A stretch of DNA of 56,811 nucleotides from positions 1 to 56,811 of the forward strand of contig JAFUVV010000018.1 of the NCBI GenBank assembly GCA_017477435.1, written 5' to 3'. Positions 1 through 56,811 of the stretch are shown one piece after another. The stretch's first letter is position 1. The number at the start of each line of letters is the position of its first letter. A program made the position numbers and the translations under genes. The DNA is from Prevotella sp. Lineage in GTDB: Bacteria > Bacteroidota > Bacteroidia > Bacteroidales > Bacteroidaceae. Below the pieces are notes generated by a model, which worked only from the letters and a program-made list of their open reading frames with translations, had not been told where the DNA came from and made no database searches.

Positions 1-1
1 A

Positions 2-91
2 GTCATAAAACGGCTGGTGACCCAGAGTCAGGAGTTCTTTGAAAGCAATTTGATGCAGAACGTGGAATTGAGAACGGTCTCTTATTCGTAA
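2..91 (+). CDS. C-terminal tail of an unidentified protein (5' end outside window)
   Basis: An open frame enters from the left edge and stops at TAA 89-91, giving 29 residues ending ELRTVSYS. It has an amphipathic look (KRLVTQSQEFFES) and no recognisable motif. The stretch is too short to assign a function. A leftward -7-like box (CAAAATTA at 151-158, i.e. TAATTTTG on the minus strand) points into this region, so chance openness of the frame cannot be excluded. Confidence 0.35.
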   Translation, partial: VIKRLVTQSQEFFESNLMQNVELRTVSYS

Positions 92-326
92 CCTCGCTTT
101 TTCTCAATCCCTCAGACTGCCTTTATACAAAGAAAGATTGCTTTTTCTTCCAAAATTACAGAAATAATTTCTTATCTATCACTTAATCGAACTAAAAGAT
201 GTTAACTCTTTATCCTGTTTGATATCGAAGACAAGAGGGATATGGTTTTCTGAAGCGTTGATATCCGAAAGCAGTTTGCCCTTCAAAACCAACATTCGAT
301 TCAGCTATAAAAGATTGCCGTCTGCA

Positions 327-431
327 GTATCAAAGCCAGATAGCGACACTATCAAAGCCAGATAGCGACACTATCAAAGCCAGATAGCAACACTATCAAA
401 GCCAGATAGCGACACTATCAAGGCCAGATAG
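327..431. repeat. CTATC-family array A1: five 17-bp quasi-palindromes, 22-bp period
   Basis: Five units start at 327, 349, 371, 393 and 415. The consensus is CTATCAAAGCCAGATAG (the first begins GTATC and the fifth has AAGGCC). Spacers are CGACA, CGACA, CAACA and CGACA. The arms CTATC/GATAG are complementary. The array lies in the 475-base gap between the truncated gene and the patatin gene; the rest of that gap (92-326) shows no convincing gene. Confidence 0.95.
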
Positions 432-505
432 TGGCATCAGAAAAAACATCATCCCAAGCATAATTATGCATGCGGGAGCAAAAGGTAAATTTTCATGCTC
501 ACAGA

Positions 506-535
506 ATTGTATTTCTCAGGAAAATTGTATCTTTG
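506..535 (+). promoter_or_regulatory. Bacteroidota-type promoter for the patatin gene
   Basis: ATTG (506-509), 18 bases, then TATCTTTG (528-535) matches the phylum consensus TTTG-N19-20-TAnnTTTG. It lies about 30 bases before the chosen ATG at 567. Confidence 0.6.
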
Positions 536-566
536 CAAAGGAAAAACAAGAAGACGGAACAAAGAC

Positions 567-1427
567 ATGAAAACCGGACTCGTACTTGAAGGAGGAGCGC
601 TGCGCGGCTTGTTCAGCGTCGGCGTGTGCGACGTGCTTACGGAGCACGGATTCGTGCCCGACGGCATCGTGGGCGTCTCTGCAGGCGCCGCGTTCGGGTG
701 CAACATCAAGTCGCACCAGCCGTCACGCCCGCTGCGCTACAACAAGCTCATGGCCCACGAGTGGCGCTACTGCTCGCTGCGGTCGCTCATTAAGACGGGC
801 GACCTCTTCGGCGGCGACTACTGCTACCACTACATGCCCAACAATATCGACCTGTTCGATGCCGAGACGTTCAACTCCGACCCGACGGAGTTCTTCGCCG
901 TATGCACCGACCTTGACACGGGCAAGGCCGTCTACAAGCGGCTGATGACAATCGACTACGAGGCCGAGGAGTGGTTCCGTGCATCGGCATCGATGCCGCT
1001 ATGCTCGAAGATAGTAGTCATAAACGGTCAGCGACTGCTCGACGGAGGAATAGCCGACAGCATCCCTCTCAGGTTCATGCAAGAGAAGGGCTACAGTCGC
1101 AACATCGTAGTGCTCACGCAGCCCGAGGGATACACGAAGGAGAAGAACCGCTTCCTGCCGCTGATGAAAATGGTGTATAGGAAATATCCGCGGTTTGTCG
1201 ACGCCATTGCCCGGCGCCACGAGATGTACAACGAGCAACTGCAATATGTTGAGGAACAGGAGAAAGCCGGCAACACCTTCGTCATACGTCCGCCGGAGAA
1301 ACTGCCCGTGAACCACATCACCCACGACACCGACGCCATGCAACGAACCTACGACATCGGCCGCAACACCGCGATGGAGCTACTGAAGGAAACGAATAGC
1401 ATACGAGGATTTTTGGATAAGGAATAA
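567..1427 (+). CDS. Patatin-like phospholipase family protein
   Basis: 286 aa. Predicted serine lipid acyl hydrolase of the patatin fold. The N-terminus carries the oxyanion motif EGGALRG (about residues 8-14), followed by the nucleophile elbow GVSAG (about 38-42) and the catalytic DGG (LLDGGIADS, about 156), so the Ser-Asp dyad is intact. It has no signal peptide, so a cytoplasmic or membrane-associated enzyme is likely, similar to YjjU/RssA-type bacterial patatins. The ATG at 567 (MKTGLVLEGG) is preferred over an upstream in-frame ATG at 495, because the upstream one would place the promoter inside the coding region. It ends shortly before a strong hairpin terminator and converges on the C69 peptidase gene. 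The substrate cannot be told from sequence. Confidence 0.9.
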   Translation: MKTGLVLEGGALRGLFSVGVCDVLTEHGFVPDGIVGVSAGAAFGCNIKSHQPSRPLRYNKLMAHEWRYCSLRSLIKTGDLFGGDYCYHYMPNNIDLFDAETFNSDPTEFFAVCTDLDTGKAVYKRLMTIDYEAEEWFRASASMPLCSKIVVINGQRLLDGGIADSIPLRFMQEKGYSRNIVVLTQPEGYTKEKNRFLPLMKMVYRKYPRFVDAIARRHEMYNEQLQYVEEQEKAGNTFVIRPPEKLPVNHITHDTDAMQRTYDIGRNTAMELLKETNSIRGFLDKE

Positions 1428-1481
1428 ACCACAGATTTCTCAGATTCACCAGATTTATTCCTTGCCATTGACATAATAAGA

Positions 1482-1530
1482 CGATTGCACAGATTCACGC
1501 TAAAAAGAATCTGTGCAATCGCTTTTTTCA
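1482..1530 (+). terminator. Rho-independent terminator between convergent genes
   Basis: A perfect 15-bp stem, 1482-1496 with 1507-1521, is followed by CTTTTTT. It is nested in a wider inverted repeat: CCACAGATTTCTCAGATT near 1430 faces AAATCTGAGAAATCTGTGG near 1557-1575. The whole 1430-1576 gap could therefore fold as one structure serving both directions. Confidence 0.85.
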
Positions 1531-1615
1531 GGTACATCCTACGGGTGAAAAATCTGAGAAATCTGAGAAATCTGTGGTAGAAAAAAATCTCTTACACCAC
1601 AATAAATCTCATGTC

Positions 1616-3265
1616 CTATTCCTTGGGGACGAGATATTTGTCGCCGGTCTCGCGCACGAAAATCCTGCGATAGGCTTCGTTGTAACCCTCGCGGAGCGGT
1701 GGTGCTCCGAGACCGTCGGGCGTCTTATCGAACTCTCCATTGGTCTCCGGCTTCACGGCAAGGTCGTTGTGTTTGACGATGAGATACTCTCCCAGTTCTT
1801 TCCATCGCGCGAGCATCTCCGAGGCACACGTCTCGCCGTGGCGCGTGAGCAGTTCGCGAGCGTCGGGAGTGTGCTTCTCGCAGAGCGCCAGTGCCTTTGC
1901 CTCAACGTCGGCCTGCTGGCCGAGATACTTGTCCTGCAGCTCTTCGCGGACACGCTTCACGTCGGGGAAGAGGCGCGAATAGCGCGGGTAGGTCATGTTC
2001 GACACCCAGTTGCACACCCAGAAGGCGGAGTTCCACGAGAACTTCAGGTCGGTGGCATCCGGCGCATCGTAGCACACCGGCACACGGGTGGCACTGCAGT
2101 AGACGGGCGTATATGTCACCATATTCGCGTCGTCGTTGCCATACCAGATGATTCCTCCCACCTCGTCGGGCAGCCAGCTGCGCATCTGACACACCATCGT
2201 GCAGCAGCTCTGTTGCGTTGCAATGGGGCGCTCGAAGAAGTAGCGCTTGCCATCCACCTCAAACTCCTGCGGCCTGGGGCGATAGGGAGAGTCCCATGCA
2301 CCGCCGCCAGGGCCTTTCGTCATGTCGAACGGCGTACCCTCGTAGTGGTCGCGCATGCCGTCCATGGCCATGCGGAGCGACACTTTATGCTTCGGACGGA
2401 AATAGAGTGGCATCACCTCGGCGGTACCCACATGGCGGCCGTCGGCCCAGTCAAGGTAGCGCTCCATGCCGTCGACGTGCATATTGAAGAAGCTCCAGAC
2501 GCGGGCTTCGCAGGCACGCTGCATGTGAAAGTTGGTGGGCGAATAGGCGTCGGAGAAACTGAAGTCGGCGTCTTTACCGCTGAAATATCCTTGTTTGCGG
2601 GCAAAGGAAATCACGTCCTTGGAATAGACAACGTTCTTCTTGTCCTTCTGATCGAACTGATGTATGCGGCTCTGGTTGGCATGGGCACAGATGCAGTCGT
2701 CGGGAATGCGTATTGCCACCCACACTGCGCCTTTCTCTGCCTTGCCCTTGCCGATCATTTCCATTATCCATATCTCGTTGGGATCGGCGATTGAAAATGT
2801 CTCTCCGGTGCTGGCATAGCCGTATTTGTCGACGAGAGATGTCATCACCGTGATGGCCTCGCGGGCTGTGCGGGCACGCTGCAGGCCGAGGGTCATCAGA
2901 CTCACATAGTCGAGTATGCCGTTAGGCTCGCCGAGTTCTTTGCGGCCGGTGAACGTGGTCTCGGTGATCGAGAGCTGGTGCTCGTTGATCTGGCCGATGA
3001 CCTGGTAGGTCTCCGCCACTTCCTCTATCTCGCCCATGTAGTGGTTATGGTCGGCATCCACCACGTGCCGCATCTCGCCGGGCTTATGCTTGGCGGCGGG
3101 AAAGAGGGGCAGACGACCGTACATGCCGTAGCTGTCCATGTTGTAGGTGATGATTGTCGACCCGTCGGCAGAAGCGTTCTTGCCGATGAGGAAATTGGTG
3201 CAGGCACGACTGCCTACGACACAATAAGAAACGAGAAAAAGCAATAGCAATAGTTTTCTAATCAT
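1616..3265 (-). CDS. C69-family (PepD/acyl-coenzyme A:6-APA type) secreted dipeptidase
   Basis: 549 aa. Peptidase family C69 enzymes are N-terminal-nucleophile dipeptidases. A signal peptide (MIRKLLLLLFLVSY...) ends just before Cys22 in ACTNFLIGKNAS, the expected nucleophile exposed after processing. ADGSTI and a long C69-type body follow (NMDSYGMYGR, EIEEVAETYQVIGQINEHQ). The export signal suggests a role in breaking down peptides in the periplasm or at the surface. The ATG at 3265 is chosen; the track-style upstream start is a TTG at 3274. The upstream gap of 30 bases to mnmA is AT-rich and stuttering (AATTAT words). The two genes are co-oriented, mnmA first, so they may form an operon. Confidence 0.85.
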   Translation of the reverse strand: MIRKLLLLLFLVSYCVVGSRACTNFLIGKNASADGSTIITYNMDSYGMYGRLPLFPAAKHKPGEMRHVVDADHNHYMGEIEEVAETYQVIGQINEHQLSITETTFTGRKELGEPNGILDYVSLMTLGLQRARTAREAITVMTSLVDKYGYASTGETFSIADPNEIWIMEMIGKGKAEKGAVWVAIRIPDDCICAHANQSRIHQFDQKDKKNVVYSKDVISFARKQGYFSGKDADFSFSDAYSPTNFHMQRACEARVWSFFNMHVDGMERYLDWADGRHVGTAEVMPLYFRPKHKVSLRMAMDGMRDHYEGTPFDMTKGPGGGAWDSPYRPRPQEFEVDGKRYFFERPIATQQSCCTMVCQMRSWLPDEVGGIIWYGNDDANMVTYTPVYCSATRVPVCYDAPDATDLKFSWNSAFWVCNWVSNMTYPRYSRLFPDVKRVREELQDKYLGQQADVEAKALALCEKHTPDARELLTRHGETCASEMLARWKELGEYLIVKHNDLAVKPETNGEFDKTPDGLGAPPLREGYNEAYRRIFVRETGDKYLVPKE

Positions 3266-3295
3266 AATTTCCAATTATAAATTATCATTTCTCAA

Positions 3296-4381
3296 TTATA
3301 ATGTTATCTCTGCCGAGCCGAAGCATCGGTGGAAGTCGCTGTCGTAGACCACGCAGAACTGTCCAGGCGCCACGCCTTGTATTGCCCGCTCGGCCTTGAC
3401 GTGGTACTGCCCGTCGCCCTCGGGTGTGAGCACTGCGGCGTAATAGTCGGGCGTGTGGCGTATCTTTATCGCGACGTTACGCTCTTCGCCGTCGCGGAAG
3501 GGTCGTGTGAGGAAGTGCATGTCGCGGATGCGGAACTCGTTGCTGCACACGCGGTGGGGTTCGTAGCCTTTTATAACGTAGAGAATGTTCTTCTCCATGT
3601 CCTTCTTCACCACGTTCCATGGTCCTCCGCCGAAGCCGAGTCCGTGACGCTGGCCGATGGTGTGGAACCATAGTCCGCGGTGCTGTCCGAGCTTGCGGCC
3701 TGTTTCCATGTCGATCACGTCGCCGGGACATTCGCCCAGATAGCGGCGGAGATAGTCGTTGTAGTTTATCTTTCCGAGGAAACAGATGCCCTGCGAGTCG
3801 CGGCGGTGGGCATTGACGAGGTGCTCGCGCTCGGCAATCTCGCGCACCTCCTCTTTCATCAGCCCTCCGATGGGGAACACGGCTTTGCGGAGCTGCCAGT
3901 CGTAGATCTGGGCCAGGAAGTCGGTCTGATCTTTTACGGGGTCGGGACTGGTGGTGAGCCATTTCTCGCCATCGATGGTCTCTGTCTGCGCATAGTGCCC
4001 GGTAGCGATAATGTCGTAGTCTTTGCCAGCCTTTTCCTCGAATGCCCCGAACTTTATCAGGCGGTTGCACATCACGTCGGGATTGGGCGTGAATCCTGCC
4101 CTGACCTTCTCCATGGTGTATGCCGTCACGCGGTCCCAGTATTCGCGATGGCAGTCAACCACGCTGAGCCGACAGCCGTATTTAGCAGCCACGGCGGTGG
4201 CCATCTCGAGGTCTTCCTCCGACGTGCAGTCCCACTCCTCGTCCTCGTCGGGACCTATTTTAATATAGAAGCAGTCGGGACGTATGCCTGCCTGACGAAG
4301 CATGTAGACCACTACGGCGCTGTCGACACCGCCGGAGAGCAGCACGGCAACGCGCTTGTCGTTTAAATCGTCGAAATTCAT
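3296..4381 (-). CDS. mnmA: tRNA-specific 2-thiouridylase MnmA
   Basis: 361 aa. MnmA transfers sulfur to U34 of Lys, Glu and Gln tRNAs in the cytoplasm. The PP-loop ATP motif LLSGGVDSAV is near residue 14. The catalytic cysteines are in PNPDVMCNR and SQGICFLG, and the tRNA-binding region TIGQRHGLG is present. The length is normal. The start MNFDDLND (ATG at 4381) is chosen over a longer in-frame extension that would run into the promoter region: a -7-like TAATTTTG on the minus strand lies at 4399-4406. Bacteroidota often carry more than one MnmA-like gene; whether this is the housekeeping copy cannot be judged here. Confidence 0.93.
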   Translation of the reverse strand: MNFDDLNDKRVAVLLSGGVDSAVVVYMLRQAGIRPDCFYIKIGPDEDEEWDCTSEEDLEMATAVAAKYGCRLSVVDCHREYWDRVTAYTMEKVRAGFTPNPDVMCNRLIKFGAFEEKAGKDYDIIATGHYAQTETIDGEKWLTTSPDPVKDQTDFLAQIYDWQLRKAVFPIGGLMKEEVREIAEREHLVNAHRRDSQGICFLGKINYNDYLRRYLGECPGDVIDMETGRKLGQHRGLWFHTIGQRHGLGFGGGPWNVVKKDMEKNILYVIKGYEPHRVCSNEFRIRDMHFLTRPFRDGEERNVAIKIRHTPDYYAAVLTPEGDGQYHVKAERAIQGVAPGQFCVVYDSDFHRCFGSAEITL

Positions 4382-4398
4382 AATTGGTTTGTTTGCCA

Positions 4399-4406
4399 CA
4401 AAATTA
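4399..4406 (-). promoter_or_regulatory. -7 box upstream of mnmA
   Basis: CAAAATTA on the plus strand reads TAATTTTG on the minus strand, 18 bases before the mnmA ATG. No clear -33 TTTG was seen at the right spacing. Confidence 0.45.
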
Positions 4407-4507
4407 AGAAAAAAAATCCGATGGAGCACTATGTTGAATTAAATAAGTTGCCATATAACTGAAAAAACAGTACCCACCGATGGCATTGGCGATATGGCTC
4501 TTCTGTA

Positions 4508-4590
4508 GTACATGGGCTTTGTACTGTGAGTACATGGGCTTTGTACTCCGAGTATATGGCTTTTGTACTGCAAGTACATGGGCTTTGTAC
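4508..4590. repeat. GTAC-family array B1: four 17-bp quasi-palindromes, 22-bp period
   Basis: Units start at 4508, 4530, 4552 and 4574. They read GTACATGGGCTTTGTAC (units 1, 2 and 4) and GTATATGGCTTTTGTAC (unit 3). Spacers are TGTGA, TCCGA and TGCAA. The array lies between the divergent mnmA and DUF4160 genes, upstream of the latter's promoter. It has no GC-rich flanking arms, unlike B3, B4, B6 and B7. Confidence 0.95.
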
Positions 4591-4661
4591 TCCAAAATAG
4601 CAATTCATCCGACAACGACAGCAGAAATAATCGACAACGACAGAAAATAATCACAATTTTG

Positions 4662-4692
4662 ATTGCGGTATCGGAAATAATACCTAACTTTG
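4662..4692 (+). promoter_or_regulatory. Promoter of the DUF4160/DUF2442 pair
   Basis: ATTG (4662-4665), 19 bases, then TAACTTTG (4685-4692). The ATG at 4723 follows after about 30 bases. Confidence 0.6.
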
Positions 4693-4722
4693 TGGCGAGT
4701 AGCAATCAAAAGGAAAAATAAA

Positions 4723-4962
4723 ATGCCAGAGATATTCAGGTTTTTCGGTTTTTCGTTCTTTTTCTACAGCAGAGAGCATGAGCCTCTTCACGTCCACGTG
4801 GAAGGCAAAGAGGGAATGGCTAAATTTGAATGGAACGGAACAGAATTCATTCTCGTAGAAAAACAGGGCATAAAAGCGGGCGACTACAAACGTATTAAGA
4901 CCGTCATAGACGACAATGCCGATATAATAATAAAACGGTGGAACGAATATTTCAATAAATAA
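4723..4962 (+). CDS. DUF4160 domain-containing protein (possible toxin partner)
   Basis: 79 aa. The sequence MPEIFRFFGFSFFFYSREHEPLHVHVEGKEG is, in two parts, typical of DUF4160: an N-terminal IFRFFG.SFFFYSREH and the HVHVEG core, then ILVEKQGIK and a C-terminal NADIIIKRWNEYF. The molecular role of DUF4160 is not established. It is commonly found directly before DUF2442 proteins, and such pairs are often proposed to be type II toxin-antitoxin modules. Here the DUF2442 gene begins 13 bases downstream, consistent with an operon. ATG 4723 is chosen because the upstream extension overlaps the -7 promoter box. Confidence 0.8.
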   Translation: MPEIFRFFGFSFFFYSREHEPLHVHVEGKEGMAKFEWNGTEFILVEKQGIKAGDYKRIKTVIDDNADIIIKRWNEYFNK

Positions 4963-4975
4963 GGGAGGAGTAAGG

Positions 4976-5383
4976 ATGAAGATTAAGGAAATATGGTTTG
5001 ACGACGACCGCATCTACGGACGCGATGAGACTGGGGCGACACACTATCAGTCGCTTCTCTGGTACCCCAAGCTCCGCAGCGCCGACAACGAGGAACGAGC
5101 AAAATTCACCATAGGTTTCGATGGCATTCATTGGCGCAATCTCGACGAGGACATCAGTTTTGAAAGCTTCGAATACGACGACCGCGAGCCCACGGCTATG
5201 CAACGATTTTTCCTCACACACAAGGAGATAAACGTGGCCGAGTTTGCACGCTCAATCGGAATGAACGCCACACTGCTGCGGAACTATATCAATGGTTTTA
5301 AAAAGCCATCGGCTGAGCGGGAAAAGAGCATTCTCGAGCATATCCATAAGTTAGGTCACGATATGGTGGCCGCATGTTTTTAA
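4976..5383 (+). CDS. DUF2442 protein with C-terminal helix-turn-helix
   Basis: 135 aa. The N-terminal half (KIKEIWFDDDRIYGRDETG ... FDGIHWRNLDEDIS) is a DUF2442 fold. The C-terminal half (INVAEFARSIGMNATLLRNYINGFKKPSAE, about residues 86-115, given here only as a region) looks like an XRE-type helix-turn-helix. A DNA-binding domain fits an antitoxin or autorepressor that would control the upstream promoter at 4662-4692. It lies 13 bases after the DUF4160 gene and 14 bases before ksgA, so the three may share one transcript. An RBS-like GGGAGGAG precedes the ATG. Confidence 0.8.
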   Translation: MKIKEIWFDDDRIYGRDETGATHYQSLLWYPKLRSADNEERAKFTIGFDGIHWRNLDEDISFESFEYDDREPTAMQRFFLTHKEINVAEFARSIGMNATLLRNYINGFKKPSAEREKSILEHIHKLGHDMVAACF

Positions 5384-5397
5384 TAACCACAGCAACC

Positions 5398-6192
5398 ATG
5401 AAACGAGTCACACCAAAGAAGAATCTGGGGCAACACTTCCTCATCGACCTCGACATAGCACGCCGCATAGCCGACACGGTAGACGCGTGTCCCGACATCC
5501 CTGTGCTGGAGATAGGACCCGGGATGGGAGTGCTGACACAATATCTCGTCGGGAAAGACCGACCCGTGAAGGCCGTGGAGATTGACCGTGAGTCGGTGGC
5601 ATACCTACACGAGCACTTCCCCACCCTGCGAGAGAACATCATCGGACAGGACTTCCTCAGGATGGATCTCAATACAGTGTTCGACGGAAAGCCCTTCCTT
5701 CTCACAGGCAACTATCCCTACGACATCTCCTCGCAGATATTCTTCAAGATGATCGACAACAAAGACCTGATTCCCTGCTGCACGGGAATGATACAGCGGG
5801 AAGTGGCCGAACGGATGGCTGCCAAGCAAGGCACTAAGACCTACGGCATACTGTCGGTCATGATACAGGCGTGGTACGACGTGGAATATCTCTTCACCGT
5901 CGACGAACACGTGTTCAATCCGCCCCCAAAGGTGAAGAGTGCCGTGATACGCATGATACGCAACGGAGTGACCTCGCTGGGATGCGACGAACGACTGTTC
6001 CGACGTGTAGTGAAGACCGTCTTCGGACAGCGCCGCAAGATGCTGCGCGTGTCGCTCAGACAGTTGTTGCCAGGAAAGCAAAACGACGACAGCTTCTACC
6101 GACAGGACATCATGACACTGCGACCGGAACAGATATCGATACAACAATTCGTAGAACTGACCAACATGGTACAGCAGGAACTAAATGAATAG
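5398..6192 (+). CDS. rsmA: 16S rRNA (A1518/A1519-N6) dimethyltransferase RsmA/KsgA
   Basis: 264 aa. Dimethylates two adjacent adenines in the 3' hairpin of 16S rRNA during 30S maturation. It shows the family start KKNLGQHFLID, the SAM motif VLEIGPGMGVLTQYL (about residues 37-51), the catalytic NYPYDIS (a NLPY variant, about 110-116) and the C-terminal FGQRRKMLRVSLRQL. The ATG at 5398 gives the conserved N-terminus; the upstream ATG at 5374 would overlap the DUF2442 stop. It is followed after 3 bases by the GAF-domain gene, so co-transcription is likely. Confidence 0.95.
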   Translation: MKRVTPKKNLGQHFLIDLDIARRIADTVDACPDIPVLEIGPGMGVLTQYLVGKDRPVKAVEIDRESVAYLHEHFPTLRENIIGQDFLRMDLNTVFDGKPFLLTGNYPYDISSQIFFKMIDNKDLIPCCTGMIQREVAERMAAKQGTKTYGILSVMIQAWYDVEYLFTVDEHVFNPPPKVKSAVIRMIRNGVTSLGCDERLFRRVVKTVFGQRRKMLRVSLRQLLPGKQNDDSFYRQDIMTLRPEQISIQQFVELTNMVQQELNE

Positions 6193-6195
6193 ACT

Positions 6196-6663
6196 ATGAA
6201 AAGAAAAGAACGCTACGAGCTGCTCGTCAGCCAGATACGCAGCCTCATCAGCGGCGAAGAGAACAAGACGGGCGTGCTCGCCAATGTGAGTGCAGCAATG
6301 AAGGAGGCCTTTCCAGAGAGGTTTTTCTGGGTGGGATTCTATCTCGTCGGCGACGGCGCGCTGCGTCTCGGCCCGTTTCAGGGAAGCGTGGCATGCTACA
6401 CAATCCCATTCGGCAAAGGCGTCTGCGGAACAGCATGGAGCCGAGGCGAGACAATAATAGTGGACGATGTGGAGGAGTTTCCCGGCCACATAGCATGCTC
6501 CTCGCTGAGCCGATCGGAGATAGTAGTGCCCATACGGGGAGCTGATGGCAGCATTGTAGGAGTGATTGACATCGACAGCACCAACCTCGCTGACTTCAAC
6601 GACGACGACCGCACCTATCTCGAACAAATAGCCTGCCTGCTGAAAGAAAATTTATATACTTAG
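6196..6663 (+). CDS. msrC: GAF-domain free methionine-(R)-sulfoxide reductase (fRMsr)
   Basis: 155 aa. fRMsr reduces free methionine-R-sulfoxide in the cytoplasm with cysteine chemistry. The GAF fold is covered from end to end (FFWVGFYLVGDGALRLGPF, then FGKGVCGTAWSRGET, then HIACSSLSRSEIVVP, then GVIDIDS). Cysteines at the family positions are present: VACYTIPFGKGVCG and HIACSS. It sits 3 bases after rsmA with AGACT before the ATG, suggesting coupling. The assignment to fRMsr rather than a general GAF protein rests on the cysteine motifs and full-length similarity. Confidence 0.88.
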   Translation: MKRKERYELLVSQIRSLISGEENKTGVLANVSAAMKEAFPERFFWVGFYLVGDGALRLGPFQGSVACYTIPFGKGVCGTAWSRGETIIVDDVEEFPGHIACSSLSRSEIVVPIRGADGSIVGVIDIDSTNLADFNDDDRTYLEQIACLLKENLYT

Positions 6664-6684
6664 ACAGATTTTCTGCCTAAAAAG

Positions 6685-6715
6685 TTGGAAAAGTAAATCT
6701 TAATACATAAATTTG
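6685..6715 (+). promoter_or_regulatory. Promoter of frr-rsgA
   Basis: TTG (6685-6687), 20 bases, then TAAATTTG (6708-6715). The frr ATG is at 6745. Confidence 0.65.
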
Positions 6716-6744
6716 TAGACTTGTAATAAAGAACCCAAAATAAT

Positions 6745-7305
6745 ATGATCGACGTAAAAGCAACATTAACCGATGCCGAAGAGCGCATGGAGATGGCGGC
6801 AATGTTCCTCAAGGAAGCCCTCGACCGCATCCGTGCCGGCCGCGCCAACGTAGCAATACTCAGTGGAGTAAGAGTAAACAGCTACGGCTCAATGGTGCCG
6901 CTCAACCAAGTAGCAAACGTGTCGTGCCCCGACGCACGCACAATAGCAATCCGCCCATGGGACAAGAAGGCTATCAAAGACATTGAAAAGGCCATCATGG
7001 ACTCCGACGTAGGCATCACACCAGAGAACAACGGCGAGATAGTGCACCTCAGAATACCACAACCCACCGAGGAACGCCGCCGCGAACTGGCTAAACAGTG
7101 CAACAAAATCGGAGAAAAAGCAAAGGTGGAAGTGCGCAACGTACGCGCCGACATCAAGGAGAAACTGAAGAAAGCCATAAAGGACGGACTCTCAGAGGAC
7201 AACGAGAAAGACGCCGAGCTCGAACTGCAGAAAGTGCACGACAAGTATATAAAGAGAATAGACGATATACTTGCCGAGAAGAACAAAGAAATCATGACAG
7301 TATAG
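6745..7305 (+). CDS. frr: Ribosome recycling factor
   Basis: 186 aa, normal for the family. RRF splits post-termination ribosomes with EF-G. Family signatures are [12 protein letters not shown] near residue 30, [33 protein letters not shown] and the C-terminal coiled-coil helix [18 protein letters not shown]. It is transcribed from its own promoter and followed after 7 bases by rsgA, another ribosome-biogenesis gene. Confidence 0.97.
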
Positions 7306-7312
7306 GATTGCC

Positions 7313-8245
7313 TTGAAAGGTCTCGTAATCAAAAACACAGGCTCGTGGTACACCGTCAGAACCGACGACGGACGCACCATCGAGAGTAAAATAAAGGGCA
7401 ACTTCCGACTGAAAGGCATCCGCAGCACCAATCCCGTTGCGGTGGGTGATGTCGTGCAGATAACTGTAAATCAAGAAGGAACAGCTTTCATCACCGACAT
7501 TGAAGACCGCCGCAACTACATCATCCGACGCTCGCAGAACCTTTCAAAGCAATCCCACATCCTGGCGGCAAACGTCGACCAGGCTTTCCTCGTCGTCACA
7601 CTACGCTACCCAGAGACAAGCACCACGTTCATCGACCGATTCCTCGCATCGGCCGAGGCATACGACGTGCCGGTAGTGCTCGTGTTCAACAAGACCGACC
7701 TCCTCAACGACGACGACCGACACCTGCTCGAGATGATGACGACACTCTACGAGAACATCGGCTACAGGTATTTCGCCATCTCGGCCGCAAACAACGAGGG
7801 AGTCGACACACTCATGCCCATCATGAAAGACAAGATAACGCTGCTCAGCGGAAACAGCGGCGTGGGGAAATCGACACTCATAAACCTCATCCTGCCCGAA
7901 GCAAACCTGAGAACGGCCGAAATAAGCGATGCACACAACACCGGAATGCACACCACCACGTTCAGCGAAATGCTCCAACTGCCCTGCGGAGGATACCTGA
8001 TCGACACACCAGGGATAAAAGGATTCGGCTCCTTCGACATGGAGCCGGAAGAGATAACAAGCTATTTCCCAGAGATATTCCGCTTCTCCAAAAATTGCCG
8101 GTTCAGCAACTGCACACACACCCACGAGCCAGGCTGCGCTGTGCTCGATGCCATCGAGAAACACTACATCGCCCAAAGCCGATACCAAAGCTATCTATCC
8201 ATGCTAGCCGACAAAGACGAAAACAAATACCGCGAAGCCTATTGA
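7313..8245 (+). CDS. rsgA: Ribosome small subunit-dependent GTPase A
   Basis: 310 aa. RsgA is a circularly permuted GTPase that helps late 30S maturation. An N-terminal OB domain (to about residue 70) is followed by G4 NKTDLL, then G1 [13 protein letters not shown]3 DTPGIKGFG and the zinc cluster [14 protein letters not shown]. The order G4-G1-G3 is the permuted arrangement. The only usable start is a TTG at 7313 ([10 protein letters not shown]), 7 bases after the frr stop; no in-frame ATG lies nearby. An unusual start codon plus tight spacing suggests translational coupling to frr. Confidence 0.93.
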
Positions 8246-8346
8246 CCGAATAATTATGCCGCTTCGCTGATTTTTTTTGCAACCGACACTCTTTTTTCAT
8301 TCCTTTGCTTACGTAAAAAGATTGTGTAACCAAAAGAATGACCGTT

Positions 8347-10197
8347 ATGAAAGACTTATTTAAACTTTTGTTCATGACTATTATAATAGTTGGCATGAAC
8401 AGCTGTCTCGGCGATGATTTCGACGACAGCTATGAAGATATTTATACCGACGAAACAGGTAGTACGGGTAACGGAACAAGCGGGCAGACCATCACAACTG
8501 CCACAGGAACACTCAAAGAACTTCTTAATCTCGACATCACTATCGACGACTCGGCTCTCGAAGAGACAGAAAAGACGCCGGAACTGACCGACGAATTCTA
8601 CGAAGACTATGCCGAGCTCGATCTCGGCTTTGCCGAAGCCTACGTAGTGAACATCGCCTACAACGGCAACGCAGCCACCGTGAGCGGCGACACCGAAGCG
8701 GTGACAGTGAAGCAGGACGGTGCCGACGTGACCGTAACGAGCGAGGTGAAGGGCGTCAGGTATGTTCTCTCGGGAACAACCGACGACGGCTCCTTCAAAA
8801 TCTACAGCTCGAAGAAATTTAAGCTCGACCTCAATGGCGTGAGCATCACCAATCCCACCGGCGCTGCCATCAACAACCAGGGCAAACGTGCCTACGTGGA
8901 GCTCATCAGCGGGACGACAAACAGCCTCTGCGACGGAAGTTCCTACACTTCCACTCCTGACGACGAGGACGAAAAAGGCACCTTCTTCAGCGAAGGCAAG
9001 CTGGCATTCAACGGAACAGGCTCGCTCAGCGTGACATCGAAGGGAAAGCATGGAATCGTAAGCGACGACTATATTCTCTTCCGCCCGGGAGTGAACATAA
9101 GCGTGACATCCACATCTGGCCACTGCATCAAGTCCAACGACGGCATCATCATCCGCGGCGGCGTGATCAATGCGCAGACATCGGCCGATGCATCCAAGGG
9201 AATCACCACCGACGGCATGCTCACCGTGGAAGGCGGACGCACAACGCTCATCACGAGCGGCAACGCCGTCTACGACTCCGACGAACAGGACGTCTCGGGC
9301 GCAGCAGGAGCAAAGGCCGACTCCGTCATCGTAATCGCGGGAGGACAGTTCTATGCCAAGAGCACTGGAAAGGGAGGCAAGGGCATCAGCACCGACCAGA
9401 CCTTCACAATGACTGGAGGCACCGTGAAAGTCGTCACGACAGGTACTGCCTACACCTACAACCGCTCGCTCGACTCGAAGGCGAAAGGCATCAAAGCCGA
9501 CGGAAACATGTATATAAAAGGAGGCAGCATAATGGCAAAGACTACCGGAGGAGAAGGATCGGAGGCTATTGAGACAAAGGGCATTCTGACCGTAGACGGC
9601 GGCAGCGTAGCCACATACAGCTACGACGACGGGATAAACTCGAAATCGACGATGACCATCAACGACGGTAGCATCTACAGCTACGCCACAGGAAACGACG
9701 GTATCGACTCCAACGGCAACCTCATCGTCAACGGCGGAGTGGTCGTAGGATGTGGGGCATCGGCACCTGAAGAAGGCATCGACGCCGCCGAAGGCTACAC
9801 ATTCTCCATCAACGGAGGAACAGTGGTCGGCATCGGCGGCGGCGGAGAGGCGATGGCAGGGTCGCAGCAGAAGGCGTCGCTGAAAGGCGTGACCGTGGCG
9901 GGAGGCAACTACATCGCCGTATCTGGCGGCAGCACATACCTCTTCGCGCTACAAGTGCCATGCTCATACAGTAGCGCAACGCTACAAGTGAGCACCGGCG
10001 CGTTCAAGTCGGGAACCACATATACGTTGTCAACAGCAGCACAGTCGGCTGTCAGCGGAGACACCGACTTCTACGGATACGTCGACTCGCCAAGCATCAG
10101 CAGCACATCATCGCTCGGCACATTCACCACATCAACCTCCACCACCGGCGGCATGAGCGGGAATATGGGCGGAGGGGGCCCAGGCGGAAGAAGATAA
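8347..10197 (+). CDS. Surface lipoprotein with Cthe_2159/DUF4353-type carbohydrate-binding beta-helix
   Basis: 616 aa. The N-terminus is a lipoprotein signal (KLLFMTIIIVGMNSC) followed by an acidic tract (GDDFDDSYEDIYTDE), the pattern for surface export in Bacteroidota. The body from about residue 110 is made of repeated short beta strands with G-rich turns (GSLSVTSKGKHGIVSDD, IRGGVINAQTSADASKGI, MTGGTVKVVTTG, VDGGSVATYSYDDGINS), as in Cthe_2159-type polysaccharide-binding right-handed beta-helices. The tail is GGGGPGGRR. It is monocistronic, with a terminator right after it. ATG 8338 is an alternative start three codons upstream. The ligand is unknown. Confidence 0.82.
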   Translation: MKDLFKLLFMTIIIVGMNSCLGDDFDDSYEDIYTDETGSTGNGTSGQTITTATGTLKELLNLDITIDDSALEETEKTPELTDEFYEDYAELDLGFAEAYVVNIAYNGNAATVSGDTEAVTVKQDGADVTVTSEVKGVRYVLSGTTDDGSFKIYSSKKFKLDLNGVSITNPTGAAINNQGKRAYVELISGTTNSLCDGSSYTSTPDDEDEKGTFFSEGKLAFNGTGSLSVTSKGKHGIVSDDYILFRPGVNISVTSTSGHCIKSNDGIIIRGGVINAQTSADASKGITTDGMLTVEGGRTTLITSGNAVYDSDEQDVSGAAGAKADSVIVIAGGQFYAKSTGKGGKGISTDQTFTMTGGTVKVVTTGTAYTYNRSLDSKAKGIKADGNMYIKGGSIMAKTTGGEGSEAIETKGILTVDGGSVATYSYDDGINSKSTMTINDGSIYSYATGNDGIDSNGNLIVNGGVVVGCGASAPEEGIDAAEGYTFSINGGTVVGIGGGGEAMAGSQQKASLKGVTVAGGNYIAVSGGSTYLFALQVPCSYSSATLQVSTGAFKSGTTYTLSTAAQSAVSGDTDFYGYVDSPSISSTSSLGTFTTSTSTTGGMSGNMGGGGPGGRR

Positions 10198-10208
10198 CAC
10201 CCAAACAA

Positions 10209-10250
10209 GAAGCGGCACATGTAGAAAAAAAACATGTGCCGCTTCTTTTC
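10209..10250 (+). terminator. Terminator of the beta-helix lipoprotein gene
   Basis: A 14-bp perfect stem, GAAGCGGCACATGT (10209-10222) with ACATGTGCCGCTTC (10232-10245), has an A-rich loop and is followed by TTTTC. Confidence 0.9.
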
Positions 10251-10315
10251 TAAGATGATATATCAAACCCAATATATCTACAGAAAAACACCACCACCTA
10301 AAATTGTCGGTACAA

Positions 10316-10398
10316 GTACAAAGCCCATGTACTCACAGTATAATACTCATGTACTCACAGTACAAAAGCCATGTACTCGGAGTACAAAGCCTTTGTAC
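10316..10398. repeat. GTAC-family array B2: four units, 22-bp period
   Basis: Units start at 10316, 10338, 10360 and 10382. They are GTACAAAGCCCATGTAC, GTATAATACTCATGTAC, GTACAAAAGCCATGTAC and GTACAAAGCCTTTGTAC. The last is a perfect palindrome around its central C. Spacers are TCACA, TCACA and TCGGA. The array lies between convergent genes (beta-helix lipoprotein and menA), after the terminator. Confidence 0.95.
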
Positions 10399-10433
10399 TG
10401 TCGAAAGACGACTTCCACGGCGATGTTGCAAGC

Positions 10434-11420
10434 CTAATCTATCATTATCACGGCACTCATTACGAGCGCCATGATGAACATGTTGCGGCTGGTTTCACCC
10501 AGTATAGCATTCAGCGCCCTGCCCTCATGGATGCGGCGCATCCTGCGCCATGTCAGAAAATGAAGCAGGGGATAGACGAACCAGGTGGCCAGATATACAG
10601 ACGGCGACTGCTCCCTGGCCGTGCTTCCCGTTTTGAGCATCACCCACACCACAGCCGAAAGTAGCGTCACAACAATGCCAATGACAAGGTAGAAACGAAG
10701 TCCGAACCGCTCTCCAAAGCGCACCACGACAGTCCGCTTGCCCGAGATGCGGTCTTCATTGCGGTCGCGATAGTTATTTATCACAAGCAGTGCATCGATG
10801 GCAATGCCCGAGATGAGCGACAAGAGGATTGAAAGCGGCGTAATCGAGAGTGTCTGCATGTAGTAGGTACCACACACAGGAACAAAGCCGAAGAACACAA
10901 CCACCAGCGCATCTCCCCACCCGAGATAAGAGAAACGGGTTGTATAGAGAAAAGCGAAGAGTATGCATATCACACCTAATGCTATATATTCGCAACCGCG
11001 GAAAGGCATATATTTCCCACTGATAATCACCGCCGTAAGTCCCACAACGCTTGCCAATATAACGCTGACAGCAATCCCAGCCTTCATTGCACGGGGAGAA
11101 ATCCATCCCTGGGCACATGCCCGTTCCGGTCCGAGACGATCGGAGCGGTCGCTGCCACGCTGGTAATCGAAGAGATCGTTAATCAGATTGGCAGCTATCT
11201 GCATTATGCAGGCAAACAGGAGACAGCATATCCACAGCGCCAGATGGACTGACGGCGTGGAGAACGACTGTGCCCCGTCGAGCATGTCTGTCTGTCGGAA
11301 CGCACCCACACGAAACGCCAGTGCACCGGCAAGCAGCACAGGAATCACGGCACCCGTAAGTGTCTTCGGACGTGCGGCCAACACCCAGGCACGAAGAGAA
11401 TTTGTTCTTACGTCACTCAT
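10434..11420 (-). CDS. menA: 1,4-dihydroxy-2-naphthoate polyprenyltransferase MenA
   Basis: 328 aa. MenA attaches the isoprenoid chain to dihydroxynaphthoate in the inner membrane, the penultimate step of menaquinone synthesis. It is a UbiA-superfamily membrane protein with several hydrophobic helices and both Asp-rich motifs (NLINDLFDYQRGSD and NNYRDRNED). The start RAWVLAARPKTLTGAVIPV is typical of MenA. It lies 52 bases downstream of menG, whose product performs the following methylation, so the pair covers the last two steps. ATG 11420 is preferred over a TTG three codons upstream. Confidence 0.92.
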   Translation of the reverse strand: MSDVRTNSLRAWVLAARPKTLTGAVIPVLLAGALAFRVGAFRQTDMLDGAQSFSTPSVHLALWICCLLFACIMQIAANLINDLFDYQRGSDRSDRLGPERACAQGWISPRAMKAGIAVSVILASVVGLTAVIISGKYMPFRGCEYIALGVICILFAFLYTTRFSYLGWGDALVVVFFGFVPVCGTYYMQTLSITPLSILLSLISGIAIDALLVINNYRDRNEDRISGKRTVVVRFGERFGLRFYLVIGIVVTLLSAVVWVMLKTGSTAREQSPSVYLATWFVYPLLHFLTWRRMRRIHEGRALNAILGETSRNMFIMALVMSAVIMID

Positions 11421-11472
11421 GGTAATCAATAACTATGGAATAGAACCACAACTTTTTCTTAACGTCTCACAG

Positions 11473-12162
11473 TCAGGCTTTTATCCCGGTAAACATGCGG
11501 CAGAGTCCAAACGTGAATGCCTTTGCCTCCACATCGCGGAAGCCAGCTTCGGCGAGCATAGCGCACACCTTGTCGGGCTTTGGAAACCTGAGCACCGACT
11601 CGGGCAGATAGCGATAGGCACTGCCGTTGCCGGAAACGAGCCGGCCGATAAGTGGCAGAATATGAAGGAAATAGAGCTTGTAGCCCCAGCATAGCAGTGG
11701 GTTAGAGGGCACGGAGAGTTCGACGATGCACACCATGCCACCCGGCTTCAGGACGCGATGCATTTCATTCAGCCCCTGCTGCAGGTGCTCGAAGTTGCGC
11801 ACACCGAAGGCGACGCTAACGGCGTCGAATGTATCATCGGCAATGCTCATGTGCTCGCAGTCGTCTACATGCATTTCGATGTTGAGTCCCAGAGCCTTGA
11901 CCTTCTCTTCTCCCACGTCGAGCATGCCCTGCGAGATGTCCACGCCGGTCACTCGCTCCACCCCAGCCTTGGCCAAGGCGATGGCGAAGTCGCCGGTGCC
12001 ACAGGCCACATCGAGGACATGTGCCGGCCGCGTGGATACAATGCGGCGCACGGCCTTACGACGCCACCCTTTGTCGACGTTGAGCGAAAGAATGTGGTTC
12101 AACTTATCGTAGGTGGGCGCTATAGCGTCGAACATGCTTTCGACAAATTCTTTCTTTGCCAT
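11473..12162 (-). CDS. menG: Demethylmenaquinone/ubiquinone methyltransferase MenG (UbiE)
   Basis: 229 aa. SAM-dependent C-methylation of demethylmenaquinone. Family features are the N-terminal FDAIAPTYDKLNHILSLNVDKGWRR region, SAM motif I VLDVACGTGDFAI (about residues 49-61), GVDISQGML, and the UbiE signatures VSVAFGVRNFEH and RVLKPGGM. The C-terminus SGNGSAYRYLPESV is also typical. It follows the small membrane protein gene by 8 bases and precedes menA, all leftward. The methyl donor is SAM; the product is menaquinone in Bacteroidales. Confidence 0.94.
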   Translation of the reverse strand: MAKKEFVESMFDAIAPTYDKLNHILSLNVDKGWRRKAVRRIVSTRPAHVLDVACGTGDFAIALAKAGVERVTGVDISQGMLDVGEEKVKALGLNIEMHVDDCEHMSIADDTFDAVSVAFGVRNFEHLQQGLNEMHRVLKPGGMVCIVELSVPSNPLLCWGYKLYFLHILPLIGRLVSGNGSAYRYLPESVLRFPKPDKVCAMLAEAGFRDVEAKAFTFGLCRMFTGIKA

Positions 12163-12170
12163 AACTGATG

Positions 12171-12749
12171 TTATTCTGCGTGTCTGCTGTTATACGATTC
12201 GAGGCGGTGCTGGAGAAGTGCGCAAAGGTCTTTCTTCTTCATCGTAAGTCCATCGGCTGAAATACCTTCGGCAGCACCTCCAAGTTTCGTATTAAACCTA
12301 CGGAGTATCCTGCCCATCTTACTGCTTTCCATATACTTACGCGCCTCAACGTCGTCCTTGTAGATGACGTTCAAAATGGCTTCGTCGCTAAACTTTCCAC
12401 CCTTGCCCTTCTCGCTTGCCAGCGCAAACTCCTTCACGTCGGCAAACATGATGCGACGCGGGTTTCTTTCCCTCACCACAATTCCGTCGCCGAAGATCTG
12501 GAGGTAGGGCTTGCCGGAAAGGCGCTCGCTCAGCATATACCAGACAATCACCAGCGCGCCTAAACCGAAGAAAATCATGCCAGTGATACCGATTATCATG
12601 CCTACCGTGCCGCTCCATATCATCGAGTATGCCCCCAGGATAAACGGGACACACACGGCGACGAGCAGCAGGTTCTGCCAGATGGAATGGTATATAAATA
12701 CCGGCTCGTCGTCGTAGCTATTGTAGCCTGACTCTGCCACACTGTTCAT
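12171..12749 (-). CDS. Small membrane protein resembling the STM3941 family
   Basis: 192 aa. Two hydrophobic segments near residues 25-45 and 50-70 (IWQNLLLVAVCVPFILGAYSM is the region; GMIIGITGMIFFGLGALVIV follows) precede a soluble PH-like part (GDGIVVRERNPRRIMFADVKEF) with many lysines. This architecture matches STM3941-like proteins, whose function is unknown. The start ATG at 12749 overlaps the upstream TGA as ATGA, which strongly decides the start and suggests translational coupling; a longer frame (MRKDIQTQ...) is rejected for that reason. The position between the DUF1648 gene and menG may be operon sharing only. Confidence 0.7.
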   Translation of the reverse strand: MNSVAESGYNSYDDEPVFIYHSIWQNLLLVAVCVPFILGAYSMIWSGTVGMIIGITGMIFFGLGALVIVWYMLSERLSGKPYLQIFGDGIVVRERNPRRIMFADVKEFALASEKGKGGKFSDEAILNVIYKDDVEARKYMESSKMGRILRRFNTKLGGAAEGISADGLTMKKKDLCALLQHRLESYNSRHAE

Positions 12750-13222
12750 TCTTTCGGGTCCTCCACACCCCTGAGTCTGTATATCTTTACGCAATAGACC
12801 ACGGTGGTGAGCAACAGGGCGCCGGTAGCCACGGCTATTGGCCAGGCTCCGACAATCTTCTCGCCAACCATCAGTATGACAACGATGAAGAGCGCTGCCA
12901 TCTCCACGGCCAGCACGCGCACCATTCTCACCATCTTCTCGTATTGCGCAGCGGTGCTGACTTCGAACGGAATGTTGATCATCTTGTCGGGCTTATAGGC
13001 TGCGAGCAGCGAGACGGCGGTCGTAATGGTTCCGACAATGGCCATGATGATAATGGTCAGCTTGTCGCCTGTGGCATCTGCGTTGCCGGCAATATCAAAA
13101 TGCGTGGGCACCGTGTCGGGCGAGTTTTTGTAAAGCACCAATGCCACGATCCACATAATCAAAACGAGCACTCCGCACACTACTTCGAACATCGTGCCTT
13201 CCTTTGTCCTATTCACTTTCAT
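12746..13222 (-). CDS. DUF1648-type (SdpI-like) small membrane protein
   Basis: 158 aa. The N-terminal helix (VVCGVLVLIMWIVALVLY) is followed by the DUF1648 signature NSPDTVPTHFDIAGNADATGDK and further helices near residues 50-70, 95-115 and 120-140. DUF1648 domains occur in SdpI-type immunity proteins and in many membrane proteins of unknown role. The start MKVNRTKEG at 13222 lies within the end of the ribbon-helix-helix gene (14-base overlap); a longer frame to 13318 would cover much of that gene and is rejected. It overlaps the next gene by ATGA. Confidence 0.75.
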   Translation of the reverse strand: MKVNRTKEGTMFEVVCGVLVLIMWIVALVLYKNSPDTVPTHFDIAGNADATGDKLTIIIMAIVGTITTAVSLLAAYKPDKMINIPFEVSTAAQYEKMVRMVRVLAVEMAALFIVVILMVGEKIVGAWPIAVATGALLLTTVVYCVKIYRLRGVEDPKE

Positions 13223-13391
13223 CTTGTTTCCTTTCTTTATGTTTTCTGAGCCTTCCACTCTTGCGCAAAGCCTCGGTGATGATCCACTGCAGCTGTCCGT
13301 TGGTCGACCTGAACTCATCGGCCGCCCACTTCTCTATGGCACTCATCGTGTCTTCGTCTACACGGAGGATAAAACTTTTTGTCTTTGCCAC
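13209..13391 (-). CDS. Ribbon-helix-helix (Arc/MetJ-type) DNA-binding protein
   Basis: 60 aa. The KSFILRVDEDTMSAIE strand-helix start, then KWAADEFRSTNGQLQW and IITEALRKSG, is the classic RHH layout with a short beta strand followed by two helices and a basic tail (RLRKHKERKQ). Such proteins bind operators as dimers. It lies directly after the SPFH gene (94-base gap with a hairpin) and overlaps the DUF1648 gene by 14 bases, so it may regulate this operon; that is inference. The overlap suggests coupled translation. Confidence 0.8.
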   Translation of the reverse strand: MAKTKSFILRVDEDTMSAIEKWAADEFRSTNGQLQWIITEALRKSGRLRKHKERKQDESE

Positions 13392-13445
13392 CTTTAAAAA
13401 AATACATTAACGTCAATGAAAAACGATAACTATTCGACTTTCCAC

Positions 13446-13483
13446 GAAGCCCACAGCCCCATTGTGGGGGTTGTGGGGCTTTC
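13446..13483 (-). terminator. GC-rich hairpin between SPFH and RHH genes
   Basis: GAAGCCCACAGCCCC faces GGGGGTTGTGGGGCTTTC with a short loop and minor mismatches. There is no U-tract in the leftward direction, so it may be an mRNA-stabilising or attenuating stem rather than a full terminator. Confidence 0.45.
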
Positions 13484-13485
13484 GC

Positions 13486-14436
13486 TTATTGATTCAGAGT
13501 GCCTGTATTTACCACTGGCTGGGCGTTGTCGTCGCCGCAGAGCACCACGAGCAGGTTGCTCACCATGGCAGCCTTCTTGTCGTCGTCGAGCTCGACAATC
13601 TCCTCTTCCGACAGCTTGTCGAGTGCCATCTTCACCATGCCCACGGCTCCTTCCACGATCTTCTCGCGGGCAGTGATGATGGCAGCAGCCTGCTGACGAC
13701 GGAGCATGACGGCGGCAATCTCCGGTGCATAGGCAAGGTAGTTGATGCGTGCCTCCACTATCTCGATGCCGGCCATGGCAAGGCGCTCCTCGAGCTTCTC
13801 CTTGAGCTGGTTGTTGATCTCGTCGCCACCATCGCGCAGGGTGAGCTCTTCACTCTGCAGATTGGTGTTGTCGTAGGCATACTGTCCGGCCACCTGGCGA
13901 AGGGCAGCATCGCTCTGTATCTGTACAAAACGTTCGAAGGCGCGCATCACACTGGCCACATTGGTACCCACAGATGCCGTCACGGCCGACATTGCCATCG
14001 TCTGAGAGTCGATCTCAAACATTGCCTTGTAGGTGTCTTTCAGTCGCCACACCACCACCAGGCCAATCATCACGGGGTTGCCGATCTTGTCGTTAACCTT
14101 GATGGGCTGTGCGTCGAGGTTACGTGCACGCAGCGAGAGCTTCTTAGTGTTGATAAAGGGATTCACCCAGTGGAAGCCCACCTCCTTGAACGTGCCTTTA
14201 TACTTTCCGAAGAACATCATCACGCGGGCCTCGCCAGGCTCGTTCATCACAAATCCTGCGCAGCCGAAGAGGGCAAGCACGATGAGGATGATGCCTGCGG
14301 CAAGACCGCTGTAGACCTCAACGTCTACAGCCCTGTAGATGAGCCAAACGCCCAGCACCAGGGCAGCAATGATTAAAAACAGAGCAGCAAATCCGCTCAT
14401 CCGAAATCCTTTGAAATTGAACTCTTTTGTCTCCAT
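13486..14436 (-). CDS. SPFH/Band 7 (prohibitin-flotillin) membrane protein
   Basis: 316 aa. Two N-terminal membrane segments (about residues 14-35 and 43-62) precede the SPFH domain ([18 protein letters not shown], then GFHWVNPF, then [16 protein letters not shown], and [14 protein letters not shown]) and a helical tail ([26 protein letters not shown] is the region). SPFH proteins form membrane scaffolds or microdomains, often with proteases or secretion machinery. It is the first gene of a leftward series with an RHH protein and two membrane proteins, suggesting a small membrane-stress module. Its promoter is at 14476-14506. Confidence 0.9.
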
Positions 14437-14475
14437 ATTACTTAGTGTTTTAAATTGATATCATTTTGATATCGC

Positions 14476-14506
14476 AAAGATATATGTTTTTCCTGAAAAA
14501 ACAAAC
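14476..14506 (-). promoter_or_regulatory. Promoter of the SPFH operon
   Basis: Minus strand TTTG (14503-14506), 19 bases, TATCTTTG (14476-14483). A GATATCA/TGATATC inverted repeat just downstream (about 14457-14474) could be an operator. Confidence 0.7.
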
Positions 14507-14612
14507 AAAGGAATCACCACTTTAACATTATTTTAACACTTCCGCCTGCACTTGCTGCCTCCGCATATAAACAAATGTTCGCGCGCATAACGACAGCTAC
14601 TGCTTTTCCATT

Positions 14613-14668
14613 CCGCCCGGGAGATCAGGAAGGAGATATGGAAAGGCCTCAGTGCCAAGCCCGGGCGG
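14613..14668. repeat. Inverted repeat CCGCCCGGG...CCCGGGCGG
   Basis: A 9-bp inverted repeat (14613-14621 and 14660-14668) brackets 38 bases in the 553-base gap between the SPFH operon and the adhesin gene. No gene was seen in this gap, which otherwise holds array A2 and a terminator. Confidence 0.5.
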
Positions 14669-14695
14669 CAGAACCATCAAGCACTGGCAGCTGCA

Positions 14696-14800
14696 CTATC
14701 AAAGCCAGATAGCGATACTATCAAGCACAGATAGCGATACTATCAAAGCCAGATAGCAAGACTATCTGATACGGATAGCAATACTATCTGTGCTTGATAG
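14696..14800. repeat. CTATC-family array A2: five units, 22-bp period
   Basis: Units start at 14696, 14718, 14740, 14762 and 14784: CTATCAAAGCCAGATAG, CTATCAAGCACAGATAG, CTATCAAAGCCAGATAG, CTATCTGATACGGATAG and CTATCTGTGCTTGATAG. Unit 5 is the exact reverse complement of unit 2. Arms are perfectly conserved while centres vary. Spacers are CGATA, CGATA, CAAGA and CAATA. Confidence 0.95.
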
Positions 14801-14926
14801 TGGAGACGTCTGTCTCGGACACTGCGTCATCTGTCGGGGCCGGAAGAGAGAGGATGGCTTTCTGATTCCACATGCATGGCCGACATGCGCATCCTGTCTG
14901 CAGCACTCTCGCTGCCAGACGAGCAC

Positions 14927-14966
14927 ATAAAAAAAGCGAGGCTTGCCCCGATGGAGCAAGCCTCGC
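14927..14966 (-). terminator. Terminator of the 987-aa adhesin gene
   Basis: An 11-bp stem GCGAGGCTTGC (14936-14946) with GCAAGCCTCGC (14956-14966). Read leftward it is followed by a run of seven or more T. It lies 24 bases after the stop of the adhesin gene. Confidence 0.92.
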
Positions 14967-14989
14967 GCTGTATTTAGGCTGGTATGTGA

Positions 14990-17953
14990 TTATTTCACCA
15001 CAACCTTCTTGCCGTTCTTGATGTAGACACCCTTCTGTGTCGGCTTGTCGGAAAGCTTCACACCGTTGATGTTGTACCACACATCCTTGTCGGTTGCAAC
15101 CTTTTCAACAGTCTCGATAGCTGTCGATACGAGTGTTGTGAACTCTACCGGCTCCGACCATTCGCTGGTGAACTCGTCAGAAGCTGCCTGTACCTCAGCC
15201 TCGTAGGTGGTCTCTGGATCAAGTCCTTCGAGGACGAATGGGATTTCAGTCACACCATTCACATAGATCCACTCACCTCCGTTGTCGGTGATCTCCACGT
15301 CGACCTTGTCGTTAGACCCACCGAGAGATACCTTGAACTCGTAGGCCATTCCACCTTCGAACGTATAGTCGTCCTGACGTCCGCCGACATTTCCGTCAGC
15401 AGAAGCAATCCACATGCGGTCGCCTGCCGTCGGGTTGGTGATGCAGAAGTCGTAGGTTCCGGCTGGGATGCGGATGGTAACGCTGTTGTTAATCACGATC
15501 TTGTCGGTTGCGAGCACTCCGTCGGCATCCTCTGGAATCTTATATTCGAACTCGCCATAGATCTCGTCGCCTACGTCGCCGCTTTCTGTGAGAGCACCAT
15601 TCTCTGGGATGGTCGTGCCGTAGGCAGTTGCGTCAGCATCGAGGAGCATCTGATATCCAGAACCATCTCCCCATACATCGCCTACAGTGAGGGTAACCGT
15701 AGCATAGGCCTTTTCCTCTTCCGTAGCAGCCACGCGGTAGCGTATGTTCCATTCTGTCTCCTCTCCGCCGGCGGTCCAGCTGAGGTCAGCAGACGACTCG
15801 GTGATGTTGTCGGCAGTCAGGTCGGTAGGTACGGCAAGGGCTGTCGTGGTGAACTGATAGAGCTCCGACCAGTCGCTCGTTGCGTCGCCCACTACACTCT
15901 GAACCTCTACGTCGTACTGTGTCTCAGGATCGAGTCCTTCGATGGTGTAAGGAATCTCTGTCACATCGTTGATATAGGTCCAGCTAGCGTCATCTGCTTC
16001 CTTGTCGAAAGGAGCCTTGAGCGTTACATCGTCGACATATACTCTAAACATATCTGTGCAGTTGTAGTGGCGTATGGCGATGCGTCCCTTACCTGTATAC
16101 TCTGCAAGGCTGAACTCATACACCTGTCCTGCAGCCGGAGGAGTGATGTCTTCGCCCAGCTTAACGGCATTTGTCAGAACCTCTTCAGTGACTTCCTCGC
16201 CTGTGATCAGGAATACTCCGAGGACGTCTGGATAGTTGTCAGTAGCGTTCCATGCCTTGAACGATGCCGATCCGCCGAGATCGAATACCGGTGAAATGAA
16301 CCAGTTGTCGGGTGTTAAAGCGCCGCTATTGGTATTATAGCTTTCAGAAAAGACGCACACGTCGTCCTGAGCGGAGGTTGAATAAGCGAGTCCCCAGTTG
16401 TTGCCGTCGCCGTCGGCGTCGTAAACCATCCACTGACCAACCTGATCCGAATAGCCATCAAGGGGGAAGTCGAAGACCATTTCACTTGCTCCACCTGCCG
16501 ACGAAGGACGGTAGCGGATGTTCCACTTGGCCTCGTCGTGGCCGGTCCACTTGATGTCAGCCTTGCGCGGACCGATGTTTTCGGCCTCCACCTCGATTGG
16601 AACGACGATCTCAGCAGGCAGTGTCGTGAAGATTGTAGACGCTGTCCAGTCGCTGGTCGTGAGGTCGTTTGCCGACTGCACCTGTACCTCATAGTCGGTA
16701 AGGGTTACGAGTCCTTCGATTGTGTAAGGCTTCTCTGTAATGTCTGAAACGACATTCCACTCGGGCTGATCGACTCCGCCAGGAATTTCAATCTTTATGT
16801 CGTCGACGTTCAGATAGAACATGTCGGTGACATTGAAGTGGCGGATAGCCACGTGTCCTGTTCCTTCGAAAGCGCTCAGGTCGGCAGTGTACTCTGTCAT
16901 CTCGCCTGTAGCGACGAATTCGTCGGACACCTGAGTGTAGCTTGTCAGGTCGGCTGGGTCGCCTGTCGTAACGAATATAGCAAAGTGCTCTCCGAAATAG
17001 CTGGCATCCTGTCCGCAGGCATACAGCGACACTTTTCCTCCCAGTCCCACCTCGGGAGATACGAGCCAGTTGTCGGGTGTGAGTGCTCCGACGTTATTTA
17101 TGTAGCTTGCCGACTGCACCTTGCCGGTTCCGCTGTTGCCTTTCGTCGTTGTCCCGTTGGTATAGATCCAAGCGTTGCCGTCGCCGTCGGAGTCAATATT
17201 TGTCCATTCCGTGAACTGATCCTCGCTTTCGAAGTCCCATACTTTGTTGACCTTTGCTGGATCGATAACTTCGCGATAGCGCAGATTCCACTTCGCAGCT
17301 TCGCCTGTCTCAGTCCAGTCTACAGCGGCAGTCTTCACTGCTGGCTCTACTTTCAGGTCGGCAGGAGACGGTATTGCCGGGATATCCTTCTTGATGACGA
17401 TGTCAGAAGCGTAGAAATAGTAGCCCGCCTCGGTGGCACTGGTGTTCTCGATGTAGTAAGGAACAAGTGTGAACGTATGAGCGGCCTCATCGTATTGGAA
17501 CTTGAGGTCGGTCACATCCTGACCGCTGGTTGATCCGCATGGGTAGATCGGGGTTCCATTGAAGTCGCCCACATACTGTCCAGCGGCAAAGGTAACCACG
17601 CCGTCGGCAAGGGTTCCCTTTATCCATCCTTCGGGGCATGTGTAGGCCAAGCCTTTAATCCATACCTCGTCGCCGTCGAATGCCACGCTTATAGCATTCC
17701 CGTTGGTGTAAGCATTACCACTGTTCATGTAGCTACCCGTGATCGACCAGTCGGTCTCAATGGTAGCTGTCTCGGGGGGAGTCTGCAGTGTAGGAGTCTC
17801 TCCCTCTTCACCCTCTGTGAACACAGGAGGAGCCACCGTGGTCTGCATCTTCTTAGCAGTAGTGGCAATCTTGTTCTGCAGAGAGAATGTCTGCGCAAAC
17901 GAAGCCATCGACCAAACGAGGGCAAGCGCAACGATTGTGTAAATTCTCTTCAT
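14990..17953 (-). CDS. Secreted gingipain-adhesin/hemagglutinin-like multidomain protein
   Basis: 987 aa. Signal peptide at 1-20 (ending ASFAQ). A domain at about 60-190 is shared with the paralog at 18724. Then FN3-like modules (EVQVQSAN...TSDW style) alternate with two cleaved-adhesin/choice-of-anchor-J domains (about 236-392, VWDFESEDQFTEW...; and about 492-650, MVFDFPLDGYSD...). Each carries GALTPDNW and IRHxNxTDMF. At about 750-880 there is a DUF2436-type module (GDVWGDGSGYQMLLDADA, YDFCITNP, DDYTFEGG) closely resembling gingipain/HagA haemagglutinin segments. The C-terminus (YNINGVKL...KGVYIKNGKKVVVK) resembles Bacteroidota C-terminal sorting domains (type IX secretion or related). It is likely exported to the surface to bind protein or haem; no protease domain is present. 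Own promoter and terminator. Confidence 0.85.
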   Translation of the reverse strand: MKRIYTIVALALVWSMASFAQTFSLQNKIATTAKKMQTTVAPPVFTEGEEGETPTLQTPPETATIETDWSITGSYMNSGNAYTNGNAISVAFDGDEVWIKGLAYTCPEGWIKGTLADGVVTFAAGQYVGDFNGTPIYPCGSTSGQDVTDLKFQYDEAAHTFTLVPYYIENTSATEAGYYFYASDIVIKKDIPAIPSPADLKVEPAVKTAAVDWTETGEAAKWNLRYREVIDPAKVNKVWDFESEDQFTEWTNIDSDGDGNAWIYTNGTTTKGNSGTGKVQSASYINNVGALTPDNWLVSPEVGLGGKVSLYACGQDASYFGEHFAIFVTTGDPADLTSYTQVSDEFVATGEMTEYTADLSAFEGTGHVAIRHFNVTDMFYLNVDDIKIEIPGGVDQPEWNVVSDITEKPYTIEGLVTLTDYEVQVQSANDLTTSDWTASTIFTTLPAEIVVPIEVEAENIGPRKADIKWTGHDEAKWNIRYRPSSAGGASEMVFDFPLDGYSDQVGQWMVYDADGDGNNWGLAYSTSAQDDVCVFSESYNTNSGALTPDNWFISPVFDLGGSASFKAWNATDNYPDVLGVFLITGEEVTEEVLTNAVKLGEDITPPAAGQVYEFSLAEYTGKGRIAIRHYNCTDMFRVYVDDVTLKAPFDKEADDASWTYINDVTEIPYTIEGLDPETQYDVEVQSVVGDATSDWSELYQFTTTALAVPTDLTADNITESSADLSWTAGGEETEWNIRYRVAATEEEKAYATVTLTVGDVWGDGSGYQMLLDADATAYGTTIPENGALTESGDVGDEIYGEFEYKIPEDADGVLATDKIVINNSVTIRIPAGTYDFCITNPTAGDRMWIASADGNVGGRQDDYTFEGGMAYEFKVSLGGSNDKVDVEITDNGGEWIYVNGVTEIPFVLEGLDPETTYEAEVQAASDEFTSEWSEPVEFTTLVSTAIETVEKVATDKDVWYNINGVKLSDKPTQKGVYIKNGKKVVVK

Positions 17954-18018
17954 AGGCTTTAATGATTAAATGAAACTTATTTTTATATAAATTCAAATTA
18001 TAACCTTGAAATATTCTG

Positions 18019-18049
18019 CAAAATTACACTATTCAGATTAATTTCCAAA
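18019..18049 (-). promoter_or_regulatory. Promoter of the 987-aa adhesin gene
   Basis: Minus strand TTTG (18046-18049), 19 bases, TAATTTTG (18019-18026), giving a 5' UTR of about 60 bases. The upstream flank (AACAATTCGTAATTATTT...CTCTTAACAGA) is nearly identical to that of the paralog at 20767-20830, so the gene duplication included the promoter. Confidence 0.75.
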
Positions 18050-18168
18050 CAATTCGTAATTATTTGTGTATATTTTAACTTCTCTTAACAGATACTATTA
18101 CCATATCAGAGAAATTGTCACAGCCGCGGCAGGATGGAGTGCTATTTGCGAAAGTTGTTTGTGCCGTT

Positions 18169-18366
18169 TGCGGCTGGAGGGTGTGTAGATTGCGGCTGGA
18201 AGGTATGTAGATTGCAGCTGGAAGGTGTTCAGATTGCGGCTGGAGGGTGTGTAGCATGCAGTTGAAAGGTATGTAGATTGCGGCTGGAGGGTGTGTAGAT
18301 TGCAGTTGGAAGGTATGTAGATTGCGGCTGGAGGGTGTGTAGATTGCGGCTGGAGGGTGTGTAGAT
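18169..18366. repeat. Family C: nine tandem 22-bp units
   Basis: Nine direct repeats of TGCGGCTGGAGGGTGTGTAGAT, with variants such as TGCAGTTGGAAGGTATGTAGAT, fill exactly 198 bases. A partial tenth unit follows. The unit is not palindromic. The array sits in the 602-base gap between the two adhesin loci, directly beside array B3; no open gene was found in it. Confidence 0.92.
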
Positions 18367-18392
18367 TGCAGCAAGTGTTTCCCTCGGCGGTA

Positions 18393-18475
18393 GTACATGG
18401 GCTTTGTACTGTGAGTACATGAACGTTGTACTCCGAGTACATGGGCTTTGTACTGCGAGTATAAAAGCCATGTAC
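18393..18475. repeat. GTAC-family array B3: four units with GC-rich inverted flanks
   Basis: Units start at 18393, 18415, 18437 and 18459: GTACATGGGCTTTGTAC, GTACATGAACGTTGTAC, GTACATGGGCTTTGTAC and GTATAAAAGCCATGTAC. Spacers are TGTGA, TCCGA and TGCGA. The flanks TCGGCGGTA (left) and TGCCGCCGA (right) are inverted copies, extending the palindromic element. Confidence 0.95.
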
Positions 18476-18493
18476 TGCCGCCGAACGATTCTG

Positions 18494-18533
18494 TAGATAA
18501 TAAAAGAGGCCTGCCCCGCGGGGCAAGCCTCTT
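18494..18533 (-). terminator. Terminator after the 50-codon small ORF
   Basis: AAGAGGCCTGCCCC (18504-18517) pairs with GGGGCAAGCCTCTT (18520-18533) with one internal mismatch; leftward it is followed by TTTTATTAT. Confidence 0.88.
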
Positions 18534-18555
18534 CGTATAGTTGAAAGCGTAGAAT

Positions 18556-18708
18556 TCAATCTTCGTCGTTCCAGAAATCATCTTCATCGCCGTATTCTTT
18601 ACCAAACTGATTTCCATCACCTTCACCATTGCTCAAAGGCAAACAGAAAGCGCTCTCTAGATTTAAGGCATAGACATCGGTCGCCGGCTTTACATATTCT
18701 TTTCTCAT
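18556..18708 (-). CDS. 50-aa small protein downstream of the adhesin paralog
   Basis: A 51-codon frame starts at ATG 18708 with a strong Shine-Dalgarno (GAGGAGGAT, 7-15 bases upstream, overlapping the end of the preceding gene) and stops 23 bases before a terminator. The product begins MRKEYVKPATDVYALNLES, then AFCLPLSNGEGDGNQFG, and ends in an acidic EDDFWNDED tail. The basic/aromatic start followed by a hydrophobic stretch, Gly-rich middle and acidic tail is reminiscent of many short Bacteroidales proteins beginning (M)KKxYxKPxxxV that are annotated as hypothetical. It forms a two-gene transcription unit with the 659-aa adhesin-like gene (15-base gap). Function unknown. Confidence 0.72.
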   Translation of the reverse strand: MRKEYVKPATDVYALNLESAFCLPLSNGEGDGNQFGKEYGDEDDFWNDED

Positions 18709-18723
18709 AGTTGTATCCTCCTC

Positions 18724-20703
18724 TTATTTGATAACAATTTTCTTACCATTCACAATGTAGATGCCCTTTACCGGACGAGCCACACGGCGTCCCTGGAGGT
18801 CGAAGACCTCACCTGCTTTTTCGTCGGCATTGACGCTCACTCCATTAATGCCTGTCGCATCGTCTCCGAAAGGATAGCCCTTAGCCTGAGCTGCATCCTG
18901 AGGAACAGCGAGATATGCCTTGTGGGCCTTGGTATTCAGCTGGGTACCGCTATTAGAATTCTTGTCCCAATAGAATCCGATGCTGTTTTCCTCGCTAGCT
19001 CCATTGAGCGAGAGCATGTAGTATTTATATCCTTCAGCGTTGATTGTAGCATCCTCGTCGCTTCCGCGGAGCATGTTGTTCTCTGCACTGGCACCTGTCT
19101 CATTGGTCACTGCGAAGCTAAAGTCGGTCGCCTCACTCAGTTTGCTTGCCGTCTTCAGTACAACAGCCGTACCAGCCGGAATAATCTCCTTCACCTCCTC
19201 GAGCGTGACATTGCCATTGGCAACTGTCGCGGTGTAAGCACTTATGCCCTCTGGAATGACGAGATTCTTATCGCTATAGAAGAGAGTAGCATAGTTGAAC
19301 TCGCCATCTGTAGCCGCAGCCGGCACAGTTACGGTGATGTCCGTTGGTGCAAGAGTAGTAAACAGAGTTGATTCAGTCCATTCACTTGTAACACCAAAAA
19401 GTACAGATTGGACTTGCACCTCATAATTTGTCTCCGGTTCAAGGCCTTCAATTGTATAATTCTCACTATCAAGCCCAGCTACATTAATCCATGCAGCCTC
19501 ACTTTCACCGCCAGGTAATACCACAGTCACATCATCTACTTCCAAATAGAACATATCACTACAATTATAGTGACGTATAGCAATATATCCCTCACCTTCG
19601 TAAGAACTTAAATCGAATTCATACTTGGTCATTGTACCAGTAGCTGTAATATCGCCATCAGAGACCATTACGAAATCCTCTATAGAAGAAGGTTCACCTA
19701 CGCATACATATACAGCAAATACTTCCGCAGCATAATTAGGATCAAATCCACATGCGAAGAAAGATACCTTACCACCCAAAGTAACCTTTGGAGTTATGAG
19801 CCAGTTGTCTGGAGTCAGAGCCCCAGATGTGTTGTCGTAACTTGCAGATAGAAACGCATATGATCCACTATACGCTTTATTTCCTACATTGTAGTACGCC
19901 CATCCATTTCCATCTCCATCGTTATCAATAACTGACCAGTCGGAAAGAAGGCTGCTATCCTCAAAATCCCAGGTCGTCATAAGCGACGGATCTATTTCTT
20001 TTATTTCGCGATAACGTAAATTCCACCCTGTAGCAGCACTTGTTTCCTCCCAAGAAATTGCAGCTGAGGTCACTGCTGGCTCTGCTTCAACGTTTGCGGG
20101 AGTAGGTATTACTCCGTCTTCCTGCACAACAATGTCATTACTAAAGAAAAAGTACGATAATTCCGTTGTAGAGGTATTTTCAATGTATATATTATTTAGG
20201 ATAAGTAAATTAAGGCTCTCATAGTAAGTGAAAGTTAAATCAGTTAAAGCGCCACCATCATTTGCACCACAAGCATAAATTGAATTACTTCCATAATCAC
20301 CTACATATTGCCCGTTTGGAAATGTAACGGTCGTCCCATCTATTGTTCCCTTTATCCATCCATTAGGACACAAAAAGGACAAGCCTTGAATGTAAACATC
20401 ATTCCCATCGAAAGCGACAGAAATAGCATTAGAATTAGAATAAGCATTCCCATTGTTATAATAACTGCCTGAAATCAGCCAATCTGTTTCAACAGTAGCA
20501 CTCTCTGGAGGCGACACTAAATCAACAGATTCAGCTTTTGCTGCAAGAATTTTCTTGGAATTAGTAGCATTAAATAATCTATTAGCTACCACCTCCCTAA
20601 TATCCAATTTTAGTTCTTTGCCCTCAACAAGATTATGACCTTGGGCAAATGATGCCATCGTACACACGAGGGCAAGAATCAAAGTTACATAGAATTTCTT
20701 CAT
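18724..20703 (-). CDS. Secreted adhesin-like paralog (FN3 + choice-of-anchor J + C-terminal sorting domain)
   Basis: 659 aa. Signal peptide ending ASFAQ. The shared N-terminal domain is at about 65-195 (ESATVETDWLISGSYYNNGN, FLCPNGWIKGT, GQYVGDYG). An FN3-like segment follows (WNLRYREI), then one choice-of-anchor-J domain (about 240-395, TWDFEDSSLLSDW, GALTPDNWLITPKV, IAIRHYNCSDMF), an FN3 segment (NYTIEGLEPETNYEVQVQS) and a Bacteroidota C-terminal module (about 470-620). The end is VFDLQGRRVARPVKGIYIV-NGKKIVIK, a sorting-domain-like tail. It is a shorter duplicate of the 987-aa protein, lacking the second J domain and the DUF2436 module. Surface binding role inferred. Confidence 0.83.
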   Translation of the reverse strand: MKKFYVTLILALVCTMASFAQGHNLVEGKELKLDIREVVANRLFNATNSKKILAAKAESVDLVSPPESATVETDWLISGSYYNNGNAYSNSNAISVAFDGNDVYIQGLSFLCPNGWIKGTIDGTTVTFPNGQYVGDYGSNSIYACGANDGGALTDLTFTYYESLNLLILNNIYIENTSTTELSYFFFSNDIVVQEDGVIPTPANVEAEPAVTSAAISWEETSAATGWNLRYREIKEIDPSLMTTWDFEDSSLLSDWSVIDNDGDGNGWAYYNVGNKAYSGSYAFLSASYDNTSGALTPDNWLITPKVTLGGKVSFFACGFDPNYAAEVFAVYVCVGEPSSIEDFVMVSDGDITATGTMTKYEFDLSSYEGEGYIAIRHYNCSDMFYLEVDDVTVVLPGGESEAAWINVAGLDSENYTIEGLEPETNYEVQVQSVLFGVTSEWTESTLFTTLAPTDITVTVPAAATDGEFNYATLFYSDKNLVIPEGISAYTATVANGNVTLEEVKEIIPAGTAVVLKTASKLSEATDFSFAVTNETGASAENNMLRGSDEDATINAEGYKYYMLSLNGASEENSIGFYWDKNSNSGTQLNTKAHKAYLAVPQDAAQAKGYPFGDDATGINGVSVNADEKAGEVFDLQGRRVARPVKGIYIVNGKKIVIK

Positions 20704-20766
20704 AGGTAATAATAATAATTAAATAATAAATCTTATAATTTCACGTCTCCAAAAACAATTTTCGCA

Positions 20767-20798
20767 CAAAATTAAACTATTAACACATATTTACCAAA
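20767..20798 (-). promoter_or_regulatory. Promoter of the 659-aa adhesin-like gene
   Basis: Minus strand TTTG (20795-20798), 20 bases, TAATTTTG (20767-20774). The flanking sequence is duplicated from or to the promoter at 18019-18049. Confidence 0.75.
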
Positions 20799-20964
20799 CA
20801 ATTCGTAATTATTTCTGCATATTTAACCTCTCTTAACAGACTCTGTCAATTCTGCGGGGAAAAAGACTCATCGGCGGAAGGTGAGCGGGACGCGGGTGGC
20901 ATGAAACTGAGATGCCGGCGGAGGTTGTCTTCCTCGGCGGCAGAGGGATATTCGCTCGGGCGCA

Positions 20965-21047
20965 GTACATGGGCTTTGTACTGTGAGTACATGAACGTTG
21001 TACTCCGAGTACATGGGCTTTGTACTGCGAGTACATGGCCCATGTAC
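20965..21047. repeat. GTAC-family array B4: four units
   Basis: Units start at 20965, 20987, 21009 and 21031: GTACATGGGCTTTGTAC, GTACATGAACGTTGTAC, GTACATGGGCTTTGTAC and GTACATGGCCCATGTAC. Spacers TGTGA, TCCGA and TGCGA are identical to B3, as is the unusual unit 2, so B3 and B4 share ancestry. Flanks CTCGGGCGCA and TGCCACCGAG are inverted with two mismatches. Confidence 0.95.
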
Positions 21048-21141
21048 TGCCACCGAGAGCCTACACCTGACTTCTCTCTGGAGAGGAGTGAAAGGAATGA
21101 GAAGTGTAAAAGGGGAGCGCTCCATATCTTCTTTCTGAGCG

Positions 21142-21256
21142 CCACCACCCCTGACCCCTCCTCAGAAAGGAGGGGAAACGCTGATTGCTCCTTTCTTGAG
21201 AGCGAACCCTGCACCATGAAATTCCCCTCATTACCGAGGAGGGGGCAGGGGTGGTG
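21142..21256. repeat. Long inverted repeat (about 35-bp arms) of C/G-rich composition
   Basis: The left arm 21142-21177 (CCACCACCCCTGACCCCTCC...) faces the right arm 21222-21256 (...GGAGGGGGCAGGGGTGGTG) with a few mismatches, separated by 44 bases. Each arm itself contains the CCCCTCCT...AGGAGGGG palindrome. It resembles dispersed non-coding inverted elements seen in Bacteroidota. It lies between array B4 and the riboswitch. Confidence 0.75.
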
Positions 21257-21404
21257 CGGGCCTCGACGAGAGCGAATAGAATCATGGCATGCTCTTACGT
21301 GTTCATGTACAGATTGGAAAAAGAATTGCATGTTTTTGACGTCAATGCTTTCGCGAATGAAAAAAAACATGTATCTTCGCGGTGGAATATTCCACATTCA
21401 ACAA

Positions 21405-21756
21405 GCTGCTCAGGTTCATATACTGATTAAACCCGGCGCCGGCCATCAGGAAGAAAAGAGGCAAGTCTCTTCGCAATGACCGGTACGGGCGAAAAGGGAA
21501 ACGGGTGAGAGTCCCGTACAGTCCCGCTGCTGTAACCGACCTTATTAGGTTAAAAGGTTAAAAGTTAAAGGTTAAGACGTTCAGGTGCTGAAGGTTAAAA
21601 GTTAAAGGTTAAGACGTTCAGGTGCTGAAGGTTAAACGTCTACAGGACGTGCCTTTTATACACACGCTTTTAACCATCCGTCGGCATTCGGCCACTGGAC
21701 ACTTGTCTGGGAAGGCGCCGACGGAGGACGGCCGGAAGTCAGAAGACCTGCCTGAA
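21405..21756 (+). promoter_or_regulatory. Cobalamin (AdoCbl-class) riboswitch with an expanded peripheral arm
   Basis: Conserved core pieces are in order: AGGTTCATA (P1 side, 21412-21420), GGGAAACGGGTGAGAGTCCCG (two parts, near 21496-21516), CAGTCCCGCTGCTGTAACC (near 21518), GCCACTGG (21691), GGGAAGGCGCC (21709) and AGTCAGAAGACCTGCC (B12 box, near 21737-21752). CAGGT 21411-21415 can pair with ACCTG 21746-21750. The arm between CTGTAACC and GCCACTGG is long (about 150 bases) and holds a perfect 37-bp tandem duplication. The position before the TonB receptor/BtuG/BtuF genes fits repression by cobalamin. Confidence 0.93.
21554..21627. repeat. Perfect tandem duplication of 37 bp inside the riboswitch
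   Basis: Copies 21554-21590 and 21591-21627 are identical (start AAGGTTAAAAGTTAAAGG, end GACGTTCAGGTGCTG), and a third copy begins at 21628 before diverging into ACGTCTACAGGACGT. The duplication lies in the variable arm of the aptamer. Confidence 0.95.
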
Positions 21757-21813
21757 GCACTGCCCGCTGCAAGGAACGGGCTGAGAAGAGCTGTCAAAGT
21801 CTCGAGGAAGACG

Positions 21814-23784
21814 ATGAAGCAAGTTTTGGCTTTTATGATAGTGTTATGCTCATGCGCCATCGGAGTGGAGGCTCAGGTGGCTGAGGGCGATACGGCGGCG
21901 CTGGCGATAGAAGGTGTCGACGTGACGGCGACGCGTGCCCGTCGGGAGATAACCGCCACATCGCCCCGGCAATCCATCGACGCCTCCGACTACGCACGGC
22001 TGGGGATTGCAACCATTGCCGACGCACTGCGCCACCTGTCGGGAATCACCGTGAAGGACTACGGCGGCGCTGGAGGGATGAAGACCGTGTCGGTGCGCGG
22101 GATGGGAAGCCGACACACGGCCGTCGGCTACGGAGGAATTGTACTCAACGACTGCCAGACAGGAGAGATCGACCTGTCGAGATACAGCATGGAAGGCATC
22201 GGAAGCCTGACGCTGCACATCGGCGACGGCGACGAGATATTCACCCCTGCCCGAAACACGGCAGCCGCAGCGCTCGTAGAGATAAACCCTCAATCCATCA
22301 CACAACAGGCGACGGAAGACCATGCCAGAGGCAGCATAGCCACAGGATCGTGGGGACTGATACAGCCGTCGCTATATATAAAAAAAGGTATAGGCAAAAA
22401 CCTCTGTCTGCATGCGTCGGGAGAATATCTGCATGCGAAGAACGACTATCCGTTCACCCTTACCAACATCGAGCTGAAGACCCGCGAACGGCGACAGAAC
22501 AGCCGCATGAACAGCGGGCACGCCGAGGCGGGCATCGACTGGCGCATATCGCCGACGACAACGATGCAGACAATGGCCTATTACTACGACAACGACCGCC
22601 AGCTACCGGGAATTGTCAGGCTCTACACGCAGGAGAACGACGAGACGCTCCACGACCGCAACATGTTTGTCCAGACATCCATACGCTCAAGTATCAGCCG
22701 AAGGTGGAGAGCAATGGCAAACGGGAAATGGAACTGGGCCTCTACGCGCTACCACAACGGTATGCCCACGGGTGGCATCAGCAGCGCAAGATATCAGCAG
22801 AGAGAATGGTATGGTTCGGCCACGGCGATGTACGAGCCCACACGATGGCTCTCGGCCGCCTACTCCACCGACATATTCCATAACACACTCGACACACGGA
22901 GCCGGCCACGGCGGACAACATGGCTGCAGACAGTGGTAGCGAAGATACACACAGAAAGACTTACCGCCACGGCACGGCTGCTATACTCCGACATCGGCGA
23001 CAGCCACGACGGCGGCGAGCGAAAGAGTGAGCACCGGCTCTCGCCATCGGCAAGCATCGCCTACCGACTGCTCAGCAGCGAGATGCTCTACGCAAGGGCA
23101 ATGTGGAAAGAGATTTTCCGCATGCCGACATTCAACGAACTCTACTACTACCACATAGGATCGACATCGCTCACGCCGGAGAAGACACGCCAGATGAACA
23201 TCGGACTGACATGGCAGAGCCGCCAGACGCAACGACTCTCGGCAAGCGCCACGGCAGATATATATATAAATAAGGTGGAAGACAAAATCGTGGCTATACC
23301 ATTCAACATGTTCGTATGGCGTATGACCAACATCGCCGAAGTCCGTTCGACAGGGCTCGACGTGAATGCCACCATCGACTGCCGGATAGCCCGCCAGCAG
23401 CGCATCACGCTGTCGCATAACCATACATGGCAACGCGTGAGGAACCACACCGACAGCAAGTCGCCCTACTACGGCAACCAGATAGCATATACCCCCGAGC
23501 ACACCTTCACCACGACGCTCACGTGGACAAACCCATGGGCAAGCCTCACGCTCACAGCCGACGGCATGAGCCACCGGTGGGCAACCAACGAACACAGCCG
23601 CGGCACACGCATGGCAGGATTTGCAGAAATGGGAGCAAGCATCTACAGAGATTTCAAATTAAGAAAGATCACCCTCACGGCGAGGGTCGTGGCACAGAAT
23701 TTGCTCGACAAGCAATACGACATCGTCGCCCACTACCCCATGCCAGGACGCTCGTGGAGAACAGCAATAGAGGTGAAACTATAA
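21814..23784 (+). CDS. btuB: TonB-dependent outer-membrane receptor for cobalamin (BtuB-like)
   Basis: 656 aa. Signal peptide (MKQVLAFMIVLCSCAIGVEAQ), then a TonB-box-like VDVTATR and a plug domain (GIATIADALRHLSGITVKDYGG, TVSVRGMGSRHTAVGYGGI, about 30-150), then a 22-strand-type barrel ending in WRTAIEVKL with alternating aromatic residues. The longer frame from 21622 is rejected because it lies inside the riboswitch; ATG 21814 has GAGGAAG just before it and gives a clean signal peptide. The riboswitch and the following BtuG-like and BtuF-like genes identify the ligand as a corrinoid. It imports B12 across the outer membrane using TonB energy. Confidence 0.9.
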   Translation: MKQVLAFMIVLCSCAIGVEAQVAEGDTAALAIEGVDVTATRARREITATSPRQSIDASDYARLGIATIADALRHLSGITVKDYGGAGGMKTVSVRGMGSRHTAVGYGGIVLNDCQTGEIDLSRYSMEGIGSLTLHIGDGDEIFTPARNTAAAALVEINPQSITQQATEDHARGSIATGSWGLIQPSLYIKKGIGKNLCLHASGEYLHAKNDYPFTLTNIELKTRERRQNSRMNSGHAEAGIDWRISPTTTMQTMAYYYDNDRQLPGIVRLYTQENDETLHDRNMFVQTSIRSSISRRWRAMANGKWNWASTRYHNGMPTGGISSARYQQREWYGSATAMYEPTRWLSAAYSTDIFHNTLDTRSRPRRTTWLQTVVAKIHTERLTATARLLYSDIGDSHDGGERKSEHRLSPSASIAYRLLSSEMLYARAMWKEIFRMPTFNELYYYHIGSTSLTPEKTRQMNIGLTWQSRQTQRLSASATADIYINKVEDKIVAIPFNMFVWRMTNIAEVRSTGLDVNATIDCRIARQQRITLSHNHTWQRVRNHTDSKSPYYGNQIAYTPEHTFTTTLTWTNPWASLTLTADGMSHRWATNEHSRGTRMAGFAEMGASIYRDFKLRKITLTARVVAQNLLDKQYDIVAHYPMPGRSWRTAIEVKL

Positions 23785-23830
23785 CGGAGAACGAAATCAA
23801 AATCACAAACAATATAAAAAAAACAAAACA

Positions 23831-24919
23831 ATGAAAAAGTATTTCTACATGTTTGCCTGCCTCTTCGCAGCAACAACACTCACGACATCGTGCCTCGACG
23901 ACAACGATGACGACCCGATTATCGACCCCGTAGCAGTGGTGGAGACCGACGGGGCATTCATCCTGAACGAAGGCAACTACTATGCCAGCATCAACGGCTC
24001 GCTCGACTATCTCGACTACACCACCGAACAAGTGAGACGTGGCATCTTTGCCGCTGCCAACAAACGCTCGCTCGGAAACACCCCGAACAACATGCTCGTG
24101 GGCAACAGCGTGATGTATATCGCCATCAACGGCGAGAACCGCATCGAAGTCGTCGACAAGTCGACGATGATGGCCACGAACAGCATCAACGTCCCGTCGC
24201 CACGAGAGATGACAACCGACGGCATCTATGTCTACGTGACATCATACGACGGACGCGTAAGGAAAATCGACACCGAATACAACATCATCGTGGCACAGTC
24301 GGAAGTCATCGGCGACAACCTCGAAGGAATTGCATACCTCGGAGGAGGCCTCTACGTGTGTAACTCGTGTAAACCAGGGGAGACCTACACCTATCACAAC
24401 GAACTCGTGAAACTCAATGCGTCGACGATGGGATCGGAAGGTAAAATCACCGTGGGACTCAATCCCACCCAGGTCCTCACCGACGGCACCGATCTCTTCG
24501 TACTCTGCATGGGCGACTACGGCACCAACCCGGCGAAAGTGCAGAAAGTGAGCGCAGAAGGCAAGACAGCAAGCGACATCGCTTCCGCTACATTCATGAC
24601 CATCGCAGCAGGTAAGCTATATCTCATCAATGCACCATGGGGCAGCACACCGACCTACAACGTCTACGATATCAAGACAGGAAGCACAACCACATTCGTT
24701 CGTGGCGACGAGATATTCTCGCCATGCGCCATCGCTGTCGACCCGATAAAGGGTGATGTCTTCATCACGTCGTACACAAAAGGAGAGTCGGACTATGCCG
24801 ACTACAACGCCGACGGATATATCGTCCACTACGACAAAGACGGTAACTTCGTTTCACGCAACCAGACAGGCGTAGGACCCGCAACGATAGTGTTCAACTA
24901 TCATTTCGAGTACCGATGA
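23831..24919 (+). CDS. btuG: BtuG-like surface lipoprotein (YncE/DUF5074-type beta-propeller)
   Basis: 362 aa. Lipoprotein signal (MKKYFYMFACLFAATTLTTSC) with acidic LDDNDDDP after the cysteine, typical of surface lipoproteins. The body shows repeated propeller blades (GNSVMYIAINGENRIEVVD, DGIYVYVTSYDGRVRKID, GLYVCNSCKPG, DGTDLFVLCMGDYG, IKGDVFITSY). In Bacteroides, BtuG is a propeller that binds cobalamin very tightly at the surface and hands it to BtuB; the position after a riboswitch-controlled TonB receptor supports the same role here. The gap to btuB is 46 bases. Some uncertainty remains between BtuG proper and other DUF5074 propellers. Confidence 0.85.
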   Translation: MKKYFYMFACLFAATTLTTSCLDDNDDDPIIDPVAVVETDGAFILNEGNYYASINGSLDYLDYTTEQVRRGIFAAANKRSLGNTPNNMLVGNSVMYIAINGENRIEVVDKSTMMATNSINVPSPREMTTDGIYVYVTSYDGRVRKIDTEYNIIVAQSEVIGDNLEGIAYLGGGLYVCNSCKPGETYTYHNELVKLNASTMGSEGKITVGLNPTQVLTDGTDLFVLCMGDYGTNPAKVQKVSAEGKTASDIASATFMTIAAGKLYLINAPWGSTPTYNVYDIKTGSTTTFVRGDEIFSPCAIAVDPIKGDVFITSYTKGESDYADYNADGYIVHYDKDGNFVSRNQTGVGPATIVFNYHFEYR

Positions 24920-24940
24920 CAATTAAGTGAAAAATGAAAA

Positions 24941-26089
24941 GTGAAAAGTGAAAAGTTGAACCTAAAGGGCTTTCGTTATCGTTTATCGGTAACGTTTTCT
25001 TCATCGTTAACGTTATCGTTTATCGTATTCGTTCTTTCATTATCGTTATCCTCATGCGGAAAGAATAGCAGTAATAACCCTGGAGAAGGACGCAGCATGC
25101 CATTCCACTATGCCACCCTGCTCAGTATCGTCGAGTACGACGACAGCACTGAGGTGACAATCAAAGACCCGTGGAATTGCGAAAGAACACTTCACAGATA
25201 TGTCCTTCAGGAGAAGCAGGTGGAGAGAGGATTTGCCGCCGCAGCGGTGTTCACATCATCGCATGCGCAGCTTCTCACATGGCTCAATGCCGCCGATCGC
25301 ATTGCCGCTGTGTGCGACTTGAAATACATGAACATCCCGGAAGTACGTCGTCGTGTGGAAAACGGACGCATCATCGACTGCGGCGACAGTCGCATGCCCG
25401 ACATCGAACAGCTCACCATAGCTGGCACAGACGCCATCCTCCTCTCCCCCTTTGAGAACAGCGGAGGCTACGGAATGCTCGAGACAATGGGCATACCAAT
25501 CATCGAATGCGCCGACTATATGGAGCCTACCCCGCTGGCACGGGCCGAATGGATGAAGCTCTACGGACTGCTGTTCGGATGTGAAGAGCAAGCCGACAGC
25601 CTTTTCAGAGAAGTGGAGCGCAGCTATCTGCAACAGGCAGCAGCAGCCAGACGGATGAATACCCGCTCGACCCTGCTTACCGAGCGGAAGACAGGCAGCA
25701 CGTGGTATGTGCCTGGAGGAAAGAGCTGGATGGGGCAACTCATAAAAGACGCTGCAGCACGACACCCCTTCCCCGACGACACCCACAGCGGAAGCCTGCC
25801 GCTATCGCCTGAACAGGTGATTGCACGCGGCGAAGAAATCGACGTCTGGGCGGTGAAGAACAGCAGCAGCCAACCACTCACGAGAGAATCGCTACTCGCA
25901 GAATACGACGGCTACAAAATGCTCAAGGCAATGAGAGAAGGACGTGTCTACGAATGCAACACCATGGAGAAGCCCTTCTTCGAACAGACAGCGTTCCGTC
26001 CCGACTGGCTTCTCAGCGACTACATAGCAATCACCCACCCCGAGGAATGTCGCGACTCAGTGCTGAGATATTACAGGAGAATAGAATAA
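24941..26089 (+). CDS. btuF: BtuF-like cobalamin-binding periplasmic lipoprotein
   Basis: 382 aa. ABC-transporter substrate-binding protein of the helical-backbone class (TroA/BtuF). After a lipobox (LSLSLSSC) come AAVFTSSHAQLLTWLNA, DRIAAVCDLKYMNIPEVRR, GTDAILLSPFENSG and MGIPIIECADYMEPTPLARAEWMKLYG (regions), all expected for this class. It hands B12 from BtuB/BtuG to a BtuCD permease that is not in this window. The likely start is the GTG at 24941, since the ATG at 24934 is in another frame and stops after five codons. The signal peptide is encoded by stuttering CGTTATCGTTTATCG-like words. It ends just before a shared terminator. Confidence 0.85.
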   Translation: MKSEKLNLKGFRYRLSVTFSSSLTLSFIVFVLSLSLSSCGKNSSNNPGEGRSMPFHYATLLSIVEYDDSTEVTIKDPWNCERTLHRYVLQEKQVERGFAAAAVFTSSHAQLLTWLNAADRIAAVCDLKYMNIPEVRRRVENGRIIDCGDSRMPDIEQLTIAGTDAILLSPFENSGGYGMLETMGIPIIECADYMEPTPLARAEWMKLYGLLFGCEEQADSLFREVERSYLQQAAAARRMNTRSTLLTERKTGSTWYVPGGKSWMGQLIKDAAARHPFPDDTHSGSLPLSPEQVIARGEEIDVWAVKNSSSQPLTRESLLAEYDGYKMLKAMREGRVYECNTMEKPFFEQTAFRPDWLLSDYIAITHPEECRDSVLRYYRRIE

Positions 26090-26101
26090 AACTCCGCTTT
26101 C

Positions 26102-26150
26102 AAAAGAAAAAGATGCAGAGACCCGTCGCGGTTTCTGCATCTTTTTTCTT
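26102..26150. terminator. Bidirectional terminator between btuF and the pagL-like gene
   Basis: AAAGATGCAGA (26109-26119) with TCTGCATCTTT (26134-26144), flanked by A-rich sequence on the left and TTTTTTCTTTG on the right, so it can serve both converging transcripts. Confidence 0.88.
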
Positions 26151-26167
26151 TGACATATAGACATTTA

Positions 26168-27541
26168 TTACCTTATTTTTAAGGGAACAGAGAGTGTCAG
26201 TTCGGTAAAGTCGGCCTTTGTGAGATGTGCTTTCACGCTGGCTCCTAAGGCTATGCCGCCAAGCGTGGGAAAGGTGTAGGACAGACCGATACGTTCGTAG
26301 TAGGGCTTTTCTATTATCTCGGCGTTGGCTCCCATGTGCCGGTAGAGATAGACTCCGATGGCTCCCTCGAGGGCAAGGCGCCGGTAGTAGACGGCATGCT
26401 TTGCAGCAATGCCAAAGGACCAAGGGCTGTGTTTCGTTTCGATACCATCGGCAAGATCGATTTCCTCAACTCGCGAGGCGTAGGTACCATAGAAGAGATC
26501 GGCCCCGATGCCCGATGCCCAGCGACGGGCATAGCGGTACATGAGATCGGCAGAGAGCGAGTAGGCGGTGTAGAAATGGAACCGATTGGTGCGATAGCCA
26601 GGCTCTCCGGGGCGCGTCTGAAACTGTGTGCGCTTCCAGTCTTCGTTGAGTACTTTTCCTCCGACGCCCAAGGTGATGCGGGAGAAGAGGTAGGGCTTCA
26701 TCTTTGCCACCGCCGATGTCCGGGCTGAAGCCGATGTCACACTCTCATACCAAGGATAGTATTGCACTCCAACGGAGCCGCCAATGAAGTTTGCTCCTTT
26801 GTTCGGACGATTGAGAGCACCATTGCTGAGGTGATAATAGTCTACTCCTGCCCGCAGTCCCCAGTTCTTGGCAATGCGGTATGTGGCATGAAATCCTGCT
26901 GTGAAATAGACAAGGAAACGGCTGCCGATGAGTTCGTTGTCGACGTTGTCCGTGGGATTATACTTCAGATGGGAGTATCCTATGCCCGTGCCGAGGTAGT
27001 AGTCGACCGACCAATGACGATGTCGGAAGAATGGCCGGGTAAAGAGGAGATAGGCAGAGACTTGGTTTCCGAGCCTCGAGTCGTAGTCGACCATCTCAGC
27101 CAGTCCCCACGCCGGGTCGGCAGTGCGCCGCATGGTGACGTCGTTGAGGGAGTAGCGCAGTCCGAGGCTGAACGTGGGATAGCCGTAATCGACAGCATAG
27201 GCGTCGGAGTCGGAAGGAAGGGAAATGCGATTCAACTGTAGTTCAAACGACGTGGAACTCTTATGGAGCTGGTACTTGCGCTGGTACTTATCCATGGATA
27301 TGAGCCGCGAGGGAGCGACGTTAAAAGTAAATCCGTAGCGAGAGACACTGTCGCCGTCGACCTTCAATGTGGTGGCCGATGCCGACAATGGCAATGCTAC
27401 GGAGTATATTAGGGAAACTACGAGCGTGGCAGCTATAGTTTTAGCTGTCGCTGATTTTCTTAATGCCGTTGAAGTTTTACAACCTCCCCGCGGGGCAACG
27501 TCGGTTAAAACTTCTGTAAGGCATTTGCGAAAATTCGTCAT
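26168..27541 (-). CDS. Outer-membrane lipid A 3-O-deacylase-like protein (PagL/acyloxyacyl hydrolase family)
   Basis: 457 aa. The diagnostic PagL motif HLSNG in DYYHLSNGALNRPNKGANF (catalytic His-Ser, about residues 242-260) is present, in a barrel protein (alternating residues, YTAYSLSADLMYRYARRW, RIGLSYTFPTLGGIALG). PagL removes the 3-linked acyl chain of lipid A at the outer membrane, altering immune recognition. A signal-like hydrophobic stretch (TIAATLVVSLIYSVALPLSASA, about 34-56) lies unusually far from the start because a palindromic DNA element encodes part of the N-terminus. It is about twice the size of classical PagL, so the extra N-terminal half is undefined. Confidence 0.75.
   Translation of the reverse strand: MTNFRKCLTEVLTDVAPRGGCKTSTALRKSATAKTIAATLVVSLIYSVALPLSASATTLKVDGDSVSRYGFTFNVAPSRLISMDKYQRKYQLHKSSTSFELQLNRISLPSDSDAYAVDYGYPTFSLGLRYSLNDVTMRRTADPAWGLAEMVDYDSRLGNQVSAYLLFTRPFFRHRHWSVDYYLGTGIGYSHLKYNPTDNVDNELIGSRFLVYFTAGFHATYRIAKNWGLRAGVDYYHLSNGALNRPNKGANFIGGSVGVQYYPWYESVTSASARTSAVAKMKPYLFSRITLGVGGKVLNEDWKRTQFQTRPGEPGYRTNRFHFYTAYSLSADLMYRYARRWASGIGADLFYGTYASRVEEIDLADGIETKHSPWSFGIAAKHAVYYRRLALEGAIGVYLYRHMGANAEIIEKPYYERIGLSYTFPTLGGIALGASVKAHLTKADFTELTLSVPLKIR
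27461..27505. repeat. Palindromic element inside the 5' end of the pagL-like gene
   Basis: GAAGTTTTACAACC and GGTTAAAACTTC frame a central TCCCCGCGGGG palindrome. The element encodes about 15 residues between the start and the hydrophobic signal region of the 457-aa protein. Confidence 0.7.
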
Positions 27542-27585
27542 CGTTCTTCGTTATCGTTCCCGTTCCCGTTATCGTTACCGTTTTT

Positions 27586-28623
27586 TTAGTTGGCTGCGGT
27601 GAACTCTTCGAGGAAACGAGTATCGTTTTCAGAGAACATGCGCAGGTCGCTGACGCGGTACTTCAGGTTTGTGATGCGCTCCACTCCCATGCCGAATGCA
27701 TAGCCGGAATATACCTTACTGTCTATTCCGCATGCTTCGAGCACGTTGGGATCAACCATTCCGCAACCGAGTATTTCGAGCCATCCTTCGCCTTTGCAGA
27801 GGCTGCAGCCTTTTCCTCCGCAGATGGTGCAACTGACGTCCATCTCGGCCGATGGCTCTGTGAAGGGGAAATAGCTTGGGCGGAGGCGTATCTTTGTATC
27901 GGCGCCGAACATCTCACGTGCAAAGGTGAGGAGCACCTGCTTGAGGTCGGTGAAGCTGACGTTCTTGTCCACATAGAGTCCTTCCACCTGATGGAAGAAG
28001 CAGGGTGCACGTGCGCTTATTGCCTCATTGCGGTATACTCGTCCCGGGCAGATGACGCGGATTGGCGGTTCGTGGGTCTCCATATAGTGAACCTGGTCGT
28101 TGCTCGTGTGGGAACGTAGGATAACGTTCTTTGCCACGTCGTTCGGGTTTGTCTCCACGAAGAACGTGTCTTGCATATCGCGGGCGGGATGGTCGGCGGC
28201 GAAGTTCAGCTTTGTAAACACGTGCAGGTCGTCATCCACCTCTGGTCCTTCGGCCAGGGTGAAGCCCATACGCGAAAAGATGTCGATGATTTCGTTTTTC
28301 ACTATCGTGAGCGGATGGCGCGTACCGAGCCTCACGGGATATGGAGAGCGTGTGAGATCGAGGTCGTCGGCCGATGATTCGTCAGCCGCCGAGCTTTCTT
28401 TCAACGAATTGATGCGCTCGATGGTCATCTGCTTCAGCTCGTTTATCTTCATTCCTACAGTCTTCTTCTGGTCGGTAGCGACATTGCGGAAATCGGCCAT
28501 AAGTGCTGTTATCTCGCCTTTCTTTCCAAGATAGTGCAGGCGCAGTTTTTCTATTTCTTCGGCATTCGACGCCGTCATCGAGCTCACTTCCTTCAGAAGT
28601 TCTTCTATTCTTTCGAGTATCAT
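27586..28623 (-). CDS. pheS: Phenylalanyl-tRNA synthetase alpha subunit
   Basis: 345 aa. Class II synthetase catalytic subunit of the alpha2-beta2 enzyme. An N-terminal coiled coil (about 1-90, LERIEELLKEVSSMT..., LGKKGEITALM) is followed by motif 2 (RVICPGRVYRNEAISARAP, as a region), the CTICGGKGCSLCKGEGW metal-binding-like insertion common in the family, and motif 3 (GYAFGMGVERITNLKY). The pheT beta subunit gene is not adjacent: the neighbour upstream on this strand is absent and the 27585 side is the pagL-like gene (44-base stuttering gap). Leftward transcription. Confidence 0.96.
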   Translation of the reverse strand: MILERIEELLKEVSSMTASNAEEIEKLRLHYLGKKGEITALMADFRNVATDQKKTVGMKINELKQMTIERINSLKESSAADESSADDLDLTRSPYPVRLGTRHPLTIVKNEIIDIFSRMGFTLAEGPEVDDDLHVFTKLNFAADHPARDMQDTFFVETNPNDVAKNVILRSHTSNDQVHYMETHEPPIRVICPGRVYRNEAISARAPCFFHQVEGLYVDKNVSFTDLKQVLLTFAREMFGADTKIRLRPSYFPFTEPSAEMDVSCTICGGKGCSLCKGEGWLEILGCGMVDPNVLEACGIDSKVYSGYAFGMGVERITNLKYRVSDLRMFSENDTRFLEEFTAAN

Positions 28624-28791
28624 AATTCTATATAATTTTACTTCACTTACAGCCTAATGCTGCCAGCGGTATGCAAAAAAATCTGTGCAAAGTTAATATT
28701 TTTGATATAAAAAAAGAAATGTATGAGAATAAATGTGTATTTTTGCGCAAATTTTTAACCGTCTCATTTGTGAGACACATAAATGCATGCA

Positions 28792-29643
28792 ATGAGAAAA
28801 GCCGCAGCCATTTTCGCCGCAATCATTCTTATCTCGGTCATCTGTTTCCCAGTTGCCGGTTGTAGAGGCAACTCCGACGTGTCTGAAAGGGCTGACAGTA
28901 TTTCTTCCGACGACTCCATCAATGTTGAGGAAGCCTCCGAAGATTCTTTCGCCGAGATGTCTATGCCCTTGGCAGCCGACATGATTTTCGAGGATTTCAT
29001 TTTCAATTTCGCTTCAAACCGCAAGCTGCAGACAAACAGGATCTCTTTTCCGCTGCCAATAACCCGCAACGGGGAAAAGAAACTGATAGACAAGCGACAA
29101 TGGCAGACGGAGCATTTCTTCATGGACAAGGACTATTACACTCTCATCTTCGACAATCGCCGACAGATGCGGGCCATGAACGATACGGCGATGAAACACG
29201 TGACACTGGAAAACATCCTCCTCGCCGAGAAGACAATCAAGCAGTACATATTCAACCGTATCGACGGAAAATGGATGCTCACCGAGATAGTCCATCTGCC
29301 GCTGGAGAAAAGCCAGAATGCATCGTTCCTCACTTTCTACGAACGATTTGCCACCGACGAGAGCTTCCAGATTGAAAGCATGAGCCGGTATGTCAACTTC
29401 TCAATCCCCGACCCCAACCACGACTTCACCAGCATGACAGGCACGCTGCAGCCCGACCAATGGCCGGCTTTCAAACCTGAGTTTATGCCCACCGACAGTC
29501 TGCTAAACATTGTCTACGGAAATGACACGGAGAGCGGACCGCAGAGAATATTCATCATCGAGGGCGTGGGGAGCGGTATGCGCACGGAGATGACCTTCCG
29601 ACAGGAAAGTGGACGATGGCGGCTGAAAGAGCTGAACAGCTAA
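28792..29643 (+). CDS. DUF4348-type lipoprotein
   Basis: 283 aa. Lipoprotein signal (RKAAAIFAAIILISVICFPVAGC) followed by an acidic Ser-rich stretch (SDVSERADSISSDDSINVEE), suggesting surface or outer-membrane anchoring. The body (DFIFNFASNRKLQTNRISFPL, DKDYYTLIFDN, FLTFYERFATDESFQ, WPAFKPEFMPTDSLLNIVYG, MRTEMTFRQESGRWRL; all short regions) matches the Bacteroidales DUF4348 pattern; function unknown. ATG 28792 (MRKAAA) is preferred; 28783 is three codons upstream. A perfect hairpin GTCTCA-TTTG-TGAGAC (28761-28776) lies in its 5' UTR after a TATTTTTG -7 box (28738-28745). It is followed after 27 bases by murB. Confidence 0.78.
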   Translation: MRKAAAIFAAIILISVICFPVAGCRGNSDVSERADSISSDDSINVEEASEDSFAEMSMPLAADMIFEDFIFNFASNRKLQTNRISFPLPITRNGEKKLIDKRQWQTEHFFMDKDYYTLIFDNRRQMRAMNDTAMKHVTLENILLAEKTIKQYIFNRIDGKWMLTEIVHLPLEKSQNASFLTFYERFATDESFQIESMSRYVNFSIPDPNHDFTSMTGTLQPDQWPAFKPEFMPTDSLLNIVYGNDTESGPQRIFIIEGVGSGMRTEMTFRQESGRWRLKELNS

Positions 29644-29670
29644 GCACCGCGCAAACTCAGAAGCAAAGGC

Positions 29671-30681
29671 ATGACAGACAAAAAAGGATATAACCTCAAG
29701 AGCAGGAACACGTTTGGCATATCGGCCACGTGCGACCGCTTCATAGAGTTCTCCTCCACCGACGAACTCATCTCTCTCCTACCACTTATTCGCACGGCAG
29801 ACCCGCTCCTCATTGTAGGAGCAGGGAGCAATCTGCTGCTCACTGGCGACTTCCACGGCACAGTCGTCCACTCTGCCATTATGGGACGCGAAGCGCAGGA
29901 AGACGGCAACGACATGCTGCTCAGGTGCGGATCGGGAGAAACATTCGACGATATAATCGCCTACTCGATAGAGAAGGGCTGGCATGGTGCCGAGAACCTC
30001 TCGCTCATTCCAGGCGAGGTGGGAGCATCGGCAGTGCAGAACATCGGCGCCTACGGGGTTGAAGCCAAGGACATAATAGAATGCGTAGAGGCTGTGGAGA
30101 TAGAGACGGGCAAGACGCTGACAATCAGCAACGCAGAATGCCAGTATGCCTATCGGCAGAGCCAGTTCAAGCAGGAATGGAAGGGCCGGTTCATCATCAC
30201 CTACGTGACCTACCGCCTCAGCCGCTCGTTTGCTCCGCAGCTCGGCTATGGAAACATTCGCAGCGTACTCCTCCGGCAAGGCATCGACAGTCCCACGCCT
30301 CAGCAACTAAGGCAGATAATCATCGACATTCGTCGCGAAAAACTGCCCGACCCCGCCGTGGAAGGCAATGCCGGCAGCTTCTTCACAAACCCCATCGTCG
30401 ACAACAACACCTTCTCCTGGCTCATAGAGCGCTATCCCGACATGCCCCACTACCCCGCCGCCGGGGCCGGGACAAAGATTCCTGCCGCATGGCTCATCGA
30501 CCAGTGCGGATGGAAAGGGCGCACAGTGGGCCACGCCGGAGTACACAGCCGTCAGCCACTCGTGCTCGTAAACCGCGGAGGGGCAACAGGCAAGGAGATT
30601 GTAAACCTCTGCAACCTAATACGCCACGACGTGGAGCAGAAATTCGGAATCACAATCTCTCTCGAAGTGAATATCGTCTAA
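29671..30681 (+). CDS. murB: UDP-N-acetylenolpyruvoylglucosamine reductase
   Basis: 336 aa. MurB is the FAD/NADPH enzyme making UDP-N-acetylmuramate for peptidoglycan in the cytoplasm. Signatures are NTFGISATCDRF at the start, the FAD loop GAGSNLLLTGDF, LSLIPGEVGASAVQNIGAYG, the catalytic Ser in EGNAGSFFTNP, and the C-terminal IPAAWLIDQCGWKG. It is a type I MurB with the Tyr-containing loop (YAYRQSQFK). It is followed by a 71-base gap of repeated TTAAAGTCC-like words before the MBL hydrolase. Confidence 0.96.
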   Translation: MTDKKGYNLKSRNTFGISATCDRFIEFSSTDELISLLPLIRTADPLLIVGAGSNLLLTGDFHGTVVHSAIMGREAQEDGNDMLLRCGSGETFDDIIAYSIEKGWHGAENLSLIPGEVGASAVQNIGAYGVEAKDIIECVEAVEIETGKTLTISNAECQYAYRQSQFKQEWKGRFIITYVTYRLSRSFAPQLGYGNIRSVLLRQGIDSPTPQQLRQIIIDIRREKLPDPAVEGNAGSFFTNPIVDNNTFSWLIERYPDMPHYPAAGAGTKIPAAWLIDQCGWKGRTVGHAGVHSRQPLVLVNRGGATGKEIVNLCNLIRHDVEQKFGITISLEVNIV

Positions 30682-30752
30682 ATACAGTCGCTAAAGACCT
30701 TAAAGCCATTAAAGTCCATAAAGTCCTTAAGGTCATTAAATAGTAACAGAAA

Positions 30753-31514
30753 ATGCAACTCACTTTCCTCGGCACCGGCACATCGGGCGGCGTCCCCTCA
30801 CTGGGATGCCATTGCCCTGTATGCGAAAGCCGCGACCCTCGCGACAAACGCTATCGCAGCGCCGTACTCGTCGAGAACGACGGCACTCGACTGCTCATCG
30901 ACGCTGGTCCCGACATACGCATGCAGCTGATGCCGCTGCCGTTCCGGCCGCTCGACGGAGTACTACTCACTCACATACACTACGACCACGTGGCGGGCAT
31001 CGACGACCTGCGACCGTTCTGCGTCTTCGGAGAGATAAACATCTATGCCGACAAGCTTACAGCCGACGCGCTCAAGACGACGATGCCATACTGCTTCACA
31101 GAAAAGCTCTACCCCGGCGTGCCGCTGCTGAACCTCCACACTATCCGCCCGCAGCAGCAACTGAAGATCGGCACTCTCGACATCATGCCGCTGCAGGTGA
31201 TGCACGGCCGCATGCCAATCATGGCTTACAGAATCGGACCCCTAGCCTACATCACCGACATGAAGACCATCGACCCCTCGCAGGAAGAGACGCTCCAGGG
31301 CGTCGACACGCTCGTCGTGAACTCACTGCGATGGGAACGGGAGCACCATTCCCACATGCTCGTCGACGACGCAATAGAATTCTCACGCCGCATAGGGGCA
31401 CGACGCACCTTCCTGACACACCTGACCCACGAAATCGGATTCCACGACGAGGCCAACAGCCGATTGCCCAAGGGAGTGCAACTTGCCTACGACGGACTGA
31501 GAATCGACATCTGA
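30753..31514 (+). CDS. PhnP-like metallo-beta-lactamase-fold hydrolase
   Basis: 253 aa. MBL-fold metal hydrolase. FLGTGTSGGVPSLGCHCPVC at the start is typical of PhnP/RNase Z-type proteins, with metal ligands in THIHYDHVAG (HxHxDH), MHGRMPIM, ITDMKTI and the C-terminal THLTHEIGFHDEANSRLP. The cysteines at CHCPVC may bind an extra zinc, as in PhnP. The likely activity is a phosphodiesterase (cyclic phosphate or nucleotide); the substrate is not evident, and no phosphonate genes are nearby. Confidence 0.87.
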   Translation: MQLTFLGTGTSGGVPSLGCHCPVCESRDPRDKRYRSAVLVENDGTRLLIDAGPDIRMQLMPLPFRPLDGVLLTHIHYDHVAGIDDLRPFCVFGEINIYADKLTADALKTTMPYCFTEKLYPGVPLLNLHTIRPQQQLKIGTLDIMPLQVMHGRMPIMAYRIGPLAYITDMKTIDPSQEETLQGVDTLVVNSLRWEREHHSHMLVDDAIEFSRRIGARRTFLTHLTHEIGFHDEANSRLPKGVQLAYDGLRIDI

Positions 31515-31660
31515 ATGCCGGACATAAAACCACACTCGGAGAGAGCAAGAATATCATAACAAAATCTAACAAGCGACAGAAAAGAGATGTAAAAAGTTAA
31601 GAATTGTTAGAAATACACATTTTTCTTTCCCATTATGAAAGAAATACGGAGAAAATTATG

Positions 31661-31668
31661 TAAATTTG
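31661..31668 (+). promoter_or_regulatory. -7 box of a candidate small RNA
   Basis: TAAATTTG (31661-31668); the expected start is near 31674. No clear TTTG at -33. Confidence 0.45.
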
Positions 31669-31673
31669 CAACG

Positions 31674-31734
31674 TGTTTTTCATAGTATTAGATTTAAGGT
31701 TAAAAGATTGGAGTACAGCGGTACTCCTTTTTTT
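31674..31734 (+). ncRNA. Candidate short RNA (about 60 nt) ending in an intrinsic terminator
   Basis: The -7 box at 31661-31668 is followed about 40 bases later by a textbook terminator. No coding frame with an RBS fits between them. Lies in the 601-base gap between the MBL hydrolase and trmD. The evidence is only promoter plus terminator, so this is tentative. Confidence 0.4.
31710..31734 (+). terminator. Intrinsic terminator GGAGTAC-AGCG-GTACTCC-T7
   Basis: A perfect 7-bp stem with a tetraloop followed by seven T residues. On the other strand the stem is followed by fewer T. Confidence 0.85.
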
Positions 31735-31830
31735 ATGCTCAAGCGGCAACACATTCTTCCGCAACCATCCCCTCTTCTTACATTTCATACAAAACCAATA
31801 TAAATTCAACATCAACCTGCGACGTTTCTA

Positions 31831-31935
31831 CTATCAAGCTTTGATAGTAATGCTATCTAGCTTTGATAGTGGCGCTATCTGTACTTGATAGTGGCGCTAT
31901 CTGTGCTTGATAGTAATGCTATCCGTGCTTGATAG
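31831..31935. repeat. CTATC-family array A3: five units, 22-bp period
   Basis: Units start at 31831, 31853, 31875, 31897 and 31919: CTATCAAGCTTTGATAG, CTATCTAGCTTTGATAG, CTATCTGTACTTGATAG, CTATCTGTGCTTGATAG and CTATCCGTGCTTGATAG. Unit 1 is palindromic with 8-base half-sites differing at one position. Spacers are TAATG, TGGCG, TGGCG and TAATG. It lies in reverse orientation relative to A1. Confidence 0.95.
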
Positions 31936-32077
31936 TAGAATCAAATGGGGCCGCATATCATCAATGAATAGAAAAAAAGTCATTTTTCTTTTGCATTGTC
32001 CTCTATTTGCAGTAATTTTAATTTCATTGATATAAGGCTTCAACTCGGGATAAAAAATAAAAAACTTTCGTTTTTAT

Positions 32078-32108
32078 TTTGTTCTCCGCTCGTTTTGCAG
32101 TAATTTTG
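32078..32108 (+). promoter_or_regulatory. Promoter of trmD, placing the start of transcription at or next to its ATG
   Basis: TTTG (32078-32081), exactly 19 bases, then TAATTTTG (32101-32108). The trmD ATG begins at 32116, only 7 bases after the box. With a normal Bacteroidota spacing the mRNA would have a leader of only about 0-4 bases. Confidence 0.8.
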
Positions 32109-32115
32109 TGGACTA

Positions 32116-32790
32116 ATGAGAATAGACATCATAACGGTGCTGCCTGCGATGATAGAGGGATTCATCGGCGAATCAATCCTCGCAAGGGCACAAAAGAAAG
32201 GACTTGCAGAAATCCATCTGCACAACCTGCGCGACTACACTCTCGACAAGTGGCGGCGCGTAGACGACTATCCCTACGGTGGGTTTGCAGGGATGGTGAT
32301 GCAGATAGAACCCATCGACCGCTGCATCTCGGCACTGAAAGCCGAAAGGGAGTACGACGAGGTGATATTCACCAGCCCCGACGGAGAACAGTTCAACCAG
32401 CACGTGGCCAACGAGCTGTCGATGCTGCAGAACATCATCATCCTCTGCGGACACTACAAGGGCATCGACCAACGCATCCGCGACCACCTCATCACCCGCG
32501 AGATATCCATCGGCGACTATGTGCTCACGGGCGGCGAACTGGCAGCAGCAGTGATGGCCGACGCGATAGTGAGAGTCGTGCCGGGAGTGATTGGCGACGA
32601 GGAAAGCGCACTGTCAGACTGCTTTCAGGATGACATGCTCGCTGCTCCCATCTACACCCGGCCGGCAGAATACAAGGGGTGGCGAGTGCCCGACATACTG
32701 CTCAGCGGAAACGAGGCGAAGATAAAGCAATGGGAGCTCGACCAGGCAATGGAGCGCACCCGACGACTAAGGCCCGACCTGCTGAAGTGA
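32116..32790 (+). CDS. trmD: tRNA (guanine-37-N1) methyltransferase
   Basis: 224 aa. TrmD methylates G37 next to the anticodon, preventing frameshifting. It has the SPOUT trefoil-knot pieces: [20 protein letters not shown] at the start, [62 protein letters not shown] and the C-terminal [21 protein letters not shown] (regions). Length is normal. The transcript appears leaderless. It is not in the classic rpsP-rimM-trmD-rplS operon, as is usual in Bacteroidota. Confidence 0.96.
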
Positions 32791-32901
32791 CGGCGAAGAA
32801 CAACAGGCGAGAAGTGCTTTACTATAAACACTCATACACCCGCCTAACTCACAAGGTAATCATAATTATCAATTTCCAATTATCAATTATCAATTTTAGA
32901 A

Positions 32902-34308
32902 GTGTTCAGCAAACAGACATACATCGACCGCCGCAACGAGCTGAAAACGCTCGTTGGCGAAGGCATCGTGGTGCTCTTCGGAAACAACGAAGCACCCTGC
33001 AACTATCCGAATAACGCATATTATCCGTTCCGACAGGACTCCTCGTTCCTCTACTACTTCGGTCAGCAGCGCGACGGGCTAGTGGGAGTGATCGACATCG
33101 ACAACGACCAGGAGACACTCATCGGCAACGACATCGACATAGAGGACATCGTGTGGTATGGTTCCGTCGACAGCGTCAATGACCTCGCAGCGCAGGTCGG
33201 AGTAGGACAATCGGCACCGATGAGCCATCTGAAGACAATCATCAACAGTGCCCTGCGCGAGAAACGCACCATACACTTCCTGCCACCCTATCGCCACGAC
33301 ACGAAAATACAGATGTTCGACCTCATGGGCATACATCCTTCGCAGCAGAAGGAAGCAGCATCGCTCACACTCATAAAGGCCATAGTGAAGATGCGCTCAC
33401 GCAAGACAGCCGAAGAGATAGAAGAACTGGAACGCGCCGCAGAGATAGGCTATCAGATGCACACCACAGCAATGAGAATCACTCGTCCGGGGCTCACCGA
33501 GAAATATGTGGGCGGACAGGTAGACGGCATCGCCCACTCGCTCGGCGCACACGAGAGCTTCGCAACAATCTTCTCGCAGCACGGAGAGATTATGCACGGC
33601 AACCCGTCGATGGCAATACTCGAGGCCGGGCGCCTCGCCCTGTGCGATGCAGGGGCAGAAACCATCAACAACTACTGCTCTGACAACACGCGCACCTTCC
33701 CCGTCGACGGCAAGTTCACGCAGCGACAGCGTGAGATCTACACGATAGTGGAGGAATGTCACGACCACGCCCTGGCCATCTCGCGCCCGGGAGTGAAATA
33801 CATGGACGTGCACTTCAGCGTCTGCCGCCTCATGACAGAGCGCCTGAAAGAGCTCGGACTCATGCGGGGAGACACCGATGAAGCCGTTCGCGCCGGAGCA
33901 CATGCAATGTTCCTGCCCCACGGACTGGGACACATGATGGGAATGGACGTGCACGACATGGAAGGCCTCGGACAGATCTACGTGGGCTTCGACGACGAGA
34001 CGCGCCCAAATCTGGAGCAGTTTGGCACAAACGCCCTGCGCATGGGACGACGGCTGGAAGAGGGATTTGTCGTGACCGACGAACCGGGAATCTACTTCAT
34101 CCCCGCACTCATCGACGACTGGAAAGCGTCAGGCCACTGCAAGGAATTCCTCAACTTCGACAAACTGGAGACCTACAAGGACTTCGGAGGCATACGCATA
34201 GAAGACGATCTGCTCATCACCAGCGACGGATGCCGGTTCCTCGGAGAGAAACGCATACCATACCATCCCGACGAAGTGGAGGCTTTCATGGCAGCCGGAA
34301 AGGAATAA
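32902..34308 (+). CDS. pepP: Xaa-Pro aminopeptidase (M24B)
   Basis: 468 aa. M24 dinuclear metallopeptidase that removes an N-terminal residue preceding proline. The N-terminal creatinase-like domain (about 1-165) is followed by the pita-bread domain with ligands Asp in LCDAGAETINNYCSDNTR (two Asp), His in LPHGLGHMMGMDVHD, Glu in VTDEPGIYF and Glu in IRIEDDLLI. It starts with GTG at 32902 (MFSKQTYIDRRNELK), since no ATG lies nearby. The preceding 45 bases are stuttering AATTATCAATT words. There is no signal peptide; cytoplasmic. Confidence 0.93.
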   Translation: MFSKQTYIDRRNELKTLVGEGIVVLFGNNEAPCNYPNNAYYPFRQDSSFLYYFGQQRDGLVGVIDIDNDQETLIGNDIDIEDIVWYGSVDSVNDLAAQVGVGQSAPMSHLKTIINSALREKRTIHFLPPYRHDTKIQMFDLMGIHPSQQKEAASLTLIKAIVKMRSRKTAEEIEELERAAEIGYQMHTTAMRITRPGLTEKYVGGQVDGIAHSLGAHESFATIFSQHGEIMHGNPSMAILEAGRLALCDAGAETINNYCSDNTRTFPVDGKFTQRQREIYTIVEECHDHALAISRPGVKYMDVHFSVCRLMTERLKELGLMRGDTDEAVRAGAHAMFLPHGLGHMMGMDVHDMEGLGQIYVGFDDETRPNLEQFGTNALRMGRRLEEGFVVTDEPGIYFIPALIDDWKASGHCKEFLNFDKLETYKDFGGIRIEDDLLITSDGCRFLGEKRIPYHPDEVEAFMAAGKE

Positions 34309-34366
34309 GGGTGAAGGCATAAGGAATAAAGAATGAATTAACAGTATAAAACCAACAACAAGAGAA

Positions 34367-35569
34367 ATGAAGAAAATCCTTACTTTCGCATTCGCTCTGC
34401 TCATAGCATCGGGTGCAATGGCACAGGACAAGGCTGAGAAGAAGAATCCCAACGCCCCTGTGTTTACGACAATCAAAGAGTTGCCCATCACAAGCGTAAA
34501 GGACCAGAACCGCTCCGGCACGTGCTGGAACTTCTCTACTCTCTCCTTCTTCGAGGCTGAGATACTGAAGGCTACAGGCAAGACCTACGACCTCTGTGAG
34601 TCGTTTGTAGAAAACAAGACATACATGGAACGCGCCATCCAGGTGGTCCGCTTCCACGGCGACTGCCAGTTTGCACAGGGAGGCTCGGCCGAAGACGTGC
34701 TCTCGACACTGAAGAACCACGGCATCTGCCCCGAGGAGGCCATGCCGCTACCCGGCACTCTCTACGGCGACTCGCTGAACAACTTCAACGAGTTCTTCTC
34801 GCTGCTCGAGCCATACGTGGCTGCCGTGGCAAAGAACTCAGCAAAGAAGATCTCCGGCCAGTGGAAGGTGGGTCTGCAGGGAATCCTCGACGCCTACCTG
34901 GGCAAGTGCCCCGAGGAGTTCATGTATGAGGGAAAGAAATACACCCCGAAGTCGTTCGCAGCATCGCTCGGAATAGACTTCAACGACTATGTGTCGATCA
35001 CATCCTACACACATCACCCCTTCTACTCGACCTTCGCCGTCGAGGTACAGGACAACTGGCGCTTCCCACAGAGCTACAACTTGCCCATCGACGAGATGGC
35101 ACGCGTGATTGAGAACGCCATAGACAACGGATATACCGTGGCATGGGGCGGCGACGTCAGCGAAGACGGATTCACCCGCGCAGGTCTGGCTTACGCAATA
35201 GACACAAAGAAAACCGAAAGCCTGGCAGGCAGCGACATGGCCCGCTGGCTGAAGATGACACCGGCAAAGAAAAAGAGCCTCATCGACTCCCTCGGATGCA
35301 AAGTGCCTGAAGTGGTTCCCACACAGGAGCTACGTCAGGAGCGCTTCGACAACTGGGAGCTCACCGACGACCACGGAATGCTCATCTATGGCGTGGCTAA
35401 GGACCAGAACGGCAAGGAGTACTACATGGTGAAGAACTCGTGGGGAGAGACAGGCGACTACAAAGGTACATGGTATATGACGAAGAACTTCATCATCGGC
35501 AACACCATGGACTTCCTCGTAAACAAGAATGCCATCCCCAAGGACATTCGCAAGAAGCTCGGCATCTAA
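34367..35569 (+). CDS. Secreted C1-family aminopeptidase C (PepC/bleomycin hydrolase)
   Basis: 400 aa. Papain-like cysteine aminopeptidase with a signal peptide (MKKILTFAFALLIASGAMAQ). The catalytic triad is present: Cys in NRSGTCWNFSTLSF, His in TDDHGMLIYG and Asn in MVKNSWGETGDYKGTW. The insertion QVVRFHGDCQFAQGGSAEDVL is typical of PepC. The family is normally cytoplasmic; export is common in Bacteroidales versions and implies peptide scavenging in the periplasm or outside. It lies 58 bases after pepP, and the two may act together on Pro-containing peptides (inference). Ends before a terminator. Confidence 0.9.
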   Translation: MKKILTFAFALLIASGAMAQDKAEKKNPNAPVFTTIKELPITSVKDQNRSGTCWNFSTLSFFEAEILKATGKTYDLCESFVENKTYMERAIQVVRFHGDCQFAQGGSAEDVLSTLKNHGICPEEAMPLPGTLYGDSLNNFNEFFSLLEPYVAAVAKNSAKKISGQWKVGLQGILDAYLGKCPEEFMYEGKKYTPKSFAASLGIDFNDYVSITSYTHHPFYSTFAVEVQDNWRFPQSYNLPIDEMARVIENAIDNGYTVAWGGDVSEDGFTRAGLAYAIDTKKTESLAGSDMARWLKMTPAKKKSLIDSLGCKVPEVVPTQELRQERFDNWELTDDHGMLIYGVAKDQNGKEYYMVKNSWGETGDYKGTWYMTKNFIIGNTMDFLVNKNAIPKDIRKKLGI

Positions 35570-35605
35570 AGCCGCAAAGGAGGCTACAAAGTCTCACACA
35601 TCCAC

Positions 35606-35642
35606 AGCCGCGGAGCTCCATCAACGGACTTCGCGGCTTTTT
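35606..35642 (+). terminator. Terminator of the C1 peptidase gene
   Basis: AGCCGCG (35606-35612) with CGCGGCT (35632-35638), followed by TTTTT. Confidence 0.75.
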
Positions 35643-35681
35643 CGTGCCCATCAGCGGAGCCACACATATCAACAGGCGATA

Positions 35682-35764
35682 GTACAAAGCCCATGTACTC
35701 GCAGTACAAAGCCCATGTACTCACAGTACAAAAGCCATGTACTCGCAGTACAAGGCCTTTGTAC
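35682..35764. repeat. GTAC-family array B5: four units
   Basis: Units start at 35682, 35704, 35726 and 35748: GTACAAAGCCCATGTAC twice, GTACAAAAGCCATGTAC and GTACAAGGCCTTTGTAC. Spacers are TCGCA, TCACA and TCGCA. Flanks GGCGATA and TCCGCC are only partly inverted. It lies just after the C1 peptidase terminator; 35765-35872 has no other feature. Confidence 0.95.
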
Positions 35765-35872
35765 TCCGCCCAGACACGACGAACGCCTGTGCCAGACGTG
35801 CTTCCTCCCTCCGACAAGCAAGTCACATAGCCAGGCACAGAAGCGTTTTACACTACGGAAGAAGATTGTGGA

Positions 35873-35910
35873 CAAAAAAAAAGGCGGACCGTCTCAACGA
35901 CGCCCCGCCT
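35873..35910 (-). terminator. Terminator downstream of the 30-aa membrane peptide ORF
   Basis: AGGCGGACCGTC (35882-35893) pairs with GACGCCCCGCCT (35899-35910) with two mismatches. Leftward it is followed by nine T. Confidence 0.85.
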
Positions 35911-35978
35911 ACAAAAAAATATAACTAAAAATCTAAAATCATTGTCTCTCTAAAATAGGCTTTTAAAACCCAGAAGGA

Positions 35979-36071
35979 CTACTTCTGTCCTATCCCGATC
36001 TTGCGGCCTACGTTCACGGCCTGTGCGATTACCACCGCAACAACGGCCAAGCTAAATAACGTAGCTGTCAT
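35979..36071 (-). CDS. 30-aa hydrophobic membrane peptide (small ORF)
   Basis: A 31-codon frame starts at ATG 36071, preceded by GAAAGGGTAAATT (SD-like AAAGGG at 7-12 bases). It reads MTATLFSLAVVAVVIAQAVN, then VGRKIGIGQK: one transmembrane helix followed by a basic tail. A matching leftward terminator lies 69 bases after the stop, and a TAACTTTG -7 box on the same strand lies about 180 bases upstream (36247-36254), so it looks like an independent transcription unit. It is in the size class of KdpF- or CydX-like accessory peptides but matches neither. Function unknown. Confidence 0.62.
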   Translation of the reverse strand: MTATLFSLAVVAVVIAQAVNVGRKIGIGQK

Positions 36072-36246
36072 AATTTACCCTTTCAATGCAGTCGAGCCTC
36101 GCCTTCTGTGAAAGCAACTCGTCAATTATCGCATATCGACTCGCGCTCCGGGTGGAAGCCGCGGCCTCTCTGCTTTCTAATTAATAAATGTTACCCTGAA
36201 AACAGCGGAGCTAAATGCTTAGCATTCTCTTACCATTTTCTGAATG

Positions 36247-36254
36247 CAAAGTTA
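36247..36254 (-). promoter_or_regulatory. -7 box for the leftward small-peptide transcript
   Basis: Plus-strand CAAAGTTA reads TAACTTTG leftward. The resulting 5' UTR of about 170 bases (36072-36240) holds G+C-rich inverted segments (around 36095-36175) but no recognised riboswitch. The 439-base gap 36072-36510 contains nothing else convincing. Confidence 0.45.
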
Positions 36255-36442
36255 AAGCCTTTTTCCTTCGCCCGAAAGAAAACAGACCATAATCTACGCC
36301 GCAGAGCCGTATTTTTGACCTTCGTCAAAATCGGCAGATAAGGCGCGCAGAGGAGCAGAGCAGACAGCATGCGTATATATATTATAATAAGGTGGAAAAT
36401 TGTCAAGACAGAGGAGACATCCATTAGAAAGCCAAGATTTTT

Positions 36443-36474
36443 TTTGGACAAATACATAATTATTTGTAATTTTG
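36443..36474 (+). promoter_or_regulatory. Promoter of the GH/SGNH/ABM operon
   Basis: TTTG (36443-36446), 20 bases, TAATTTTG (36467-36474). ATG at 36511. Confidence 0.72.
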
Positions 36475-36510
36475 TAGAAAATATGCACATACGACAAAAT
36501 CTTTAGTTAC

Positions 36511-38928
36511 ATGAAATCACGTCTCACTCCACTGGTAACGCTTTTGTTATTCTTTGCCACCGGCGCATCTGCCCAGCACCCCATCGGCGGAGCCGACCAG
36601 AAATCGCCGTCGAAATCGGAATACTTCGCATGGATAAACAACACCAACGAGGGACCCACAGCCGCACAGACAAAAGTGAACCTCAACTTCTTCCGCTGGC
36701 TCCACGACCGCTACGGCATGGAGCTCGACATATATGCCTTCGATGCAGGAGCTCTCGACGGCTCTAAGATGTACGACAACATGTCGTCGGCACGCTTTAA
36801 GTCGAAATTCCCCGATGGCTTCGGCCCCCTTAGCAAGCAGGCCGCAGCGATGGGGACGCGACTGGGACTGTGGTGCGGCCCCGACGGATTCGGAGACACT
36901 GAGCAGGAAGCACGACAACGGCAGGAAATGATGGTCAGTCTGGCACGAGACTACGGATTCGGACTGTTCAAGATGGACGCCGTATGCGGACAGCTGCGGC
37001 CAAGCAAGTATGGATATTTCGACGAGATGATGACCGACGTGCGTAAATACGTTCCCGACTTCGTGCTGCTCAACCATCGCCTCGACCTCGGGCAGGGAAT
37101 GAAGCATTCCACCACATACCTGCTCGGAGGACAGGAGACCTACATCGATGTCCACATGCTCAACGACGTCTCTGCGCCCCACCACCGCGCCGGAGCAATA
37201 AGCCGAAAGTCACCAGCCGACCTCACACGACTGACGGAAGACCACGGAGTGTGCATATCGTCGTGCAACGACTATTGGGAAGACGACCTCATACTGCAAT
37301 CCTTCGGCCGCGAACTAATCCTCGCTCCCGAGATATACGGCAACCCCTGGCTGCTCCGCGACGACGAGTTCCCGCAGCTGGCGTTCATCTTCAACCTGCA
37401 TCGCACCTATCGCGACATACTCCCCGAAGCCAAACGGCTGCCAGAGGCAAGCTACGGACCGGAAGCACTCGCGCGAGGCGACAACGGCACACGCTTCCTC
37501 ACACTGAGAAACCTCTCGTGGAACCCTGTGACTTACACCATCCGGCTCAACGACGAAGTGGGACTGCAGGACAACCGCAAGCAAGTGAAAGTAAGAATAT
37601 ATCACCCCTACATCGAAGACCTCGGAACATATAAATACGGTTCGGAGATGAAAGTGACGGTGCTCCCATTCCGTGCCGCCCTGGTGAAGGTGACCAACCA
37701 GCCAGAGAAAGACAAAGTGGCGCTCTCGGGAATACCCTATCAGATCATAAACGATAAGGTGGGCAACACCGTCGAAGTGAAACTCCTCGGCATGGCAGGA
37801 AAGAGCTACAACGTCCGCATTGAGCGTGGCGGAAGCAAGTTCCGGACAGCACAGGTCGACGGAAAAGCCCAGAATGCACTGGCCAAAGGAAAGACCGTAA
37901 GAGTACAGTTTGGAGGGAAAGCGCTGAAAGAAGACTACCACCGCCTGCTCGCAAAGATGGAGGAGGTCGGCGTACCCGACGACGCAAGCTCGCTATACTA
38001 TGCCACATGCTACGCTGCCGACAACAACGCTCTCGAGACAAGAGAACTGAAGCGATCGGGAGAAACGGCTATACCCGAAGTCAAGGCAGCACGCGACGCC
38101 TTCTTCAATCAAAAACTGTTCGTCGAGAGAGAAATATGGGACAAGTATCTCTTCGACGACAACCCGAAGACAGCGTTCTCTATGAACATGCGATGGTGGG
38201 ACCTTCGCGAAGGCACAAAGTCGGCCTTCTATCTCGACTTCGGACGCCCGACAGAGATTGACCGCCTTGTCATGGAGACCATCGACGAGTATTCGCTCTC
38301 GCCATGGGCCACTGACGAAGGCGTAGACGTGGAAGTATCGGCCGACTTGAAGACATGGAAACGCATCAACATCCTCGCGTCGACGAAGATGGAAATTCCC
38401 CTCGCCTCGGCCGGCGCAATACGCTATCTGAAACTGCCGAAGAGCCCACTCCGACTGACCGAAGTCTACGGCTTCCGCAACGGTAAGAAACTCGACCGCA
38501 AGGAGTGGCGCGCAAACAACCTGTTCCGCGACTACAACGTGGCTGGAGCAAAGGCTACACAGGCATGGAAGACCACAGTGCGCCTGACGGAAAAAGCACG
38601 CGGGGCATACATCTGCGTCGCTGCAAACGGACAACACGGCAACGAGGCAGTGTGGGCAGCAGCAAAAATCGGCGACAGATTCATCGGTTGCCCCGACAGA
38701 GCACCGTCGTTCCAATCGAATCCATGGGAATACACCGTGAAAAAACGGCCGATGAACAACACGTTCTACATCCCCGTGACCGACGAGATGATAGGCCGCG
38801 ACATGGAAATATGGCTCCTCGGACTCGAAGGAGGATACGACGCGCCAAAGCAGAAACAACTCACACCAGAGGCATGGATAACAGCCTACCCCATTCCATT
38901 CGAACAGAAGACACTGACACTGAAATAA
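36511..38928 (+). CDS. Secreted alpha-galactosidase-like glycoside hydrolase with C-terminal discoidin-type domain
   Basis: 805 aa. Signal peptide (MKSRLTPLVTLLLFFATGASAQ). A TIM-barrel portion (about 25-300) carries ELDIYAFDAGALDG, MGTRLGLWCGPDGFGDT and GLFKMDAVCGQLRP; the KMD Asp is at the position of the nucleophile of clan GH-D enzymes (GH27/GH36). Then a beta-sandwich (about 310-400) and a likely F5/8-type C (galactose-binding-like) region at about 545-660 (LFDDNPKTAFSMNMRWW..., FYLDFGRPTEIDRLVM). The last 150 residues form another beta domain. The substrate is unknown. First gene of an operon with an SGNH hydrolase (28-base gap). Confidence 0.7.
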   Translation: MKSRLTPLVTLLLFFATGASAQHPIGGADQKSPSKSEYFAWINNTNEGPTAAQTKVNLNFFRWLHDRYGMELDIYAFDAGALDGSKMYDNMSSARFKSKFPDGFGPLSKQAAAMGTRLGLWCGPDGFGDTEQEARQRQEMMVSLARDYGFGLFKMDAVCGQLRPSKYGYFDEMMTDVRKYVPDFVLLNHRLDLGQGMKHSTTYLLGGQETYIDVHMLNDVSAPHHRAGAISRKSPADLTRLTEDHGVCISSCNDYWEDDLILQSFGRELILAPEIYGNPWLLRDDEFPQLAFIFNLHRTYRDILPEAKRLPEASYGPEALARGDNGTRFLTLRNLSWNPVTYTIRLNDEVGLQDNRKQVKVRIYHPYIEDLGTYKYGSEMKVTVLPFRAALVKVTNQPEKDKVALSGIPYQIINDKVGNTVEVKLLGMAGKSYNVRIERGGSKFRTAQVDGKAQNALAKGKTVRVQFGGKALKEDYHRLLAKMEEVGVPDDASSLYYATCYAADNNALETRELKRSGETAIPEVKAARDAFFNQKLFVEREIWDKYLFDDNPKTAFSMNMRWWDLREGTKSAFYLDFGRPTEIDRLVMETIDEYSLSPWATDEGVDVEVSADLKTWKRINILASTKMEIPLASAGAIRYLKLPKSPLRLTEVYGFRNGKKLDRKEWRANNLFRDYNVAGAKATQAWKTTVRLTEKARGAYICVAANGQHGNEAVWAAAKIGDRFIGCPDRAPSFQSNPWEYTVKKRPMNNTFYIPVTDEMIGRDMEIWLLGLEGGYDAPKQKQLTPEAWITAYPIPFEQKTLTLK

Positions 38929-38956
38929 TCCAAAAGCACAACAATAGCATAGAAAG

Positions 38957-40207
38957 ATGAAAAAACTATTTATCATTCAGGCTCTGATGCTTCTCTTTTG
39001 CACGACAACAGCGTTTGCACAAGGAAACACAATCAGCAGTCAGTCGATTGAGACAAAGGCCGCAACGGCAGCCGACGCATTCCCCGAGCGATATTTCCAC
39101 TACAACATCCGCGGCAGCCTGACCAACTCTTACCTGAAGTTCAGCCGTGGCGGCAAAGCCCGCGTGGCGTTTCTCGGCGGGTCGATAACAGAGATGAAGG
39201 GATGGAAGAACATGCTTGAGGAGTTCTTCAAGAAGACTTTCCCGCAGACGGAATTTGAGTTTGTAGAGGCCGGCATCCCATCTATGGGCTCCACTCCCCA
39301 CTCCTTCCGAATGAAGACCGACGTACTAAGGAAGGGAAAGATTGACCTTCTCTTCGTCGAGGCAGCTCCCAACGACGACACAAACGAGTTCACTCCCCTC
39401 GAACAAGTGCGGGGAATGGAGGGCATGGTGCGCCAGGCATGGCTGGCAGACGCCGAGACCGACATCATCATGCTCCACTTCATCTGGGATGGATTCATAG
39501 GCATGCACAAAGCGGGACGCCGACCAGACGTAATCTACAACCACGAGCGGGTGGCCAACCACTACCGCGTGCCCTCGATAGACCTCAACCAAGAAATAAA
39601 CGAACGCATGGAGGCAGGGCAATTCACGTGGAAAGACTTCGGCGGACAACACCCGGCTCCCTTCGGACACTCATTCTATGCGGCGACCATCGAAAGGATG
39701 ATGAAGCTGATGTGGAACGAGATAGGCAAGGATGCGGAAATCGCTCCCCATGAGCTACCCGAAAAGCCACTCGACGAGTATAGCTACTTTGGCGGCGACT
39801 TCATCAACATCTCCGAGGCGAAACTCGGAAAGGGATGGCAGATAGTGAGCCCGTGGCATCCCGACAACAAATACACGAAGCGTCCGGGATTTGTCGACGT
39901 ACCGATGCTCGAGACGAAGACTGCCGGTGCCAAGCTCACCCTCGACTTCACCGGGAAAGCCATCGGTATCTGCTGTGTAGCAGGACCCTACGCAGGCATA
40001 CTGGAGTATAGCATCGACGGAAAACCCTTCAAGCGCCTCGATACCTACACCCACTGGAGCGGATACCTATACATACCATGGGTCTACATGTTTGAGACAG
40101 AGCTCACTCCCACCCGCCACCGCCTCACTCTCCGAATGGCGAAGGATAAGAACGAGGTGTCGCTGGGCAACGAATGTCAGATAAGAAATTTCGTAGTAAA
40201 CAAATAA
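38957..40207 (+). CDS. Secreted SGNH/GDSL hydrolase (likely carbohydrate esterase)
   Basis: 416 aa. Signal peptide (MKKLFIIQALMLLFCTTTAFAQ). SGNH blocks are present: nucleophile Ser in VAFLGGSITEMKGW, the Gly in EAGIPSMGST, Asn in FVEAAPNDDTNE and the catalytic His in FGGQHPAPFGHSFYA. The C-terminal beta domain (about 270-416, SYFGGDFINISEAKLGKGW, PYAGILEYSIDGKPFKRLDT) is carbohydrate-binding-like. Deacetylation of a polysaccharide is likely, acting beside the glycoside hydrolase upstream. It is followed after 18 bases by the ABM lipoprotein gene. Confidence 0.85.
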   Translation: MKKLFIIQALMLLFCTTTAFAQGNTISSQSIETKAATAADAFPERYFHYNIRGSLTNSYLKFSRGGKARVAFLGGSITEMKGWKNMLEEFFKKTFPQTEFEFVEAGIPSMGSTPHSFRMKTDVLRKGKIDLLFVEAAPNDDTNEFTPLEQVRGMEGMVRQAWLADAETDIIMLHFIWDGFIGMHKAGRRPDVIYNHERVANHYRVPSIDLNQEINERMEAGQFTWKDFGGQHPAPFGHSFYAATIERMMKLMWNEIGKDAEIAPHELPEKPLDEYSYFGGDFINISEAKLGKGWQIVSPWHPDNKYTKRPGFVDVPMLETKTAGAKLTLDFTGKAIGICCVAGPYAGILEYSIDGKPFKRLDTYTHWSGYLYIPWVYMFETELTPTRHRLTLRMAKDKNEVSLGNECQIRNFVVNK

Positions 40208-40225
40208 ATCCTAAAACAAAACAAC

Positions 40226-40909
40226 ATGAAGAAAAACATTTTCCTGATGGCCATTGCAGCCATCGCAATGATCAGCTGCGGACCGAAGGCAGCTCCCGAG
40301 CAGAAAGTACAAAACGAAGAGGCCGACGCCGCAGTGATCAGAATCAACTGTCCACTGAAAGTCACGCCCGAGAACCGCGACAAAGTGCTCGCCCTCTGTA
40401 AAGAACTCGTCGACTCGTCGCGCACCGATGCCGGAAACATCGACTACGACATCTACGAAAGCGCTACCGATCCCGCCAGCCTCATCATCTTCGAGACATG
40501 GCAAGACCAGCCTTCGCTCGACGCTCACATGGCCGCTCCCCACTTCACACGACTCGTGCCACAGATTCAGGAAGCCTCGGAAATGGCCATCCAGGTAATG
40601 ACCGAGAAGCCGCAGGAAGGAAAGCCGCTGCGCATCAACTGTATGCTCGACGTCCCACAGGAGAACCGCGAGGCTGCCATAGGGCTATATAAAGTGCACG
40701 TCAGCGAGTCGCTCAAAGACGACGGCGTGATCGACTTCGACCTCTACCTGAGCGCCACCAACCCCGAGAAGATGATGATCTTCGAGACATGGAAGAACGA
40801 AGACGTGCTCGAGGCACATGCCACAGCCGAGCATTCAAAGAACCACATCGCTCAAATAAAGGACAAGGCCCAGTCGAAACTGGAGAAGTTCCTCCTGCCA
40901 GAGGAATAG
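40226..40909 (+). CDS. Lipoprotein with two tandem ABM (YgiN-like) domains
   Basis: 227 aa. Lipoprotein signal (KNIFLMAIAAIAMISC). Two ferredoxin-like antibiotic-biosynthesis-monooxygenase repeats cover about 40-125 (IRINCPLKVTPENRDKVLAL, IDYDIYESATDPASLIIFETWQD, LDAHMAAPHF) and 133-220 (RINCMLDVPQENREAAIGLY, IDFDLYLSATNPEKMMIFETWKN, LEAHATAEHSK). ABM domains are usually small cytoplasmic dimers acting on quinones or haem; here both halves are joined and anchored outside. Last gene of the GH/SGNH operon, with a terminator after it. Substrate unknown. Confidence 0.8.
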   Translation: MKKNIFLMAIAAIAMISCGPKAAPEQKVQNEEADAAVIRINCPLKVTPENRDKVLALCKELVDSSRTDAGNIDYDIYESATDPASLIIFETWQDQPSLDAHMAAPHFTRLVPQIQEASEMAIQVMTEKPQEGKPLRINCMLDVPQENREAAIGLYKVHVSESLKDDGVIDFDLYLSATNPEKMMIFETWKNEDVLEAHATAEHSKNHIAQIKDKAQSKLEKFLLPEE

Positions 40910-40933
40910 ACCTTCATTCTATCATCAAACGCC

Positions 40934-40974
40934 AGCCGGCCGTGAGACAAACGCTCGCGGCCGGCTGTTTGTTT
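40934..40974 (+). terminator. Terminator after the ABM lipoprotein
   Basis: AGCCGGCCG (40934-40942) pairs with CGGCCGGCT (40958-40966), followed by GTTTGTTTG. Confidence 0.75.
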
Positions 40975-41007
40975 GTATGAATCAAATGACCCACGTCGTC
41001 GGTGGCA

Positions 41008-41090
41008 GTACAAAGCCCATGTACTCACAGTACAAAGTCCATGTACTCACAGTACAAAGCACATGTACTCGCAGTACAAGGCCCATGTAC
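41008..41090. repeat. GTAC-family array B6: four units
   Basis: Units start at 41008, 41030, 41052 and 41074: GTACAAAGCCCATGTAC, GTACAAAGTCCATGTAC, GTACAAAGCACATGTAC and GTACAAGGCCCATGTAC. Spacers are TCACA, TCACA and TCGCA. Flanks TGGCA and TGCCA are inverted. It sits between convergent genes. Confidence 0.95.
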
Positions 41091-41152
41091 TGCCAAAGAA
41101 GTAGTCGTCGGGCCGGGCCAACAGCGTCGGCATCTGCCTGCAGGGCACGATG

Positions 41153-42382
41153 CTAATAGAACCTCGATATCCTGTCGAGCGCCTCTTCTGTCGCCTCATG
41201 CGACCCGAAGGCAGTCAGTCTGACAAAGCCTTCGCCCGACGGACCGAAGCCTACTCCAGGGGTACAGACGACATGTGCGCCATAGAGCATCTGCTCAAAG
41301 AACCGCCACGAGGTCATGCCGTCGGGGGTCTGCAACCACAGGTATGGCGCGTCGTCGCCTCCATACACTTTCATGCCTATCCGACTGAGCCGCTCTTTCA
41401 TCATGCGGGCATTCTCCATGTAGTAGTCGATGTTCTTCGCCACCTGCTCGCGGCCCTCGGGTGTATAGACAGCCTCTGCAGCACGCTGCGAGAGGTAGCT
41501 CGTGCCATTGAACTTTGTGCATTGCCTACGCTTCCACAACGGGTTCAGCGGGACGCGCTCACCAGTGAGCGTGGCAACGGTAACATCGTGAGGCACAACC
41601 GTATAGCCGCAGCGCAAACCCGTGAAGCCCGCCGTCTTGGAGAAGCTGTGAAACTCTACGGCACATTTCCGCGCACCCTTTATCTCGTAGATGGAATGGG
41701 GAATATCGTCGTGTCGGATATAAGCTTCATAGGCCGCATCGAAGAGGATGAGGGCATCGTACTTCAAGGCATAGTTGACCCACCGCCGCAGCTCCTTACG
41801 CGTGAGAGTCATGCCCGTGGGATTATTGGGATAGCAGAGGTAGATTACGTCGACGCGCTGCTGCGGCAACTCGGGGATAAAGCCGTTTTCTACATTACAC
41901 GGGAGATAGATGACACCAGTCCACCGCCCACTCTCATCGACGGTTCCCGCACGACCGATCATCACATTGGAATCGATATAGACGGGATAGATGGGGTCGG
42001 TCACGGCAATGCTGTTGTCCCAACGGAAGAGTTCCTGGAAATTGCCGGTATCGCTCTTCGCCCCGTCGCTGACGAATATCTCGTCGAGAGAGAGATGAAT
42101 GCCTCTGTCGACAAAGTCGTTGCGAAGTATCGCTTTGCGGAGGAAGTCGTAGCCCTGTTCGGGCCCATAACCATGAAAACTACCCTCTGCACCCATCTCG
42201 TCGGCAGCACGATGAAGGGCTTCAACCACAACAGGAGGCAAAGGTCGAGTGACATCGCCTATACCGAGGCTGATCACATCGACCTTGGGATTCTGGGCCT
42301 TGAACGCGTTGACGCGCTTAGCTATATCTGAAAACAAATAGCTATTGGGCAGTTTGAGGAAATGATCATTGACAAGTGCCAT
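41153..42382 (-). CDS. dapL: LL-diaminopimelate aminotransferase
   Basis: 409 aa. PLP enzyme that converts tetrahydrodipicolinate directly to LL-diaminopimelate, bypassing the succinylase or acetylase steps. Family features are NSYLFSDIAKRVNAF, ISLGIGDVTRPLP, GYGPEQGYDFLR, the PLP Lys in FHSFSKTAGFTGLRCGY, YPNNPTGM and the C-terminal VRLTAFGSHEATEEA. It lies 16 bases after dapF on the same strand, so the pair makes meso-diaminopimelate for lysine and peptidoglycan. Confidence 0.96.
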   Translation of the reverse strand: MALVNDHFLKLPNSYLFSDIAKRVNAFKAQNPKVDVISLGIGDVTRPLPPVVVEALHRAADEMGAEGSFHGYGPEQGYDFLRKAILRNDFVDRGIHLSLDEIFVSDGAKSDTGNFQELFRWDNSIAVTDPIYPVYIDSNVMIGRAGTVDESGRWTGVIYLPCNVENGFIPELPQQRVDVIYLCYPNNPTGMTLTRKELRRWVNYALKYDALILFDAAYEAYIRHDDIPHSIYEIKGARKCAVEFHSFSKTAGFTGLRCGYTVVPHDVTVATLTGERVPLNPLWKRRQCTKFNGTSYLSQRAAEAVYTPEGREQVAKNIDYYMENARMMKERLSRIGMKVYGGDDAPYLWLQTPDGMTSWRFFEQMLYGAHVVCTPGVGFGPSGEGFVRLTAFGSHEATEEALDRISRFY

Positions 42383-42398
42383 TATATCTTTAATCGCT

Positions 42399-43235
42399 TT
42401 ATAGTTTATCGTTTATCTCTATGTCTCCTTCGAACACAAATACCGCAGGACCAGTCATATAGACGTGGTCAGTAGTCTCGCTCCACTCTATTTCGAGACA
42501 TCCGCCATCCATCACGACGGTGTTCCTTCTCGATGCGAGAAGCGTTTTCACAGCTGCCACCAAAGTGGCACACGCACCCGTGCCGCAAGCCATCGTGATG
42601 CCACTGCCTCGTTCCCACACTCTCATCCTGATGCCATCCCGACGCACCTCGGCAAACTCTATGTTGCATCTTTCGGGAAACGCAGGATGCTGCTCGAGCC
42701 GGCTGCCCATGGTGGCAACATCGAAAGTGTCTGCACTATCGACAAACACCACATAGTGAGGATTTCCCATCGACACAAAGACTCCCGCCTGGTCACGCTC
42801 CATCAGCGAAGGCACGAATAGCGACGGAGAGGCAAACGAGGGCCGGCCCATATCGACCGTCACGGCTGTCACCACGTCGGAAACAGGGTCCACACTGAGG
42901 CGGAGAGCCCTGACGCCCGAGCGTGTCTGAAGTCTAATCAGTTTTTGTGTTGTCAGTCGCTTTTCGTAAAGGTATTTCCCGACGCATCTGCTCGCGTTGC
43001 CACACATCATCGCCTCCGATCCGTCGGCATTGAAGATACGCATCGAGAAATCAGCACCGGCCATCGTCGGCTTACCTATCAGCACAAGCCCGTCGCCACC
43101 GATACCCGTATGACGACGACTCACCACAACAGCGAGCGACGACGGATCGGAAATGGGATACAGCATCGTGTCGACATAGACATAGTCGTTGCCGCACCCC
43201 TCCATCTTCGTAAAATGAATCTTTCTGCCCATCAT
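42399..43235 (-). CDS. dapF: Diaminopimelate epimerase
   Basis: 278 aa. Converts LL- to meso-diaminopimelate with two cysteines as acid/base. Both are present: MMCGNASRCVG (about residue 77) and ITMACGTGACATLVAA (about 220). FTKMEGCGNDYVYVD at the start and HTGIGGDGLVLIG are standard. The first two Met codons are adjacent (43235 and 43232), either may be used. First gene of the dapF-dapL operon with a leftward promoter at 43282-43310. Confidence 0.96.
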   Translation of the reverse strand: MMGRKIHFTKMEGCGNDYVYVDTMLYPISDPSSLAVVVSRRHTGIGGDGLVLIGKPTMAGADFSMRIFNADGSEAMMCGNASRCVGKYLYEKRLTTQKLIRLQTRSGVRALRLSVDPVSDVVTAVTVDMGRPSFASPSLFVPSLMERDQAGVFVSMGNPHYVVFVDSADTFDVATMGSRLEQHPAFPERCNIEFAEVRRDGIRMRVWERGSGITMACGTGACATLVAAVKTLLASRRNTVVMDGGCLEIEWSETTDHVYMTGPAVFVFEGDIEINDKL

Positions 43236-43281
43236 TCACAGTCTTGCCGGCGAGAACAGACCCGCCAGAGAAATATTATTG

Positions 43282-43310
43282 CAAAAATAGCACATTCTGA
43301 AAAAACCAAA
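43282..43310 (-). promoter_or_regulatory. Promoter of dapF-dapL
   Basis: Leftward TATTTTTG (43282-43289), with TTTG (43307-43310) 17 bases upstream, slightly short of the usual spacing. Confidence 0.55.
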
Positions 43311-43394
43311 GAAGAAAAAGAAACAATTTCGACCTAAAAAAAGAAAATAAACTTTATTATGTAAGCAGGTGGGCGCAGATTTCTTTCACTTTAG

Positions 43395-45143
<1,749 letters not shown>

Positions 45144-45310
45144 GCAAAAAATACAGAAGAACAAACCTCAAAATAAAATATGGAGAAACATCCAAGGAAA
45201 AAGACCGACTCTCAAATCTTCCCTTCCCCAGCCAATCAATCTGTCGGCACAAACAAGCCAAATCTTTTTTCTCTGACAGCAGACGTAATTGTTTTTCTCT
45301 TCTAATCTTG

Positions 45311-45367
45311 ATGCCGCTGGCTTCCTTTCTAGTAGCCGCCGGCTAAACAGCATGTAGCCAACGGCTA
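45311..45367. repeat. Weak 22-bp-period palindromic set (TAGCC...GGCTA)
   Basis: TAGCCGCCGGCTA (45333-45345) and TAGCCAACGGCTA (45355-45367) are 13-bp palindromes exactly 22 bases apart. A degenerate third unit, ATGCCGCTGGCTT, lies 22 bases before (45311-45323). It lies in the 426-base gap 45144-45569, which otherwise shows no gene apart from the promoter at 45518. Confidence 0.55.
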
Positions 45368-45517
45368 AGAGCCCCCGAGCCCGAGGTAAAACTACTCCGA
45401 GTCAACGCTGTCTCGTGCGGCATGCTAAAACAAGACAACCACACAAAATCAACTCACAGTCCACCCAAGAAGGAAAGAGCTTGTATTAACTAAAAGAATA
45501 AAAACTCAGTTTTTTCC

Positions 45518-45548
45518 TTTGTATTGTCTCCGGTTTGCACTAACTTTG
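45518..45548 (+). promoter_or_regulatory. Promoter of the flippase-like gene and pepD
   Basis: TTTG (45518-45521), exactly 19 bases, TAACTTTG (45541-45548); ATG at 45570. Confidence 0.82.
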
Positions 45549-45569
45549 CAAAGAGCGACAGAAAAACTC

Positions 45570-46568
45570 ATGGCAAACGTAGTGAAGAAAACGGGATCGG
45601 GCATAGCGAAAGTGCTGCTGTCGGTGGTCTTGGGAGGCGCGATACTCTACTGGATGTACCGCGACCAAGACTTCCGTAGCATACGCGACGTGATGCTTCA
45701 CGAGATGGACTGGACATGGATGTGGCTCTCGCTGCCGTTTGGCGTACTGGCACAGATGTTCCGCGGATGGCGCTGGCGGCAGACACTCGAACCGCTGGGC
45801 GAGCATCCACGCACCGGAGTGAGCGTCAACGCCATCTTCCTGTCATATGCCGTCAGTCTGGTGATACCACGCATCGGCGAGTTTGTGCGCTGCGGAGTAC
45901 TGAAGCGCTACGACGGCGTGTCGTTCCCGAAAGCGCTGGGCACGGTAGTCACCGAGCGCGTGATAGACTCACTCCTCGTGGGAATAATCACACTGACGGT
46001 GCTGCTCATGCAATTCAAGGCCTTCGACACCTTCTTCGACCGCACGGGAATGACTCTCGACGGCATGCTGCACTCGTTCACCACAACGGGCTACATAGTC
46101 ACTGCCGTGTGCGCAGCGGCCGCTGTGCTGCTGGTGTGGTACCTGCTGAAGTCGCTGTCGGTGGCTGGACGCATACGTCAGACTATTGCCGGAATATGGC
46201 AAGGGGTGCTTTCTCTCGGCAACGTTAAGAACGTGCCGCTGTTCATAATGTTCACCCTGGCAATATGGGCAAGCTATTTCATCCACTACTACCTTACGTT
46301 CTTCTGCTTCGACGCCACAAGCCATCTTGGCCTGTCGTGCGCTCTCGTGACGTTCATCGTGGGCAGCATAGCCGTGATAGTGCCCACGCCGAACGGGGCA
46401 GGACCATGGCACTTCGCCGTGAAGACAATGCTTATCCTCTACGGCGTGGCCGACAATGCTGCGCTGGCATTTGTGCTAATCGTACACACCGTGCAGACGC
46501 TCCTCGTAGTACTACTCGGTGTATGGGCATGGGCATACCTTTCTATGACTAAACGGAAAACCAAATAA
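45570..46568 (+). CDS. Lysylphosphatidylglycerol synthase-type/UPF0104 membrane protein (flippase-like domain)
   Basis: 332 aa. Polytopic inner-membrane protein with about 7-8 hydrophobic helices (KVLLSVVLGGAILYWMY, TWMWLSLPFGVLAQMF, VSVNAIFLSYAVSLVIP, and so on). Family signatures: FRGWRWRQTLEP, VIPRIGEFVRCGVLKRY, FPKALGTVVTERVIDSL and IVPTPNGAGPWHFAVKTML (an E-G-G type motif region). No aminoacyl transferase domain, so it is the stand-alone flippase-like form, possibly moving a lipid-linked compound. ATG 45570 is preferred; an upstream Met at 45519 lies in the promoter. It is followed after 11 bases by pepD. Confidence 0.85.
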   Translation: MANVVKKTGSGIAKVLLSVVLGGAILYWMYRDQDFRSIRDVMLHEMDWTWMWLSLPFGVLAQMFRGWRWRQTLEPLGEHPRTGVSVNAIFLSYAVSLVIPRIGEFVRCGVLKRYDGVSFPKALGTVVTERVIDSLLVGIITLTVLLMQFKAFDTFFDRTGMTLDGMLHSFTTTGYIVTAVCAAAAVLLVWYLLKSLSVAGRIRQTIAGIWQGVLSLGNVKNVPLFIMFTLAIWASYFIHYYLTFFCFDATSHLGLSCALVTFIVGSIAVIVPTPNGAGPWHFAVKTMLILYGVADNAALAFVLIVHTVQTLLVVLLGVWAWAYLSMTKRKTK

Positions 46569-46579
46569 AAATCAAAATC

Positions 46580-48040
46580 ATGACAAACGAAATTTGCAAA
46601 CTTCAGCCCGAGTGCATCTGGAAGAATTTCTACGCACTCACACAAGTACCACGCCCAAGTGGTCATCTCGACAAAATCCAGAAATTCCTCCTCGACTTTG
46701 CTGCAGAGGCAGGCGTGGAAGCCTTCAAAGACCCCGCCGGCAACATCGTAATGCGCAAGCCTGCAAGCCCGGGAATGGAAAACCGCAAGGGCGTTATCCT
46801 GCAAGCCCACATGGACATGGTTCCACAGAAGACTCCGGAGTCTACCCACAACTTCGAGACCGACCCGATAGAACCGTGGATCGACGGCGAATGGATAAAA
46901 GCTAAAGGCACCACACTCGGTGCCGACGACGGACTCGGCGTGGCCGCCATCATGGCCATAATGGAGGACAAGACCCTCTGCCACGGACCTGTCGAGGCTC
47001 TCATCACAGCCGACGAGGAGACTGGCATGTATGGTGCCAACGACCTGCCCGAGGGCGAACTGAGCGGCGACATCCTGCTCAACCTCGACTCCGAGACCTG
47101 GGGAAAATTCGTCATCGGCTCAGCCGGAGGCATCGATGTGACCGCCACTCTCGACTATAAGGAAGTGGAGACCGATACCGACGACGCTGCCGTGAAAGTT
47201 ACGCTGAAAGGACTCCGAGGCGGACACTCCGGACTGGAGATTCACGAAGGCCGCGGCAACGCAAACAAACTGATGGTGCGTTTCGTACGCGAAGCCATGC
47301 AGACTTGCGAGGCACGGCTGGCCACATGGCACGGCGGAAACATGCGCAACGCCATACCGTTCAAAGCAGAGACCGTACTCACCCTGCCAAAGGAGAACGT
47401 CGGAGCACTTAAAGAGCTCGTGGAAGACTGGAAGCAGGACTTCGTCGACGAATACAAAGGCATCGAGAGCGGCATAGAGTTCTTTGCCGAGGATGTGGAG
47501 ACACCAAAGACAGAGGTGCCCGTAGAGATTCAGGACAACCTCATCGACGCCATCTATGGCTGTCATAACGGCGTGGTCAGAATGATTCCTGCATACCCCG
47601 ACGTGGTGGAGACGAGCTCAAATCTCGCCATTATCGACATCGAAGGCGGCAACGCCGCTATCAAGGTGCTGGCCCGCTCAAGCCGCGAGTCGACGAAAGA
47701 CTACGTCGCCACGATGCTCGAGAGCTGCTTCTCTATGGCAGGGATGAAAGTAGAATTCTCGGGAAGCTACGGAGGATGGGACCCCAACCCCGACTCTGAG
47801 ATCCTGCACCTGCTGTTGAAGGTTTACAAAGAACTCAATGGCGAGGACGGCATCATACAGGTAGACCATGCCGGACTCGAGTGCTCGGTCATCCTGGGCA
47901 AGTATCCTCACCTCGATGTGGTCAGTCTCGGTCCTACCCTTCGCAGTCCACACACCACCACAGAGCGTGCTCTCATAGCCACCGCCGCTCCGTTCTGGGC
48001 CCTCCTAAAAAAAACACTCGAGGAGATACCCGCGAAGTAA
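46580..48040 (+). CDS. pepD: Aminoacyl-histidine dipeptidase (cytosol non-specific dipeptidase)
   Basis: 486 aa. M20 family di-zinc dipeptidase. Ligands and catalytic residues: His in ILQAHMDMVPQ, Asp in TTLGADDGLGVAA, Glu-Glu in ITADEETGMYGA, Asp in LNLDSE, and a C-terminal His in LRSPHTTTERA. A lid/dimerisation domain (about 205-380) includes LRGGHSGLEIHEGRGNANKL. There is no signal peptide. It lies 11 bases after the flippase-like gene (probable operon) and before a strong terminator. Hydrolyses Xaa-His and other dipeptides in the cytoplasm. Confidence 0.94.
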   Translation: MTNEICKLQPECIWKNFYALTQVPRPSGHLDKIQKFLLDFAAEAGVEAFKDPAGNIVMRKPASPGMENRKGVILQAHMDMVPQKTPESTHNFETDPIEPWIDGEWIKAKGTTLGADDGLGVAAIMAIMEDKTLCHGPVEALITADEETGMYGANDLPEGELSGDILLNLDSETWGKFVIGSAGGIDVTATLDYKEVETDTDDAAVKVTLKGLRGGHSGLEIHEGRGNANKLMVRFVREAMQTCEARLATWHGGNMRNAIPFKAETVLTLPKENVGALKELVEDWKQDFVDEYKGIESGIEFFAEDVETPKTEVPVEIQDNLIDAIYGCHNGVVRMIPAYPDVVETSSNLAIIDIEGGNAAIKVLARSSRESTKDYVATMLESCFSMAGMKVEFSGSYGGWDPNPDSEILHLLLKVYKELNGEDGIIQVDHAGLECSVILGKYPHLDVVSLGPTLRSPHTTTERALIATAAPFWALLKKTLEEIPAK

Positions 48041-48121
48041 AGCCCCACCCTACCTCCCCAAGGGTAGGCTTTACAATTGCAGACACACTGCTAACAAGCA
48101 TGATATAAAACTATCAGAATA

Positions 48122-48160
48122 AAGAAGCCCTCCTTGCAGACATTGCAAGGAGGGCTTCTT
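48122..48160. terminator. Terminator between pepD and the convergent glycosyltransferase gene
   Basis: AAGAAGCCCTCCTTGC (48122-48137) with GCAAGGAGGGCTTCTT (48145-48160): a perfect 16-bp stem with a 7-base loop. U-tracts are weak on both sides. Confidence 0.85.
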
Positions 48161-48176
48161 CGTCCTTCGTCTTTCA

Positions 48177-49208
48177 TTAATTCGTATTCACTGTGCGGAC
48201 AGCTGTCTGTCTACGCCCCTGATGCCTGGGGCGTGCAAAAGCCGGGGATTCTACGGCCTGCACGCGCGGGTCTTTATGCCGCAGTTTCATGATGAAGATG
48301 CTAGGACCGGTGGTGATGCTTCCGACAAAGGCGAGGGAGGAAAGCAGTATGTCGACGGAAATGATGAGCCGGACGATTGCTTCCTTCTTGCTCTGTGGGG
48401 GCTCCTGGCAGAATTGTTTGTGATAATACCCTTGCTCGTCCTCACGGCAGATAGTCAACAGACGGAGACGAGGGTATTCTTCCCTGATGTTCTGAAACAG
48501 GCGATAGTCGTCGGTCAGCACGAACAGACTGTCTCCGTCGCGGGGGTTTAACTTCCGGATGATGGTCGCTCCGTCTATCAGGCGTGTTTCCGTCTCTTTG
48601 TCGCCACCTCTGATCTGTATTCCTGAGTATACGGAGGGCAGGGATATTTTCTTTTTGTAGGCTTTCTCCTTTTGAAGAATGTCGGGCTGAAGGCGCCAGA
48701 CCATGCGGGCTACGAGTGCGTATGTCTCCGAATAGTCGCCGTCGATGCCTAATTCGGGAATCAGGTATCTTTGGGGCATTTTCAGGGGTACGTCTTGCGC
48801 AAACAGGACGTATTCTCCATAGACCCGAAATGCTTTCAAACGGCCGATGTGGGTCTTTACGCTTTTCTTCAGTTTCCAGGCTATTGGCCCCAGGGTCTTC
48901 TTTTTGGCGCATAGTCTGAGGATAGGGCGCCAAGACGGCATTCGGTGAAAATTGTACTGTCGATGGAGGGGCTCGTGGACTTCCTCGCAAAAGGGCAGGA
49001 AGTATTCGGTCCATCCTACACCTGTGCCAAAGTTGGCATCGTCGGAATAGAGTTGGAACTTTATACGGTGAGCCAAGCAATAGAGCATCGCATTCACCAT
49101 AGAGTTCATTTCTATGAAAAAGCCGCAGTCTACTCCTATCCGGCAAACCATTCTCCTGCGGAAGGAGTTGTTGTACTTCTGATAGGATGTCAAATCCAAA
49201 GATTCCAT
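48177..49208 (-). CDS. Putative fucosyltransferase-like (O-FucT/NodZ superfamily) glycosyltransferase
   Basis: 343 aa. The motif SGIQIRGGDKETETRLIDG (about residues 219-237) resembles the RRGDK GDP-fucose-binding peptide of NodZ/FUT8/O-FucT enzymes. A later VLTDDYRLFQNIREEYPRL and the C-terminal LSSLAFVGSITTGPSIFIMKLRH have the pattern of their second and third conserved blocks. An N-terminal hydrophobic start is lacking, so cytoplasmic. The tail (about 315-343) is basic and probably disordered. The gene is isolated from other surface polysaccharide genes, which weakens the call. Other GT-B transferases remain possible. Confidence 0.55.
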   Translation of the reverse strand: MESLDLTSYQKYNNSFRRRMVCRIGVDCGFFIEMNSMVNAMLYCLAHRIKFQLYSDDANFGTGVGWTEYFLPFCEEVHEPLHRQYNFHRMPSWRPILRLCAKKKTLGPIAWKLKKSVKTHIGRLKAFRVYGEYVLFAQDVPLKMPQRYLIPELGIDGDYSETYALVARMVWRLQPDILQKEKAYKKKISLPSVYSGIQIRGGDKETETRLIDGATIIRKLNPRDGDSLFVLTDDYRLFQNIREEYPRLRLLTICREDEQGYYHKQFCQEPPQSKKEAIVRLIISVDILLSSLAFVGSITTGPSIFIMKLRHKDPRVQAVESPAFARPRHQGRRQTAVRTVNTN

Positions 49209-49331
49209 GTTTTGCAGTCTCAGTTTTATGATTATCTTATGGTTAGGCTACATTTTGCCTTACACTCATATAGATACCATAAGAGAAACAAAGACTGCAT
49301 CGTTGCGTATAAAAATTGGGCAGTAATGGTA

Positions 49332-51044
49332 TTACCAGGTAATTCTTATTCCTAACGGACATGTAAACATAAACGGATGTTTCGTGCGGTAGGTCTCAAT
49401 GCTGCTTCCCGTCGGGATATAGTATTGCATGCTTGGCTCAGTAAAGAGACCGATGGCAGGTGTGAGGTTAAACTGCAAGCCAAGGCCCGCACCTGTCGAC
49501 CACTGCAGCGGAGCGTGGAGCGCAGACTTCTCTTCCAGTTCTTTCATTCCGTTCACGAAATAGCTTGTGCTGAGCGGAGCATAGACAGGTATCTCCAGCT
49601 TCACGCCAAGACTTCCGTAGAGGTTCCATCTTCTAAAATTATATATATTATAGGATCCCTTCAGCGGTATGCCGAGGTAATGGATGGTCTGCTGCTCGCA
49701 GATAGCGTTTCCTCCTGTGCCTATCTCCGACTCCGATTTCAAGCGGCTGTAGCTCAAGCCTGTCTCCAAGCCAAAGCGGTTATTCAGTTTGTACTTCATG
49801 GCCAAGGAGAATCCCGTGGGCATGTGATGATGAGTCTTACGTTCAATCTTGTCCGCGCCAGGCAGGGCAGCGTTGTTTTGGGCTATCTTCAACAAGACTT
49901 GATATGTCTTGTAATCTACATCAAGTGTTCCACTCTGTAAGGCTTCGGCATAGTCGCTCCATTTGTCGAAAGAGCGGATAGGCAATACGATTGTGGCATC
50001 TGTCATCTCCTTCTCGGTGAATACAAACGGGCTATTAGCATTCATTTCTCCCATGCCACCTGTGTATGCCATATCTACCGACCACTTTTGCCCCTCGTTC
50101 CTTCCCTCTGTTGGTTTTTCCGGGAACAGGTTGGCAACATGGGTGTCTTTGTCCGAACGCAAGTCGGGCAGTGGCTTGTCGTCGTGTGAAATGAGCAGCG
50201 TGTCGGTGCGCTCTGTTTCTCCGACAGCATGATGGACTGTGTCAGCAGAAGCAAGACTTTCTTCTGGAACAACTTTGGCAGGAGCAATGGCTACCTGCTG
50301 CGGAGTAACTATGGGAATGGTTGGAGTTCCTTGTTCTATCGCAGGAGCTCCTTCGTCATCATGCTTTGTTGGGGGTGTAGTTTGTTCTTGTTTTGTCAAT
50401 ACCGTCCCTGGTGTCTCAATAGTCCTTCCCGTCTTATGAAGATAGATGGCCAAAGGCAACAGAAGCGGCAAAAGCCATAGCAGCCAATAGTGGGCAAGCG
50501 ACTTCTGCAACATTTTCTTTGCCCTTGACAGCTGTGACGATGAAGAGTGGGCTGCAATTCCAAGGATGTAGGCTATTTCCTTGTGCGACATTTCTTGGAT
50601 GACTGCCAACTTGAACACTTGCCCGTAACCATTGGGCAACGCATCTACAGCCGCCATCAGTTCTGCCATTGTAGGCAAGGGCTTATCGTCCGACTGAACA
50701 GGTTGTGACTGTTCTTCGACAAGCGATGCGGCAGAACTGACTGCTTCCTCAGAGAGGGTAGAAAGAGATAGCGTCACAGAATCATGATGCCGTTGTTTGT
50801 AACGTCGGGCAACATTGGTAGTTATGCTTGTCAGCCATGCCTCGAAGCGTTGTGGATTGCGCAACTGTTCCATCTTGGCAAAAGCCAGAAGGAATGCATC
50901 ATGTGCCAATTCTTCTGCCACTTGCCGATTGCCTACAATGCGTTGGCATATCCCCGTCATTTGCCGGTGATATGCCATATATAGGCTGCCAAGTGCCGTC
51001 TCGTCGCCTTGCCGCCCTCGCTCTATGAGTTCTTCTATGTCCAT
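49332..51044 (-). CDS. ECF sigma factor fused to a transmembrane segment and an outer-membrane beta-barrel (trans-envelope sigma factor)
   Basis: 570 aa, one frame. Sigma region 2 at about 1-86 (IEELIERGRQGDETALGSL, AEELAHDAFLLAFAKMEQL, RFEAWLTSITTNVARRYK). Sigma region 4 at about 126-183 (LPNGYGQVFKLAVIQEMSHK, IAYILGIAAHSSSSQLSRA). One TM helix at 187-203 (YWLLWLLPLLLPLAIYLHK region). A Pro/Thr-rich linker at about 204-318. Then an eight-stranded barrel with strands near 319-330, 409-420, 423-436, 452-466, 473-486, 512-526, 531-543 and 556-570, ending in Trp. N-in topology and an even strand number are consistent. In Bacteroides, ECF sigmas pair with separate Dma anti-sigma proteins (one TM plus a C-terminal barrel); here both are one polypeptide. 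ATG 51044 is chosen over an upstream frame to 51104. Confidence 0.85.
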   Translation of the reverse strand: MDIEELIERGRQGDETALGSLYMAYHRQMTGICQRIVGNRQVAEELAHDAFLLAFAKMEQLRNPQRFEAWLTSITTNVARRYKQRHHDSVTLSLSTLSEEAVSSAASLVEEQSQPVQSDDKPLPTMAELMAAVDALPNGYGQVFKLAVIQEMSHKEIAYILGIAAHSSSSQLSRAKKMLQKSLAHYWLLWLLPLLLPLAIYLHKTGRTIETPGTVLTKQEQTTPPTKHDDEGAPAIEQGTPTIPIVTPQQVAIAPAKVVPEESLASADTVHHAVGETERTDTLLISHDDKPLPDLRSDKDTHVANLFPEKPTEGRNEGQKWSVDMAYTGGMGEMNANSPFVFTEKEMTDATIVLPIRSFDKWSDYAEALQSGTLDVDYKTYQVLLKIAQNNAALPGADKIERKTHHHMPTGFSLAMKYKLNNRFGLETGLSYSRLKSESEIGTGGNAICEQQTIHYLGIPLKGSYNIYNFRRWNLYGSLGVKLEIPVYAPLSTSYFVNGMKELEEKSALHAPLQWSTGAGLGLQFNLTPAIGLFTEPSMQYYIPTGSSIETYRTKHPFMFTCPLGIRITW

Positions 51045-51210
51045 CAACGTACTGTTGAGTCTTCGGCGAAAAAAACATACTGCCTCTATTGACATAGATA
51101 CCACTTACCCCAAAAGACTGCACGAGAAGAACAACTTTTTTCCGAATACGAATAACTACGACAATCTATATAGGTGGAATGGTGGACTCCTATTGATGAT
51201 GGCGAGGAGG

Positions 51211-52665
51211 CTATTCTGCAATCCGCTTCGGGGCGGCGGGGGTGAGGAAGCCGTTGTAGTCTACAACCTTGCGCTCGCTGCGGTGGCTCATGACGGGGAA
51301 CCAGATGTCGTCTGGCGTGAGTGAGCAGGTGCGTATGATCTCGGTGGCATACTCCAAGCGGCCGAAGTGGGAGTCGACATTGTTTGTTCCGAACGTGAAC
51401 TTCAGCCCGCGGGCCTTTGCCTTGCGGATGAAATCTGCCGATGGAATCTTATATCGGGGATTGATCTCCACTGCGATGCGGTGCTTCACGAGCACATCGA
51501 GCACTCGCGCCATACGCTCCGGAGTCCAGTATTTGTCGTACTCCTTCATCCACTCGTCGGGAATGTATGTAGCATTTGCGTATATATCGGCAGGCTCATT
51601 GTCGAGAATCTTCACCGTCTGATCAACGATTACATCCATATACTGCTGCGGTGTGAGTCCATCGAGCTGCACCTCCTCAGGTCGGTAGATGCGTGCTATG
51701 CGGCGTTTCTGATCAACTATGGTCATTGCGTCGGTGAAGAGATAATCGAATATTGCCAACGCCTCGGGGCTGAATTGCGTTGACCATCGTCGCCCCTCAC
51801 CCTGCACACCACAGAGGAATGGCAGCGGCTTCACTTCTTCAAAGTATTCGTATACCTCTTTGTCGTCGCTGAGCATGCGTCCTACTCCACCCTCTCCGGC
51901 ATTGGGGGCAACGCCGTAGTTGATGCCGTAGTTCATCGACATCGCGTGGGCCATCTCTTTCGTGAGGTCGCCTTTCAGGTGGACGTGGTAGTCAATGACG
52001 GGGAAGAACGTCTGCTGCAGGCGTATGATGGAGTCGTTCTGCTCGTCGACGGGAGGCAGGGTGTCGTTCTTGTTCACGACGTTGTCGCCCAGCGGAGTGA
52101 GCGTCATGTTGCGGAACAAGGTGGTACCTTCAACGCCTTTCAGCCAAAGATTACCCTCTCCGAGCAGGCGGCTGGCGAACTCGGGAATGCGGTATGGCTC
52201 GGCTGGCTGGGTGTAGCACACCACGTCGACGCCGTTCACTTTCACGGCAATGTTCTTTCCCCTCACGGCCACCTCAAAATCCATCCACTCGCCGTCGGCG
52301 GCCAGAGAGCGGTAGAGGTTTCTCACTGCCGCGAGACTTCCGGTCTTCAGCGTGCCGTCGATGGGACCGTTGTGGAACACGACCTCGTATCCCGACCGTC
52401 CATCGGAGTGTAACATCAGCGATGCCACGGCCCCTGAGTCGGAGAGGGCCTGGCCTGTGAGCACGAAGTTCTTGCATCTCATGCCCATCCATGCCTGTCC
52501 CGCAGCCACGCTGACGGTATCGCCCGTCGTAACACTGTCGCCCATCGTCCACTCACGGAGTGACACCTTCTCTCCACTCTGACTGCATGATGCGAAAAGC
52601 ACAACAATCATGCAGGCGCAAAATAATCTCAAAATAGTTTTCACTGCTCGCATAGTAGTCGTCAT
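51211..52665 (-). CDS. Lipoprotein with N-terminal DUF1080-like domain and C-terminal PHP-type metal-dependent hydrolase domain
   Basis: 484 aa. Lipoprotein signal (LFCACMIVVLFASC). Residues about 30-200 form a concanavalin-like DUF1080 domain (EWTMGDSVTTGDTVSV, LHSDGRSGYEVVFHNG, GEWMDFEVAVRGKNIAVKVNG, EGNLWLKGVEGTTLFRNM). Residues about 220-484 form a PHP/amidohydrolase-like domain with the metal motif IDYHVHLKGD, EINPRYKIPSADFIRKAK and TFGTNNVDSH. The combination suggests a sugar-derivative-processing surface or periplasmic enzyme. An alternative ATG at 52653 exists. It lies 11 bases downstream of the (alpha/alpha)6-type hydrolase gene, probably the same operon. Confidence 0.75.
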   Translation of the reverse strand: MTTTMRAVKTILRLFCACMIVVLFASCSQSGEKVSLREWTMGDSVTTGDTVSVAAGQAWMGMRCKNFVLTGQALSDSGAVASLMLHSDGRSGYEVVFHNGPIDGTLKTGSLAAVRNLYRSLAADGEWMDFEVAVRGKNIAVKVNGVDVVCYTQPAEPYRIPEFASRLLGEGNLWLKGVEGTTLFRNMTLTPLGDNVVNKNDTLPPVDEQNDSIIRLQQTFFPVIDYHVHLKGDLTKEMAHAMSMNYGINYGVAPNAGEGGVGRMLSDDKEVYEYFEEVKPLPFLCGVQGEGRRWSTQFSPEALAIFDYLFTDAMTIVDQKRRIARIYRPEEVQLDGLTPQQYMDVIVDQTVKILDNEPADIYANATYIPDEWMKEYDKYWTPERMARVLDVLVKHRIAVEINPRYKIPSADFIRKAKARGLKFTFGTNNVDSHFGRLEYATEIIRTCSLTPDDIWFPVMSHRSERKVVDYNGFLTPAAPKRIAE

Positions 52666-52676
52666 ATGTTAATTTG

Positions 52677-54713
52677 TCAATCTGTCATTTTGTTACTCTG
52701 TTCCGGCTCTGGCAGCGGTCCTATGGTGCGCCCGTAGTATCCGGTGATGGCGGCAAGGAGGAAGTAGTAGTTTTCTGCCAGGTAGTTGTATCCCGACGGT
52801 TCGCCGCCTTTGGTGCGCCAGTCGATGCTTTGCTGATAGCCCGGCATGATGCCCGAGTGGGTATAGTCGCGCTCGAAGGTGGCCATCATCGTGAAGAGTA
52901 TGTTGTCGGCCTCGGCTCTCATCCCGACGTGATAGAGTGCCTGGATGAAGTGATAGGCCGTTTGTCCGCAGAGCCCTCCGTTCTCGTAGCGTCCCCAGCG
53001 GCACATCTCGTCCCACCCGATGCGGTCCTTACGGTCGACAGGGATGATGTTGCCCGGCACGCCATAGACGAAGTCGAACCCTTCCCGACGCAGCATCTTC
53101 AGCATTTTCTTCAATATCTTCTTCGCCCTGGCCTTTGGCACGAGGTCGAGATAGATGGCCGTAGCGTTCACGAACGTGAAAGCATAGTCGTGGATACGTC
53201 CGTCGCGGCTTATCCAACCTGCATATAGTCCCGACGCCGGATTGTAGAACGTCTGATGGAACTTGCTCCGGAAGGTCTCAAGGAAGCTGTCTACCTTTGC
53301 CTTCTCCTCCGCCATGCCGAGGCGCTGGAACACCTCCGACGCACCGGTCAGGGCGCGGTAGGCCAGCAGATTGCGGTAGGCATTCTTGTGGCCGAAGGCA
53401 AAGTCGTCCCACCAGCATACGGTCTGATCCTTGTCGCCCATATAGTTTCCGTGGTAGGGATCCTCGAGGATACCGTCGCCGTCGGTGTCGGTCATGAGCA
53501 CTCCTTTTACGAGCTGGCAGTACTGCGGCATGTATTTCCGCAGGAAAGCCCAGTCGCCAGTGGCGGCTATATAGTCGTAGGTGGCTATGATGGTCGACTC
53601 GGTGCCTTCGTATCCGAACCCACGCAGGCGGCACGTGGCACTGTCGATCATGTGACGCAGGGCATACTCGATGCTCTCCCTGATGCCGTCGCGCATACCG
53701 AAGGAGGTAGCATAGTCGGGGGTGAAGGGCAGCATATCGGCCTTGAAATAGAGGGCAATGTGTCCGTATCCGGCCAGATGGATATCGTCGCCGATAGTCT
53801 GGGTATTGGGTTCGAGCGTGAACATGTTCTGCCAGCAGCGCTTCAGTCCGTCGAAACGGCTGTCGCTGAGGTCGACGCCTGCAATGTGAGGATAGTTCTC
53901 CTCGAGCACGGTGAACTTCAGTGTCACCCGATCGTGGGGCTTCTGTGCGTGGAACGAGAGCATTATCTCTCCGAGGTGGAGCGCCTTACGCTCCTTATGG
54001 CCGTGGAGATCGCCCTGCCCCAGGTTCTGCCCGGCATTGTCCCAGTCGGGCACCATGTGCTCCTGAAGGTAGACATCAGGCTCGGAGGCCTCTACCAGCA
54101 CGTTGCCGAAATCGGGGAAGGTGAGCACGGCAGGCAGACGGTTGCTCTCTTTCACCACCATCGGGGCAAATAGTCCCAGCGGGCGATCGTACTCGTCGGA
54201 GGGGGCAATACCTATCTTATCCGACCACACCGACAGCGGTACGACGTCGGGAGCAAATGCCATTCGGAACAGCCGCCCGTCGATCTGGCCCTCCTTGCTC
54301 GCAATGTCGATGGTGAACACGCGTGAATCCACCGCCGTCACCTCCATCGACATCAGTCCGCCGCCGAACGCTACGGAGTCGTAGCCGATGACATTCTCCT
54401 CCACTCTCACCCGCGAGCTCTTCACCCCGAACGAGCTCTCGCCGTCGCGGAACATCGTCGATCCGATGCCCGGACGCAGGTGGTTGCGCTCGCAATAGTG
54501 ATGGCTGCGACCACCACTCTCCACGCCGAAGAACGTCATCATGGGAAACTCGCCGTACCACGACATAGTGTAATACTGCGATCGCATGTGGGCAAGGCCA
54601 CGGTTGAAGTCCACTCTCACGTCCTTGCCACTCACACCGAGCGGGAAACAAGCGACAAGAAACAAGAGACATGATGCAAGATGCAAGAAACAAAAAGATT
54701 TATTCTTTTCCAT
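52677..54713 (-). CDS. Secreted (alpha/alpha)6-barrel glycoside hydrolase-like protein
   Basis: 678 aa. Signal peptide (SFCFLHLASCLLFLVACFPLGVSG), then a beta-sandwich domain (about 30-300) and an (alpha/alpha)6-type helical barrel (about 320-670) with DTDGDGILEDPYHGNYMGDK, QTVCWWDDFAFGHKNAYRN, YAFTFVNATAIYLDLVP, RWGRYENGGLCGQTAYHF and SGIMPGYQQSIDW. This layout resembles GH63/GH78/GH116-type or related enzymes, but no one family could be fixed. The signal peptide is encoded by stuttering TTGTTTC/TTGCATC words. It forms an operon with the DUF1080-PHP lipoprotein. ATG 54713 (MEKNKSF) is chosen. Confidence 0.65.
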   Translation of the reverse strand: MEKNKSFCFLHLASCLLFLVACFPLGVSGKDVRVDFNRGLAHMRSQYYTMSWYGEFPMMTFFGVESGGRSHHYCERNHLRPGIGSTMFRDGESSFGVKSSRVRVEENVIGYDSVAFGGGLMSMEVTAVDSRVFTIDIASKEGQIDGRLFRMAFAPDVVPLSVWSDKIGIAPSDEYDRPLGLFAPMVVKESNRLPAVLTFPDFGNVLVEASEPDVYLQEHMVPDWDNAGQNLGQGDLHGHKERKALHLGEIMLSFHAQKPHDRVTLKFTVLEENYPHIAGVDLSDSRFDGLKRCWQNMFTLEPNTQTIGDDIHLAGYGHIALYFKADMLPFTPDYATSFGMRDGIRESIEYALRHMIDSATCRLRGFGYEGTESTIIATYDYIAATGDWAFLRKYMPQYCQLVKGVLMTDTDGDGILEDPYHGNYMGDKDQTVCWWDDFAFGHKNAYRNLLAYRALTGASEVFQRLGMAEEKAKVDSFLETFRSKFHQTFYNPASGLYAGWISRDGRIHDYAFTFVNATAIYLDLVPKARAKKILKKMLKMLRREGFDFVYGVPGNIIPVDRKDRIGWDEMCRWGRYENGGLCGQTAYHFIQALYHVGMRAEADNILFTMMATFERDYTHSGIMPGYQQSIDWRTKGGEPSGYNYLAENYYFLLAAITGYYGRTIGPLPEPEQSNKMTD

Positions 54714-54932
54714 TTTATACTTTTCTTTTTCGTTTCCCATCCTTTTTTAACGTCGACATTGACGCTGACGTCAACCTCGGACGGGCTTTCTAAACCGCGT
54801 TGAGCGTGCAACTTCGTTGCGACTGCGAAGTTACGAAAAAGCCGCGAGAAGGCAAAGAGAAATCGTCCTTTTTATCCCAAATCGGACATTAGACTTTATG
54901 ATAGGGCTGTATTTGTTTTAGACAGATTAGCG

Positions 54933-54977
54933 GTTTTATCTTTGAAGGCGTAGCGGGCTACGTCAAAAAGATAAAAC
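54933..54977. repeat. Perfect hairpin near the integrase-side junction
   Basis: GTTTTATCTTT + GGCGTAGC pair with GCTACGTC + AAAGATAAAAC across a short loop. It lies in the 779-base gap 54714-55492, between the hydrolase gene and the recombinase. Confidence 0.6.
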
Positions 54978-55085
54978 AGGTAAGGTGGCAAAACAAGGAC
55001 AGCAATAGCTTAAAGAGAGTCATTTCTTACTATAATAAGCCTTTCCTCGGTCTAATGACCGATTTGGGGTTATCCCTTGGCGGCA

Positions 55086-55168
55086 GTACAACGTTCTTGT
55101 ACTCGCAGTACAAAAGCCATGTACTCACAGTACAAAGCCCATGTACTCGGAGTACAAAGCCCATGTAC
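55086..55168. repeat. GTAC-family array B7: four units with long inverted flanks
   Basis: Units start at 55086, 55108, 55130 and 55152: GTACAACGTTCTTGTAC, GTACAAAAGCCATGTAC and GTACAAAGCCCATGTAC twice. Spacers are TCGCA, TCACA and TCGGA. Flanks CCTTGGCGGCA (left) and TGCCGCCAAGG (right) are perfect 11-bp inverted repeats, the clearest example of a bounded element. Confidence 0.97.
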
Positions 55169-55216
55169 TGCCGCCAAGGAGCACAGTCGTCCGGCCTGAC
55201 CCACTATCGCGACCGC

Positions 55217-55256
55217 GACAAAACAAAAAGGAGAGGCAACCTCAAGGTTGCCTCTC
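55217..55256 (-). terminator. Leftward terminator-like hairpin
   Basis: GAGAGGCAACC (55231-55241) with GGTTGCCTCTC (55246-55256). Leftward it is followed by CTTTTTGTTTTG. No leftward gene was found directly upstream on that strand, so its client is unclear. Confidence 0.6.
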
Positions 55257-55360
55257 TCTCGTTGGGGTACTCGGAATATTTATCCCAATATTGTAGCAAA
55301 TCCCATGTAAGCGAAAGATTGCAAACTCCTTTTGTTTAGGACGTTTTGCGGGCATAAAGG

Positions 55361-55403
55361 TTTAATCTAAACTCGCTAAAAATTTGATTAAACCTCGTTA
55401 AAT
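55361..55403. repeat. Two direct repeats before the integrase (possible arm-type sites)
   Basis: AATCTAAACTCGCTAAA (55364-55380) and GATTAAACCTCGTTAAA (55386-55402) are similar copies 22 bases apart, just upstream of the integrase promoter. Tyrosine recombinases of integrative elements often use such repeats near their gene. Confidence 0.45.
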
Positions 55404-55435
55404 TTGACCTCCGACGATAAAAAGACGATAAAAAT

Positions 55436-55467
55436 TTTGGCCGTTTGACTCCTTCTTCATAACTTTG
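55436..55467 (+). promoter_or_regulatory. Promoter of the integrase gene
   Basis: TTTG (55436-55439), 20 bases, TAACTTTG (55460-55467); ATG at 55493. Confidence 0.75.
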
Positions 55468-55492
55468 CAGCACGTTAATTAAAATCGACATT

Positions 55493-56740
55493 ATGGCAAA
55501 GATTGAGTTGCGGCTTTCATCGAAAGTCCAAAAGGAAACCTGTAGGCAGGAGGTGCTTATTCGTTTCCATGAAGGCAAGAAGTTTTGCCTTTATGCAAAG
55601 AGTGGTGTCTATGTTTCACCAGAGTTTTTTGAGTATTACATTGATCGTGCTGCAACAGAAGCGAACGATGTAATTGTTCCGTCCAAGTTAGTAACAGCCA
55701 CACAGAAGAAAGCGGAGAGCAAAGGTTACGTCTTATACAAGCGTGGCATTATCTGTGTCAGCAACCACCGATTAGAGACTCCAGAAGTCAGATGGCACAA
55801 ACAGCAGGCAGAACGTATCGAGCAACTTTCAAAGCAAATCATCAAGTGCTATGAAGACGCTCCCAAGACTGAGATTGCTGGCAACTGGCTAACAGACATC
55901 GTGGATAAGTTCAACCATCCCGAAGTTTACAACAAGGCTCCCAAGACGTTCTATGAGTTGGCAGAGGAATACATCGAGAAGAAAGAGCTGGCAGAATCCC
56001 ATGCCAGAGTGTTTCGTGTATTGTTACGCGCTGTTTCCCGCTATGAGGGATTTGTCAGGGCTACCGATGATAGCCGGAAGTATTTTTCATTCGACATCAA
56101 TCATGTTACCCGTGAAGACATTGAGGACTTTTCCGATTATCTGCGTAACGAAAGCACCTTGGCCGAGGAAAGACCCAAACTGTTTGCGCGGTTGCTGAAA
56201 GACTACCCAAACAACGTTAAGCCAGGACACACAAAAATTGAGGTAAGGGGAGATAATACCATTATCAAAATGCGCGGACGCTTGAAGTCTCTGTTTCTCT
56301 GGTTCTTGGAAATGGGCTATACCATGAACAGACCTTTTGACGGACTGAAGATAGGTGTCGAAAGGGTTGGCACTCCTTATTATATATCTATAGACGAGCG
56401 AAATGCTATTGCCGAAACCGACCTTTCTGCAAGATGGGCTACCATGACGAAAGAAGAACGTAAACCTGCGAGAATGCCATTGAAGACATTGATTGAACAG
56501 CGTGACATATTCGTATTTCAATGTCTGATTGGCTGTCGTGTCGGTGACTTGCTCAAGCTAACCAATGACAACATACATGACGGTTTCCTTACATACACCC
56601 CACATAAGACCAAAGATGAGGGAAAGACTCCTTTCCAAGCCAGAGTACCACTACACCCAAAGGCACTTAAACTGATTGAGAAGTATCAAGGTAAAGACAG
56701 GAAAGGGCGGCTTTTTCCGTGTCTGAGCGGTCAACTGTAG
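55493..56740 (+). pseudogene. Tyrosine recombinase (Bacteroidales integrase), C-terminally truncated
   Basis: 415 residues remain. The N-terminal Arm-DNA-bind-type start (MAKIELRLSSKVQKETCRQE), the SAM-like core-binding domain (about 150-270, FYELAEEYIEKKELAESH) and the start of the catalytic domain (IGCRVGDLLKLT, the first catalytic Arg, about 345; YTPHKTKDEGK) are present. The HxxR, His/Trp and nucleophile Tyr of the last about 100 residues are missing. The frame ends in CTG TAG, where the TG and the stop are supplied by the incoming IS-like sequence starting at 56736. Recombination activity should be lost. GC and codon use differ from the flanking genes. Confidence 0.88.
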
Positions 56741-56811
56741 ATAATAACTGAAAAGGATACCACTATAATAATCGAAAAGGTTACCACGTAGACCAGAGTT
56801 TTACGTTATAT
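56736..56811 (+). mobile_element. End of a probable IS21-family element (continues beyond the window)
   Basis: The sequence begins TG, as IS21 ends do, and carries two copies of GAAAAGGWTACCAC (56750-56763 and 56774-56787, 24 bases apart), like the multiple terminal repeats of IS21-type elements. It interrupts the integrase frame. Transposase genes would lie beyond 56811; the family is an inference from the end structure only. Confidence 0.55.

What the first reader, a model, noticed from the sequence alone, without database searches (positions are those of the whole stretch)
49332..51044. A sigma factor covalently fused to an outer-membrane barrel, spanning the whole envelope
The gene encodes in one open frame an ECF sigma (regions 2 and 4), one inner-membrane helix (about residues 187-203), a long Pro/Thr-rich linker and an eight-strand C-terminal barrel ending in Trp. 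Dual membrane-spanning anti-sigma factors (Dma) are known in Bacteroides as separate proteins paired with ECF sigmas; here no anti-sigma gene lies beside it, and the sigma is itself the tethered cargo. A barrel in the outer membrane would hold the sigma at the inner membrane, and release would need proteolysis, so a surface signal could act directly on transcription without a second protein. Topology is consistent (N-in, even strand count).
Basis: partly seen in the sequence, partly recalled or inferred. Interest (0 to 1): 0.92.

Follow-up and report, generated by a model that had tools for sequence, protein, structure and literature searches.

The report
Outer-membrane-tethered sigma factor without anti-sigma
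This Prevotella-type gene joins a transcription sigma factor, one inner-membrane helix and an outer-membrane barrel in one protein; the layout was already reported as Dma3 in Bacteroides, but the sequence evidence adds that the usual anti-sigma domain is gone and that the protein seems wired to its own gene and the gene next door.

Summary
Observation confirmed. One intact 570-codon frame on the minus strand (window 49332-51044) encodes ECF sigma regions 2 and 4, one TM helix, a linker of about 117 aa and a C-terminal OMP barrel domain. It is no artefact: by hand count at least 65 of 301 family genomes carry it, and it is under purifying selection.

The architecture is not new: a 2026 paper says Bacteroides Dma3 carries its sigma domain at the N-terminus (PMC13088901). 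This is a Prevotella-type member.

Added here: (1) fused proteins lack the anti-sigma domain (0 of 59; 36 of 36 split relatives have it), and sigma region 4 runs into the helix. (2) Fused proteins form one clade among split sigma/Dma pairs; a transitional split locus exists. (3) A promoter-like element, RTGCAGTCTTT plus a -10 that varies by clade, lies before the gene (80 of 87 fused loci) and again just after its stop codon (60 of 87). In this 78%-complete genome the full element was found only there.

Best reading: an OM-anchored sigma, freed by proteolysis, that switches on itself and its neighbour. Location, cleavage and promoter recognition are inferred.

The parts
49332..51044 (-). Fused sigma-TM-linker-barrel gene, 570 aa plus stop (P0001)
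   Evidence: Open frame; conserved in relatives. The GTG start at 51104 listed lies inside the promoter-like element, upstream of its -10, so ATG 51044 is preferred
50787..50984 (-). Sigma region 2 (residues 21-86)
   Evidence: Pfam PF04542, 44.8 bits; same place
50508..50663 (-). Sigma region 4 (residues 128-179)
   Evidence: Pfam PF08281, 40.5 bits
50445..50501 (-). Inner-membrane helix (residues 182-200), two prolines inside; follows sigma region 4 with no anti-sigma domain between
   Evidence: Kyte-Doolittle best 19-mer; gap sigma match to TM -3 to 8 aa in 57 fused loci; anti-sigma profile absent
50094..50444 (-). Thr/Pro-rich periplasmic linker (residues 201-317)
   Evidence: Length and composition; highest dN/dS of the regions, 0.34
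49335..50093 (-). C-terminal barrel domain (residues 318-570)
   Evidence: OMP_b-brl_2 above cut-off; amphipathic pattern; homologous to barrels of split Dma-like proteins
49821..50060 (-). Long loop between strands 1 and 2 (residues 329-408, WSDYAEAL...IAQNN), on the surface side if the barrel's N-terminus is periplasmic; candidate sensing loop
   Evidence: Stretch between amphipathic segments, one weak segment inside; motif shared with split relative L098. Sensing role is inference
51091..51123 (-). Promoter-like element of the fused gene: GTGCAGTCTTTT-N6-AGTGGTATCTATGTC
   Evidence: Conserved in orthologues; only match in the genome with up to 3 mismatches
49271..49300 (-). Second promoter-like element, just after the fused gene's stop codon, before the next gene: ATGCAGTCTTTG...GGTATCTA
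   Evidence: one of two matches to TGCAGTCTTTN{8,14}GTATCTA in the genome
48177..49208 (-). Predicted target gene, 343 aa, no Pfam or NCBIfam family; only sub-threshold PDB matches to alpha-1,6-fucosyltransferases
   Evidence: homologues downstream of the fused gene in L002 and L028

Best explanation
The gene encodes an outer-membrane-anchored ECF sigma factor of the Dma3 type. The sigma domain sits in the cytoplasm on a single inner-membrane helix, and a long linker joins it to a small barrel in the outer membrane. It descends from a two-gene sigma/Dma pair by loss of the ~50-residue anti-sigma domain and direct joining of sigma region 4 to the helix, so silencing must come from membrane tethering (or the fold of the joined chain), not from an anti-sigma domain. 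A disturbance felt by the barrel or its long first loop exposes the linker; regulated proteolysis (a site-1-type cut, then a site-2 M50 protease in the proline-containing helix) frees the sigma. The freed sigma recognises RTGCAGTCTTT plus a clade-specific -10 in front of its own gene and in front of the adjacent target gene (here a protein of unknown family, perhaps glycosyltransferase-like; elsewhere a methyltransferase, a radical SAM/Gfo-Idh pair or a lipoprotein), giving autoamplification and a small envelope- or small-molecule-modifying response. Shown by sequence: domain order, missing anti-sigma domain, one fused clade, the two promoter-like elements. Inferred: OM location, tether silencing, proteolysis, that this very sigma reads these elements, and the nature of the signal.
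For: Domains; sigma half matches SigW and sigma-E chains in the PDB over its full length. Anti-sigma profile from split relatives: found in 36 of 36 split proteins in leave-one-out, in 0 of 59 fused at E 1e-3 (best 2.6). Gap sigma match to TM -3 to 8 aa in 57 of 57 fused. Pro in the TM 19-mer: 46 of 59 fused, 2 of 36 split. One fused clade in sigma (SH-aLRT 99, then 100) and barrel trees (97, 98). Promoter element: [AG]TGCAGT within 140 nt upstream in 52 of 57 fused loci, shuffled mean 1.2, maximum 3; 80 of 87 after adding loci; second copy within 60 nt of the stop in 60 of 87 (chance about 0.0066 per locus). Own and downstream -10 regions match better within a locus (13.84 of 24) than permuted (11.84, maximum 12.82; 50 loci); -10 classes agree in 46 of 57 (permuted mean 22.7, maximum 35). 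Whole genome: TGCAGTCTTTN{8,14}GTATCTA twice, both at this locus, reversed control 0. Own genome has one M50 and three S41 proteins. Precedents: IutY processed by Prc and RseP; a split barrel-bearing anti-sigma of P. vulgatus whose sigma gene rises 33-fold after toxin treatment, with longer O-antigen.
Against: No structure model, so barrel closure and strand count rest on Pfam, homology and an amphipathicity pattern whose segment number is hardly above shuffles. No localisation, cleavage or transcription data. Loci are related, so counts are not independent; -10 classes were defined after seeing the data, the regex put L042 and L043 (GGAC by eye) under TATCT, and agreement is weak in the CTCC class (2 of 6). 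7 of 87 fused loci lack the upstream element and 27 of 87 the downstream one within 60 nt. The short pattern RTGCAGTMTTTT alone is hardly enriched in some genomes: G005 6 against 4 reversed, G056 3 against 2, G010 3 against 2, G168 8 against 3. In genomes with two usable paralogues the within-locus match was better in G060 and G181, worse in G052, tied in RUG12198. By eye the clade of L062, L063 and L065-L067 lacks the TM proline. M50 proteins ring in all 14 control genomes and S41 in 10, so their presence says little. The genome is 78% complete, so further sites may be missing. The window's target has no recognised family.
Confidence: 0.6

Rival explanations
1. Membrane-bound sigma that works in place. 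The uncleaved protein recruits RNA polymerase at the inner membrane and the barrel only modulates its activity, as in one-component membrane transcription factors (ToxR/CadC type, recalled).
For: Nothing in sequence shows a cleavage site; sigma regions are intact and under strong constraint.
Against: Sigma region 4 abuts the helix (gap -3 to 8 aa), which would crowd promoter DNA and polymerase against the bilayer (inference); IutY, called the only experimentally characterised case of its kind in the review read, needs cleavage.
Confidence: 0.15
2. The conserved promoter elements are read by another sigma (for instance the separate Das-type sigma in the same genome), and the fused gene is a target rather than the reader.
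For: Split pairs carry a sister element RTGCAGTATTT (16 of 36); this genome also holds a split sigma/barrel pair (L103); the dma3 locus is reported up in dma1 and dma2 mutants.
Against: The -10 tends to change with the fused sigma's clade, and the copy before the neighbour follows it (46 of 57); L103 itself has no RTGCAGT within 140 nt upstream. Cross-talk and self-reading are not exclusive.
Confidence: 0.15
3. The chain is routinely split into two products (constitutive processing or internal start), so sigma and barrel act apart and the fusion is only a shared transcript.
For: Linker is the least constrained part (dN/dS 0.34).
Against: The fusion is kept as one frame in at least 65 of 301 family genomes (hand count), the TM stays under constraint (0.11), and the anti-sigma domain is absent from the fused chain, which makes most sense if tethering is used.
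Confidence: 0.08
4. Sequencing or assembly artefact, or a decaying gene.
For: Two relatives (L087, L088) look frameshifted and this genome has a broken second copy.
Against: In one frame in many independent assemblies, two single-contig genomes included; purifying selection.
Confidence: 0.02

Closest known systems
Dma3 of Bacteroides thetaiotaomicron (locus BT_2778-2779; Pardue et al. 2024, as described in PMC13088901)
   Same: Sigma domain at the N-terminus of a Dma-family protein; no adjacent separate sigma. Its locus is given as two genes, up in dma1 and dma2 mutants, as would be expected for fused gene plus neighbour.
   Different: Only a description is in the text I could read; the 2024 PNAS paper is not held and the Dma3 sequence could not be fetched by name, so orthology is not shown. 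Loss of the anti-sigma domain and the two promoter elements are not mentioned in the sections and passages read.
Dma1/Das1, Dma2/Das2, EcfO/Reo (split dual-membrane anti-sigma systems)
   Same: Split sigma/barrel pairs found here are homologous in both halves, with TM and tether and a related -35-like element. Dma layout in PMC13088901; Reo described as spanning the whole envelope in PMC13114119 (passages), its gene in PMC9308784. That the unnamed split pairs are Dma1, Dma2 or Reo is inferred from layout.
   Different: Two genes, with an N-terminal anti-sigma domain of about 50 aa that the fused clade lacks; promoter element within 100 nt after the barrel gene in only 1 of 36, L098.
IutY of Pseudomonas putida and actinobacterial ECF48/52/53 (PMC8999054, section 3.5.3 read)
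   Same: ECF sigma fused to a membrane segment, thought or shown to be freed by proteolysis.
   Different: Those keep an anti-sigma portion in the fusion; no outer-membrane barrel is described in the section read.

Membership tests
ECF sigma factor | Regions 2 and 4 present | tested here: met
   PF04542 and PF08281 above cut-off; full-length match to SigW/sigma-E chains
ECF sigma factor | Directs RNA polymerase to a specific promoter | tested here: inconclusive
   Conserved two-part element before own and next gene, -10 class tending to follow sigma clade; no transcription data
[quoted passage not shown]
   0 of 59 fused, 36 of 36 split in leave-one-out; the window's protein is one of the 59 (L020)
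[quoted passage not shown]
   KD 1.68 at 182-200; charge bias N-in. Six of 59 fused relatives have another 19-mer at KD 1.6 or more
[quoted passage not shown]
   Length 97-209 aa in 57 fused loci, Thr/Pro-rich in the window; disorder itself not computed
[quoted passage not shown]
   OMP_b-brl_2 above cut-off, amphipathic pattern, homology to split barrels; no model, no fractionation
[quoted passage not shown]
   Sigma is in the same chain; neighbours show no sigma family
Dma3 type | Sigma domain at the N-terminus of a TM-tether-barrel protein | tested here: met
   definition from PMC13088901 discussion
Dma3 type | Orthology with the B. thetaiotaomicron Dma3 sequence | not testable with these tools
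IutY-type sigma/anti-sigma fusion | Anti-sigma domain between sigma and TM | tested here: not met
   No room: gap -3 to 8 aa. Only the split-Dma anti-sigma profile was tested, not that of IutY
IutY-type sigma/anti-sigma fusion | Release by Prc and RseP | not testable with these tools
   Candidate M50 (one) and S41 (three) proteins are in the genome

The most novel reading that the evidence does not exclude
A self-contained one-protein, surface-to-promoter switch: evolution removed the anti-sigma factor from a sigma/Dma pair and left the sigma silenced by its outer-membrane anchor alone. Each copy drives a private two-promoter unit (itself and a swappable neighbour cassette) with a promoter specificity that changes with the sigma clade, so paralogues in one cell can run in parallel without cross-talk.
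Probability: 0.45. Interest if true: 0.8.

Novelty: new member of a known kind. Interest (0 to 1): 0.6.

Why it matters
If right, it is a very short route from the bacterial surface to transcription: one chain that senses at the outer membrane and becomes the transcription factor. It would let one ask whether tethering alone can silence a sigma factor, since the anti-sigma domain is gone. The promoter element gives an immediate reporter and a predicted regulon for a protein type (Dma3) of which very little is said to be known, and may explain why the dma3 locus rises in dma1 and dma2 mutants (shared -35-like element). Several genomes carry two copies, and the neighbour cassettes look like surface or small-molecule modification genes.

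Tried and rejected
Considered and rejected: misassembly or frameshift. A hidden anti-sigma domain in the linker: the split-family profile found none. Plain novelty of the architecture: rejected. Open-frame lengths alone as proof of fusion: several frames of 590-610 aa in the search tables (G205, G404, G556, G589, G408) proved to be two genes when fetched, so I counted only matches spanning sigma region 4 and barrel without a stop, or fetched loci.

Led nowhere: structure prediction (never available), hence no fold search; identification of the window's target gene (no Pfam, no NCBIfam, PDB best E 0.89); a wide regulon: of the five RTGCAGTMTTTT hits of this genome one is the gene's own, one is a broken paralogue's promoter (L142) and three lie inside or across long stop-to-stop frames. 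Paralogue test of promoter pairing was mixed.

Rows dropped: A1 leaves out L007, L009 (like L006) and L017 (cut by contig end); its row L006 begins at a non-start codon. Trees used 3 of the 19 genome-contig loci (L001, L012, L015) and left out L024, L025 (near-copies), L086 (contig end), L087, L088 (broken) and a weak second sigma of L084; the trees used 26 chosen fused rows plus the two of G519. Searches used 16 of the 19 genome-contig loci. One search covered 72 of 73 loci (L008 has only 24 nt downstream), many with under 3.2 kb held. One search dropped pairs with saturated dS (86 to 117 of 120 pairs left, 120 for the barrel). In one search the N-terminal segment and TM picked for L103 were wrong (its full frame was still detected), so the 36 of the proline count include one bad row. 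In the larger barrel tree the outgroup was not one side of a branch.

Full report
WHAT IS THERE. The stretch 49332-51044 read on the minus strand is one open frame of 570 codons. Pfam finds sigma-70 region 2 (21-86), region 4 (128-179) and an outer-membrane barrel domain (413-530), all above cut-off. The sigma half aligns over its whole length with SigW and sigma-E chains in the PDB. A hydrophobic stretch at 182-200 with two prolines follows region 4 directly, then a Thr/Pro-rich linker of about 117 residues and the barrel. The barrel alignment shows strongly alternating segments (summed strength 51.9, shuffled mean 32.1, maximum 43.2), which I group by eye into eight strands; the number of segments (14) is hardly higher than in shuffles (12.3). 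No structure model could be made. The loop between strands 1 and 2 is about 80 residues; with a periplasmic linker it would face the outside (inference).

IS IT REAL. Nineteen loci in 18 Prevotella-type or related assemblies carry the same frame at 66-81% identity in the best segment. Eighteen run to the end, 15 of them from the same ATG; L006, L007 and L009 match from residue 5 on; L017 is cut by a contig end. In 301 genomes of the family I counted by hand, from the listing, 51 genomes with a match spanning sigma region 4 and barrel without a stop, and 14 more two-piece matches confirmed as one frame after fetching: at least 65 of 301, in 16 genus codes. Four more are unverified (G171, G199) or have a stop in the match (G152, G156). 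The listing is cut off and about four candidates per genome were scored, so this is a lower bound. dN/dS among 16 close orthologues is low throughout and highest in the linker.

HOW IT RELATES TO SPLIT SYSTEMS. Of the 60 loci fetched (analysed), 37 were one-frame fusions, 20 were a sigma gene followed at once by a separate TM-barrel gene, one ended at a contig edge and two looked broken; fused and split ones were picked for fetching, so these are not frequencies. Adding L020-L039 gives 57 fused; other families (15 split, two fused in G519) and this genome's own split pair L103 bring the sets to 59 fused and 36 split. A profile of the ~50-residue N-terminal anti-sigma domain of the split proteins found each of the 36 when it was left out of the profile, and none of 59 fused proteins (best E 2.6). 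In 57 fused loci the distance from the end of the sigma match to the helix is -3 to 8 residues. So the anti-sigma domain is absent. Trees of sigma and of barrel domains each show the fused proteins as one clade. In the sigma tree rooted on other ECF sigmas they lie among split ones, with support of 82-88 for the nesting; the larger barrel tree could not be rooted cleanly. In 295 genomes of the order, among the listed matches that I fetched, the only fused genes outside the family were two in G519; they fall inside a fused clade of the family, suggesting transfer. In 247 genomes across the phylum no fused match outside the family appeared at E 1e-48.

A TRANSITIONAL FORM. L098 (G293, single contig) is a split pair with an anti-sigma domain (leave-one-out E 3.1e-7), yet it has the fused-type promoter element before its sigma gene and again after its barrel gene, followed by a methyltransferase 50% identical to the one downstream of many fused genes. 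Its barrel shares the loop motif of the window's barrel. In the barrel tree it groups with the fused clade and one other split protein (support 91); in the sigma tree its place near the fused clade is unresolved. It occurs in 2 of 61 genomes of its genus code; the second copy (89% identical) has the same two elements and methyltransferase. The wiring thus seems older than the fusion (inference).

PROMOTER-LIKE ELEMENTS. Upstream sequences of close orthologues share one block, GTGCAGTCTTTT...GTATCTATGTCA. [AG]TGCAGT occurs within 140 nt upstream in 52 of 57 fused loci (shuffled mean 1.2) and 19 of 36 split loci (shuffled mean 0.8), where it reads RTGCAGTATTT in 16. A second copy lies within 60 nt after the fused stop codon in 53 of 73 loci, or 60 of 87 with later loci (upstream 80 of 87), but within 100 nt after the barrel gene in only 1 of 36 split loci. 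The -10 part varies (TATCT, GGAC, CTCC, TATCAT); the two copies of a locus fall in the same class in 46 of 57 (permuted mean 22.7, maximum 35), most of it from TATCT (27) and GGAC (15), while the CTCC class agrees in 2 of 6; two GGAC loci were misfiled by the pattern. By eye, and with exceptions, the region 2 loop of the sigma differs in step. Classes were set after looking and loci are related, so this is support, not proof. In this 78%-complete genome TGCAGTCTTTN{8,14}GTATCTA occurs twice, at 51095-51122 and 49271-49299 (minus strand), with none for the reversed pattern; four relatives (G063, G197, G194, G060) have 2, 1, 2 and 3 (reversed 0, 0, 1, 0). The short pattern RTGCAGTMTTTT alone is hardly above its reversed control in some genomes.

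TARGETS. In 72 of 73 fused loci, tblastn in up to 3.2 kb downstream (often less was held) found a class I methyltransferase in 31, a radical SAM protein in 24, a Gfo/Idh oxidoreductase in 16, lipoprotein A in 16, lipoprotein B in 7 and the window's gene family in 3. Family names rest on Pfam except the lipoproteins (signal read by eye) and the window's target, which matches nothing above threshold; weak PDB hits are fucosyltransferases (E 0.89-0.97).

MECHANISM. With no anti-sigma domain, silencing most simply comes from holding the sigma at the inner membrane. Release by a site-1-type cut and an M50 protease is inferred from IutY (section read), from prolines in the helix of 46 of 59 fused but 2 of 36 split proteins, and from one M50 and three S41 proteins in the genome, which most control genomes have too. 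For the signal, the nearest experiment is the split pair of P. vulgatus: treatment with a toxin thought to perturb the outer membrane raised the sigma gene 33-fold and O-antigen grew longer (PMC9308784, passages and one section read). An outer-membrane disturbance as signal and autoinduction are therefore likely but unproven here.

PRIOR WORK. PMC13088901 (abstract, introduction, one results section, discussion and passages read) says Dma3 carries its sigma domain at the N-terminus, gives the locus as BT_2778-2779, reports it induced in dma1 and dma2 mutants, and says very little is known about it. The 2024 PNAS paper is not held. PMC8999054 (passages and one section), PMC9308784 (passages and one section), PMC8103513, PMC12596196 and PMC13114119 (passages) were also opened. 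Searches for related reports showed nothing, in listed titles, starts of abstracts or the passages I opened, on loss of the anti-sigma domain or on the promoter pair; this covers only the held open-access library.

VERDICT. Real, conserved, of a kind already named. The missing anti-sigma domain, the single fused clade with a transitional form, and the self-plus-neighbour promoter pair are the new points, all from sequence and all testable.

Noticed in passing
L142:759-887 (own genome contig C41): A GGAC-class promoter element followed by the first 25 residues of a second fused gene (76% identical to L036 over them), then broken: this genome seems to have lost a second copy.
   Followed up: partly
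L103:2447-4245 (own genome contig C55): The same genome also holds a split sigma/barrel pair of the related kind, without RTGCAGT within 140 nt upstream of its sigma gene.
   Followed up: partly
L087:2959-4514 and L088:2998-4709: Two fused genes in genus code g3 look frameshifted; the type may be decaying there.
   Followed up: no
L002, about 4.9 kb after the first fused gene's stop: The start of a second sigma-TM frame of another clade lies downstream of the first fused gene on the same contig; its end was beyond the part I looked at.
   Followed up: no
L111, L112 (G519, another family): Two fused genes outside the family nest inside a fused clade of the family in both trees, suggesting horizontal transfer.
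   Followed up: partly
L089, L093, L095, L119, L124 (upstream of split sigma genes): By eye, several split sigma genes have an inverted ACTGCA copy some tens of nt before the RTGCAGTATTT element, often with GTTAA nearby; possibly a second regulator site.
   Followed up: no
window 55493-56740 (+): A 415-aa frame at the window's end that by eye resembles a tyrosine recombinase; no tRNA found in the window; family not searched.
   Followed up: no
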